From Bacteroidales bacterium (GTDB lineage: Bacteria; Bacteroidota; Bacteroidia; Bacteroidales; F082), in contig JAGCPH010000041.1 of NCBI GenBank assembly GCA_017645275.1, forward strand, positions 1 to 46,319: a stretch of DNA of 46,319 nucleotides, read 5' to 3'. How positions within the stretch are numbered: position 1 is the first letter of the stretch; the number at the start of each line of letters is the position of its first letter. The position numbers were made by a program, and so were the translations under genes. The notes beneath the pieces were generated by a model that saw only the letters and a list, made by a program, of their open reading frames with translations, had not been told where the DNA came from and searched no databases. Below, piece after piece: positions 1 through 46,319 of this stretch.

Positions 1-1
1 C

Positions 2-520
2 TCTTTCTTGCTGTTGATATTCTTCCTCGTTACCACTACGATGGACACTGACAGCGGTATCACCCGTCGTCTGCCCCCACCAGTAGAAAACCCAGACATG
101 GATGTCAAAGTGAAAGAAAGAAACATTTTGAACGTCATGATCAATAAGTACGACAAGTTGATGGTTAACGGAAAGCCTAGCCAGGTTGAAGACCTCAAGG
201 ATATTACGAGAGACTTCATCACACCGAAACCGAACGACGAGAAAGCTCCGGAAGTTGAGATGAAAGAAATCGAGCTCATAGGTAACTTCATGACCAACAA
301 AGGTGTCGTATCACTTAAGAATGACCGCGGTACTTCTTACCAGATGTACATTGCAGTTCAAAATGAATTGGCAAAAGCATTTAACGAACTCAGAGAGGAA
401 GTCTCACAACAGTACTTCAAGACATCGTACAGCAACCTTACCGACAAGGATAAGATTGACGCGGTGAACAAGGCTGTTCCAGTGCGTATCAGTGAGGCCG
501 AACCGGAGGAGATCAAGTAA
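2..520 (+). CDS. exbD: ExbD/TolR-family energy-transduction protein, 5' truncated
   Basis: This is the C-terminal part of an ExbD/TolR protein; the reading frame is already open at the window edge, so the true start lies upstream. The first visible residues (LLLIFFLVTTTMD) are the end of the single transmembrane helix typical of the family. In ExbD this helix carries the proton-path Asp just upstream, in a MPDIIF-type motif that is cut off here. About 150 periplasmic residues follow and end in a charged tail. ExbD works with ExbB and TonB to power outer-membrane receptors. The next gene is a second ExbD/TolR paralogue 14 nt downstream, the usual Bacteroidota pair after exbB. The family call is sure; its exact partner set is inferred. 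Confidence 0.85.
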   Translation, partial: SFLLLIFFLVTTTMDTDSGITRRLPPPVENPDMDVKVKERNILNVMINKYDKLMVNGKPSQVEDLKDITRDFITPKPNDEKAPEVEMKEIELIGNFMTNKGVVSLKNDRGTSYQMYIAVQNELAKAFNELREEVSQQYFKTSYSNLTDKDKIDAVNKAVPVRISEAEPEEIK

Positions 521-522
521 AC

Positions 523-530
523 AAGGAGGT
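523..530 (+). promoter_or_regulatory. Strong Shine-Dalgarno sequence before the second exbD
   Basis: AAGGAGGT ends 4 nt before the ATG at 535. It is a near-perfect anti-16S match and fixes that start. It stands out because almost no other gene in this window has a recognisable Shine-Dalgarno site, as expected for Bacteroidota. Confidence 0.7.
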
Positions 531-534
531 TATT

Positions 535-993
535 ATGGCAAAATTTAGAAAAAACGAAGCGAAAGAAGTTCCGGCAATTTCAACCGGTTCAATGCCTGAC
601 ATCATCTTCATGTTGATATTCTTCTTCATGGTGACCACTTCAATGCGCGAGACTACTATGAAAGTTAGAATTAAATTGCCTGAAGCTACGGAAGTCCAGA
701 AACTCGAGAAGAAGTCACTTGTGAGCTTCATCTACATCGGACCTCCGACCAACGCAAAGCTCTACGGTACAGAAGCCCGTATCCAGCTCAACGACCAGTA
801 CGCACGTGTTGAGGACATCATCCCGTTCATCGAGCAGGAACGTCTCGACCGCGCCGAAGCTGACCGTCCACTCCTCACCACATCACTCAAAATTGATCAA
901 GACGTGAGAATGGGACTCGTCACCGACGTGAAGCAGGAACTACGTAAATGCGGTGCATTCCGTATCAACTACTCAGTCCGAAAAGGCGAATAA
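535..993 (+). CDS. exbD: ExbD/TolR-family energy-transduction protein
   Basis: A complete 152-residue ExbD/TolR protein. It has a short charged cytoplasmic N-terminus, then the signature MPDIIFMLIFFFMVTTSM (about residues 20-37) with the membrane Asp at residue 22, the residue used for proton translocation in this family. The periplasmic domain follows. It lacks the long mid-region of its upstream neighbour, so the two are different paralogues, and a heteromeric stator is plausible. Start chosen at the ATG behind a strong ribosome-binding site. The gene ends 3 nt from the end of priA, which runs the other way. Confidence 0.9.
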   Translation: MAKFRKNEAKEVPAISTGSMPDIIFMLIFFFMVTTSMRETTMKVRIKLPEATEVQKLEKKSLVSFIYIGPPTNAKLYGTEARIQLNDQYARVEDIIPFIEQERLDRAEADRPLLTTSLKIDQDVRMGLVTDVKQELRKCGAFRINYSVRKGE

Positions 994-996
994 GAG

Positions 997-3477
<2,481 letters not shown>

Positions 3478-3488
3478 AACACTCACCT

Positions 3489-3603
3489 CGTCATTTCGAG
3501 CGTAGGCGAAGCCGTAGTCGAGAAATCACAGCCATCTGAATAATTCCGAACCATTCACGTGGAGGTGATTTCTCCATTCCACTCCGTTTCAGTCGAAATG
3601 ACG
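3489..3603. repeat. Palindromic intergenic repeat, full copy 1
   Basis: The left arm begins CGTCATTTCGAG and runs to GAGAAATCAC. The right arm runs from GGTGATTTCTCC to GTCGAAATGACG. The arms are imperfect inverted copies separated by about 35 nt of variable sequence. The same family recurs at 4961-5070 and 43666-43782, with half copies at 6049-6088, 46002-46029 and 46228-46268. It lies between the divergent starts of priA and the T9SS plug gene. This copy has the most diverged left arm. Confidence 0.85.
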
Positions 3604-3652
3604 AACAATACAATTGACAAAACAAAAATACTAAATATTTTGAATTTTTTAT

Positions 3653-3660
3653 TATTTTTG
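3653..3660 (+). promoter_or_regulatory. Putative -7 promoter element for the T9SS plug gene
   Basis: TATTTTTG matches the Bacteroidota sigma-ABfrA -7 consensus TAnnTTTG, 22 nt before the ATG at 3683, in a very AT-rich leader. No well-spaced -33 TTG is evident. Confidence 0.45.
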
Positions 3661-3682
3661 AAAAATTAAATTTAATCATCAT

Positions 3683-4951
3683 ATGAGATTTAAATTATTG
3701 ATAATCATATTATTAGCATTTAGCTATAATGTTTTTGCGCAAAAAAACATATCGTTTTCCGACATGAATTACCGTGAGGATGTGAAATCGGTGCTGTTTC
3801 ATCCGAAAGATTTCGACTTCAACAAGCCGGTGATCAACCTGAACAATATGGTGGAGAAGCTACATCTGCAGTTCGACGTGCTCGTTGACGACGCGCCGTT
3901 CCTGTATTACACCTTCATACATTGCACCAACGACTGGCAACCCTCTGATTTACAGCAGAATGAGTATATCGCCGGTTATTTTCAGGACGACATTGACAAC
4001 TTCACTTTTTCGTTTAACACATATATAAATTATGTGCATTACGACCTGATTTTCCCAACTCCTGACATGATGCCGAAGCTTTCGGGCAATTATCTTCTTG
4101 TCGTGACGGGTGAAAATGCGGACGATGTTTATTTTACGAGAAGGTTTTATGTCGTTGATGAGAAGGCGGTTGTCTCGACTACTATGCCTCGTTATCCTTT
4201 CGATTTGAATCTCGGAAAGGAAAGACAGGAAATCGACTTGGATATTGTGTATCCTGACCTGTTCAACAGCCGCGCCGACCAATATTCTAACGTCACAATC
4301 CAGCAAAACGGCCGTTGGGATAATGCTGTTTTCGGCTTGAAGCCAACCTACATCTATCCTGAAAAATTGTCGTATATCAACAATGCGAAGACCGTGTTTG
4401 AGTCTGGTAATCAATATATTAGAATAAACACGAGTAATTTTGACAACCGTCCGGAGCGTACAAGGACGGTGTTTCACGATGACAACGGATATGTTGTGAC
4501 GCTTTTCCCTGACACGCAGCGCAACACGGTGGCTTACATCACCGATGAGGACTTGTATGGCGAGAAATATATCTACATGGAGCTCGCGGGCTACGATGCC
4601 ACTAAAGAGGCCGACTACGCTTGGGTTGAGTTCTTCCTGCAATGGCCGCAATATATGTTAGATAAGGAGGTCTACATCCTGGGAGCCATCACCGACTGGC
4701 GCATGGATGAGAGCTCGAAGATGGAATACGACCCGCAAAGGCGCGGATATCAGAAGCGGCTGCAGCTGAAACAAGGTTATTATGATTACATGTACATCGT
4801 CAAGGATAAAAACACCGGTGAGGCAACGCTCGCCACTGTAAACGGCGATTTCTGGGAGACGAACAATATGTATCATATCTTCGTGTATTTGTACGATTAT
4901 TTGCAGCATTACGACCAACTTATTGGTTATAAAGTGATTAGGTCGCACTAA
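3683..4951 (+). CDS. DUF5103 family protein, type IX secretion system plug protein
   Basis: A 422-residue exported protein with a clear signal peptide (about residues 1-19, ending FAQ). The sequence has family hallmarks of DUF5103: an early QFDVL.D..PFLYYTF.HC..DW region, then NLG-KERQEIDLD, and a C-terminal half with PEKLSY, RINTSNFDNR and a terminal YVYLYDYL-type segment. In structural studies of the type IX translocon, a DUF5103 protein (Plug) closes the SprA pore from the periplasmic side; the call rests on that family knowledge. The genome is therefore expected to encode T9SS, consistent with the PorV-like and CTD-like proteins at 25-31 kb. It is flanked by repeat copies on both sides and is probably monocistronic. 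Confidence 0.8.
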   Translation: MRFKLLIIILLAFSYNVFAQKNISFSDMNYREDVKSVLFHPKDFDFNKPVINLNNMVEKLHLQFDVLVDDAPFLYYTFIHCTNDWQPSDLQQNEYIAGYFQDDIDNFTFSFNTYINYVHYDLIFPTPDMMPKLSGNYLLVVTGENADDVYFTRRFYVVDEKAVVSTTMPRYPFDLNLGKERQEIDLDIVYPDLFNSRADQYSNVTIQQNGRWDNAVFGLKPTYIYPEKLSYINNAKTVFESGNQYIRINTSNFDNRPERTRTVFHDDNGYVVTLFPDTQRNTVAYITDEDLYGEKYIYMELAGYDATKEADYAWVEFFLQWPQYMLDKEVYILGAITDWRMDESSKMEYDPQRRGYQKRLQLKQGYYDYMYIVKDKNTGEATLATVNGDFWETNNMYHIFVYLYDYLQHYDQLIGYKVIRSH

Positions 4952-4960
4952 CATTCCACT

Positions 4961-5070
4961 CGTCATTTCGAGTGCAGCGAAGCGGAATCGAGAAATCACC
5001 GACATTTGAATGTTCCGAAACAATTGATAGGCGGTGATTTCTCCACTCCCTTCGGTCGGTCGAAATGACG
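4961..5070. repeat. Palindromic intergenic repeat, full copy 2
   Basis: The left arm (CGTCATTTCGAG ... GAGAAATCACCG) and right arm (GCGGTGATTTCTCC ... GGTCGAAATGACG) form a long inverted repeat around a spacer of about 30 nt. It occupies nearly the whole gap between the plug-protein stop and the ApbE start, so it may also act as a transcript-end hairpin. Confidence 0.9.
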
Positions 5071-5082
5071 AAGACTTAGTTT

Positions 5083-6045
5083 ATGAAAAGAGTAATTTTT
5101 ATATTATCAATTGTAACGATTTTGGTTTCTTGTGCTCATAAACCACAGAAAATCAAATATGAAGGTGTGGTTCAGGGCTCGTATTTCTCGATTATTTACT
5201 ATGACGAGGACGGTCGGGCTTTTGAGGCCGAAATCGACTCTATTTTTAAAGAAGTTGACAACTCGGTGTCGCTTTGGAATGAAAATTCGATTATCAGAAA
5301 AGTGAATAGGAACGAGGACGTCGTTGTAAATCAGATATTTAAAGACAACTTTGAATGGGCGCGTAAGGCTTCGGAGTTTTCTGACGGCGCATTTGATGCC
5401 ACTATAGGACCATTGGTGTCGGCTTGGGGCTTTCATTACAAAAAAGAGCTTGAGATGACGCCAGAGATGGTTGATTCGATAAGAGAACTCGTTGGTTATC
5501 AGAAGATTACAATCGTTGACGACAAAGTTGTGAAAGCCAACCCCAACATGACCTTGGATTTCAACGCCGTGGCGCAAGGTTACACTACTGATTTAATTGG
5601 TAACTTCTTGGAAACCAAAGGGATATGCAACTATCTTGTTGATGTCGGAGGCGAAATCTTAGCTCGCGGCAACAAGCCCAATGGTGACTTGTGGACTATC
5701 GGCATCGAGAAACCAGCTGAAAACTATGACTCCGAGCGTTCGGTGCAGGAAAAGATCACCCTCAAAGACAAAGGCATCGTAACATCTGGAAACTACAGGA
5801 AATACATCGAAAAAGATGGTGTAAGATATTCACATAGCATCGACCCGAAGACTGGATATCCTGTGGAGCAGAACCTCCTGAGTGCCACTGTCATCGCCGA
5901 CAATGCCTCATGGGCCGATTGTCTTGCCACGATTTGCATGATTGTAGGCAAAGAAAAAGCCTCGAAACTACTTGAAAACCAAGGTGTCGAGGCCTATTTC
6001 ATTTATGTGGAAGACGGTAATATCAAAACCGAATGGTTAAGATAA
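5083..6045 (+). CDS. apbE: ApbE family FAD:protein FMN transferase (lipoprotein)
   Basis: ApbE enzymes attach FMN from FAD to Ser/Thr of partner proteins such as RnfG/RnfD or NqrB/C. The protein has a lipoprotein signal (lipobox LVSC, Cys17), so it is anchored in the periplasm. Family motifs seen: SLWNENSIIRKVN near the front, DGAFDATIGPL, DFNAVAQGYTTD (family usually DLGGIAKGYA-D), VDVGGEILARG, GIVTSGNYRKY, HSIDPKTGYPV and the C-terminal SWADCLATICMIVG (family DALATA/TT metal-binding stretch). The length of 320 is typical. No Rnf or Nqr genes are in the window, so its substrate is elsewhere. It ends exactly where the convergent small membrane gene ends (6045/6046). Confidence 0.93.
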   Translation: MKRVIFILSIVTILVSCAHKPQKIKYEGVVQGSYFSIIYYDEDGRAFEAEIDSIFKEVDNSVSLWNENSIIRKVNRNEDVVVNQIFKDNFEWARKASEFSDGAFDATIGPLVSAWGFHYKKELEMTPEMVDSIRELVGYQKITIVDDKVVKANPNMTLDFNAVAQGYTTDLIGNFLETKGICNYLVDVGGEILARGNKPNGDLWTIGIEKPAENYDSERSVQEKITLKDKGIVTSGNYRKYIEKDGVRYSHSIDPKTGYPVEQNLLSATVIADNASWADCLATICMIVGKEKASKLLENQGVEAYFIYVEDGNIKTEWLR

Positions 6046-6261
6046 TTAGAGGATTTCTCCACTCCGCTTCGCTTCGGTCGAAATGACATTTTTGTTCGGG
6101 CATTCGCCATCACCGCCGCAGACGCATTTTGCATCAGGGTCGAGTGAATGGGCGCATTTACGCTCAAACCGTCCGTTTTTCTTCACGATACTCTTGATTC
6201 CTATTGCAGCGACTGCCAAAAGGACGAGAAACAGTGTCGGAATCAAGAATATCCAATACAT
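6046..6261 (-). CDS. Small membrane protein with repeat-encoded C-terminus
   Basis: A 71-residue protein with one N-terminal transmembrane helix (about 3-25), a KKNGRFERKCAHS stretch, and a small Cys cluster (KCAHSLDPDAKCVCGGDGEC). It resembles the short 'membrane or secreted' Bacteroidota proteins that have a helix, KKNG-F, and paired cysteines. Its start overlaps the tyrS stop (TAATG on the minus strand), so it is probably translationally coupled to tyrS. The last 13 residues, VISTEAKRSGEIL (59-71), are encoded by a half copy of the palindromic repeat at 6049-6088, and its stop lies just beyond. This suggests the repeat inserted into or extended the gene. Function unknown. Confidence 0.7.
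   Translation of the reverse strand: MYWIFLIPTLFLVLLAVAAIGIKSIVKKNGRFERKCAHSLDPDAKCVCGGDGECPNKNVISTEAKRSGEIL
6049..6088 (-). repeat. Half copy of the palindromic repeat inside a coding region
   Basis: Reading the minus strand, TGTCATTTCGACCGAAGCG continues to GGAGAAATCCT, one arm of the repeat seen at 4961-5070 and 43666-43782. No matching second arm follows. It is in frame with the small membrane protein and encodes its C-terminal 13 residues. Confidence 0.85.
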
Positions 6262-7556
6262 TATGCGCAGACTATGAGATAATAGTTCTTCTTGCCTTTC
6301 TGGACAAGGATGTACTTGCCGTTGAGGAGGTCGTCGGCGCCAACGGTCTTCTGCTCAGTGACTTTATCCTTATTAATCGAAACGCCGTTACCCTGGACCA
6401 TCTTACGAGCCTCGCCTTTCGACGGGAACACGCCTGTCTGCACTAGGAAGTCGACGATGCCGACACCTGCGCTGAGGGCGTCTTTCGAGAAGTTAGACTG
6501 CGGAACACCGTCGAAGATGCTCAATAAGGTGTTTTCATCGAATTTATGCAATGCTTCGGCTGTACCTTTTCCAAAGAGTATCTGTGTGGCTTCTTCCGCC
6601 ATCTCGAGGTCTTCTTTCGAGTGAACCACCAAAGTAAGCTCACGTGCCAGTGTGCGCTGGAGCTCGCGGAGATGCGGCTCAGCTGTATGGCGTGCTATCA
6701 AAGCGTCGATTTCGTCTTTCTTCAGCAAGGTGAAGATCTTGATGTAACGTGCAGCGTCCTCATCGGTGCAGTTCATCCAGAACTGGTAGAAGGCGTATGG
6801 CGAGGTCTTTTCAGGATCGAGCCAGATGTTGCCTTTCTCGGTCTTGCCGAACTTGCCGCCGTCGGCCTTGGTAATGAGGTTGCATGTGAGTGCGAACGCC
6901 TCTTTGTCGGCACCGAGTTTGCGGCGGATAAGCTCTGTACCCGTGGTGATGTTACCCCACTGGTCGCTACCGCCCATCTGCAGTTTACAATTCTTATGCT
7001 CGAAGAGATACAAGAAATCGTAGCCCTGCACGAGCTGGTAGCTGAACTCTGTGAACGACATGCCTTCTCCTTCGCCGTTGAAACGTTTCTTCACCGAGTC
7101 CTTCGCCATCATATAGTTGACGGTGATGTGCTTGCCGATGTCGCGGATGAAATGCAGGAAAGTATAATCCTTCATCCAGTCGTAGTTATTGACGAGTTCC
7201 GCACGGTTCGGGGCATCACTATCGAAATCGAGGAACTTGGCGAGCTGTTTCTTGATGCAGGCCTGGTTGTGCTGTAACGTCTCGTCGTTCAACAGGTTAC
7301 GCTCAGCTGACTTGCCAGATGGGTCGCCAATCATACCTGTAGCGCCACCAAGAAGTGCCAACGGTTTATGGCCGGCAGCCTGGAAATGGCGGAGCATCAT
7401 GATGCCGCATAGGTGTCCGATATGCAGTGAGTCGGCGGTCGGGTCGATGCCGAGGTACGCCGTGGTCATCTCTTTCTTCAACTGTTCTTCTGTGCCTGGG
7501 GTCATGTTGTTCAACATTCCGCGCCAGCGTAATTCTTCTACGAAATCTTCTCTCAT
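6261..7556 (-). CDS. tyrS: Tyrosyl-tRNA synthetase
   Basis: Class I aminoacyl-tRNA synthetase that charges tRNA-Tyr. The HIGH motif is at residues 45-48 (SLHIGHLCG) after [10 protein letters not shown], the tyrosine-pocket motif is YDFLYLFE with [10 protein letters not shown], and the KMSKS equivalent KFGKT is at 235-239. The C-terminal S4 RNA-binding domain contains [15 protein letters not shown]. At 431 residues it matches the TyrS family. The ATG at 7556 is preceded by a TAnnTTTG promoter element, and the small membrane protein gene overlaps its stop. Confidence 0.97.
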
Positions 7557-7582
7557 CGAATGATTATGTTAAAATTAAAGTG

Positions 7583-7590
7583 CAAAAATA
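7583..7590 (-). promoter_or_regulatory. Putative -7 promoter element for tyrS
   Basis: TATTTTTG on the minus strand, 26 nt before the tyrS ATG, matches TAnnTTTG. A TTG lies about 16 nt further upstream, slightly closer than the usual -33 spacing. It is back to back with the element for the divergent MBOAT gene. Confidence 0.5.
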
Positions 7591-7622
7591 CGAAATTTTA
7601 AGGTATCAATGATTTTTTTTGA

Positions 7623-7630
7623 TAATTTTG
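7623..7630 (+). promoter_or_regulatory. Putative -7 promoter element for MBOAT gene 1
   Basis: TAATTTTG matches TAnnTTTG and lies 15 nt before the ATG at 7646, implying a very short leader. No clear -33 box. Confidence 0.45.
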
Positions 7631-7645
7631 CAAAAAATTGGCTGA

Positions 7646-9064
7646 ATGCTCTTTAACTCTATAGAATATGTGATATTTCTGCCTATTGTGGTGATGCTGT
7701 TTTACTTGCTGCCACACAGGTTCCGCTGGATGATGCTCCTCGTCGCCAGCTGCACGTTCTATATGTGGTTTGTGCCGAAATACATCCTGATTCTTCTTAT
7801 CACAATCATCGTTGACTATTCGGCGGGCATTCTGATAGAGAAACACGCTGACAATCATAAACTTAAGAAACGGTATCTGGTGATAAGCATCGTCTCGACA
7901 TGTTTGGTGCTTTTCATTTTCAAATACTTGGGATTCGTCAATGACAATCTGGTCGCGCTCTGCCAATCTCTGAACATAAACCTAAACACCACTGTCGATT
8001 TGATATTGCCGATAGGTCTGTCGTTCCACACTTTCCAAAGCATGAGCTACGTGATTGAGGTGTATCGCGGCAACCAGAAAGCCGAACGCAACTTCGGTAT
8101 TTATTCACTTTACGTGATGTTTTTCCCACAGCTTGTCACTGGTCCTATCGAGCGACCGGGCAACCTTCTGCGACAGCTCCGTGAAGAGAAAAAGTTTGAA
8201 TACGACAATATTTCCAAAGGTTTCCGACTGATAATCTTCGGGCTTTTCATCAAGATGGTTGTGGCCGACAATGTTGGCGAATACGTCGACATGATTTACG
8301 CCGAACCAAGCAAATACAGCTCGTGGGACATCATCCTCGGAATGTTTTTCTATTCATTCCAGATTTACGGCGACTTTTTCGGGTACTCGACAATAGCGTT
8401 GGGCAGCGCAAAATTGATGGGTTTCGACATCACCGACAACTTCAACACACCTTATCTGTCGAAGAGCATTGCGGAATTCTGGCACCGTTGGCATATCTCG
8501 CTCTCCACATGGTTCCGCGACTATGTGTATTTCCCATTGGGCGGCAGCCGCGTGAAGTTCGGACGCTGGGCGTTAAACATCATGGTGGTGTTTATCTTGA
8601 GCGGCATCTGGCATGGTGCAGCTTGGAACTTCCTCTTCTGGGGAGCCGCGCACGGACTTTTGCATATCATCGAGAAAGCCATACTGAACCATCTTCCTGA
8701 AAAGGAAAACAGAGGAAAACTAGAGAAAATCGTCGTCGACGCATTCAAAATCGCCAAGACGTTCATCCTTGTCACGCTGTTCTGGTCGCTGTTCAGAGCC
8801 ACGAGCTTTGCCAACATCAGCGATTTGTTCACCTCGCTGGTCAACAACTTCGGAGTAACTGAGCATCTGCATGTCGAAAACAGCATCTGGGTCTACCTCG
8901 GACTGTTCATCCTGATGGATGTTTTGCTTTTCAACTCACGCTTCGACCGTTGGTGCGACAACCGTTCAGGCGTGGTACGTTGGGCCATCTATTTCGTGTT
9001 GATTTTCATGATAATAGCATGCTCGAGTGTCAATAATTTCCCATTCATCTATTTCCAATTCTGA
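7646..9064 (+). CDS. MBOAT family membrane-bound O-acyltransferase 1 (AlgI/DltB-like)
   Basis: A 472-residue polytopic membrane protein of the bacterial MBOAT group that passes acyl groups across the inner membrane to extracytoplasmic polymers (as AlgI does for alginate and DltB for teichoic acids). Diagnostic stretches: ILPIGLSFHTFQSMSYVIEVYRG, MFFPQLVTGPIERP, EFWHRWHISLSTWFRDYVYFPLGG (His280 and His282) and the catalytic SGIWHGAAWNF with His323. About ten or more hydrophobic segments. The following gene, 5 nt on, encodes an SGNH-type periplasmic partner, the usual pairing for an O-acetylation module. The acceptor polymer cannot be told from sequence. Confidence 0.92.
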   Translation: MLFNSIEYVIFLPIVVMLFYLLPHRFRWMMLLVASCTFYMWFVPKYILILLITIIVDYSAGILIEKHADNHKLKKRYLVISIVSTCLVLFIFKYLGFVNDNLVALCQSLNINLNTTVDLILPIGLSFHTFQSMSYVIEVYRGNQKAERNFGIYSLYVMFFPQLVTGPIERPGNLLRQLREEKKFEYDNISKGFRLIIFGLFIKMVVADNVGEYVDMIYAEPSKYSSWDIILGMFFYSFQIYGDFFGYSTIALGSAKLMGFDITDNFNTPYLSKSIAEFWHRWHISLSTWFRDYVYFPLGGSRVKFGRWALNIMVVFILSGIWHGAAWNFLFWGAAHGLLHIIEKAILNHLPEKENRGKLEKIVVDAFKIAKTFILVTLFWSLFRATSFANISDLFTSLVNNFGVTEHLHVENSIWVYLGLFILMDVLLFNSRFDRWCDNRSGVVRWAIYFVLIFMIIACSSVNNFPFIYFQF

Positions 9065-9069
9065 TTGCC

Positions 9070-10098
9070 ATGAAGAAAATGATATTTAAATTCGCTTTGC
9101 TCGCCGTGCTTCTGGTTCTGATGAATTGGATTTACGCGAAGTTTTTCTTCAAGGCCGACCTGATGAGGCATTCCGACGAGGTTGAGCTTGCTTGGAAAGT
9201 CGCCGACGACAGTTGTGTGATGGTTTACACTGGCGAATCGTCGAACCACACGTTCTCATGGTCGGATAATGACCGCCGCAAGATCAGCGACTTCATTTTT
9301 GACCATTTCCCTGACGAGAGATGCGGCGACATGACGAAAGACGCCTCTCACGGCGAGGTTTACTATTATCTTTTGGCAAACATCCCTGAAGACGCGCCCG
9401 TGGAGACCGTCATCGTCACCATGAACCTGCGCTCGTTCGGATACAACTGGATTGAATCGGACCTTGAAACGCCGATTCAAAAACAATTGGTTCTTTTAAA
9501 AGACTATCCGCCGTTGTTCAACCGTTTCAAGCTGGCATTCAAGGCATACGACATCAAATCAGTAAAAGAACGCGAGGATGCACGCACATGGCATCGGAAA
9601 AACGACAAACTCGTTTTTCCTTATGAGACATCTTATGACAATGTCAGCGACTGGGACTATACCACGGCTATAAAAGGCATAAAAAACGACGATGGGTCAA
9701 GAGACCAACAGCTCACCGAGCTCGCATGCCATTTTATCAAAAACTATGGTTTTCAGATACATGACGACAATCCGAGGGTCAAGGATTTCGATAATATTGT
9801 GATATTGGCGAAAGAACGTCATTGGAACCTTGTTTTCAACCTTCTTGCCGAAAATGTGGAACGCGCACAAACATTAGTCGGCGACGACCTCGTGTTTCTG
9901 ATGCGACAGAACCGTGATTACCTTGTCGAACGGTACGGAAATCTAGAAAATGTGACAGTTGTCGACAATCTTGAAGCGGTTGCCGACCAATATTTCATCG
10001 ACAGAAACTGGACCACCGAGCATTATTACGAGCCCGGAAGGCGTACGGTTGCCAACAATGTCGCTGATGCACTCAGTAAGTATTACCCAACACATTGA
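9070..10098 (+). CDS. SGNH-hydrolase-like periplasmic partner of MBOAT 1
   Basis: A 342-residue protein with an uncleaved N-terminal membrane anchor (about 5-24) and a periplasmic domain. Near the front is VMVYTGESSNHTF (GESS at 55-58), in the place of the SGNH block I; Ser57 is the likely nucleophile. Near the end, DRNWTTEHYYEPGRRTVAN offers Asp311 and His318 as the other catalytic residues. This layout fits the DltD/AlgJ-type proteins that complete acyl transfer for an MBOAT partner. It follows the MBOAT gene by 5 nt. Its last 26 nt overlap the end of the convergent LtaS-like gene. Sequence identity to named families looks low, so the SGNH call is motif-based. Confidence 0.65.
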   Translation: MKKMIFKFALLAVLLVLMNWIYAKFFFKADLMRHSDEVELAWKVADDSCVMVYTGESSNHTFSWSDNDRRKISDFIFDHFPDERCGDMTKDASHGEVYYYLLANIPEDAPVETVIVTMNLRSFGYNWIESDLETPIQKQLVLLKDYPPLFNRFKLAFKAYDIKSVKEREDARTWHRKNDKLVFPYETSYDNVSDWDYTTAIKGIKNDDGSRDQQLTELACHFIKNYGFQIHDDNPRVKDFDNIVILAKERHWNLVFNLLAENVERAQTLVGDDLVFLMRQNRDYLVERYGNLENVTVVDNLEAVADQYFIDRNWTTEHYYEPGRRTVANNVADALSKYYPTH

Positions 10099-12421
10099 CA
10101 TTCACATTTTTCAATGTGACCGTATGTTCTGGATTCCATAAATCATCCTTTGTGGTTGGCAGAAGATACACTTTAAGCTCAAAACTGTCGGAGTTGTTAA
10201 CTGATATTATCTTGGTAACATTCAATTTCTGCCATTTGTCGGGAGCAGGCGTGCGTTCCATTATGTATTTCGAGATGTAATCCAAGGAATAAACCTGGCT
10301 CATCTTGTCACCGTTACATTCGACTATCAGATAGATGAATGCGTCTTGCCAAACATTGCCGGTATACATCACGTCGGCCGTTAGCACAAGCTTTATTTCA
10401 GAACACTTCTTATTGAAAACATTTTTATAAATCACCGTCGTCTCCGGTCTGTCGACACTCGGCTTTTCAGATTTTGAGGCGCAATACACCGAATCGGGCA
10501 ATTTCACGGTTTTAATGATTTCAAAATCATCATTATCCGAAACCGGATGCTTTATGATTCTATTATTGGAATAAACATAATTGTCGACATAAACCATGGT
10601 CTTGAACTTGTTTTCCAAATCAGCAGCAAGCTCCTGATTATCAATTATTTCAACATCAACACTTTCGGTAATTTGAGCAACTGGATGGGCTTTGTCGGAC
10701 ATCGTGAAATAATTGTCGTTCCAAACAAAGTCTTTAAGTTCACGACTGTAATGCAGGAAATAGTTTCTGATATCGCAATGGAATCCCGCCAGAGTGTCGA
10801 GACCATCGCTCACCCAGCTCACCGTTTTCGGTGTCTCAACTCCAAAATTGTCGCGCAAAAGCGCCAAGACCGACGGTGTAATGTCGTTATGCGACACCAT
10901 CGCCTCGAAATGGTCAGTTTTTTCAAGCAATGGCGAATAAATCAGCAACGGCACATGAAATGCGTCAAGAGGGTTGTTGGGGTTAAGATTCAAGCTGTGG
11001 TCGCCTGTGATAACGAATATCGTATTGCCATTTTTATCATATTCCAAATACCGTTTCATGAAATGCCGAAGTGCGTTATCGGAATAAATCGCAGCCGCCA
11101 CCAGACCTGTCAATTTCGGAGAAATGCCCAAAGCTGTAGCGGCATCGTAATACTTCTTCTGTAAATCCTTGTCGTAAAGATTGAGGTCCTCATGCTGAGT
11201 GATGGTAACGAACAAGTCGCACGACGGCTTGGAATTGTCACGGTTCTCAATCACATTCAAGCTTTTTTGCAGCATCACGTCATCGTTGAAACCCCAATAT
11301 GTGCCGTCTTTCGAGTCAGAAGTCCCAGATTTATACTCCTCATACAACGGCGACATATAGTCGACATGCTGGGCTACAAGATAGTCATAAACCCTGTCGA
11401 ACGAGAAATTACCTGCATAAAACACGTTTGTCGAGTAACCGTTATTGGCCAAAACAGTAAACAAACTGTTATGATTCGGGATATTGCCGAATTGGAAGCC
11501 TTTCAAGCCATGCGGCACTGAGCCGGTGACGGCGGGCACGGCACCAAAACTGCGCGGAGTCGTAGCCATACAGTTGTTCCAGAACAGCGAGTGCTTGGAT
11601 AAAGAGTCGACAAACGGCATGTATTGCAACATATCCGAACCCAGCGACTCAACAATCATCACCACCACATTGGGTTTGCATTCCGACTCCTTAAAATATG
11701 GTCCGAGCACGTTCTTGATATTGTCTTTTCTTTCTAAAGGATATTGAATATCAACAACTTGCCTGTCGGGAAACATCGCAAGATAGTTTTTGATGATCTT
11801 CGCGTCGAAATCGGTCTTCGCCAATCCAAGGTCCAGCTCAGTCTTGTTCACACACTGCCTGATGCAATACATGGTTTTATTGACCACAATCTTGTCGTGA
11901 TTGACATTTATTACAAAAAACAACGGTATAGAGACCAGGCAGAGCGCCATCATCAGGTACGTGACAAAATCCTTGATATTCTTTTTTGACAGCCGTACAG
12001 AAACGATTACATACAACACCAGCACGACCACCACGCCTATCATCATCCATATGTTCACGGCACTTTTCACTGTATGCACCATCTCCCATAACGGTCTGAG
12101 TATCAGTTCTTTACCCATCAAAATACCCGTCGTCTGATAATAAATAATGAGGCCGACTTCCGTCATCATCATGATGCCCAGCAAGACTGCGGAAACGTAC
12201 AAGGCCGCCTTTTTCGAAAAAAGCGATATCAAAACATAAACGATGAAAACCGCTGAGATCATGAAGCCACATGATATCAAGTTGCAGTAAACAAAGCCTG
12301 AGAAGCTCGACACCGCTTCAAAATTCATGGCCGTTTCAAAAATTTTCACCAAAAAAATTGCAACGGCAAAACATATAGCCAGAATCGTATAGTTTTTTAT
12401 GTATTTACATATCGTTTCCAT
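10073..12421 (-). CDS. LtaS-like phosphoglycerol/phosphoethanolamine transferase-type sulfatase-fold protein 1
   Basis: A 782-residue protein with five N-terminal transmembrane segments (within about 10-185) and then an extracytoplasmic alkaline-phosphatase-superfamily domain. Metal-site and catalytic motifs, numbered from the ATG at 12421: PNVVVMIVESLGSD with Glu258; ATTPRSFGAVPAVTGSVP, where Thr288 or Ser291 is the probable nucleophile; and FVITGDHSLN with Asp474-His475. Relatives such as LtaS and OpgB move phosphoglycerol from lipids to polymers. A C-terminal beta-rich tail of about 130 residues (from about 645) follows, ending ...KVYLLPTT...VTLKNVNVNVLG. The frame extends 18 nt upstream to a TTG, but METICKY at 12421 is a better start. 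It lies between two MBOAT modules, tail to tail with the first. Confidence 0.82.
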   Translation of the reverse strand: METICKYIKNYTILAICFAVAIFLVKIFETAMNFEAVSSFSGFVYCNLISCGFMISAVFIVYVLISLFSKKAALYVSAVLLGIMMMTEVGLIIYYQTTGILMGKELILRPLWEMVHTVKSAVNIWMMIGVVVVLVLYVIVSVRLSKKNIKDFVTYLMMALCLVSIPLFFVINVNHDKIVVNKTMYCIRQCVNKTELDLGLAKTDFDAKIIKNYLAMFPDRQVVDIQYPLERKDNIKNVLGPYFKESECKPNVVVMIVESLGSDMLQYMPFVDSLSKHSLFWNNCMATTPRSFGAVPAVTGSVPHGLKGFQFGNIPNHNSLFTVLANNGYSTNVFYAGNFSFDRVYDYLVAQHVDYMSPLYEEYKSGTSDSKDGTYWGFNDDVMLQKSLNVIENRDNSKPSCDLFVTITQHEDLNLYDKDLQKKYYDAATALGISPKLTGLVAAAIYSDNALRHFMKRYLEYDKNGNTIFVITGDHSLNLNPNNPLDAFHVPLLIYSPLLEKTDHFEAMVSHNDITPSVLALLRDNFGVETPKTVSWVSDGLDTLAGFHCDIRNYFLHYSRELKDFVWNDNYFTMSDKAHPVAQITESVDVEIIDNQELAADLENKFKTMVYVDNYVYSNNRIIKHPVSDNDDFEIIKTVKLPDSVYCASKSEKPSVDRPETTVIYKNVFNKKCSEIKLVLTADVMYTGNVWQDAFIYLIVECNGDKMSQVYSLDYISKYIMERTPAPDKWQKLNVTKIISVNNSDSFELKVYLLPTTKDDLWNPEHTVTLKNVNVNVLGNTY

Positions 12422-12436
12422 CAGCTTAAATTTTTG

Positions 12437-12444
12437 CAAATTTA
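12437..12444 (-). promoter_or_regulatory. Possible -7 element for LtaS-like gene 1
   Basis: TAAATTTG on the minus strand, 15 nt before the ATG at 12421, fits TAnnTTTG and supports the later ATG, since a start at the upstream TTG would overlap the promoter. Confidence 0.35.
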
Positions 12445-12477
12445 CATATTTTAAACAAATTATTGCCGTTTTTTTTA

Positions 12478-12485
12478 TATTTTTG
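12478..12485 (+). promoter_or_regulatory. Putative -7 promoter element for MBOAT gene 2
   Basis: TATTTTTG matches TAnnTTTG in the short divergent gap; the ATG at 12550 is 64 nt downstream. Confidence 0.4.
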
Positions 12486-12549
12486 CATTGTGGAAAATCA
12501 AGTTTTGATTTGACAAAAATTGGATTAAATACGATTAGAACGAATAAGT

Positions 12550-13968
12550 ATGGTATTCAGTAGTAACGTCTTTTTGCTATATTTTCTGCCGCTTTTTCTG
12601 ATATTTTACTTTATATGTCCGAGAAAGTTCAGAAACTATGTCATCTTGGTGTTTTCGATAGTGTTTTACGCTTACGGAGCTCCTGATTTCATACTTTGGC
12701 TACTCGGCTCCACCATCGCCAACTTCTATTTGGTGAAAGCGATGCGGAAGACCGACAAGCCTAATTTGAAAAAGCTATACTGCGCCTTGGCAATCATCAT
12801 AAGTCTCGGGCTTCTGGTCTATTACAAATACGCCAACTTCCTGATTGACAATCTCAACGCGCTCATCGGGCTGTTTGGTGCCAATGCCATACGCATGGCG
12901 AAGGTGCTGCTGCCGATTGGTATCTCGTTCTTCACCTTCCAGTCGATAACATATGTTATTGACACTTACCGTGGCAACAACGAGCCAATGGAGAAGCTAG
13001 CCGACTACATTGTGTACATCATGATGTTCCCGCAACTCATCGCCGGTCCTATCGTGCGTTACTGCGACATCGAAAGTGAGATTCGCCACCGTGAATACAG
13101 CGCACAAGAGTTTCTGCAAGGATTCAACCGTTTCATCATCGGTCTCTCCAAGAAGATTCTTATCGCCGATGTCATCGGTTTTCAAGTTGACAAGCTCCTC
13201 GCGGGCAATTTGGCTATCATGGACAGCGGCACGGCTTGGATCACCATAGCGGCCTACACCATGCAGCTTTACTTCGACTTCGCCGGTTACTCCGACATGG
13301 CGATAGGTCTCGGCAAAATCATGGGATTCCACTTCCCGGAAAACTTCGACAACCCATATAACTCCGCCAGCATCACTGAGTTCTGGCGTCGTTGGCATAT
13401 GACATTAGGCGCGTTCATGCGCAACTATCTGTACATTCCACTGGGTGGAAACCGCTGTTCGAAACGTCGTATGTATTTCAACCTCTGGGTGGTGTTCCTG
13501 CTCTCGGGTCTGTGGCACGGCGCAAGCTGGAACTTCGTCATCTGGGGTGCGTACCACGGCTTCTGGCTCGTGCTCGAGCGCATGGGGCTAAAGAAATTCT
13601 ACGAAAAAATCGGCAAGGCACCAAGCGTCATCATCACTTTCATCATCGCCATGGTGGGTTGGTCGATATTCAGAATTGAGGATCTGGGCGACGCCTTCAC
13701 CTTCATAGGACGCCTCTTCGCCTTCGACTTCAGGACCTTCAGCATCAACGCCGACACACAGTTCTACACCACGCTCATCGTAGCACTAATATGCTCGTTC
13801 ATCGCGCTGTTCCCATTCGGCAAGAAACTTCAAGATGCATTGTATTATAAAGAGCACGACCTCACAGGCACAATCGTCCTATGGGTTCTCGCCGTTTTCA
13901 TGCTGCTGTTCTGCCTTGGAGCGCTCAACGCCGCAGGATTCAGCCCGTTTATCTATTTCAGATTCTGA
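12550..13968 (+). CDS. MBOAT family membrane-bound O-acyltransferase 2
   Basis: A second MBOAT protein of exactly the same length as the first (472 residues), with the same motif spacing: LLPIGISFFTFQSITYVIDTYRG, MMFPQLIAGPIVRY, EFWRRWHMTLGAFMRNYLYIPLGG, and the catalytic SGLWHGASWNF with His323. The first His of the WHRWH motif is Arg here (WRRWH), unlike MBOAT 1. The sequences differ widely outside the motifs, so this is an old paralogue rather than a recent duplication. The partner gene follows after 5 nt, the same spacing as in the first pair. It probably acylates a different position or polymer. Confidence 0.92.
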   Translation: MVFSSNVFLLYFLPLFLIFYFICPRKFRNYVILVFSIVFYAYGAPDFILWLLGSTIANFYLVKAMRKTDKPNLKKLYCALAIIISLGLLVYYKYANFLIDNLNALIGLFGANAIRMAKVLLPIGISFFTFQSITYVIDTYRGNNEPMEKLADYIVYIMMFPQLIAGPIVRYCDIESEIRHREYSAQEFLQGFNRFIIGLSKKILIADVIGFQVDKLLAGNLAIMDSGTAWITIAAYTMQLYFDFAGYSDMAIGLGKIMGFHFPENFDNPYNSASITEFWRRWHMTLGAFMRNYLYIPLGGNRCSKRRMYFNLWVVFLLSGLWHGASWNFVIWGAYHGFWLVLERMGLKKFYEKIGKAPSVIITFIIAMVGWSIFRIEDLGDAFTFIGRLFAFDFRTFSINADTQFYTTLIVALICSFIALFPFGKKLQDALYYKEHDLTGTIVLWVLAVFMLLFCLGALNAAGFSPFIYFRF

Positions 13969-13973
13969 CGCAA

Positions 13974-15956
13974 ATGAAGAAAAAACAAAACATATTGCCT
14001 TGGCTTACGGTAGCGATATTTCTGATATTGCTGCTACAGACGATGTTTCATTTTATTGGCTTGAAACCGCTGAAAGGATACACCGTGTCTAAAGAAATGC
14101 CGCAATTGACGTTAGAAAGCTACAAAAACGGCACTTTCCAAAGAGATTTCGAGATCTACAACAAGGAACGGAGCGGCTTCCGTGAATGGTCGCTGAGGCT
14201 TTACAACCAATACATCTGGACCTGTTACCACAAGACTTTCAACGGATGGATCGACATCGGGAAAGACAACTGGCTTTACGAGACGGAGTTTGTCCGCGAC
14301 CATTACGAAAGCATGATGTATAAATACACAAACGACTCGACGGAGATGAAAAAGACCTTCGACGAGATGGCTGAAAACCTCGCGAAGCTCCAAGGAATAC
14401 TAAAAGAACACGGCACTTACATCTTTGTGAATATGCTTCCAGGTAAAGATATAATCTATCCTGAATATCTACCCGAGAACACCAAATATCACAATCCGGC
14501 GGGTATCCATGCCTACGACTATCTCAAAAAACGCTTCGACGAACTTGGAGTGAACTACATCGACAACGTGGAACTGTTTAAACAGATGAAGGATTCTGTT
14601 GATTATCAGCTGTTTCCAAAAACTGGCACACATTGGTCGAATATCGCTGCGACCCATGCTTTCGACACTATCATGAGATATATGGAGTCGCTTAACGGCA
14701 TGAATTTGCTTAACGTGAGCATCGGAGAGAAATACCGCGACAGAGTCAGGGAGCCCGACGACGACCTCGAACAGCTTTTCAACCTGGTGTTCCCTATCAA
14801 ACCCAACAAAAACTATTATGCCGACGTGACAATAATTCCCGACTCAACAGCCGTAAAACCCAACTTGATCACCATCGGCGACTCGTTTTTCTGGACTATC
14901 ACTTACAACTATCCTTTGCAACAGATATTTAACCGTGTACCTTATTGGTATTACAACAGCACTATTTATTACGATCCGGATAACAAATCCACCAAAGACA
15001 TCAACATGCTTCATGAGATCTTCGATGCCGACTATATAATGCTCAACTATTGCACAGTGCAACTTTACAAGCTCGGCAATGGCTTCATCGACAATGCCAT
15101 GGAGCTACTTTACGACAAAGAGACGCAACAGCCTGTCAGTCAGGATGTTATCAATATGATTCAGCATATCTATTCCGACAAAAACTGGTTTAACGACATA
15201 AAAGCCAAGGCTGAAAGCAACAATATCTCGGTCGAACGACAGGTCGCCTTAGACGCCAAATGGATTTTGGAACAGCAGGAAAAAGAGCCGACAGCATTCC
15301 ATTATCCCGAGTCCAAAATCTGGAAACATGGCGTTTATTCAAAATACGACGCGGCAAAATATGAGAAGCTTTTTGATGGCATGGAAGTCGACATAGTATA
15401 TTCGACTGAGAAAGACGACCTTTTCATCGGTCGTGTGGAAGACGATGCCAACAATGGAAACTCTTTCGACGATTGGCTTGCTATGCTCGAACAACCACAA
15501 AACGTTAAACTGTGGATCGACTTCAAGAACCTCTCAAAAGACAATTGTATAAAGGCCATTGCCAGTCTTGAAAAACTAGTGTCAAAATATGACATCAAAA
15601 ACAATGTCTTGGTCGAAAGCCAAGACTTGGATGCCCTGAGTCATGCCAAGCAATCAGGCTTTCATGTGATTTTATGGGTCGACAACCTGCATTACTGGAG
15701 AAGTCCGCACACAAGAAACGACAGCATCAGCATATGCAAAACTATACGTAACAAAATCAACAAATTACACCCAGATGCCATCAGCAGCGAGTTTACTGCC
15801 TATCCGATGCTTTGCGACAGCTTTCCTGAGCAAAACATCCATTTCTGGGACACGCCGAAAGACTTTACAGACGAGAATGTGCGGCATACACAAGAGCTTT
15901 GTCGCAATAAAAGCGTGAAAGTGGTATTGGTCGACTATCCCCAACCCATTCAATAA
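13974..15956 (+). CDS. AlgX/AlgJ-like SGNH protein fused to a GDPD-like C-terminal domain
   Basis: A 660-residue protein with an N-terminal membrane anchor (about 8-27). Residues about 50-400 resemble the AlgX/AlgJ SGNH-like domain: DIGKDNWLYETEF, PGKDIIYPEYLP, KTGTHWSN (His220) and LITIGDSFFW (Ser304), the expected catalytic elements for acyl transfer with MBOAT 2. From about 445 the sequence changes character: WKHGVYSKYDAAKYEKLFDG (His452), MEVDIVYS (Glu471, Asp473), LWIDFKNL (Asp516, Lys518), VLVESQDL (Glu548) and FHVILWVDN. These fit the strands of a glycerophosphodiester-phosphodiesterase-like TIM barrel. The usual second His (HD) is absent, replaced around RVEDD. An upstream in-frame start at 13881 would overlap the MBOAT gene by 88 nt and is rejected. 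The last 7 nt overlap the next gene, which is convergent. Confidence 0.72.
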   Translation: MKKKQNILPWLTVAIFLILLLQTMFHFIGLKPLKGYTVSKEMPQLTLESYKNGTFQRDFEIYNKERSGFREWSLRLYNQYIWTCYHKTFNGWIDIGKDNWLYETEFVRDHYESMMYKYTNDSTEMKKTFDEMAENLAKLQGILKEHGTYIFVNMLPGKDIIYPEYLPENTKYHNPAGIHAYDYLKKRFDELGVNYIDNVELFKQMKDSVDYQLFPKTGTHWSNIAATHAFDTIMRYMESLNGMNLLNVSIGEKYRDRVREPDDDLEQLFNLVFPIKPNKNYYADVTIIPDSTAVKPNLITIGDSFFWTITYNYPLQQIFNRVPYWYYNSTIYYDPDNKSTKDINMLHEIFDADYIMLNYCTVQLYKLGNGFIDNAMELLYDKETQQPVSQDVINMIQHIYSDKNWFNDIKAKAESNNISVERQVALDAKWILEQQEKEPTAFHYPESKIWKHGVYSKYDAAKYEKLFDGMEVDIVYSTEKDDLFIGRVEDDANNGNSFDDWLAMLEQPQNVKLWIDFKNLSKDNCIKAIASLEKLVSKYDIKNNVLVESQDLDALSHAKQSGFHVILWVDNLHYWRSPHTRNDSISICKTIRNKINKLHPDAISSEFTAYPMLCDSFPEQNIHFWDTPKDFTDENVRHTQELCRNKSVKVVLVDYPQPIQ

Positions 15957-17518
15957 ACTATAGAAACATCTGCATTGTCAATCTTTAGCGAAGCTTGTCC
16001 GTTGTTCCATAGATAGACCTTTATCTGCTTGTTTTTCAATGATTTGTTAAATGGACGCAGATACTTGTAAGAGAAAGTAAACCTGTTCTCCGTCGTCGAA
16101 TTAAATCTATTGGGAATAACTATCATATCCCATAGCACTCCCTGAATCTCCACCACCAAATTAGGTAACAGCGCATCTGTATCCGAACTTGTTATGTCAA
16201 ATGAGCCGTTTATATCCAAAGCCAGCATGTTGTCATCGCTAATGGCGGTTGCCAAGGGCAGATATTTGTCGCTATTTTTAATCACTGCGGAAACACCAGC
16301 TTTTTCTTTGAGTTCTAACGTTTGGTCAAATTTATTAAGATTTTGGGCAACGTAAAAGCCCAAGACATACGAAAAGAAAACCACGAATAAGACCTTGAAA
16401 ACAATGCCCATGACATGCGTCACACTATTTTCTAGAATGTGAATCTTATCAAGCGTTGTTTCTATGAAGTCATATAATGCCTTGGCTGAAACGGCCACGC
16501 CCCAAGCTATCAGTAAAAACATCACGCCCGACCACAGATGACCCAATGCGCTAGTGTAAGTGTTGGCGACTTCCAGGACAGGACCTCTTAAGACAGCATG
16601 TGTGGCAAACAAAGCCATCGATATACCTCCAAAATACTCGAAAAACACCGCGAGTTCTTTCTTTCTGACAGGTATTGCCTTCAAGCCCTGATATGCAAAA
16701 ACCATTATCACCGTCAGCGATAGGAACGTAAACGGATAAAATTCCACATAAAAATTTCCAAGGCAGAAAACTGCAATCGCCAAAGGCAACCATAACAGAT
16801 TGATTTTCTTATCATTGCAAAAAGCAAGCAGAATTCCAAGACAAAACTCAGGCAGGTGTCCGAGCGCATTCATCATCACCATATAATCCACTTGTGGCGC
16901 CAGAACATATCTGAATAGAAATACAAACAAATATGACAACAGACTTGCAATCGCAAATGTCTTCCACCCCCATTTTTCAGTAGCTTTGAAAAGGAACGGA
17001 AACAGCAGATAAAGCTGGAATATCAAGGCGAAGAACCACCATGGCCCGTTGATGCTTGTACCTGAATTGGGAATCAGAGTGTGTATCAGCAGTAGTTTTT
17101 TCTCTATCTCAGTCACATCGTAATCGCTAATCATCGTGCCTTCAATCAGCACTTTCGAGAAGATGAAAAACACGACGCCGATGAGCAGGAGCGGATACAA
17201 TTTTTTTAGCCTTGTCACCATAAATGACTCCCAAGTCCGGCGATGTTTCATCATCGAATATGCCAAGCCGAAACCGCTTATGAAGATAAAAAGCTGAACA
17301 CCGTAATGTCCGAGATAGCTGAACAGTATATTGACGAATTCGCCAGGTTTTTCTCCAAGTTGATGGAAAAAATTAAACACCCTGTCAGGTGAGAACTCGA
17401 ATTCATTCTCACCTGGCGAGGGTGTCAGCCAATGAAAATAATTGTGAAGAACTATGCAAAGGATGCCAAAACCTTTGATAATCGAGGTATCACGTTTGGT
17501 ATATCCTTTGAAAACCAT
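15950..17518 (-). CDS. Acyltransferase 3 family membrane protein with extra C-terminal domain
   Basis: A 522-residue OafA-type acyltransferase. The N-terminal motif IIKGFGILCIVLHNYFHW carries the family's essential His (residue 25), and INGPWWFFALIFQLYLLFP is the second signature. About ten transmembrane helices follow to about residue 400. The last ~115 residues are outside the membrane and beta-rich, ending KVYLWNNGQASLKIDNADVSIVY. The enzyme family O-acylates sugars of surface glycans using acyl-CoA. The gene begins 4 nt after the stop of the large oxidoreductase, so the two are probably co-transcribed although functionally unrelated. The neighbouring MBOAT and LtaS-like genes suggest a shared envelope target. 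Confidence 0.85.
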   Translation of the reverse strand: MVFKGYTKRDTSIIKGFGILCIVLHNYFHWLTPSPGENEFEFSPDRVFNFFHQLGEKPGEFVNILFSYLGHYGVQLFIFISGFGLAYSMMKHRRTWESFMVTRLKKLYPLLLIGVVFFIFSKVLIEGTMISDYDVTEIEKKLLLIHTLIPNSGTSINGPWWFFALIFQLYLLFPFLFKATEKWGWKTFAIASLLSYLFVFLFRYVLAPQVDYMVMMNALGHLPEFCLGILLAFCNDKKINLLWLPLAIAVFCLGNFYVEFYPFTFLSLTVIMVFAYQGLKAIPVRKKELAVFFEYFGGISMALFATHAVLRGPVLEVANTYTSALGHLWSGVMFLLIAWGVAVSAKALYDFIETTLDKIHILENSVTHVMGIVFKVLFVVFFSYVLGFYVAQNLNKFDQTLELKEKAGVSAVIKNSDKYLPLATAISDDNMLALDINGSFDITSSDTDALLPNLVVEIQGVLWDMIVIPNRFNSTTENRFTFSYKYLRPFNKSLKNKQIKVYLWNNGQASLKIDNADVSIVY

Positions 17519-17522
17519 AATC

Positions 17523-20500
17523 CTATTTAAATGCGTTCTCGCTCAAGCCTTTGCCTGTGATCTTCAAGTCTTCCATGTAACCTGGAACCGGCTTGCCGAG
17601 ATATTTGTCGACGTAAATCTTAGCGAGATACTGTCCAAGCATGAATCCGTGACCGCGCAAGCCTGTCAACAGACCGACCTCTGGGTCGACGATGTAACGC
17701 GGCTCGGTGTAGCGGCCAGCCCAGCATGCCAAGAAGCTCACCTCGCCGAGGTTCGGGATCCACTCTGCAAAGACCTCCGACACAATCTCCAAGAACTCCT
17801 TGCTGTTGTATTTGATGTTCTGGCGTGCCTCGTAAGCGTCGGTGTCAGGGCTAGCGCAACCGATAATCTGGCCTGTGTGTGCCCACTGCTGTCCATAAAC
17901 AGCGCTGAAGCCTTTGTAGTGACGACGGTCGATGATCATATCCAACGGACCTCCATTTGGTCCCATCATCGGCAGACGGCGCGTGATGAACGCCTGGTGT
18001 TTGACAGGATACAAGCCTGTGTCTAATCCGAGCATGTCGTTGAACTTCTCAGCTCCCCAGCCCATCGCGTTGACGAAGTGGTCGCAGGTGTATTCAACGT
18101 ATGCTCCTTCGTGTGTGCGCACCAAGGTGACATAATGTCCGCCCACCTTCTGTACATGTAGCAACTCGCAGTCCTCAAAGTAGCGACCGCCATTTTGCAC
18201 GCCAATGCCTCTGATGTAGTCGATCACGCGACCAGGTGTGGCCTGCCAGCAGTCACGAGTAATCAAAGCGTGGCTGTATGTGGTCTTGGTGTCGTCCCAA
18301 AGCGGTGAAATTTCTTTCTTGAAGTCCTTACGGTCAATCATATATGCGTCGCTCCATGCGCGCGAGGCGTCGAGCGACTTGTAGGTAGCCTCATCATGCA
18401 CCAGGTTGACGTAATGTGTCAAGTGGTAGTTGATGTTGTGCTCCTTCTGCATGTTCTTGAAGATCTCATGGTTGTGCACTGCTATATCAGCAATGTCAGG
18501 ATTCGAGAACGCAGGACGACCGCCACCGATGCAACGCCATGAAGCACCACGGCTATAGTTGATCATCACAGGTTTCTTGCCAGCCTCCGAGAAATAACGG
18601 AACAATGAGCTACCAGCGATACCGCCACCAGCGATAAACACCTCTACCCTCTCCTTCTTCACGTCGTTCATCTTCGGGAAGATGAATGTTTCCTTAGTCT
18701 TCGGGTTGTACAGGTCGTCGAGGCTCACCTGGTTCGAAAGCGGTGCACGCGGCGTGGCGTCGCCCACCAGTTCGATGCCATAGCTACGCAAAATCTGACG
18801 TGCTCTTGGAATGCAGCGTTTTCCACGGCAAGGACCCATACCCATACGTGTGATATGCTTCAACTCGTCAACAGAGATAGCCTTTCTGTCGCCAATCACG
18901 CTCAAAACCTTGTCAAGTTTGATATCTTCGCAGTGGCAGACGTATGTCTCCGATTCGACTTCCTTCAATGGCTTGAATTCTATCGGTTTCGGGTAGTTTT
19001 CTTTCACGATAAAACCTCGTGCCTCAATCATCTTATCGCATGCCACGTCGATAGCTTTCACGCGTGCCACGTTGGTCTTGTTGTTCTTCTTGAGAATCTT
19101 CTCCACAACGCCCTCGCCCACTTTCTTGCCGTTATCATCGACGAGAAACACCTCAACGCCTTCGTTTACTTCGTATTCAACAGGCAGGAACAAGGTGTTT
19201 TTCTTAAGGTCGTATCCGAAAATCGCCAAGCCCGGGCAGTGGTTCACGCAGTTCATACATCCGATGCACTTGTCATAATCGATCACCGGCACTGTGTTGG
19301 TGCTCGACTTTGTGATTGCGCCTTGTGGACAGCTGAACGAGCATGGGTTGCAAGCAAATCCATACACACAGTCGGCCATCACAAACGGTTTCGCAATCAT
19401 TCTATCAGCACTTGGCTTGTTTGGCTCTTCCAAAACTCTCACAGGATGCTGCTGCGATTCGATATATTGCTTCGAAACCTCAAGATATTCATCGTAGTTG
19501 TATCTCAACCCGATGTTCTGTGCCACCTCAAATGCGGCCTGTTTGCCTCTCAATACAGCGCTTGTGCCTTCGCCGATTCTGATGGCGTCGCCAGCACCGT
19601 AAACATTCAATCCAAACACCTCGCGACCCTTTACCAGAAGCTGGTTGTCAGGAATCAAACCCGTGCAGATATTGATGATGTCGATGTCGTCGATCACCTG
19701 CTCTGTACCTTTTATCGGCTTGAAGTTCTCGCATTTAGCGATTACTGCGCCCACGATGCCTGTTCTATCGGCGTTCGGGATGGCCTTCAGCAGAATATGT
19801 GACGTCATGATCGGGATGCCGAGTCGGCGCACTCTGTTAGCCTGCACTGGGAAACCGCCTTCGTGGTCCATACCCTCGATGATGGCCTTGATATGTGCTC
19901 CAGCCTGCATTCCCTGATATGATGTGAGGTATCCGATGTTTCCTGCACCCACTGTAAGCACCTTCTTGCCAAGAAGCGTGTGCTCCTGATTCATCATCTT
20001 CTGGAAAACAGCGGCTGTATAAACGCCCGGAAGGTCGTCGTTCTCGAATGTCGGCATAAACGGCACCGCGCCAGTTGCAACCACAAGATGTTCAGCATCA
20101 ACATATGCCATCTCCTGTGTCACCAGGTTCTTGATAGCGATACGTTTGCCTTCGAGCAGGTCCCAAACGGTGTAATTCAACAAAATTCCTTCATGGTTGT
20201 CGCCCGCCAAGGTCTTCGCGATGTCAAATCCACGCATTCCACCGAATTTCTGCTCCTTCTCAAAGAAGAAGAACTGGTGTGTCTGCATGTTAAACTGGCC
20301 TCCGATGCGTGCGTTGTTGTCAATCACCACGTTGCTGATGCCCAGCTTGTTGAGCTGTTCACGGCAAGCAAGGCCCGCCGGACCGGCACCGATGATGGCG
20401 ACAGTGGTCTTGTATACCTTCACCTCACGAGGCTGCAGAGCCTTGACCTCTGGGAGCACGTTGGCCTCATTGTTGATAGGCTTCACCTCCTTCACCCCGT

Positions 20501-20753
20501 CAACCAATGTGATGCAGATACGACGAATCTTACCGTCAACGAGCATCTCGCAGGCACCGCACTTTCCGATGCCGCAGTTCAAACTTCTGTTGCGTCCGTC
20601 AAGACTGTGGCTGTGAACCGGAAAACCAGCCTGATGCAAAGCGGCAGCAATGGTGTAGCCCTTTTGGCCGACCACTTTCTTGCCGTCAAATAAAAACTCT
20701 ACCTTCTCGCCCTCGGCGATATCAAGAATAGGATGTTTGGTTATTTTGTACAT
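17523..20753 (-). CDS. Five-module FAD/iron-sulfur oxidoreductase (amine/amino-acid dehydrogenase type)
   Basis: A 1076-residue fusion. Modules in order: a plant-type 2Fe-2S domain (Cys60, 65, 68, 80); a pyridine-nucleotide-disulfide-reductase-like FAD/NAD domain (AIIGAGPAGLA about 119-129, and ATGAVP); a 4Fe-4S site (CIGCMNCVNHCPG, Cys496, 499, 502, 506) next to a second Cys group (CVYGFACNPCSFSC); a BFD-like 2Fe-2S site (Cys606, 608, 642, 647); and a C-terminal DAO-type FAD domain (FIAGGGIAGS at about 705-714). The same modules occur as separate subunits in opine oxidase, dye-linked proline dehydrogenase and hydroxyproline dehydrogenase systems, so it probably oxidises an amino or imino acid; substrate unknown. 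The frame extends to a TTG at 20771, but MYKITKHP at 20753 is preferred. Confidence 0.85.
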   Translation of the reverse strand: MYKITKHPILDIAEGEKVEFLFDGKKVVGQKGYTIAAALHQAGFPVHSHSLDGRNRSLNCGIGKCGACEMLVDGKIRRICITLVDGVKEVKPINNEANVLPEVKALQPREVKVYKTTVAIIGAGPAGLACREQLNKLGISNVVIDNNARIGGQFNMQTHQFFFFEKEQKFGGMRGFDIAKTLAGDNHEGILLNYTVWDLLEGKRIAIKNLVTQEMAYVDAEHLVVATGAVPFMPTFENDDLPGVYTAAVFQKMMNQEHTLLGKKVLTVGAGNIGYLTSYQGMQAGAHIKAIIEGMDHEGGFPVQANRVRRLGIPIMTSHILLKAIPNADRTGIVGAVIAKCENFKPIKGTEQVIDDIDIINICTGLIPDNQLLVKGREVFGLNVYGAGDAIRIGEGTSAVLRGKQAAFEVAQNIGLRYNYDEYLEVSKQYIESQQHPVRVLEEPNKPSADRMIAKPFVMADCVYGFACNPCSFSCPQGAITKSSTNTVPVIDYDKCIGCMNCVNHCPGLAIFGYDLKKNTLFLPVEYEVNEGVEVFLVDDNGKKVGEGVVEKILKKNNKTNVARVKAIDVACDKMIEARGFIVKENYPKPIEFKPLKEVESETYVCHCEDIKLDKVLSVIGDRKAISVDELKHITRMGMGPCRGKRCIPRARQILRSYGIELVGDATPRAPLSNQVSLDDLYNPKTKETFIFPKMNDVKKERVEVFIAGGGIAGSSLFRYFSEAGKKPVMINYSRGASWRCIGGGRPAFSNPDIADIAVHNHEIFKNMQKEHNINYHLTHYVNLVHDEATYKSLDASRAWSDAYMIDRKDFKKEISPLWDDTKTTYSHALITRDCWQATPGRVIDYIRGIGVQNGGRYFEDCELLHVQKVGGHYVTLVRTHEGAYVEYTCDHFVNAMGWGAEKFNDMLGLDTGLYPVKHQAFITRRLPMMGPNGGPLDMIIDRRHYKGFSAVYGQQWAHTGQIIGCASPDTDAYEARQNIKYNSKEFLEIVSEVFAEWIPNLGEVSFLACWAGRYTEPRYIVDPEVGLLTGLRGHGFMLGQYLAKIYVDKYLGKPVPGYMEDLKITGKGLSENAFK

Positions 20754-20781
20754 GCTTTTCAAAATTTGCAAATTAAGAATG

Positions 20782-20789
20782 CAAAATTA
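20782..20789 (-). promoter_or_regulatory. Putative -7 promoter element for the oxidoreductase gene
   Basis: TAATTTTG on the minus strand fits TAnnTTTG, 28 nt before the ATG at 20753. Confidence 0.4.
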
Positions 20790-20831
20790 AAAAGCGATTT
20801 TTAGAAATGCAAGAAAAAAATGTTTTTTTTC

Positions 20832-20908
20832 AGTCTTTAGTCTTTAGTTCTTAGTCTTTAGTGTTTTATTTCATAGACTAGCGACTAAAGACTAACGACT
20901 AAAGACTA
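20832..20908. repeat. Hairpin-forming tandem/inverted AGTCTTTAGT repeat
   Basis: The left arm (20832-20862) is built of AGTCTTTAGT-type units. The right arm (20875-20908) is its near-complete inverted copy (ACTAAAGACTAACGACTAAA core), around a 12-nt loop. The right arm overlaps the 3' end of the downstream methyltransferase gene and supplies its final two sense codons and stop. It could also terminate transcription of that operon, but no long T run follows it on the minus strand. Confidence 0.8.
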
Positions 20909-22068
20909 TTTTCCCTAATCTTCCTATCTTTATAACTTCCTTCGAAAATCTCAAACTTCTCAAACTTGCACTCCAGCGGTCCGTTGTATACATCTATCTT
21001 TTTCGATGGTTTCAGCCCGATGAGTTTCATCACATCCTTGTTTGAGCTGATAATCCATGCCTCGAAGCCCTTGAAGTTCTTCTTCAACGCATCACCAATG
21101 CCTTTATAGAGAGTAATAAGGTCTTTCTCCTCCAACCTCTCGCCATACGGAGGGTTGATAACCATGATGCCACCGCCCTCTGGAGGCACCATCTTAAACA
21201 TATCCTGTTTACTTAATTTGATATCGTACTGCAGATGCGCGTTTTCAATATTTGCCTTTGCAATCTCCACAGCTTTCGCCGAATGGTCCGATGCAAGTAT
21301 CTCATAATTAAACTCTTCCATCTCGGCACCGGCCTCCCTCATGACACGCTGCCACAACTCGGGATCGAAGTCGTGCCACGTCATGAAGCCCCATTTCTTT
21401 CTGAAAAATCCTGCCGGAATGCCCAGAGCGAGCATAGCCGCCTCAATCGGGATGGTGCCCGAGCCGCACATGCAGTCCACAAAGTTGCTGTCGCACTTCC
21501 AGCCGGTGAGTTTTATCAATCCTGCCGCCAACACCTCGCTCATCGGGGCTTTATCGACCACCTTGCGGTAACCGCGTTTGTGCAGCGACTCACCTGAGCT
21601 GTCAAATGACAACGTAACCTTCTCATTCTCAATGTGTACGTTGATTCTCAAGCCTGGGTTCTCGACATCCACCGACGGACGGGCACCGAAATGCTCGCGA
21701 AACTCATCGGCAATGGCGTCTTTCACCTTCAATGCGGCATACTGTGAGTGTGTGAAGTAGTTACCGCTCACCACAGCGTCGATAGCAAAAGTCTCGTTGA
21801 TGTTGAAAATTTCGTGCCATTTGATCTTGAAGATGTTGTTGTATAACGCCAGTTCATTACGTGCCACGAAGCTCGCCACAGGCTTCAAGATCCTCAAAGC
21901 AGTACGGCAACAGTAGTTAGCCTTGTACATCAATTCTTTATCGCCTTCAAAACCGACTGCGCGGTACAAAACCTCAACATTTTCAGCTCCCATCGCCGTC
22001 AATTCCTCGGCAAGGACTCCTTCGAGCCCCGCCATAGTCTTGGCAACCATCTTAAATGTGTTTTCCAT
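20899..22068 (-). CDS. THUMP-domain class I SAM-dependent RNA methyltransferase (RlmL N-terminal-like)
   Basis: A 389-residue protein with an N-terminal ferredoxin-like/THUMP region (about 1-155) that binds RNA, then a UPF0020-type Rossmann methyltransferase. Motifs: VDCMCGSGTIPIEAAMLA (SAM binding) and the catalytic NPPYGERL (305-312), as in enzymes that make N2-methylguanosine. It corresponds to the methyltransferase half of RlmL (23S m2G2445) and to standalone bacterial relatives; the exact target base is not certain. It starts 4 nt after the LtaS-like gene 2 stop and is last in the greA operon. Its final codons AGT CTT TAG come from a repeat, so the natural C-terminus may have been altered by a few residues. 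Confidence 0.88.
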   Translation of the reverse strand: MENTFKMVAKTMAGLEGVLAEELTAMGAENVEVLYRAVGFEGDKELMYKANYCCRTALRILKPVASFVARNELALYNNIFKIKWHEIFNINETFAIDAVVSGNYFTHSQYAALKVKDAIADEFREHFGARPSVDVENPGLRINVHIENEKVTLSFDSSGESLHKRGYRKVVDKAPMSEVLAAGLIKLTGWKCDSNFVDCMCGSGTIPIEAAMLALGIPAGFFRKKWGFMTWHDFDPELWQRVMREAGAEMEEFNYEILASDHSAKAVEIAKANIENAHLQYDIKLSKQDMFKMVPPEGGGIMVINPPYGERLEEKDLITLYKGIGDALKKNFKGFEAWIISSNKDVMKLIGLKPSKKIDVYNGPLECKFEKFEIFEGSYKDRKIRENSL

Positions 22069-22072
22069 ATCT

Positions 22073-24364
22073 TTATTTTATTTTTCCTAACAATAGTCCT
22101 TCTACGTCAAATAATTGATAAACAATCTCTTCCGGATTATAAAAATAAGCCTTGAAATATGTCTTCCCCTCTCCCTTTTTTACAGGTATATGCTTATACA
22201 AACAATAGTAATCAACATCACCTACTCCGAAATTATTATACGTCAAGCTGTTCCCGCTTTCATCAACAAGCTGATAAACTATACTTATGCCTTTCGCATC
22301 TTTGCAATCAAACGATAAATCAAGCGTAACATATTCATAATCAGTTACATCTATTGATTTTATTATATCATCATATTTCGCTTTTGAAACCATGAATTCA
22401 TGTCCATAATAGGCTACATTATTTAATTTCAATGCTTTACAATAATCATCAATCGGGATAATATAATTTTCCAAAGATGTGTATTGGCTTATTTTGTTGA
22501 AGACGTCAAGCCTTCTCCTCAGCTCGTTATATCTTTCTAAATCATTGATTTTCTTTAAGTTAAATCCATCTTCAACTTTATAGAGATATTCTCCCGAGAT
22601 ATAATACCCGTCGGCATAAAAGTCGTTGACGTTGCGCGGCTCGTCCATAAACGCGATATTGTTGTTTTCATCAAACATATTTCCGCCCAAGGCCGCGCTA
22701 ACTTCCTGACGTTCAATGCCATACTTCTCCATAAACGCCATCATCGTCTCATAAAAATCGAGATGGCTGACGGTGTTTTCAAACCTCGCCGCTGTCTTCA
22801 GCTTCGGCGAATAGACGATAAACGGCACATGATAACGTTTCAAAGTGTTTCCTGGTGGCACCTCCATCATCGGATGGTCACCTGTTATCACGAAGATTGT
22901 GTTTTGAAAATCAGCGCGTTGCGAGTATTTTTCAAGATATTCGCCCAAAGCGTCATCAAAGAAAAGCAATGTTCGCAGATAGTCATTGAAATACTTCACA
23001 AACTTGCGGTCAGACGATTTTTCTACCGCTTCGCTCAGTTCCGCCAAACGTTTATCGTATTTTTCAGGCTCCGGAATGACGAATGGCGAATGTGTAGAGC
23101 CCGTAAAATAAACATCCAATCGTGGGCTATCACCCAGAGTGTCAATCACTTTCAACGACTGGTCAAGTAGGCATCTGTCGTCGTATCCCCAGAAATATTT
23201 CTTCTCACCTACAATGATTTTCTGATACTCGTCAGAATAATTCTGATTGTCGAACACCAAATCTATGTTGTTCTTTCTAAAAAAGTTTCTTTTATTATGG
23301 AACCAGCTTCCCTGACCGTAAAAGAAATCGGTCTGATAGCCGTTAGCCTCAAAAACCGAGGTCAAAGTAAGATGTCGCGGCAGTCTTTCAAGCAAAGTGA
23401 AACCGATTTTTCCGTAAGGCAGACTTCCCAAAAGCGACGGAACCACCGCAAACGAACGCTCGCCAAGAGTGAAACAATGGTCCCAATACAAACTCTCGTC
23501 AATAAGCTTTCGGAGGTTCGGCATAAGGTTAAGTCCATGATAATCATGTACAAAATCGTCGTTAAGACCCTCCACAAGGAGTATCACCACACTAGGTTTG
23601 CCATCGAAATCTTCGAAATAATAGCCCAAACTGTCTTTTGTTTCAAATTCATGCAGAAGCGGATACTCTTCAGACAAGAATTTTCTTGTAGGATAAAGCG
23701 CTTGAAAATCAGCGACATCCTCCTTTGTTATCTCATGGCAGAACTGCTTTTCGGTCGTCTTATACTTAAAAATCTCCTTATAAAGATAGAACGACTTGTT
23801 CCATGTGTACTCGTTGTAAATTGTGGTAGGGATGAAGCATAGCACAATGGCGAGTGGCAGCATCGCCACCATGACTATCCGCAAAGCCTTTGTTTTCTTG
23901 ATTTTTTTGATAAAATGATATGCTGTAAAAAACAGTGCTATCGCTATCATTATCGTTATCACCGTACCCCAAACCGAGACGTTGGCTGTGGTCACGGTGA
24001 AAAACATCTCCTCGAATGAGTATCCGAAAAGCAACGCATCGAGCAGCTTGTGCTGGTTGAAGAAATACTGAAGCACAGCCACATGTATCACCATAAGTAT
24101 GGTTAAAACCATGAGATACCCTGTCGTAGCTGCTTTTTCGTGACGTCGGGCTATCCAGCTCCACAACGGATACAAAATGAACATCACCGCGTTGCCAACG
24201 ATGATGTCCATTATAAGTCCCGCTGCTTCTGAGAGCAACAGCCCTTCGACGTTTCCAAAAGTGACCAGTAATGCGCACGTCTCATAAACGCGCATCATCA
24301 GCATCATCGCCCATAATGCCAGAACGATGTTCAGATATTTACCGGTTCTTTCTTCACTAATCAA
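22073..24364 (-). CDS. LtaS-like sulfatase-fold phosphotransferase 2
   Basis: A 763-residue relative of the protein at 10073-12421. It has five N-terminal transmembrane helices (to about 190) and an alkaline-phosphatase-superfamily domain with PSVVILLVEGLND (Glu265), CFTLGERSFAVVPSLLGSLP (Ser304 in the same RSF context as the other copy), and FVITGDHPMM (Asp496-His497). A beta-rich C-terminal tail of about 130 residues ends in TYFKAYFYNPEEIVYQLFDVEG. The start is unusual: a TTG overlapping the HIT gene stop by 4 nt (TTGA); the first in-frame ATG lies inside helix 1, about 20 codons later, so the TTG is favoured. It probably transfers phosphoglycerol or a similar head group to a surface glycan. 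Confidence 0.8.
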   Translation of the reverse strand: MISEERTGKYLNIVLALWAMMLMMRVYETCALLVTFGNVEGLLLSEAAGLIMDIIVGNAVMFILYPLWSWIARRHEKAATTGYLMVLTILMVIHVAVLQYFFNQHKLLDALLFGYSFEEMFFTVTTANVSVWGTVITIMIAIALFFTAYHFIKKIKKTKALRIVMVAMLPLAIVLCFIPTTIYNEYTWNKSFYLYKEIFKYKTTEKQFCHEITKEDVADFQALYPTRKFLSEEYPLLHEFETKDSLGYYFEDFDGKPSVVILLVEGLNDDFVHDYHGLNLMPNLRKLIDESLYWDHCFTLGERSFAVVPSLLGSLPYGKIGFTLLERLPRHLTLTSVFEANGYQTDFFYGQGSWFHNKRNFFRKNNIDLVFDNQNYSDEYQKIIVGEKKYFWGYDDRCLLDQSLKVIDTLGDSPRLDVYFTGSTHSPFVIPEPEKYDKRLAELSEAVEKSSDRKFVKYFNDYLRTLLFFDDALGEYLEKYSQRADFQNTIFVITGDHPMMEVPPGNTLKRYHVPFIVYSPKLKTAARFENTVSHLDFYETMMAFMEKYGIERQEVSAALGGNMFDENNNIAFMDEPRNVNDFYADGYYISGEYLYKVEDGFNLKKINDLERYNELRRRLDVFNKISQYTSLENYIIPIDDYCKALKLNNVAYYGHEFMVSKAKYDDIIKSIDVTDYEYVTLDLSFDCKDAKGISIVYQLVDESGNSLTYNNFGVGDVDYYCLYKHIPVKKGEGKTYFKAYFYNPEEIVYQLFDVEGLLLGKIK

Positions 24365-24753
24365 AGATTCTCAATGATTCTTTTTTGCCATTCCTTAAAC
24401 TGCTCCTCTGTAGGATGCATCTTCTCGCGTCTGAAGTCGAGGTCACCCTCTTTCTGCATCGGCACGAGGTGGATGTGTGCATGAGGCACTTCGAGGCCTA
24501 TCACGGCCACTCCGACCTTACGGCAAGGGATAGCTTTCTTTATTGCCACAGCGATTTTCTTGGCGAAAACCATCATCTCGGCCAAGTCAGCGTCAGAGAT
24601 GTCAAATATGTAATCCTCTTCTTTCTTTGGAATCACCAAAGTGTGACCCGGCACCAGCGGACTGATGTCGAAGAAGGCGAAGAACTTGTCGTTTTCCGCG
24701 ATCTTATAGCATGGTATCTCGCCGGCCACTATTCTTGAAAAAATCGATGCCAT
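24361..24753 (-). CDS. HIT family protein (histidine triad hydrolase)
   Basis: A 130-residue HIT protein with the catalytic triad motif HAHIHLVPM (His91, 93, 95) and the N-terminal FARIVAGEIPCYKI-type start (here FSRIVAGEIPCYKI). HIT enzymes of the Hint branch split nucleoside phosphoramidates and similar adenylated compounds. It sits 2 nt downstream of greA, a pairing common in Bacteroidota, and overlaps the next gene by 4 nt, so translation is probably coupled. Confidence 0.95.
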   Translation of the reverse strand: MASIFSRIVAGEIPCYKIAENDKFFAFFDISPLVPGHTLVIPKKEEDYIFDISDADLAEMMVFAKKIAVAIKKAIPCRKVGVAVIGLEVPHAHIHLVPMQKEGDLDFRREKMHPTEEQFKEWQKRIIENL

Positions 24754-24755
24754 AA

Positions 24756-25232
24756 TTATTCTCTTGTTATTTCAACTATTTCAAACAATAATTTGCCTGC
24801 AGGTACTTGGATTTCGCACTGCTCGCCCACCGACTTACCGAGAAGGCCTTTCGCTATCGGCGATGTGATAGAGATCTTTCCTGCCTTGAGATTAGCTTCT
24901 TTTTCAGGAACGATGGTATATGTCATAATCTGTTTTGTCTTGACGTTTTTCATTTTCACCGTCGAGAGTATCAAAACTTTCGATGTGTCCATCTTCGATT
25001 CGTCGATGACGCGTGCGTTGGCGATGGTGAGTTGCAGCTTCACTATCTTCATCTCAAGAAGCTGTTGTGCTTCTTTTGCTGCGTCGTACTCAGCATTCTC
25101 CGACAAATCGCCCTTATCGCGTGCTTCCGCAATGGCTGCAGCTATTTTCGGACGCTCGTTGACGCACAGATTCTCTAATTCATCCTTCAGTTTCTGAAGC
25201 CCTGCCTGTGTAAAATATTCTACTTCTGCCAT
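24756..25232 (-). CDS. greA: Transcription elongation factor GreA
   Basis: A 158-residue GreA. The N-terminal coiled-coil hairpin contains the conserved tip GDLSENAEYDAAKEAQ with acidic Asp42 and Glu45, which reach into the RNA polymerase channel and stimulate cleavage of backtracked RNA. The C-terminal FKBP-like domain contains SITSPIAKGLLGKSVGE. First gene of the operon greA - HIT - LtaS-like 2 - RNA methyltransferase, which is packed with gaps of 4 nt or less. Confidence 0.97.
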   Translation of the reverse strand: MAEVEYFTQAGLQKLKDELENLCVNERPKIAAAIAEARDKGDLSENAEYDAAKEAQQLLEMKIVKLQLTIANARVIDESKMDTSKVLILSTVKMKNVKTKQIMTYTIVPEKEANLKAGKISITSPIAKGLLGKSVGEQCEIQVPAGKLLFEIVEITRE

Positions 25233-25252
25233 ATCTTATAATATTTAAATTG

Positions 25253-25292
25253 TAAAAAAAGAGACCCTTACGTTAATAAGGGCTCTTTTTTT
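25253..25292. terminator. Bidirectional intrinsic terminator-like hairpin
   Basis: The stem GAGACCCTTA (25261-25270) pairs with TAAGGGCTC (25277-25285), with one bulged A and a 6-nt loop. A T run follows on the plus strand (25286-25292), and an A run precedes on the plus strand (25254-25260), giving a T run on the minus strand. It separates the PorV-like gene end from the greA start and probably ends the TonB-receptor operon. Confidence 0.75.
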
Positions 25293-25344
25293 CCGTAAAA
25301 TTGTATGCAAAGATACAACTTTTTTTTAAGATACAAGAAATTTT

Positions 25345-26409
25345 TTAGAATAAAATTCTTGCACCAACTGAGTGTGTACCTTTCCAGTGAGCAGTATTGC
25401 GATAAGAATAGTCGAGACAGACCTTCAAACCCTTCTTGTTGAGAGGAGCCTGGACTGATGCACCGAGTGATAATCCCTTATTCACGTTGCTGCACTCTGG
25501 GTCTTCGATATTCTTAAAGATACCTTTCTCAAATGTGTAACCGCCACGGAGCATGAGGATGTCTCTGAATGAGCCCTCAAGACCGAAAGTGAACTGGTCT
25601 TTTGAGAATGCGTTCGAGTTGAAGTTGAAAGCAACTGTCAAGCGGCTTGCGTCATTGAAATTGAAGTCGTAAGCTGCTGCGATGCACAACTGTGTAGGCA
25701 ACTCAAACTGGTCGGCGCGCTGCACCACTGTGATACTTGATTCCATACCGTCGAACAAGGTCTTGATTGAAAGACCGTCGCCTTTGAACTTCATGGTAGG
25801 TCCGATGTTCTTAAGGGCGATACCGAAGTGGATGTTATCGGTAAGACCTGTCACATACTGGATACCAGCGTCCATTGCGACACCTGTTCCTGTCATATCT
25901 GAAATCGACTCGTTGATGATCTTCAACACGAAACCTCCGTGGATACTGTTAGAGAACGATTTTGCAATGGCGATGTTGATGTTCATCAAGCTTGGCTTGA
26001 AGTAACCTATACCACCATCAGGATGCTCTGTATCGGTTCTCTCAATCTCACCGAAGTTCATTGACATCACTGAAAGACCTCCCACCACTGACTCTGACAT
26101 ACGGAACAGCATACCGAATGATACGACATTGGTACCTGAACCTGCCAGCCAGCTTGTGTATGAGAAGTTGAGGTCTAAAGTGTTTGTGAATGAGATACCT
26201 GCCACGTTGCTCCACATAGCGTCGACACCTTTGACGGATGCCATACCGGCATTGCCCCATCCAGATGAGACTGCCCATGGGTTGACGAGCAACTCACTTG
26301 CACCAGCTTGACCAGCTCTATCCTTATTACCTGCGAATAATTCTGTGCTCGTTAATCCTATAATGATTGTCAAGCTTGCTATTACGATAGTTTTAAATAA
26401 CTTTTTCAT
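25345..26409 (-). CDS. PorV/PorQ family outer-membrane beta-barrel protein
   Basis: A 354-residue exported protein with a signal peptide (about 1-26, ending LFAG) followed by GQAGASELLVNPWAVSSGWGNAGMASVKGVDAMWSNVAGI, the conserved N-terminal stretch of PorV/PorQ-type (UPF0164/FadL-related) barrels. Alternating aromatic strands continue to the final SVGARILF, whose terminal Phe is the BAM signal. PorV and its relatives shuttle type IX substrates from the translocon to the attachment complex. It is third in an operon with a TonB receptor and a 1472-residue secreted protein, 32 nt after the latter. It may serve that protein specifically rather than be the general PorV; which of the two is inferred only from context. 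Confidence 0.82.
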   Translation of the reverse strand: MKKLFKTIVIASLTIIIGLTSTELFAGNKDRAGQAGASELLVNPWAVSSGWGNAGMASVKGVDAMWSNVAGISFTNTLDLNFSYTSWLAGSGTNVVSFGMLFRMSESVVGGLSVMSMNFGEIERTDTEHPDGGIGYFKPSLMNINIAIAKSFSNSIHGGFVLKIINESISDMTGTGVAMDAGIQYVTGLTDNIHFGIALKNIGPTMKFKGDGLSIKTLFDGMESSITVVQRADQFELPTQLCIAAAYDFNFNDASRLTVAFNFNSNAFSKDQFTFGLEGSFRDILMLRGGYTFEKGIFKNIEDPECSNVNKGLSLGASVQAPLNKKGLKVCLDYSYRNTAHWKGTHSVGARILF

Positions 26410-26441
26410 GATCGTGTACTTTTAATTTGTTCGCAAAATAA

Positions 26442-29400
26442 TTAGAATGTATTTAAGTCAATCTGACGCATTGCGCAATAGAACTTAACCGTATGTTCAC
26501 CACCATTCACGTTGTCTTTCACATGGATAATGTAAAGACCGCTCGCGATAGGTGTACCTGCATGGTTCGTAAGATCCCAATCGATTGAAGTGACTGGTGA
26601 GTCTTTCTTGAACTGACGAATCTTGGTACCATTCACTGAGTAGATTGTCACTACGCACTGGTCTGGCACGTTGGCGATCTTCACTTTGTGTGTAAGAGCG
26701 TTCTTCTCGTAGTTAGCATATGCGTAGTACGGGTTAGGAACCACCTTGATCAGGTCGAGGTCAGAGTCACCCTTGTCGGCGTTGTTGTACTGAGGACCGT
26801 AACCCTTGGTAGTGAATGTGTAGTATGGGAGCCAACCTTCGTGATCGACATAGTCAACCAAAGCGTTGTATTCGGTCGGGTTGTCCACTGGATTGATGTC
26901 AAGTGTACGGTTGGCATAGCCCATTTTATATGGTTTCGACAAGCGTACTGAAATCTTGACAGGGTTGTCCTTTGGCAACCAATCCTTGCCTTCGACAGCC
27001 ATTGGCATACCAACCCATGTAGGTTGTTTCCAGATATCATAGATATAATCCGGGTGAACATCCTCTGCCATCATGAACTGACCGAACAAATACTTACCGC
27101 CGTCATAAGCTGGCATTCTTCTTAACATGCCTTCATATTCGCCAAGGTCTTGCACCGGGAATATATAGACAAAATGTTTCGCACCGAAAATTGCTGTTCC
27201 GTCTATAGCGTCAAAAATAACAGGGTCACTCAACTGCAATGATGCATCGCCATAAGCTGTTGATTCTTTCAACGCTGGTGGGTTGAACAACATATCACGT
27301 CCACCGAGTTCTGGATGGAATGAATCTTCGGTATAAACGATGTTCATACGTGCACCAGTTTCGATGTCGATTGCATATCCAGGGAACCATCCCATACCAA
27401 ATGGGCTAATGTATGCCGGTGATGTAGGATCATCACTTGGTTCCATTGTCAAAGCCTCTTGGTATGTTTCGGCTGCATATTTACCACTTCTGCTCACAGA
27501 AGGATGTCTACGCATTCCAAATGATTGCTGTCCGTTCTCGTTCAGTTTCTTATCGAAACCCGTCTCAACAACTGGACAACGTGTCCACAAGTTGGTATCA
27601 GCTGTGAGAACGATATCCACTGAACCGATATTGAAGAATACAGTATCAATCTTACAACTAATATCAAGAACCGGACCTGGTTTTGCTTTGTTGTTTCTGA
27701 CATAACTGCCTAAGATATATGGTGCCCATGTACCACCACCAATCTTTTCAAAGTCTTCATTCGGGTCGAATGCTCTTGAAGAACCACCTGTGCTACTTGA
27801 CATAGCGAAGTCGTTATTCGTAGCATCATCCTGGTCAGCATAAGTACCAGAACGGATCCAGTTCAAAGCATTAGATGCATCACCATCATAATCTTTGATA
27901 CCTGAGAGCCAACGATATGAACTGTCGGCATATGACACTGATGATGTTACAACACCATTATTTGGTAACAGACATTCGTAAACAGTATTAGCATCATCGC
28001 TAATTCCGTCTTTACCAATAGCTGTCGGTCCGACATTCCAAGGCTGCATGATATTTACAGAAATACCTCTTTCCAAGAAAATCTTTTCTCTAGAAAGCTC
28101 TGTCGTCGTATCTGACTCAAACTCCTCTTCTGTCACAAGGTCTTTCAAAGTCCATCTGAACACCTTCTTCTCGGCTTTGTCACCGACAACACTTGGATTT
28201 CCTGTAATATTTGTAATCTCTTTATTGTGGAAATCATGGTACCAGATAGCATAATCGGTTGCCACCACATTCAATGGGTCAATGATCTTCACATTGATAG
28301 GACCGTAACCTCTCTTATATGTTGGGTGATAGAGAACCGGATAGTCTGACATACCGAAGATATTTGTCTCGCTTGCCGGTGTACGTGACAACAGTTCTGT
28401 AATCTCGCTCTCTTCAAGTTCAACTTGATTACCACCGTTACCAATACCAGTCCATCTTGTGATGACAGGTTTGTCACCGTATGATGAATTGACAACAGTA
28501 CCGTTCACAATCTTGTGAGGAACTGCTGAATACATTTTGATGTTCTTACGACCTTCGAGATAAGGCTCTTTCTGTCCTTGACCGAGTGTTGTCTCAGGAT
28601 CGTATGTCATATAGTTGTTGTATGCGTAAGCAATTGCCAAGAAGTAGTATGTCTGATGGTTGACAAGACTTGGGTCGTTGTTCTTTGTAAACGCATCCTG
28701 TGTCACGACGAATGTATGGAGAATTCCGTTATCAGCACCGTCAACCATAAGGGTTGGGATACTATAACCGAGGTCGTCATCAAATTTAAAGTTGATGATT
28801 CTGCTTACATTGTTCTTAATGTCACACTGGAAAATCAGACGTGCCTTGGTAGGATCGTCGATATCAGCAACGCTAACTTCCTTAGATGCAAGTTGGTATA
28901 CTTTGTATCCCTCGAAGTGGAAGTATCTGTCGTACGGGTTGCCATCTGGGTCAAACTCAGGGATGTTAGGATCAAGCTCCTCGTAATCCTCGTTGGCATT
29001 GTTTGAAGACTCTGAATTTGACAGATAGACGATGAGCTTCTTGTCGAGCTCGCGGATTGTCAAGTCAGGGGCGTTAGGACCATCAAGAACTTTGAAGCAG
29101 TTATCGAACATAGCCTGGCACTTGTCGTCGACCTTACGGAGAAGTTCGACTGAAGCCCATGGTGAACCTGATGTTGAACGTGCCCACGGCACACCGAATG
29201 TGATGTAGTTAACAGCACCAGCCTTCAAGGTGAAAGGACCAGCTGACTGCATGAAACGACGGTCGTTGACAGGGTTTGGTTTACCATTGTCACCAGTTTC
29301 CTCACTCCAGTAGAAGCCGTTTTGGTTGAAGCCGCCACCAGGAGTTATACCGCCAGTACCCCAGTTACATGGGTCAGAGTCGTAAGGGAACATGAAGTCG

Positions 29401-30860
29401 CAGGCAGGACCCACTGTACCTGAGTTACCAGGAACAGCTGTACCACCGTACTGCATCTTAGCACCATTCTTCCAGATACCTCTAAGGAGAAGGTAGTACT
29501 CAGCAGCCTGTTTAGGGTCACCGTTAGCTGGGTTGTTGTTGTTATCGTGATACACGAAACGACGCATACCATAACGTTCGTCATCAACAACACCGTTGCC
29601 GAAGTTCACACCGTTGATACTCTCGTCGCAGAGCTGTGGGCCGTTGATGACGTTCCATGTTGTATCATTGCCGTGAATAGTATATCCGATAGTGTCGACA
29701 TAAGCGTATTTCGGGTTGTCAAGACCATCCGGGTCGAGGTAAGGGCCCTGGAAGAAGTCGACACCGACCGCTGGAGGGTTGGCACCGTAGGCTTCTGTCT
29801 CACCGTTACCATCGATAGGAGCACCGTTGTAACCGTAACCGAGACCACGTGACACGTCGCAACCTACATAGTCGTCCTTTGCATAACCAAGGTCAACGTC
29901 GGTCCATGGTGAGAAGTAAGTGTTTGTCAAGGTATAGGTTGAACGGTTGATGATCTCGTAGCTGTAGAATGTCATATTGTTGATCTCATCATTTGTCGAG
30001 AAGGCAAATGCTTGAGCTCTGATTTCCATACCTATAGCCGAACCACCTGACTCAGTGTGTGTGTTACCTTTATCATTGAACACCCACCAGAGTGTCTGGT
30101 CTCCCTTGATGACTTGGTCAGAGAGGATTGAGCCATGGACTGTACCCACATACTGTTCCTCCATTGTAGGAGTCTTTGTGTGGCAAAGTTCATTTGTGAT
30201 ATCATAGTAAGGATAGTCACCCATTGACGGGTCGTAGTTGCCATCTTCATCGTGATCGTAGAAAGGAGCGAGATAGTAGCTCATTCCTCTTGCCGGATCG
30301 CCATGGGCTGGCCAGTTTACGATGTTCAAAGGAATCTCATATCCTGGTGCAGGAATACCATTGTCATCGAGATGTGAGAGGAAGTCATCAACTTCACTAC
30401 GTGTGATGAGGTACATTTTGTCGTATTCCATACATGTGGCAGCGTCGATTGATGCTGAACCGTCGACTGTCAGAGGACCGGTCCAGAAGTCGTTACCACC
30501 GTTTAAGTCAGGACCCTGACGGAAACGGACAGCGGCGCACTTCAACTGGTTGTTGATGTCCATACCTGCAATCCACAGTGAACCAGCATACAATGATGTT
30601 GCTGAACCGTTGGCAGGAATGTAGTACTTTGAGCCTGAGCCGCCCGGAAGATCCCACCACATATCACCACCGGCATTGACACGCACTCTAGCATTGTTGA
30701 TGTTCAACCAAGCGAAAGTTGATGAAGGTGTACATCCAGCAGTGGTTTGTTTCAGACTCCGATACTGTTGATTCCCTGATGTAGGGTTCTTCTCGGCTCT
30801 TACTTCAGTTACACTTGCAATAAGAAATGCAACAGTTAATAAACGAATTATATTCTTCAT
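26442..30860 (-). CDS. Large secreted protein with T9SS/FlgD-like C-terminal domain
   Basis: A 1472-residue protein with a signal peptide (about 1-22, ending VRA). Early on there is a calcium-loop-like segment DHDEDGNYDPSMGDYPYYD (around 200-218), followed by long beta-rich stretches with many WG, NG and aromatic pairs. The last ~100 residues start LIKVVPNPYYAY and end in IDWDLTNHAGTPIASGLYIIHV...HTVKFYCAM, the pattern of FlgD-like/type IX sorting domains, plus a short extra tail (RQIDLNTF). No catalytic domain recognised. It lies 23 nt after the TonB receptor gene and before a PorV-like barrel, so it is probably a surface-exposed partner of that receptor, exported by T9SS. The ligand or substrate is unknown. 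Confidence 0.75.
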   Translation of the reverse strand: MKNIIRLLTVAFLIASVTEVRAEKNPTSGNQQYRSLKQTTAGCTPSSTFAWLNINNARVRVNAGGDMWWDLPGGSGSKYYIPANGSATSLYAGSLWIAGMDINNQLKCAAVRFRQGPDLNGGNDFWTGPLTVDGSASIDAATCMEYDKMYLITRSEVDDFLSHLDDNGIPAPGYEIPLNIVNWPAHGDPARGMSYYLAPFYDHDEDGNYDPSMGDYPYYDITNELCHTKTPTMEEQYVGTVHGSILSDQVIKGDQTLWWVFNDKGNTHTESGGSAIGMEIRAQAFAFSTNDEINNMTFYSYEIINRSTYTLTNTYFSPWTDVDLGYAKDDYVGCDVSRGLGYGYNGAPIDGNGETEAYGANPPAVGVDFFQGPYLDPDGLDNPKYAYVDTIGYTIHGNDTTWNVINGPQLCDESINGVNFGNGVVDDERYGMRRFVYHDNNNNPANGDPKQAAEYYLLLRGIWKNGAKMQYGGTAVPGNSGTVGPACDFMFPYDSDPCNWGTGGITPGGGFNQNGFYWSEETGDNGKPNPVNDRRFMQSAGPFTLKAGAVNYITFGVPWARSTSGSPWASVELLRKVDDKCQAMFDNCFKVLDGPNAPDLTIRELDKKLIVYLSNSESSNNANEDYEELDPNIPEFDPDGNPYDRYFHFEGYKVYQLASKEVSVADIDDPTKARLIFQCDIKNNVSRIINFKFDDDLGYSIPTLMVDGADNGILHTFVVTQDAFTKNNDPSLVNHQTYYFLAIAYAYNNYMTYDPETTLGQGQKEPYLEGRKNIKMYSAVPHKIVNGTVVNSSYGDKPVITRWTGIGNGGNQVELEESEITELLSRTPASETNIFGMSDYPVLYHPTYKRGYGPINVKIIDPLNVVATDYAIWYHDFHNKEITNITGNPSVVGDKAEKKVFRWTLKDLVTEEEFESDTTTELSREKIFLERGISVNIMQPWNVGPTAIGKDGISDDANTVYECLLPNNGVVTSSVSYADSSYRWLSGIKDYDGDASNALNWIRSGTYADQDDATNNDFAMSSSTGGSSRAFDPNEDFEKIGGGTWAPYILGSYVRNNKAKPGPVLDISCKIDTVFFNIGSVDIVLTADTNLWTRCPVVETGFDKKLNENGQQSFGMRRHPSVSRSGKYAAETYQEALTMEPSDDPTSPAYISPFGMGWFPGYAIDIETGARMNIVYTEDSFHPELGGRDMLFNPPALKESTAYGDASLQLSDPVIFDAIDGTAIFGAKHFVYIFPVQDLGEYEGMLRRMPAYDGGKYLFGQFMMAEDVHPDYIYDIWKQPTWVGMPMAVEGKDWLPKDNPVKISVRLSKPYKMGYANRTLDINPVDNPTEYNALVDYVDHEGWLPYYTFTTKGYGPQYNNADKGDSDLDLIKVVPNPYYAYANYEKNALTHKVKIANVPDQCVVTIYSVNGTKIRQFKKDSPVTSIDWDLTNHAGTPIASGLYIIHVKDNVNGGEHTVKFYCAMRQIDLNTF

Positions 30861-30883
30861 ATTAGCAGTATTTTATTTTCTGT

Positions 30884-33800
30884 TTAGAAGTTAAATATCA
30901 AACCAACTCTGAACTGGCGTGGTGCAGCGTAGTTATACAAGTTATTGACATATAATCTGTATAACTCAGCGTATGAATCAGCATTTGTCTGGTTGGCAAT
31001 TTCACGCTGCCATTCAGGTGCTGAGAGGTAACCATCGTCATCAGGGTTACCGGTTGATGGGTACACGCCGACGACATTCTTTGCGTTGAACAAGTTAAGC
31101 ACTTGGATATAAACGTTCAAGTAAGCCTGACGTTTCTCACCATCTTTGTTCTGACCAATATTGAAGTAGATGTCCTTGTCAACACGGAGGTCGAAACGGA
31201 ATGCCCATGGGAGGCGTGATCCGTAGTAAGAACCCTTCAAGAGGTTAGTACCTGCAGAAATTGGTGAGTTGATGTTGCTTGATGCTGTGTAAGGAGTACC
31301 TGAACCACCCTGCATTGTGAGAGATGCACCTGTGTTGGCGAGCCACTGGATAGACTTCTTGCCTTCGCGTTTTGTGACAGGACCGTTATAGTCCTTACCG
31401 CTAGCAAAACGATAATCCAATGAAACGTTGAACTGGTGACGACGGTCCCAAGGCATTGGGAAGGTTGAGCGCAAGTTAGGAACACCTGCTGCAATCAAAG
31501 CACTCATGGTTGTTGTTGAAGCACCAGTAGCGTCGGTGTACTGCAGTGTGTATGATGCACGCAGACGGACGTTCTTGGTTCTACGCAAGTCGTATGTAGC
31601 TGTAAGACCCTTAACAGTACCGAAGTCCAAGTTGCTGTATGATGTGTAATCCTTAGGATAAGCACCTGTGTAACGGTACATCTGGATCATGTTACGGATC
31701 TCCTTGTAGTAAGCTGTGATTGTCATTGATGATGAGTTTGTAAGTTTCTGGGTGAAACCGAGCTCATAGTCAATGGTCTGTTCAGGCTTCAAAGCCGGGT
31801 TGTTGAGTGTTGCACTATTCTGTTCGAAATAGTAGTAGTCATAGATGTTTGTCTGGATGTTCGAAGGACGCTGTGTCAACACGTCATAGTGGGCGAAGAA
31901 CAATGCCTCATCCGAAATCGGGAATGAGAACGAGATACGAGGCATCACGCTCCATTGTGGTGTGTAGTCCTTGAATGACTTGACGTCAACGTGCTGCTGG
32001 TCTTTATCTTTAACCCATGCTGTGACACCGCTACCGGCGTTCAAAGTTGTAGGGTCAGCGATTTCAGCACCGTTGGCATCGTACCAAGTGTTATCATGAC
32101 GATAACCCATGATTTGTGTCACATTCTTGATATTGTCGACGTAGACTGCATAATCATCACCGATGTTGCTTGGGACGTCAGCTGTAGTTCCGTTAGGAAG
32201 AGTGATCTTACCGCCGCTCATCCTGTCGCCTACTGTATAGTAATCGTAGAGGATGTATGGGTCTTTCAACACTTTCTGGTTAGCATCGAAACGGTCAACA
32301 CGGACACCGAGGTTGAAGATAAGGTCTTTGAAAGCGAACTTATCCTGGATGTAACCTGCCATGTAGATAGGTCTGAACGAACCCACAGGACGTGTGTAGT
32401 TACCATTCTCGTCAACTTCTGTGAAGAAGTCTTCGAAGCTCGGCTGTTTCTTGAGTTTCTTACCCTTGTAGTCATAGCCGTTGTATGACACGTATTCGGT
32501 ACCGCCCTGTGTCAACTCGTCAGGAGTGAACATGCTGATGTCGAAGCCGTCGGCCAATGTTGCTGTATGCATCACACCATCCTTGTCATAATACTGGATG
32601 CTGTTGTTGTTGAAGTCGTATGAGTCGGTGTTGATCCAGTCGACGCCTGTGACGCTAAGTCCGAGGGCTGCACGAAGGTTCTTGTCGAACTGATACTGGT
32701 CGGCACCGTTGTACAATCTGTAGAATTTGATTGTATCGACGAATCCGTCATAGCTCACGATTTCAGGATTGTTGATATCCAACTGATCGATATGGAAGTT
32801 GGTGAGGTTTCTCATGACGTACCACAAGCTATAGCCGTTGATGCTATATGATCTGTTGTTACGCTGCTCGTACTGTAAACCGAGTTTGAGCTCGTGATTG
32901 CCCAGCGACATAGCTGTTGAGAGGTTGACGTTCAACTGGTCTCTCTCACTGTAGCCGTAGTTTGCCTGAACTCCACCAGGAGCTGCGTAAAGACCATAGA
33001 AATATGGGGCCTGGCTTGAGTTAAGCAAGCCTTGGCTGAGCTGCAACTCGTCGAAGTTTGTATAGTGACCTTCAGGATCCTGATACAAATCATACACTGT
33101 TGTGGTGTAGTTTGCAAGGAGCGGGTTAGCGTCTGATGGGCTGAATGCCACAAGAGTATCATAGTCCCATGATGCTGTGTGCCATACATTATTATAGGTG
33201 TGGCCGTTCACAGTGATAGCTGTATCCATGGTGTATGAAGGAGTCTTGTAGATGGTGTACTTACCGAGGTAACCATATTTCCAGATATCTTTCTTATGGT
33301 CTGGGTCGTACTGTGAGTAGTTGTAACGGGTATAGTCAACCTGCAAGCTATAGTAGAAGTTCTTGATCAGTGACGGACTGTCTGGTTCGCTTGGGAATCT
33401 CTGGGTGAAACGACCATAGACACGCCATGTCTGTTGATCATACATATAGTTCTTGTCGAAGTTGAAGTATTCCTGGTTACGGCTGAAGTTACGACCTCTT
33501 GATTTGTTGAAGCTACCGCCGATAGTCAAGTTGATGGTCTCAGTAGTACGGATGTTAATGTTACCAGTCCAAGCTGTTGACCAGTTGGCTGTGTTCTGTG
33601 AGTTTTTCACATATTCCATCGAGCCCATTCTGGTGTACTCACCATTAAAATAGACACCGTCACCTGATTCGCCGATACGGAGTGGATGCTGTTTGATGTA
33701 GTCCAACCATTCATTTGTAGCTTTGTAGTGACCGATAGCTGAAATCGCACCGTCTTTGTTACGTGTGAACTCACCAGAGAGGAAGAAACCGAGGAGTGCT

Positions 33801-34591
33801 GTTCCACTCTTCTTGCTCTTGATAAGTGGTCCCTGGATGTTCAAGCCAGCTCTGGTGTGGCCGTATCCGTCAATTGACTGCTCGATTTCCAAGCCGGCAC
33901 CAAAAGTTCTTGAAGGACCTCTTGTGGTCATACTGATGATACCACCGGTAACGTCACCATACTGAGCCGGGGTACCTGAAAGGATAACCTCGACTTGGTC
34001 GATAGCTGATTGAGGGACTGATGACTGGCCGATGACGCGGACACCGTCGATGTAGTACACAGTACCTTCTGAACGGTTACCACGCATGTTCATGTCACCA
34101 TCGCTTCCTTGGAACACACCACCGACGGTAGCAGCGACTGCTTCTGCCGAACGGTTAGGCATCTTAGCGATTTCCTCGGCGGTGATGGTAGCACCAGCTG
34201 AAGTCTGGTCCTTTGAAATCAAAGGCACCTTGTAATCGACGATCTCCACCTGATCAAGCATTTCTGACTGCATGCTCATTTCGATGTCGACGAATTGGAT
34301 CTTGTTAGCCGGAATGACAACGCCTTTTGTAACATAAGTGTTGTAACCGACGAAAGTTGCTCTCAGGTCGTAGGTTCCAGGAGGGATAGGGTTGATGTCG
34401 TAGTTACCGTCAAAGTCCGTACTAGCACCACCCACCTGCGTTCCACCGTTTTCCAAAACGACGTTGGCAAATGCGATAGGCTCGCCCGTGTCTTTGTCAG
34501 TAATGACACCCTTAAGACGACCTTGTTGTGCAAGTGCCAACGACCACGACGTCAGCACAATGCAGAGTGTTAATAGTAATTTTTTTAACAT
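30884..34591 (-). CDS. TonB-dependent outer-membrane receptor with carboxypeptidase-regulatory-like domain
   Basis: A 1235-residue receptor. Signal peptide (1-21, ending LAQ); CarboxypepD_reg-like domain (about 24-108: GRLKGVITDKDTGEPIAFANVVLE...GTYDLRATFVGY); TonB plug (about 130-240: NRSAEAVAATVGGVFQ, MRGNRSEGTVYYIDGVRV, ILSGTPAQYGDVTGGIISM); then a long barrel with DYELGFTQKL and a C-terminal FRVGLIFNF with the expected terminal Phe. Unlike SusC it has no SusD partner next to it; its partners are the 1472-residue secreted protein and a PorV-like barrel. It takes energy from the ExbB/ExbD/TonB system, two ExbD subunits of which open this window. The substrate cannot be told. Confidence 0.9.
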   Translation of the reverse strand: MLKKLLLTLCIVLTSWSLALAQQGRLKGVITDKDTGEPIAFANVVLENGGTQVGGASTDFDGNYDINPIPPGTYDLRATFVGYNTYVTKGVVIPANKIQFVDIEMSMQSEMLDQVEIVDYKVPLISKDQTSAGATITAEEIAKMPNRSAEAVAATVGGVFQGSDGDMNMRGNRSEGTVYYIDGVRVIGQSSVPQSAIDQVEVILSGTPAQYGDVTGGIISMTTRGPSRTFGAGLEIEQSIDGYGHTRAGLNIQGPLIKSKKSGTALLGFFLSGEFTRNKDGAISAIGHYKATNEWLDYIKQHPLRIGESGDGVYFNGEYTRMGSMEYVKNSQNTANWSTAWTGNINIRTTETINLTIGGSFNKSRGRNFSRNQEYFNFDKNYMYDQQTWRVYGRFTQRFPSEPDSPSLIKNFYYSLQVDYTRYNYSQYDPDHKKDIWKYGYLGKYTIYKTPSYTMDTAITVNGHTYNNVWHTASWDYDTLVAFSPSDANPLLANYTTTVYDLYQDPEGHYTNFDELQLSQGLLNSSQAPYFYGLYAAPGGVQANYGYSERDQLNVNLSTAMSLGNHELKLGLQYEQRNNRSYSINGYSLWYVMRNLTNFHIDQLDINNPEIVSYDGFVDTIKFYRLYNGADQYQFDKNLRAALGLSVTGVDWINTDSYDFNNNSIQYYDKDGVMHTATLADGFDISMFTPDELTQGGTEYVSYNGYDYKGKKLKKQPSFEDFFTEVDENGNYTRPVGSFRPIYMAGYIQDKFAFKDLIFNLGVRVDRFDANQKVLKDPYILYDYYTVGDRMSGGKITLPNGTTADVPSNIGDDYAVYVDNIKNVTQIMGYRHDNTWYDANGAEIADPTTLNAGSGVTAWVKDKDQQHVDVKSFKDYTPQWSVMPRISFSFPISDEALFFAHYDVLTQRPSNIQTNIYDYYYFEQNSATLNNPALKPEQTIDYELGFTQKLTNSSSMTITAYYKEIRNMIQMYRYTGAYPKDYTSYSNLDFGTVKGLTATYDLRRTKNVRLRASYTLQYTDATGASTTTMSALIAAGVPNLRSTFPMPWDRRHQFNVSLDYRFASGKDYNGPVTKREGKKSIQWLANTGASLTMQGGSGTPYTASSNINSPISAGTNLLKGSYYGSRLPWAFRFDLRVDKDIYFNIGQNKDGEKRQAYLNVYIQVLNLFNAKNVVGVYPSTGNPDDDGYLSAPEWQREIANQTNADSYAELYRLYVNNLYNYAAPRQFRVGLIFNF

Positions 34592-34653
34592 ACCTTGAAT
34601 TTTTATGTTATACTCAAATAATTTCCTTTTTTTTAGGGCACAATTTTAGGGTT

Positions 34654-34684
34654 CAAAAATACAACAATTTTTTCATACCCACAA
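34654..34684 (-). promoter_or_regulatory. Putative promoter of the TonB-receptor operon
   Basis: On the minus strand, a TTG at 34684-34682, a 20-nt spacer, and TATTTTTG at 34661-34654 fit the Bacteroidota -33/-7 promoter well. The predicted transcript would have a leader of about 55 nt before the ATG at 34591. Confidence 0.6.
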
Positions 34685-34825
34685 GCAAATTTTATCTTTT
34701 TCAGAAAAATATTTTTCAACAATTTGCGTTAAACCATCGTAACACATTAAAAATAAACATATTATCCACTACTCAAAAACACCCGAAAAACTAAAATTTT
34801 AGTCTTTTTGGAAAGAAATTTTGAG

Positions 34826-34833
34826 TATTTTTG
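34826..34833 (+). promoter_or_regulatory. Putative -7 promoter element for the small lipoprotein gene
   Basis: TATTTTTG matches TAnnTTTG, 18 nt before the ATG at 34852. A TTTG at 34807-34810 is 15 nt upstream, closer than the preferred spacing. It supports the ATG at 34852 over the upstream TTG at 34831, which is part of this element. Confidence 0.5.
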
Positions 34834-34851
34834 CCGAAAATATTTCACCTA

Positions 34852-35289
34852 ATGAAGACTATTTTCAAAATTTCAAACGCCATTTTTGCCATTTTAATGG
34901 TATTTTTTGTCATTTCATGCAACAAAAAACCTGTGAACCAGATTGACATCAATGTGGACATAGATTTTACCATATATCCTAATACTCTTGAATATCAAGA
35001 ACTTAACGTTGTAGGTGGCTATATGTACCTCACATCACCCCTTCCGAGCTACGGAATCATTGTTTACAAGAAGTCGTATGATGAGTTTATGGCCTACGAC
35101 CGCAAGCCTCTGATAGACAACGAGTCGTGCCCAAACAACCGTCTTGTTGTCGACCTCCCCTTTATCGTCGACGAATGCAATGACCAGCGTTACAATATCC
35201 TTGACGGTTTCAATTTAAACGGAGACGGCACCCATCTATACTGGTATCAGACCGAATTTGATGGTACTGCCTTACGTATTTACAATTAG
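34852..35289 (+). CDS. Small lipoprotein of unknown function
   Basis: A 145-residue protein with a lipoprotein signal: a hydrophobic stretch (about 8-22) ending VISC with the modified Cys at about residue 23. The mature part is beta-rich, with [40 protein letters not shown], two later cysteines (SCPNNR and ECNDQR) and a [14 protein letters not shown] end. The look is that of the short Rieske-like or beta-sandwich lipoproteins of Bacteroidales, but no CxH...CxxH iron-sulfur motif is complete here: the SCPNNRL and GTHLYW positions are only reminiscent. Function not assigned. It is divergent from the TonB-receptor operon and its last 4 nt overlap the ahcY stop. Confidence 0.75.
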
Positions 35290-36713
35290 TATCTATAGAT
35301 GTCAGATTTGAATGGTCCGTTAATCGGGACGCCGATGTAGTCGGCCTGTTTCTGCGTCAGCTTGGTCAGTTTCACACCTATCTTCTCGAGATGCAGACGC
35401 GCCACCTCTTCGTCGAGGTATTTTGGCAGGCAGTACACGTCGATAGGATACTTGCCGCGTTTCTCCCAGAGGTCCATCTGTGCCAATGTCTGGTTGGTGA
35501 ATGAGTTACTCATCACGAAGCTGGCGTGGCCTGTGGCGCAGCCGAGGTTCACCAAACGGCCTTCGGCGAGGATGAAGATAGCCTTGCCGTCAGGTTTCAC
35601 GAACTTGTCGACCTGCGGTTTTATGTTGATTTTCTTTACACCTTTATAGTTCTCCAATGCATTCACCTGGATCTCGTTGTCGAAGTGACCGATGTTGCAG
35701 ACGATGGCCTGGTCTTTCATCTGGAGCATATGCTCGAGGGTGATGACGTCGCAGTTGCCTGTGCATGTGACGAAGATGTTGCCTTCTTTCACTGCCTCTT
35801 CCATTGTGGTGACTTCGTAGCCTTCCATTGCTGCCTGCAGTGCGCATATCGGGTCGATCTCAGTGACGAGCACGCGGGCGCCGTAGGAGCGCATCGACTG
35901 TGCGCAGCCTTTACCGACGTCGCCGTATCCGAGCACCACGATGACTTTACCAGCGAGCATCACGTCGGTAGCGCGTTTGATGCCGTCGGCAAGCGACTCA
36001 CGGCAGCCGTACATGTTGTCGAACTTACTCTTTGTGACGCTGTCGTTCACGTTGATGGCCGGAACGAGGAGCTTGCCGGCTTCTTTCATCTGATAGAGGC
36101 GGTGTACACCTGTCGTGGTCTCTTCCGACACGCCTTTCCAGTTGGCTACCACCTTATGCCAGTGCTGAGGGTCTTGTTTGTAAGTCTCTTTGATGACACC
36201 CATGAGGGCGCGTTCTTCGGCGTTGGCAGGCTCCACTTCGAGGAGTTTAGGATCGTTTTCGCACTCATAGCCTTTGTGTATCAACAGAGTAGCGTCGCCG
36301 CCGTCGTCCACGATGAGGTCTGGGCCGTTGCCATCAGGGAATGTGAGGGCGCGCATGGTGCACCACCAGTAGTCGTCGAGGGTCTCGCCTTTCCAAGCAA
36401 ACACTGGTGTTCCGCCTGCCACTATACCAGCAGCGGCATGGTCTTGGGTCGAGAAGATATTGCAGCTTGCCCAGCGCACCTCGGCACCGAGAGTTGTCAA
36501 AGTCTCAATCAAACATGCTGTCTGTATTGTCATGTGGAGCGAGCCGCTGATGCGTGCGCCTTTGAGAGGCTTACTGTCGCCATATTTCTTACGGAGAGCC
36601 ATCAAGCCAGGCATCTCGTGTTCGGAGATTTCGATGTCTTTCCTTCCCCACTCTGCCAGACTCGGGTCGGCGATGAGGTATGGAAGATCCATTCTTTTGA
36701 GTTCTTCTTTCAT
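35286..36713 (-). CDS. ahcY: Adenosylhomocysteinase (S-adenosylhomocysteine hydrolase)
   Basis: Splits S-adenosylhomocysteine into adenosine and homocysteine in the methyl cycle. Motifs: [14 protein letters not shown] and [14 protein letters not shown] (substrate binding), [21 protein letters not shown] (with the active-site Lys and Asp, and NAD contact), [11 protein letters not shown] (Rossmann NAD site), TGNCDVI and the C-terminal [13 protein letters not shown], ending in the family's conserved Lys-x-x-x-Tyr-Arg-Tyr. The length of 475 is standard. It is last in a likely operon leuS - fucosidase - ahcY, 8 nt after the fucosidase stop. Confidence 0.97.
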
Positions 36714-36721
36714 ATTTCGAT

Positions 36722-38104
36722 TTATTTTAATTCAAAAACGACGGCGTGTTCGAGTTCGACATCGCCATTAATATTAATAAGGTATCCGTCGGCAGTCTTG
36801 GTGAGCTTGGCTTTGGCCTTGCTGCCGAGGATTTTGACCTTGTTTTTATTCAATTCAGCATTGATTTTCAGTGACTTAGGCATCGTTTCGCCTTCATCAA
36901 GCAAATAAATAGCGTAAATCTTGCCGTTTTTCTGTGTGAAGCGCACTTTTCCGTCGCAGTAAGGATAGAACGGACGTGTGCCATAGATGGCTTCGCCGTT
37001 GATTTTCATCCACTTACCTATCTCGTGCATACGCTCGACGGCTGTTGGTGGCAGCTCGCCTTCTGGTGATGGACCGACGTTCAACAGATAGTTGCCGCCT
37101 TTTGCCACGATGTCGACCAGAAGATGCACTATCTTATTGGTACTCTTGTAGTTATCTGTCTCGACATACGACCACGAGTCGCCCATCGACATGCATGTCT
37201 CCCAAGGGAATGGGAGCAAGGTGTCGGGCACCTGCTGCTCAGGAGTCTGGTAGTTCTCGTATTTGCCGTGCACGGTGCGGTCAACGATGATGAGGTCGGG
37301 GTTGTTTTCGCGTGCCATCGCTGCTATCTTCGGCATGTCGATGTCCTGGATGTAGCCTTTACAGCCAAGCCATGAGCGGTATTCGTCATTGAGGCTGTAT
37401 TCAGGGCGCACCCAGCCGCCGTCGAGCCAAAGTATGTCGATGTCGCCGTAGTTATGCGTCAACTCACGGATCTGGTTGTATGTAAAATCGCAGAAACTCT
37501 GCCATCTCTCTGGGTATTTCTGAGGGTCGTAGTTGACGTTACGGTCAGGAGTTGCCCACTGCTCAGCCCAGTAGTCGGGATGGTGCCAGTCGGCTTTCGA
37601 GAAGTAAAGACCTGTCCAAAAGCCTTGATTTCTAAAGGCTTCCACTATAGCGCCAGTGATGTCAGCTTTCTCATTTTCTGAGAAAGGACACGAAGTGTCG
37701 ACGGTGGAATAGGTAGTCTCTTTGGTGTCGTACATGCAGAAGCCGTCGTGATGTTTGGTGGTGAATACCACGTATTTCATTCCAGCCTCTTTTGCGAGTC
37801 GCGCCCAAGCGTCCGGGTCGAATTTTGTTGGATTAAACGTAGTGTTAAGTGCCTGATAATCAGCTTTATACTGAATATAATTGGCACCATTGCGGTTGAT
37901 CCAGTCCTCGTTGCAGATAGACCACGACTCTACCACGCCCCATTGGGCATACATGCCCCAGTGCATCATGAAACCGAATTTCAGATCCTGCCATTCGGTG
38001 ATGCGGGAGGTGATGACAGGGTCGGACTCCGGCTCCACCAGGTTGTTTTGGGCAGAGACGGTGACACCTATTAATAATAATATGACGAATAATAATCTCT
38101 TCAT
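36722..38104 (-). CDS. Alpha-L-fucosidase, glycoside hydrolase family 29
   Basis: A 460-residue exported enzyme with a signal peptide (about 1-18, ending VSAQ). GH29 markers: [19 protein letters not shown] near the front, [17 protein letters not shown], and DILWLDGGW with the probable nucleophile Asp228. [17 protein letters not shown] is the typical C-terminal end of the catalytic domain, and a small beta domain follows. It removes terminal alpha-L-fucose, as from host mucin or plant glycans, and probably acts in the periplasm. No polysaccharide-utilisation neighbours (SusC/D) are present; instead it sits between leuS and ahcY, a housekeeping context. Confidence 0.94.
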
Positions 38105-38114
38105 GTGTATATTG

Positions 38115-38134
38115 AGACGTACGTCCGTACGTCT
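38115..38134. repeat. Perfect palindrome AGACGTACG-TC-CGTACGTCT
   Basis: A 9-bp inverted repeat with a 2-nt centre, in the 36-nt gap between the leuS stop and the fucosidase start. It resembles the short GTACGTCT-type palindromes scattered between genes in many Bacteroidota. It could fold in the mRNA and partly insulate the two genes, but a 2-nt loop would need opening of the central pairs. Confidence 0.7.
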
Positions 38135-38140
38135 TTACAA

Positions 38141-41100
38141 TTATCCGACGACGATGTTTATGATTTTTTTCGGGATGAAGATGACTTTGCGGATGTTGAC
38201 GCCTTCCAGCCATTTCTTGGCTTCAGGGGCGTTGACCACAGCGTTTTGCACTTCGTCCTGTTTGATGTCGAGAGGCAGCTCAAGGTCGAAACGTTTCTTT
38301 CCGTTGAATGATACAGGATATAAGAATGTGTTTTCGACCACGTTTTTCTCGTCGAACTCAGGGAATCGCTGATCTACCACGCTGTCGTTGTGACCCATCT
38401 GATGCCACAGCTCTTCGGCGATATGCGGTGCGTAAGGCGAAATCATGATTGCCAATGGCTCCAAGATCTCACGTTTGTTGCACTTCATATCGGTAAGTTC
38501 ATTGACGCAGATCATGAAGGCTGAGACGACAGTGTTGAATGAGATACGCTCGATGTCTTCCTCCTCTTTCTTGATGAGTTTGTGTAAAACTTTGAGTTCC
38601 TCTTTTGTAGCAGGCTCGTCGCTGACTTCGGAATACAGCTTCCAGAATTTCTTGAGGAAACGTGAAGTTCCTTCAATTCCTTGAGTATCCCATGGTTTCG
38701 ACTGCTCGAGAGGTCCGAGGAACATCTCGTAGAGACGCAGTGTGTCGGCGCCGTATTTCGCCACGAGGTCATCAGGGTTCTGGACGTTGAATTTCGACTT
38801 CGACATCTTTTCGATGAGCCAGTCGCAGACGAATATCTTGTTACCTTCTTTATCTTTTTCGCAAATGAAATGAGCGTTGTTGAGGTCGTCACGCCAGTTG
38901 CGGAAGGCGTGAATGTCGAGGATGTCGTTATGTACGATGTTGATATCCACTAACATAGGGTCGCTGAACTGTTCGATGTCAGGCAGGTTCTTTGACACGA
39001 AGACAGGTCCGCCGCTGTATTCCTCGCCAGGCACGAATGCCGGGACGTCTTTGCCCAGGCAGAAGTCTCTCATACGTTCACGCACGTAGTCGGTACCCTG
39101 CTCGAAGTCGTTGATAATGTCGACGATAGGCACCAGCAGGAGTCTGTAGCCTTTCTCATCGGCATACTGACGCCAGGCTTCTGCCACACGCTCAAGGTTG
39201 CCCATACGGTTGATCTCGATGATGAGACCTTTTTCAGGGCAGAAGAAGTCGAAACGACGACGACCGTCTTTGAAATCGCGGATGAATTTAAGACCCAACT
39301 TATTGTTATTCAAACGTTTCCACACTGCATACTCGCAAATCTTCTCAAGGTTGACGCGGTAGGCTATGCTTGAACGGCCTTGAATCATACCTTGGTTGAC
39401 CATCTTCTGGAAAGGCTCTTCTTTGCATGCCAATCCGAGGTCGAAGAGGAATTTGTTCCAGAAACGGCTATAGATTAGGTGACCTGTGGCATGTTCGGCG
39501 CCTCCGATGTAGAGGTCGACGTTCTGCCAGTAGTCATTAGCCTCGCGGCTGAAGTATTCTTTGTCGTTGTGCGGGTCTTCGTAACGGAGGTAATATCCGC
39601 TAGAGCCAGCAAAACCTGGCATTGTGTTAGTCTCGATAGGATAGCCTTCCTCGGTGACCCAGTTTTTAGCTCTTGCTAAAGGCGGCTCGCCGTTTTCGGT
39701 CGGCTTGTAGGCGTCGATTGAAGGCAGCTCGAGAGGCAGTTTTGACTCATCCATTGTATAAGGCATTCCGTCCTTGTAATATATCGGGAATGGCTCGCCC
39801 CAATAACGTTGGCGGCTGAAGATAGCGTCACGCAATCTATAATTTGTCTTGCCCTTACCGATGCCGCGTTTCTCAAGTTCCTCGATCATGCGGAGGATAG
39901 CTTTTTTCACTGTGAGACCGTTGAGGAACTCCGAGTTCACCAGCACACCTTCTTTGGCGTCGAACGACTCTGTCCAAGTGGCCGGGTCGGACGGTTCCTC
40001 GCCAGGTTTCGCCACCACCTGAATGATAGGCAGGTTGAAGTGACGTGCGAAGGCGAAGTCGCGGCTGTCGTGGGCTGGCACTGCCATGATGGCGCCGGTG
40101 CCGTAGCCCATGAGGACGTAGTCAGAGATCCAGATCGGGATGCGTGTGCCGTTGAACGGGTTCACTGCGTAAGAGCCTGTGAACACGCCGCTCACCTTCT
40201 TCACCTCCGACATACGTTCACGCTCGGAGCGGTTCTTTGCCCAGGTGACGTATTCATTGACAGCGTCACGCTGCTCGTCGGTGGTGAGCTGATCTATCAT
40301 CTCGTGTTCAGGTGCAAGCACCATGAAGGTGACACCGAACAAGGTGTCGGCACGAGTCGTAAACACTTCAAAATCAATATCTTTATCAGCTACTTTGAAG
40401 AAAATCGAGGCACCCATTGACTTGCCTATCCAGTTACGCTGCACGTCTTTTATTGACTCTGTCCAGTCGAGGGTCTCGAGGCCTTGGAGGAGACGCTCGG
40501 CGTAGGCAGTGATACGCAACAGCCACTGTTTCATCGACTTACGAATCACTGGGTAGCCGCCGCGCACTGAGAGGCCGTCCTGCACCTCGTCGTTGGCGAG
40601 CACCGTGCCAAGCTCAGGGCACCAGTTCACCATAGTGTCGGCGAGATAAGCGAGGCGGTAGTTCATCAGTGTTTCCTGCTGTTCGCGCTCGCCCATGGCG
40701 TTCCATTCGTTGGCGGTGAGGCTCAACGGCTTTGTGCAAGCCACGTCGAGGCCTTCGGTTCCGTTTTTGCTAAGATAATCAACGAGTTCGGAAATCGGGC
40801 GGGCTTTCTGGCATTTGTTGCAATAGTAAGAGTTGAACAGCTGGATGAAAGTCCACTGCGTCCACTTATAATATTTAGGGTCGCTGGTGCGCACCTCGCG
40901 GTTCCAGTCGTAGGAGAAGCCGATCTTATCCATCTGTTCACGATAGCGGTTGATGTTTTTCTCCGTCGTGACAGCCGGATGTGTGCCAGTCTGGATTGCA
41001 TATTGCTCTGCCGGAAGGCCGTAGGCGTCGTAACCCATCGGGTGAAGCACGTTGAAGCCCTTCAAACGTTTGTAACGCGCGAAGATGTCAGATGCTATAT

Positions 41101-41263
41101 ATCCGAGAGGATGGCCCACATGCAGACCCGCTCCCGAAGGATACGGAAACATGTCGAGCACATAAAACTTCGGCTTGTTATGGTCAACCTCTACCTGGTA
41201 AATCTTGTTCTCACGCCAGTATTCCTGCCATTTCTTTTCGATTTCTTCAAAATTATATTCCAT
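38141..41263 (-). CDS. leuS: Leucyl-tRNA synthetase with an inserted DUF559-like nuclease-fold domain
   Basis: Class I synthetase for leucine. HIGH equivalent HVGH at 48-51; CNKCQKA and WNAM segments normal for Bacteroidota LeuRS; editing domain with [22 protein letters not shown] at 819-823; C-terminal anticodon domain. At 1040 residues it is about 100 longer than usual for the phylum. Extra residues about 637-752 (about 39008-39355 of the window) lie after [12 protein letters not shown] and before PVFVSKNL. They read [35 protein letters not shown], and [21 protein letters not shown], the layout of DUF559/Vsr-like PD-(D/E)XK folds. Asp672 and Glu683 are present, but the following Asp is Asn685 and the usual GxxH is RMGN. 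Synthetase motifs are intact, so the enzyme is probably active. Confidence 0.95.
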
Positions 41264-41348
41264 AATATTTCTAAAATTTTCGCGTTAAAAAAAACGTGTA
41301 AAATTACAACATTTTTCGCAATACACCTTAATTTATTTAAAAATTTTG

Positions 41349-41356
41349 TATTTTTG
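41349..41356 (+). promoter_or_regulatory. Putative -7 element very close to the histidine kinase ATG
   Basis: TATTTTTG matches TAnnTTTG and ends only 4 nt before the ATG at 41361. If used, transcription would begin at or next to the start codon, giving a leaderless or nearly leaderless mRNA. Confidence 0.4.
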
Positions 41357-41360
41357 TGGA

Positions 41361-42866
41361 ATGAAAACTAACATATACATTCAAAAAAGATGGTGGAACC
41401 TCGCTTTGACAGTGTTGGCTATCATCATCATCGCCATATCAGTATATTACACTAACTACTTGGTGAAGCGTTTTGCGGCGCAGGAATCGAAGCAGATAGA
41501 GATGTGGGCTGAGGCGGTGCAGAGCCATGCCGACCTGATGAACTACACCAAGACGTTCTTCTCGGAGATGAGCGAGCAGGAGGAGAAACGCGTGCAATTG
41601 CTGGCGAAAGCGTATGAGAGCTTCCTCGACGCCGACCCTAACGAGAACACCTCTATTTACCTCGAAATCATACAGAGCAACATCAGCATTCCGGTGGTCA
41701 TCACCGACGACAACAAGAGGATTTTCCTTTCGATAAACATGCCCGAACACCTCAAAGACAAGACCGTTTTCGATGAGGAGATGCAAGGCGAGTTCAACGT
41801 ATACAGTCCGATAAAGATCGACCTTTTCGGGAAGACAGAGTGGCTTTTCTATAAAGAGTCGTTGATTTACACTGAGTTAAAGGATGTTTTGGACAATCTG
41901 TTCACCTTGTTTATCACAGATGTGACCGACAACGCCGTGGGAGCGCCAGTCATCATTCTGGACAGCACCGACAAGCGCGTTTTGGCCTACGGAAATCTCG
42001 ATTCGGAGAAGATGAAAGACCCGAAATACGTTGAAAATCAATTGGAAATAATGCAGGACGAACATTTCCCGATAAAGGTGAATTACATCGACAACAACAA
42101 AGTTTACATCTACTATCGCACGTCGGACTTGCTGTTGCAGATGCGCTACTTCCCTATCGTTCAGATACTTATCTTCAGCTTGTTTGTGCTTTTGGGCTAC
42201 CTTGCGTTGAGTTATGTGCGGCGCTCGGAGCAGAACCAGGTGTGGGCAGGCATGGCGAAGGAGACGGCGCATCAGATCGGGACGCCATTGAGCTCGCTGA
42301 TGGGCTGGATTGAGCTGATGAAGCTGGAGGAGCAACCTTTTGTAGGCACCTTGGAGATGGAGCGTGACATCGACAGACTCAACACCATCACGGAGCGATT
42401 CTCAAAGATAGGCTCGATACCGACATTGGAGCCCACCGACGTGGTGGCTACCGTTGACAAGACCATAAAATACCTGCAGCACAGGTTCTCGTCGAAGTTC
42501 GAATTTGAGATACAACTGCCTGTGCGTGAGATAGTTATACCGTTGAATGCCGCATTGTTCAGCTGGGTGTTGGAGAACCTCACCAAGAACGCCATCGATG
42601 CCATGACCGACAAGGGCAAGCTCACCGTCGAGCTCACCGAGGACAACAGCAACGTGTTTATCGACATCAGTGACACGGGTAAAGGAATACCGCGCAACAT
42701 GTACAAGCAGGTGTTCAGTCCGGGCTACACCTCTAAGAAACGCGGCTGGGGCTTGGGCTTGTCGCTCGCCAAGCGCATCATCGAGAACTATCATAAAGGC
42801 AAGATTTTCGTAAAGAACAGCGTGGTGGGACAAGGCACCACTTTCAGGATCGTTTTGAAAAAATAA
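41361..42866 (+). CDS. Membrane sensor histidine kinase (orphan)
   Basis: A 501-residue kinase. N-terminal helix (about 11-32), an extracytoplasmic sensing region (about 33-262), and a second helix (about 265-286: PIVQILIFSLFVLLGYLAL). Then come the dimerisation domain with ETAHQIGTPLSSLMGWIELM (phospho-His304), the N box ENLTKNAIDAM, the G1 box DTGKGIP, and GWGLGLSLAKRII (G2). The HQIGTP form of the H box is common in Bacteroidota. No response regulator is nearby, so its partner is elsewhere. Start set at the ATG (MKTNIY); a TTG 15 nt upstream is part of the promoter-like region. Divergent from leuS. Signal unknown. Confidence 0.92.
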   Translation: MKTNIYIQKRWWNLALTVLAIIIIAISVYYTNYLVKRFAAQESKQIEMWAEAVQSHADLMNYTKTFFSEMSEQEEKRVQLLAKAYESFLDADPNENTSIYLEIIQSNISIPVVITDDNKRIFLSINMPEHLKDKTVFDEEMQGEFNVYSPIKIDLFGKTEWLFYKESLIYTELKDVLDNLFTLFITDVTDNAVGAPVIILDSTDKRVLAYGNLDSEKMKDPKYVENQLEIMQDEHFPIKVNYIDNNKVYIYYRTSDLLLQMRYFPIVQILIFSLFVLLGYLALSYVRRSEQNQVWAGMAKETAHQIGTPLSSLMGWIELMKLEEQPFVGTLEMERDIDRLNTITERFSKIGSIPTLEPTDVVATVDKTIKYLQHRFSSKFEFEIQLPVREIVIPLNAALFSWVLENLTKNAIDAMTDKGKLTVELTEDNSNVFIDISDTGKGIPRNMYKQVFSPGYTSKKRGWGLGLSLAKRIIENYHKGKIFVKNSVVGQGTTFRIVLKK

Positions 42867-42901
42867 ATTCGATTCTTGAGGTGTCGTAACATAAAATGTT
42901 G

Positions 42902-42909
42902 TAATTTTG
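42902..42909 (+). promoter_or_regulatory. Putative -7 promoter element for the GGGP-synthase family gene
   Basis: TAATTTTG matches TAnnTTTG, 19 nt before the ATG at 42929; a TTG at 42876-42878 lies 23 nt further upstream. Confidence 0.45.
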
Positions 42910-42928
42910 TAGATTAATTCACTTGAAA

Positions 42929-43657
42929 ATGGCGATATACGATAAATTTCAAGATAAAAGCCGCAAGAAACTGGCGGTTCTCATCGACCCGGACAAGCCG
43001 ACCGACGCGCAGATTCTCTCGATAGTGGAGAAAGCCAAGGCCGCCGATGTCGACTTCTTCTTTGTGGGTGGCAGCCTTTTGGTCACCGACAGCTTGGACC
43101 ATTGCATCAAACTGATCAAGGCTAACTGCGACATCCCGGTGCTGATATTCCCAGGTAACTCATTGCAAATCAGCAAGTATTGCGACGGATTCCTGTTGCT
43201 CTCGCTGATTTCGGGAAGGAACCCCGAGATGCTCATCGGCAGACATGTTATCGCGGCGCCATACCTTAAATTATATGGCAACGAGATCATCCCGACGGGT
43301 TACATGCTCATCGACAGCGGCAAGGCCACCTCGGTGAGTTACATGAGCGATACCACGCCGATACCGCACGACAAGGACGACATAGCGATGTGCACTGCCA
43401 TAGCAGGCGAGATGCTGGGGCTGAAACTCATCTATCTGGAGGCCGGTTCAGGCGCTTTGACACCTGTCTCGACAAGCATGATTTCGAAGGTCAAGAAGAT
43501 GATACAGATCCCGTTGATAGTTGGTGGAGGCATCAAGACACCGGAAATGGCGGCAGAGGCTGTCAAAGCGGGTGCCGATGTCATTGTTATTGGGACGGCG
43601 TTTGAGAAGGAGCCGGAATTGCTGAAGAGATTTGCTGACGCAATACATGGAGTGTAG
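42929..43657 (+). CDS. Geranylgeranylglyceryl/heptaprenylglyceryl phosphate synthase family (PcrB/GGGPS)
   Basis: A 242-residue TIM-barrel prenyltransferase that joins a polyprenyl diphosphate to sn-glycerol-1-phosphate, forming an ether bond. Motifs: LAVLIDPDKP (phosphate/Mg site), VDFFFVGGSLLV, PVLIFPGNSLQIS, LIYLEAGSGALTPV (the YLEAGSGA signature) and PLIVGGGIKTPEMA with GADVIVIGTAFEK, which bind the glycerol phosphate. It is of the longer type found in archaea and Bacteroidota (group II). The biological role of the ether lipid in Bacteroidota is not settled. Start set at the ATG; a TTG two codons upstream is unlikely. Confidence 0.93.
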   Translation: MAIYDKFQDKSRKKLAVLIDPDKPTDAQILSIVEKAKAADVDFFFVGGSLLVTDSLDHCIKLIKANCDIPVLIFPGNSLQISKYCDGFLLLSLISGRNPEMLIGRHVIAAPYLKLYGNEIIPTGYMLIDSGKATSVSYMSDTTPIPHDKDDIAMCTAIAGEMLGLKLIYLEAGSGALTPVSTSMISKVKKMIQIPLIVGGGIKTPEMAAEAVKAGADVIVIGTAFEKEPELLKRFADAIHGV

Positions 43658-43665
43658 GCACTCCA

Positions 43666-43782
43666 CGTCATTTCGACTGGAGCGAAGCGGAATGGAGAAA
43701 TCACCGGCATATGAGTTGTTAATGTACATTAGAATTCAAGAGGCGGTGATTCCTCCACTCCCGATGGTCGGTCGGAATGACG
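43666..43782. repeat. Palindromic intergenic repeat, full copy 3
   Basis: Left arm CGTCATTTCGACTGGAGCG ... GGAGAAATCACCG, right arm GCGGTGATTCCTCC ... GGTCGGAATGACG, with a spacer of about 35 nt. It starts 8 nt after the GGGP-synthase stop and fills most of the gap before the DPP-IV gene. Its left arm agrees closely with the coding half copies. Confidence 0.9.
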
Positions 43783-43814
43783 GTGGAAAGTAGGAATTAT
43801 TAAATATTAAAAAT

Positions 43815-45953
43815 ATGAAAAGATTACTATTTACAGCGATTGCGGTGATGTTTGTTATGACATCATTTGCACAGGAAAAGAAAATGTTGACTCCGGTGGA
43901 TGCTTCGTACAACAACTACGATGTGTATCCTAGGGGCAAGAGTTACAAATGGTTAGGCGAAAGCGAGAAATACGTTTTCAACGAGAAAGGCGAGTTGAGA
44001 TACCAGACGCCGGGCGAGAAATCGTCGCACACATTGCTGAACCTCGACATGCTCAACGGCATAGCCAAAGACAACGGTGTCAAGGAGTTTGAGAGAATGC
44101 CAAACATCACCTGGATTGACGAGAATTCAGGGTATTTTTACAAGGCTGAAGGCGAGGAAATCTCTCTTAACATATTGAATGTCAATGGGAAATTGATTAC
44201 AAAAATCACTTCATTCCCTGCTGAGGCAGAAAATGTGACGCTCAACGAGGCCACTATGCGTGTAGCTTACACCATCGCCAACGACCTTTATATTGCCAAC
44301 GGCAAGAAACAGATCCGTGTGACGAAGAACCCTGAGAACGTGATCGCAGGACAGTCGGTGCACCGCAACGAGTTCGCTATCGACGGAGGCATTTTCTGGT
44401 CGCCCGATGGCAGCCGTCTCGCCTATTATCAGATGGACGAGAGCATGGTGACTGACTATCCGCTTGTCGACATCACTACACGCATCGCTGAGGCGAAAAA
44501 CATCAAATATCCTATGGCAGGCATGACCTCACACATAGTGAAGCTGCACGTCTACAACGTGAAGAAGGGCAAGGACGTGGTGATGAAGACCGGCGAGCCG
44601 GAGGAGCATTACCTCACCGCCATCACTTGGAACAACGACAACGAGAAGGTGTATATCGGCATCTTGAACCGCGGCCAAGACACGCTCTGCTTCAACGAAT
44701 ATAACGCTTTGAACGGTAAGTTCATCAAGACCATCTTCCAGGATACGGACCCGCAATATGTTGAGCCTCAGGGACCTGCGCATTTCCTGCCAGGAAGCAC
44801 CAACGAGTTTTTGTGGCTTGCCCAGCGTGATGGCTACTATCATCTGTGGCTGCACAACACCGAGACTCTCGAGGCACGCCAGATCGAGAAGGGCGACTAT
44901 GTGGTGACCTCGTTCGACGGTTTCGACGGCAACGGCAACGCCTACTACACCTCCACCGAGGTCAGTCCGCTGCAGCGTCATTTCTACACTGTCAACATTA
45001 GCGACGGTAAAAAGGTGCAGATCACCAAGAAACACGGCACACACAGCGTGCTTCCGTGCAAGAGCGGCAAGTTCTTCCTTGACTTCTACAGCAGCACCGA
45101 CGTGCCACGTGCCGTTGGCATCCAAGACGCACAAGGCAGAGAGTTTGAGCAGCTGTACATAGCAGATAACCCATTGAAAGACTACAACTTAGGTGTTACA
45201 GAGATCGACTCCATCAAGGCGGAGGACGGACAGCTGTTATACACAAGAATCATCAAGCCTTACAACTTCGATGAGAATCAGAAATACCCGGTTATTGTTT
45301 ACGTTTACGGCGGTCCTCACGCACAGCTCATCACCGACTCATGGCTGGCGGGCGCAGGCATCTACCTCAACTACCTCGCACAGGAGGGATTCATAGTGTT
45401 TACTGTCGACAACAGAGGCTCGGCCGACCGTGGAGAAACCTTCGAGCAGGTCATTCACCGTCAGTGCGGACAAGCCGAGATGCACGACCAGATGACTGGC
45501 ATCGAATACCTGAAGACGAAGCCATACGTCGACCCAGAGCGCATCGGCTCAGACGGCTGGAGCTACGGCGGATTTATGTCCACCTCGTTGAAAATCAATT
45601 ATCCTGAGACATTCAAGGTGAGCGTGGCAGGCGGCCCGGTCATCAACTGGAAGTACTATGAAATCATGTACGGCGAGCGTTACATGGACACTCCGCAGGA
45701 GAACCCTGATGGCTATGAGCTGACGGCTTTGGACAACAAGACCGACAAGCTCGAAGGCAAGCTCCTGATCATCCACTGCACCACCGACCCGACGGTAGTA
45801 TGGCAGCACAGCTTGAGTTTCGTGGAGAGTGCCATCCACAACGGCAAACAGCTCGATTACTTCGTATATCCAGGCCACGACCATAACGTTTACGGCATGG
45901 ATAGGGCACATTTGATTGAGAAGATTACGGAATACTTCAAGGAGAATCTTTAG
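43815..45953 (+). CDS. Dipeptidyl peptidase IV-like prolyl peptidase (S9B)
   Basis: A 712-residue exported serine peptidase. Signal peptide (about 1-19, ending SFAQ), then an eight-bladed propeller region (about 30-450; ITWIDENSGYFYK, IFWSPDGSRLAYYQMDES, which includes the DPP-IV-type ..DES glutamate-bearing stretch). The alpha/beta-hydrolase domain has GSDGWSYGGFMS (Ser583), HCTTDPTVVWQHS (Asp658) and GHDHNVYG (His690). It removes X-Pro (or X-Ala) dipeptides from peptide N-termini in the periplasm, helping amino-acid and peptide use. The length and family fit bacterial DPP-IV, as in Porphyromonas. It is preceded by a repeat copy and is probably monocistronic. Confidence 0.93.
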   Translation: MKRLLFTAIAVMFVMTSFAQEKKMLTPVDASYNNYDVYPRGKSYKWLGESEKYVFNEKGELRYQTPGEKSSHTLLNLDMLNGIAKDNGVKEFERMPNITWIDENSGYFYKAEGEEISLNILNVNGKLITKITSFPAEAENVTLNEATMRVAYTIANDLYIANGKKQIRVTKNPENVIAGQSVHRNEFAIDGGIFWSPDGSRLAYYQMDESMVTDYPLVDITTRIAEAKNIKYPMAGMTSHIVKLHVYNVKKGKDVVMKTGEPEEHYLTAITWNNDNEKVYIGILNRGQDTLCFNEYNALNGKFIKTIFQDTDPQYVEPQGPAHFLPGSTNEFLWLAQRDGYYHLWLHNTETLEARQIEKGDYVVTSFDGFDGNGNAYYTSTEVSPLQRHFYTVNISDGKKVQITKKHGTHSVLPCKSGKFFLDFYSSTDVPRAVGIQDAQGREFEQLYIADNPLKDYNLGVTEIDSIKAEDGQLLYTRIIKPYNFDENQKYPVIVYVYGGPHAQLITDSWLAGAGIYLNYLAQEGFIVFTVDNRGSADRGETFEQVIHRQCGQAEMHDQMTGIEYLKTKPYVDPERIGSDGWSYGGFMSTSLKINYPETFKVSVAGGPVINWKYYEIMYGERYMDTPQENPDGYELTALDNKTDKLEGKLLIIHCTTDPTVVWQHSLSFVESAIHNGKQLDYFVYPGHDHNVYGMDRAHLIEKITEYFKENL

Positions 45954-45995
45954 TTAGGAGTTTGAAGTTAGAAGTTAACAGTTAGTCAGTTAACA
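45954..45995. repeat. Low-complexity GTTAG/GTTAA intergenic stretch
   Basis: Units such as GAAGTTAGAAGTTAACAGTT and a later AGTTAAC follow the DPP-IV stop directly. The style resembles the AGTCTTTAGT hairpin at 20832-20908 but the unit is different. No clear stem. Confidence 0.4.
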
Positions 45996-46001
45996 TAAAA
46001 T

Positions 46002-46029
46002 GAGGTTCCTCACTTCGTTCGGAATGACA
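46002..46029 (+). repeat. Half copy of the palindromic repeat just upstream of a lipoprotein gene
   Basis: GAGGTTCCTCACTTCGTTCG followed by GAATGACA resembles the right arm of the family, though diverged. It ends 1 nt before the ATG at 46031, so it forms the leader of the lipoprotein gene. Confidence 0.65.
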
Positions 46030-46030
46030 G

Positions 46031-46319
46031 ATGAAAAAATGCCTCATATTATTGACAATGGTTTCGGTGCTGCTTCTCTCTTGTGCAGAGAAGCAGCCCG
46101 AACCTGTCATTGCCGAGGCAGAGCCATTACCTTTTGAATTTGACGAAAATCTGCAGGACATTGACACATTGCTGCAATCCGATGCTGGCGATGCCCTGCA
46201 AAAACTGCTGTCATTCGACACCCAATCCGTCATTTCGACCGAAGCGGAGCGTAGTGGAGAAATCTCCGCCATTTTTAACGAAAATTACCACAAATTACTT
46301 CTTGCTGAATCCCTCTTCA
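46031..46319 (+). CDS. Lipoprotein with repeat-encoded internal peptide, 3' truncated by the window
   Basis: An open frame from ATG 46031 to the window end (96 codons, no stop). It starts with a lipoprotein signal: MKK, a hydrophobic core and the lipobox LLSC with Cys18. An acidic linker (EKQPEPVIAEAEPLPFEFDEN) follows, then a helical-looking stretch. Residues 66-79, SVISTEAERSGEIS, are encoded by a half copy of the palindromic repeat, after which the frame continues (AIFNENYHKLLLAES). The frame surviving both sides of the repeat, together with the good signal peptide, supports a real gene. Product unknown; the rest of the gene lies beyond the window. Confidence 0.65.
   Translation, partial: MKKCLILLTMVSVLLLSCAEKQPEPVIAEAEPLPFEFDENLQDIDTLLQSDAGDALQKLLSFDTQSVISTEAERSGEISAIFNENYHKLLLAESLF
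46228..46268 (+). repeat. Half copy of the palindromic repeat inside a lipoprotein coding region
   Basis: CGTCATTTCGACCGAAGCGG continuing to GGAGAAATCTCC, one arm of the repeat family, in frame with the lipoprotein. It is read in the same frame as the copy at 6049-6088 on the other strand, giving VISTEA-E-RSGEI. Confidence 0.88.

What the first reader, a model, noticed from the sequence alone, without database searches (positions are those of the whole stretch)
39008..39355. Leucyl-tRNA synthetase carries an inserted DUF559/Vsr-like nuclease-fold domain
Between [12 protein letters not shown] and PVFVSKNL, about 115 residues are present that ordinary Bacteroidota LeuRS do not need. They show [10 protein letters not shown], then [16 protein letters not shown], then [17 protein letters not shown], the strand-helix order of the DUF559 group of PD-(D/E)XK folds. 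An endonuclease-type module inside an essential synthetase could be a domesticated mobile nuclease, an RNA-binding add-on, or a selfish element kept because the host gene cannot be lost. Asp672 and Glu683 are kept, while the third acidic residue is Asn and the GxxH motif is lost, so it may bind nucleic acid without cutting.
Basis: partly seen in the sequence, partly recalled or inferred. Interest (0 to 1): 0.78.

Follow-up and report, generated by a model that had tools for sequence, protein, structure and literature searches.

The report
Nuclease domain inside leucyl-tRNA synthetase
In some gut Bacteroidales the enzyme that loads leucine onto tRNA carries a complete nuclease-type domain in a loop next to its active site; close relatives keep it, have deleted it or carry the ordinary short loop instead, so an essential enzyme seems to have absorbed and largely tamed a nuclease.

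Summary
Residues 636-753 of a 1040-aa LeuRS (window 39005-39358, minus strand) form a DUF559-type PD-(D/E)XK domain: over Pfam's cut-off on its own (just under it in the whole protein), 99% profile-profile match to canonical DUF559, PDB 3hrl at 3.5e-9, confident alpha-beta-beta-beta-alpha-beta model (fold search not obtained). It sits in the leucine-specific domain before KMSKS. It is not routine LeuRS: of 90 LeuRS-positive genomes of the genus 73 have it, 16 lack it, 1 is unresolved; in Bacteroidales it is patchy, and one sampled family outside the order has it. Site inserts tested form one clade. Losses show as in-frame deletion scars and, in two genomes, as an ordinary-type patch. Asp672 and Glu683 are kept; the third residue is Lys in most other families sampled, Asn in most of this genus. 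Omega is about 0.10. Related palindrome-ended DUF559 elements with an intact motif lie in frame in LeuRS (two other sites), MetH and acetyl-CoA synthetase. Best reading: an old, optional, domesticated nuclease module, probably non-cutting here, serving as a nucleic-acid-binding or structural extension. Its function is untested.

The parts
38141..41263 (-). leucyl-tRNA synthetase gene (leuS), 1040 aa
39005..39358 (-). inserted DUF559-type PD-(D/E)XK domain with its linkers (LeuRS residues 636-753)
39098..39340 (-). DUF559 (PF04480) match; the only one at E <= 0.001 in the held assembly (82% complete)
39248..39250 (-). codon of Asp672 (first catalytic position)
39215..39217 (-). codon of Glu683 (second catalytic position)
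39209..39211 (-). codon of Asn685 (third position; Lys in most other families sampled)
38957..39007 (-). 17 residues at and after the end of the insert (753-769) that differ with insert state: rest of the 'plus' haplotype
38795..38809 (-). KMSKS catalytic loop (residues 819-823), after the leucine-specific domain
40370..40387 (-). CP1 editing-domain position (about residues 293-298) where some relatives carry a second, motif-intact DUF559 element; empty in the window

Best explanation
Shown: a whole DUF559-type nuclease domain lies in frame in the leucine-specific domain of LeuRS. The inserts at this site that were put in a tree form one clade; they occur in many Bacteroidales families and one sampled family outside the order, follow the gene's own history broadly but not exactly, are lost by in-frame deletion and are absent from two nested genomes with an ordinary-type patch, and are under purifying selection in this genus. 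Inferred: it descends from a DUF559 nuclease that entered LeuRS without any splicing device and was tolerated because the leucine-specific domain is a variable, mobile surface module. In the window the catalytic Lys is Asn, so the domain most likely no longer cuts and serves as a folded nucleic-acid-binding or structural extension, touching tRNA-Leu or steadying the KMSKS loop. It is useful but dispensable.
For: Identity; model pLDDT 84.4, pTM 0.77, D672 in the second strand, E683 and N685 in the third. Site: between residues aligned to T. thermophilus LeuRS 578 and 633. One clade, 18 site inserts against 33 other DUF559, 100/99. Optional: 73 with, 16 without, 1 unresolved of 90; 13 of the 16 carry deletion scars. 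Constraint: omega 0.10 for the insert, 0.034 upstream, 0.068 downstream (67 of 435 pairs). D kept in 94 of 97 distinct inserts, E in 94 of 97. The leucine-specific domain buttresses KMSKS and guides tRNA, and is absent from some LeuRSs (PMC5059758, passages). Precedent: FASTKD4, a Vsr-like fold that binds RNA and, its authors suggest, has lost nuclease activity (PMC11879112, passages).
Against: The constraint may only mean that the domain must fold so as not to spoil LeuRS; it is about three times weaker than upstream. Repeated loss shows that any function is dispensable. Kept D and E fit a metal site, so cutting is not excluded (some restriction enzymes use other third residues; recalled). 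No tRNA contact was modelled: the full-length fold and the structure search were never accepted by the full queue. The site-insert clade is separate from today's palindrome-ended elements, so only shared family, not descent from them, is shown.
Confidence: 0.6

Rival explanations
1. Neutral passenger: the domain does nothing, and the purifying selection is only what an internal domain needs to fold and not poison LeuRS.
For: In-frame losses inside the genus; a far-decayed segment at the same site in family f72 (L241), still about full length; catalytic residues lost in the f36 and f11 rows.
Against: Omega about 0.10; in 62 distinct genus-type inserts FDFFC is kept at 97% or more and the E-I-N stretch at 80% or more; presence in many families.
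Confidence: 0.22
2. Still a working nuclease: the D-E-K form (and perhaps D-E-N) cleaves DNA or tRNA under some condition, so LeuRS is a dual enzyme.
For: D-E-K, the canonical PD-(D/E)XK triad, in 40 of 97 distinct inserts, over 14 family codes.
Against: The window has Asn; none of the 34 inserts of A2 shows the DUF559 DGxxH motif; a nuclease fused to an abundant synthetase should be costly (inference).
Confidence: 0.12
3. Homing without splicing: the nuclease cuts insert-less leuS alleles and its own haplotype is copied in.
For: Two haplotypes: residues 753-769 are 52-53% alike in like-state pairs of different families (1930 pairs), 29% in unlike-state pairs of different families (1953) and 28% in ten unlike-state pairs of the same family outside f1; a patch in this cassette differs from its backbone in L277; insert data reject the LeuRS backbone tree, AU p 0.00085.
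Against: All 23 same-family unlike-state pairs together give 41%, because the 13 pairs of family f1 involve L018, which keeps plus-type residues. The one patch with a readable direction lacks the insert. Insert and backbone identities correlate (r 0.84 over 666 pairs). Linked residues may be structural co-adaptation.
Confidence: 0.06

Closest known systems
DUF559 (Pfam PF04480; NCBIfam NF007294) endonuclease-like proteins, PDB 3hrl
   Same: whole domain aligns; D and E kept; PD-(D/E)XK order in the model
   Different: inside LeuRS; DGxxH lost; third residue Lys or Asn instead of Asp
Vsr / EDxHD homing endonucleases (I-Bth0305I)
   Same: nucleases that invade genes; active-site motif described as similar to PD-(D/E)XK (PMC3943268, passages)
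   Different: those are encoded in introns, inteins or free ORFs; here no splicing element is seen and the host protein keeps the domain
RAP domain region of FASTKD4
   Same: Vsr-like cavity used for RNA binding; Asn beside the putative catalytic Asp (PMC11879112, passages)
   Different: mitochondrial RNA-binding protein, not inserted into a synthetase
Leucine-specific domain of bacterial LeuRS
   Same: same place before KMSKS; variable and sometimes absent (PMC5059758, passages)
   Different: mostly 34 residues from NQG to HVD in insert-less Bacteroidales; about 141-148 here
Palindrome-ended in-frame DUF559 elements (found here in relatives)
   Same: same domain family, in frame inside housekeeping enzymes including LeuRS
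   Different: intact DGxxH-type motif, hairpin-like ends, separate clade

Membership tests
DUF559 (PF04480) | profile score over the curated cut-off | tested here: met
   23.4-23.5 bits on the segment, cut-off 20.6; but 19.5 in the full protein
DUF559 (PF04480) | PD-(D/E)XK core order of strands and helices | tested here: met
   AF2 model of the insert; comparison with solved folds not obtained
DUF559 (PF04480) | D...E-x-D-G-x-x-H motif of the canonical members seen here | tested here: not met
   D and E kept, D to N or K, G and H lost
Bacterial leucyl-tRNA synthetase | TIGR00396 over cut-off, KMSKS present, single open frame | tested here: met
Intein with homing endonuclease | splicing (Hint) domain around the nuclease | tested here: not met
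   no such family among the 6 Pfam matches (E up to 1) of the 1040-aa protein; insert only 118 aa
Homing endonuclease | insert-bearing and insert-less alleles at one site, with linked flanking sequence | tested here: met
   co-adaptation could give the same link
Homing endonuclease | cuts the insert-less allele and is copied into it | not testable with these tools
   needs biochemistry
Palindrome-ended in-frame DUF559 element | hairpin-forming ends | tested here: not met
   only two short inverted repeats, arms 106 and 157 nt apart, in 38900-39460
Palindrome-ended in-frame DUF559 element | groups with those elements in the domain tree | tested here: not met
   separate clade, 100/99; the program warned of long branches in this tree

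The most novel reading that the evidence does not exclude
Bacteroidia host a class of protein-invading elements that need no splicing: DUF559 nucleases with hairpin ends jump in frame into essential enzymes (LeuRS, MetH, acetyl-CoA synthetase) and are simply translated as extra domains. The leucine-specific-domain insert of LeuRS is an ancient, tamed member of that kind of event that has become an optional working part of the synthetase.
Probability: 0.35. Interest if true: 0.85.

Novelty: new variant of a known kind. Interest (0 to 1): 0.66.

Why it matters
Inteins and introns are held to let nucleases enter conserved genes because they splice out (PMC3943268, passages). Here a nuclease-type domain stays in an essential enzyme, with relatives that carry it, relatives with deletion scars, relatives with an ordinary-type patch, and kin elements that still look mobile. 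This gives a testable natural series from invader to enzyme part, and a test of how much foreign protein a synthetase tolerates next to its catalytic loop. It also warns that DUF559 matches inside long ORFs can be genuine.

Tried and rejected
Assembly error or frameshift artefact: rejected; the ORF is open and the insert recurs in many genomes.

Routine LeuRS segment: rejected for the order and class samples; the phylum was not searched. In the 108-row LeuRS tree 38 of 103 scored rows have the insert, with 15 changes of state; the set was chosen to be rich in positives. L019 and L020 were dropped and L015, L030 and L233 had no measured length; rows of intermediate length (such as L016, L026, L199, L218, L228) were counted as without.

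Intein: rejected. Recent transposition of the window's copy: no palindromic ends, base composition within the range of the gene. Other DUF559 genes in the held assembly (82% complete): none at E 0.001. Defence system: no PADLOC match at E 0.01 for the insert or for L148.

Led nowhere: full-length LeuRS model and fold search (queue full each time), viral scan with A2.

Literature, by search listing only unless said: DUF559 with tRNA synthetase 0 papers; DUF559 alone 14 papers; leucine-specific domain with LeuRS 12; in-frame, palindromic and synthetase terms 2; palindromic element terms 21, of which 15 listed; EDxHD/Vsr/homing 25, of which 12 listed; LeuRS with inserted-domain and endonuclease terms 2; palindromic in-frame mobile terms 30, of which 12 listed. 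Passages were seen of PMC3943268, PMC11879112, PMC5059758 and PMC8987985 (nothing that bears on this). That this insert is not in print rests on these searches alone.

Full report
What is there. The minus-strand ORF 38141-41263 encodes a 1040-aa bacterial LeuRS. Between [12 protein letters not shown] and FVSKNL lies a stretch of about 118 residues (636-753) that insert-less relatives lack. On its own it passes the Pfam cut-off for DUF559; in the whole protein it falls just short. An alignment of 34 such inserts (A2) settles the identity: 29 of 34 match DUF559, the profile finds PDB 3hrl, 'Endonuclease-Like Protein', at 3.5e-9 with the next hit at 0.23, and hhalign aligns 99 columns with 33 canonical DUF559 domains at 99.2% against 0.6% for a column-shuffled control. 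The AF2 model of the insert (34-row alignment; pLDDT 84.4, pTM 0.77) runs helix, three strands, helix, strand, helix, helix. A comparison of this model with solved folds could not be run.

Where it sits. T. thermophilus LeuRS aligns up to its residue 578 (our 628) and again from 633 (our 815), so the insert is in the leucine-specific region. That domain moves between catalytic states, buttresses the KMSKS loop, guides tRNA, and is missing in some LeuRSs (PMC5059758, passages). In the fetched Bacteroidales set the stretch from NQG to HVD is mostly 34 residues without the insert and 141-148 with it, where both marks were found correctly (one positive row, L190, was mismeasured there at 93 and is corrected by the second measure).

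Who has it. In the genus, LeuRS was found in 90 of 99 genomes; counted by hand from the match ranges, 73 have the insert, 16 lack it and 1 is unresolved. In a sample of 393 Bacteroidales genomes 67 match the insert model at E 0.001; the 30 best loci were opened and all 30 are LeuRS with the break at the same residue, one of them (L138) cut off inside the insert. Weaker matches among the 67 are largely ordinary DUF559 proteins or other sites and were not all opened. In a sample of 395 genomes of the class, four genomes of one family outside the order have it at the same place. Named holders (80 best of 98 kept) are mostly ruminant and other gut Bacteroidales MAGs, among them 'bacterium F082' and 'Candidatus Limimorpha equi'. 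In a tree of 18 site inserts and 33 other DUF559 domains the site inserts are one side of one branch, 100/99; the program warned of long branches there.

How it comes and goes. In the LeuRS tree the states mix down to the genus: 38 of 103 scored rows positive, 15 changes. I read the site in all 16 insert-less genomes of the window's genus. Nine keep a short scar beginning RVNKxKM; four keep a longer scar with both ends of the insert recognisable and the nuclease core gone, in frame; one (L018) has a short site with plus-type residues after it; two (L276, L277) have an ordinary site. In a backbone tree without this region those two lie among insert bearers (with L004, L005, L006 and L013, support 100 for the six). 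In L277 (the only one profiled) residues 626-700 match the best genus member at 64-68%, against 100% in the windows directly before and after and 84-100% elsewhere in the part examined. The best other families reach 100%, 72% and 76% in the three windows of the patch, so the donor is not identified. I read this as a short exchanged patch between two conserved blocks; MAG chimerism is not fully excluded.

Linked residues. Residues 753-769 (identity means): plus/plus of different families 0.53 (609 pairs), minus/minus of different families 0.52 (1321), plus/minus of different families 0.29 (1953), plus/minus of the same family 0.41 (23), of which the ten outside f1 give 0.28, the lowest of 113 windows (one window was listed twice); plus/plus same family 0.67 (94), minus/minus same family 0.70 (5). 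The 13 f1 pairs all involve L018, which keeps plus-type residues. Rows of intermediate length and four outgroup rows were left out. This is haplotype exchange or co-adaptation of neighbouring residues; the data do not fully separate the two. One search shows the same for single pairs.

Inheritance. Insert and backbone identities correlate (r 0.84 over 666 pairs; 0.53 for 574 between-family pairs), and the two trees agree in broad family groups. They are not the same: insert data reject the backbone topology (AU 0.00085) and the reverse holds too (29 rows; L176 and L241 left out; L241 also left out). So it is mostly vertical with some exchange; short alignments and long branches may add to the conflict.

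Selection and active site. From 30 of 64 distinct genus-type inserts, 67 of 435 pairs were usable: ratio of mean dN to mean dS 0.10 for the insert, 0.034 for 200 codons upstream, 0.068 for 240 downstream. Of 97 distinct inserts 49 are D-E-N (14 from genus-coded loci, 34 from named loci that look alike by motif, 1 in a MAG labelled Methanobrevibacter), 40 D-E-K, 2 D-E-R and 6 other. The genus contains K forms too (L014; L013 is D-D-K). The kept D and E with Asn suggest a retained fold or binding site more than cutting, but do not prove it.

Kin elements. Among the best-scoring loci of the class search 25 more were opened (L147-L171). Fifteen lie in frame inside long enzymes: LeuRS editing domain (6), LeuRS ahead of the leucine-specific domain (1), MetH (5), acetyl-CoA synthetase (2), and one that I recognise as TsaB from memory. 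Ten are small or terminal ORFs. Eight proteins were named by NCBIfam: five times LeuRS or MetH from these loci and L182 show DUF559 (NF007294) beside the host family, though below that model's own cut-off of 218 bits; for the two acetyl-CoA synthetases it was not among the 25 families shown. LeuRS and acetyl-CoA synthetase pass their cut-offs; MetH, cut by the locus ends, does not. One search looked for the DGxxH-type motif in 25 loci and printed the 20 that have it (L151 and L204 are the same gene); by eye most show GC-rich hairpins such as CCCCTCTCC...GGAGAGGGG near both ends, translated into peptides like LTPNPSPKERG and PLSFGEGERGGE. No folding was computed for them. In the domain tree these elements mix across host genes (99/94), apart from 9 of 10 free-standing DUF559 rows and from the site inserts. 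Three LeuRS genes carry both kinds (L182, L189, L196). Mobility is inferred from this mixing; no empty-site proof was made.

Verdict. The finding is real and richer than first described. I hold the domain identity near certain, the domesticated and optional reading at 0.6, passenger at 0.22, working nuclease at 0.12, splice-free homing at 0.06. Precedent for a Vsr-like fold used for RNA binding is FASTKD4 (PMC11879112, passages). The usual rule that homing nucleases invade conserved genes thanks to self-splicing partners is stated in PMC3943268 (passages).

Noticed in passing
L147-L171 (e.g. L148, L159, L169) and L182, L189, L196, L197, L202, L204: DUF559 elements with intact motif and GC-rich hairpin-like ends lie in frame inside LeuRS editing domain, MetH and acetyl-CoA synthetase of several Bacteroidia: possibly a splice-free mobile element class.
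   Followed up: partly
L182, L189, L196: LeuRS genes of about 1164-1197 aa carry two DUF559 domains at two sites.
   Followed up: partly
L241 (G094, family f72): Same-site segment of about 109 residues that has lost nearly all DUF559 likeness but kept its length.
   Followed up: no
L199 (G088), L228 (G106), L026 (G035): Other LeuRS have longer leucine-specific domains with sequence that by eye is unlike DUF559.
   Followed up: no
L165: A DUF559 domain is continuous with the start of what looks like HisF (recognised from memory) in one 382-aa open frame.
   Followed up: no
G384:C130:598-1863: A second, divergent LeuRS-like gene (45% identity) in a genome of family f117; could also be contamination.
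   Followed up: no
L043: A MAG labelled Methanobrevibacter carries this Bacteroidales-type leuS; probably a contaminating contig.
   Followed up: no
window 26442-30860 (-): A 1472-aa ORF without a Pfam match at 1e-5, next to a TonB-dependent receptor (30884-34591).
   Followed up: no
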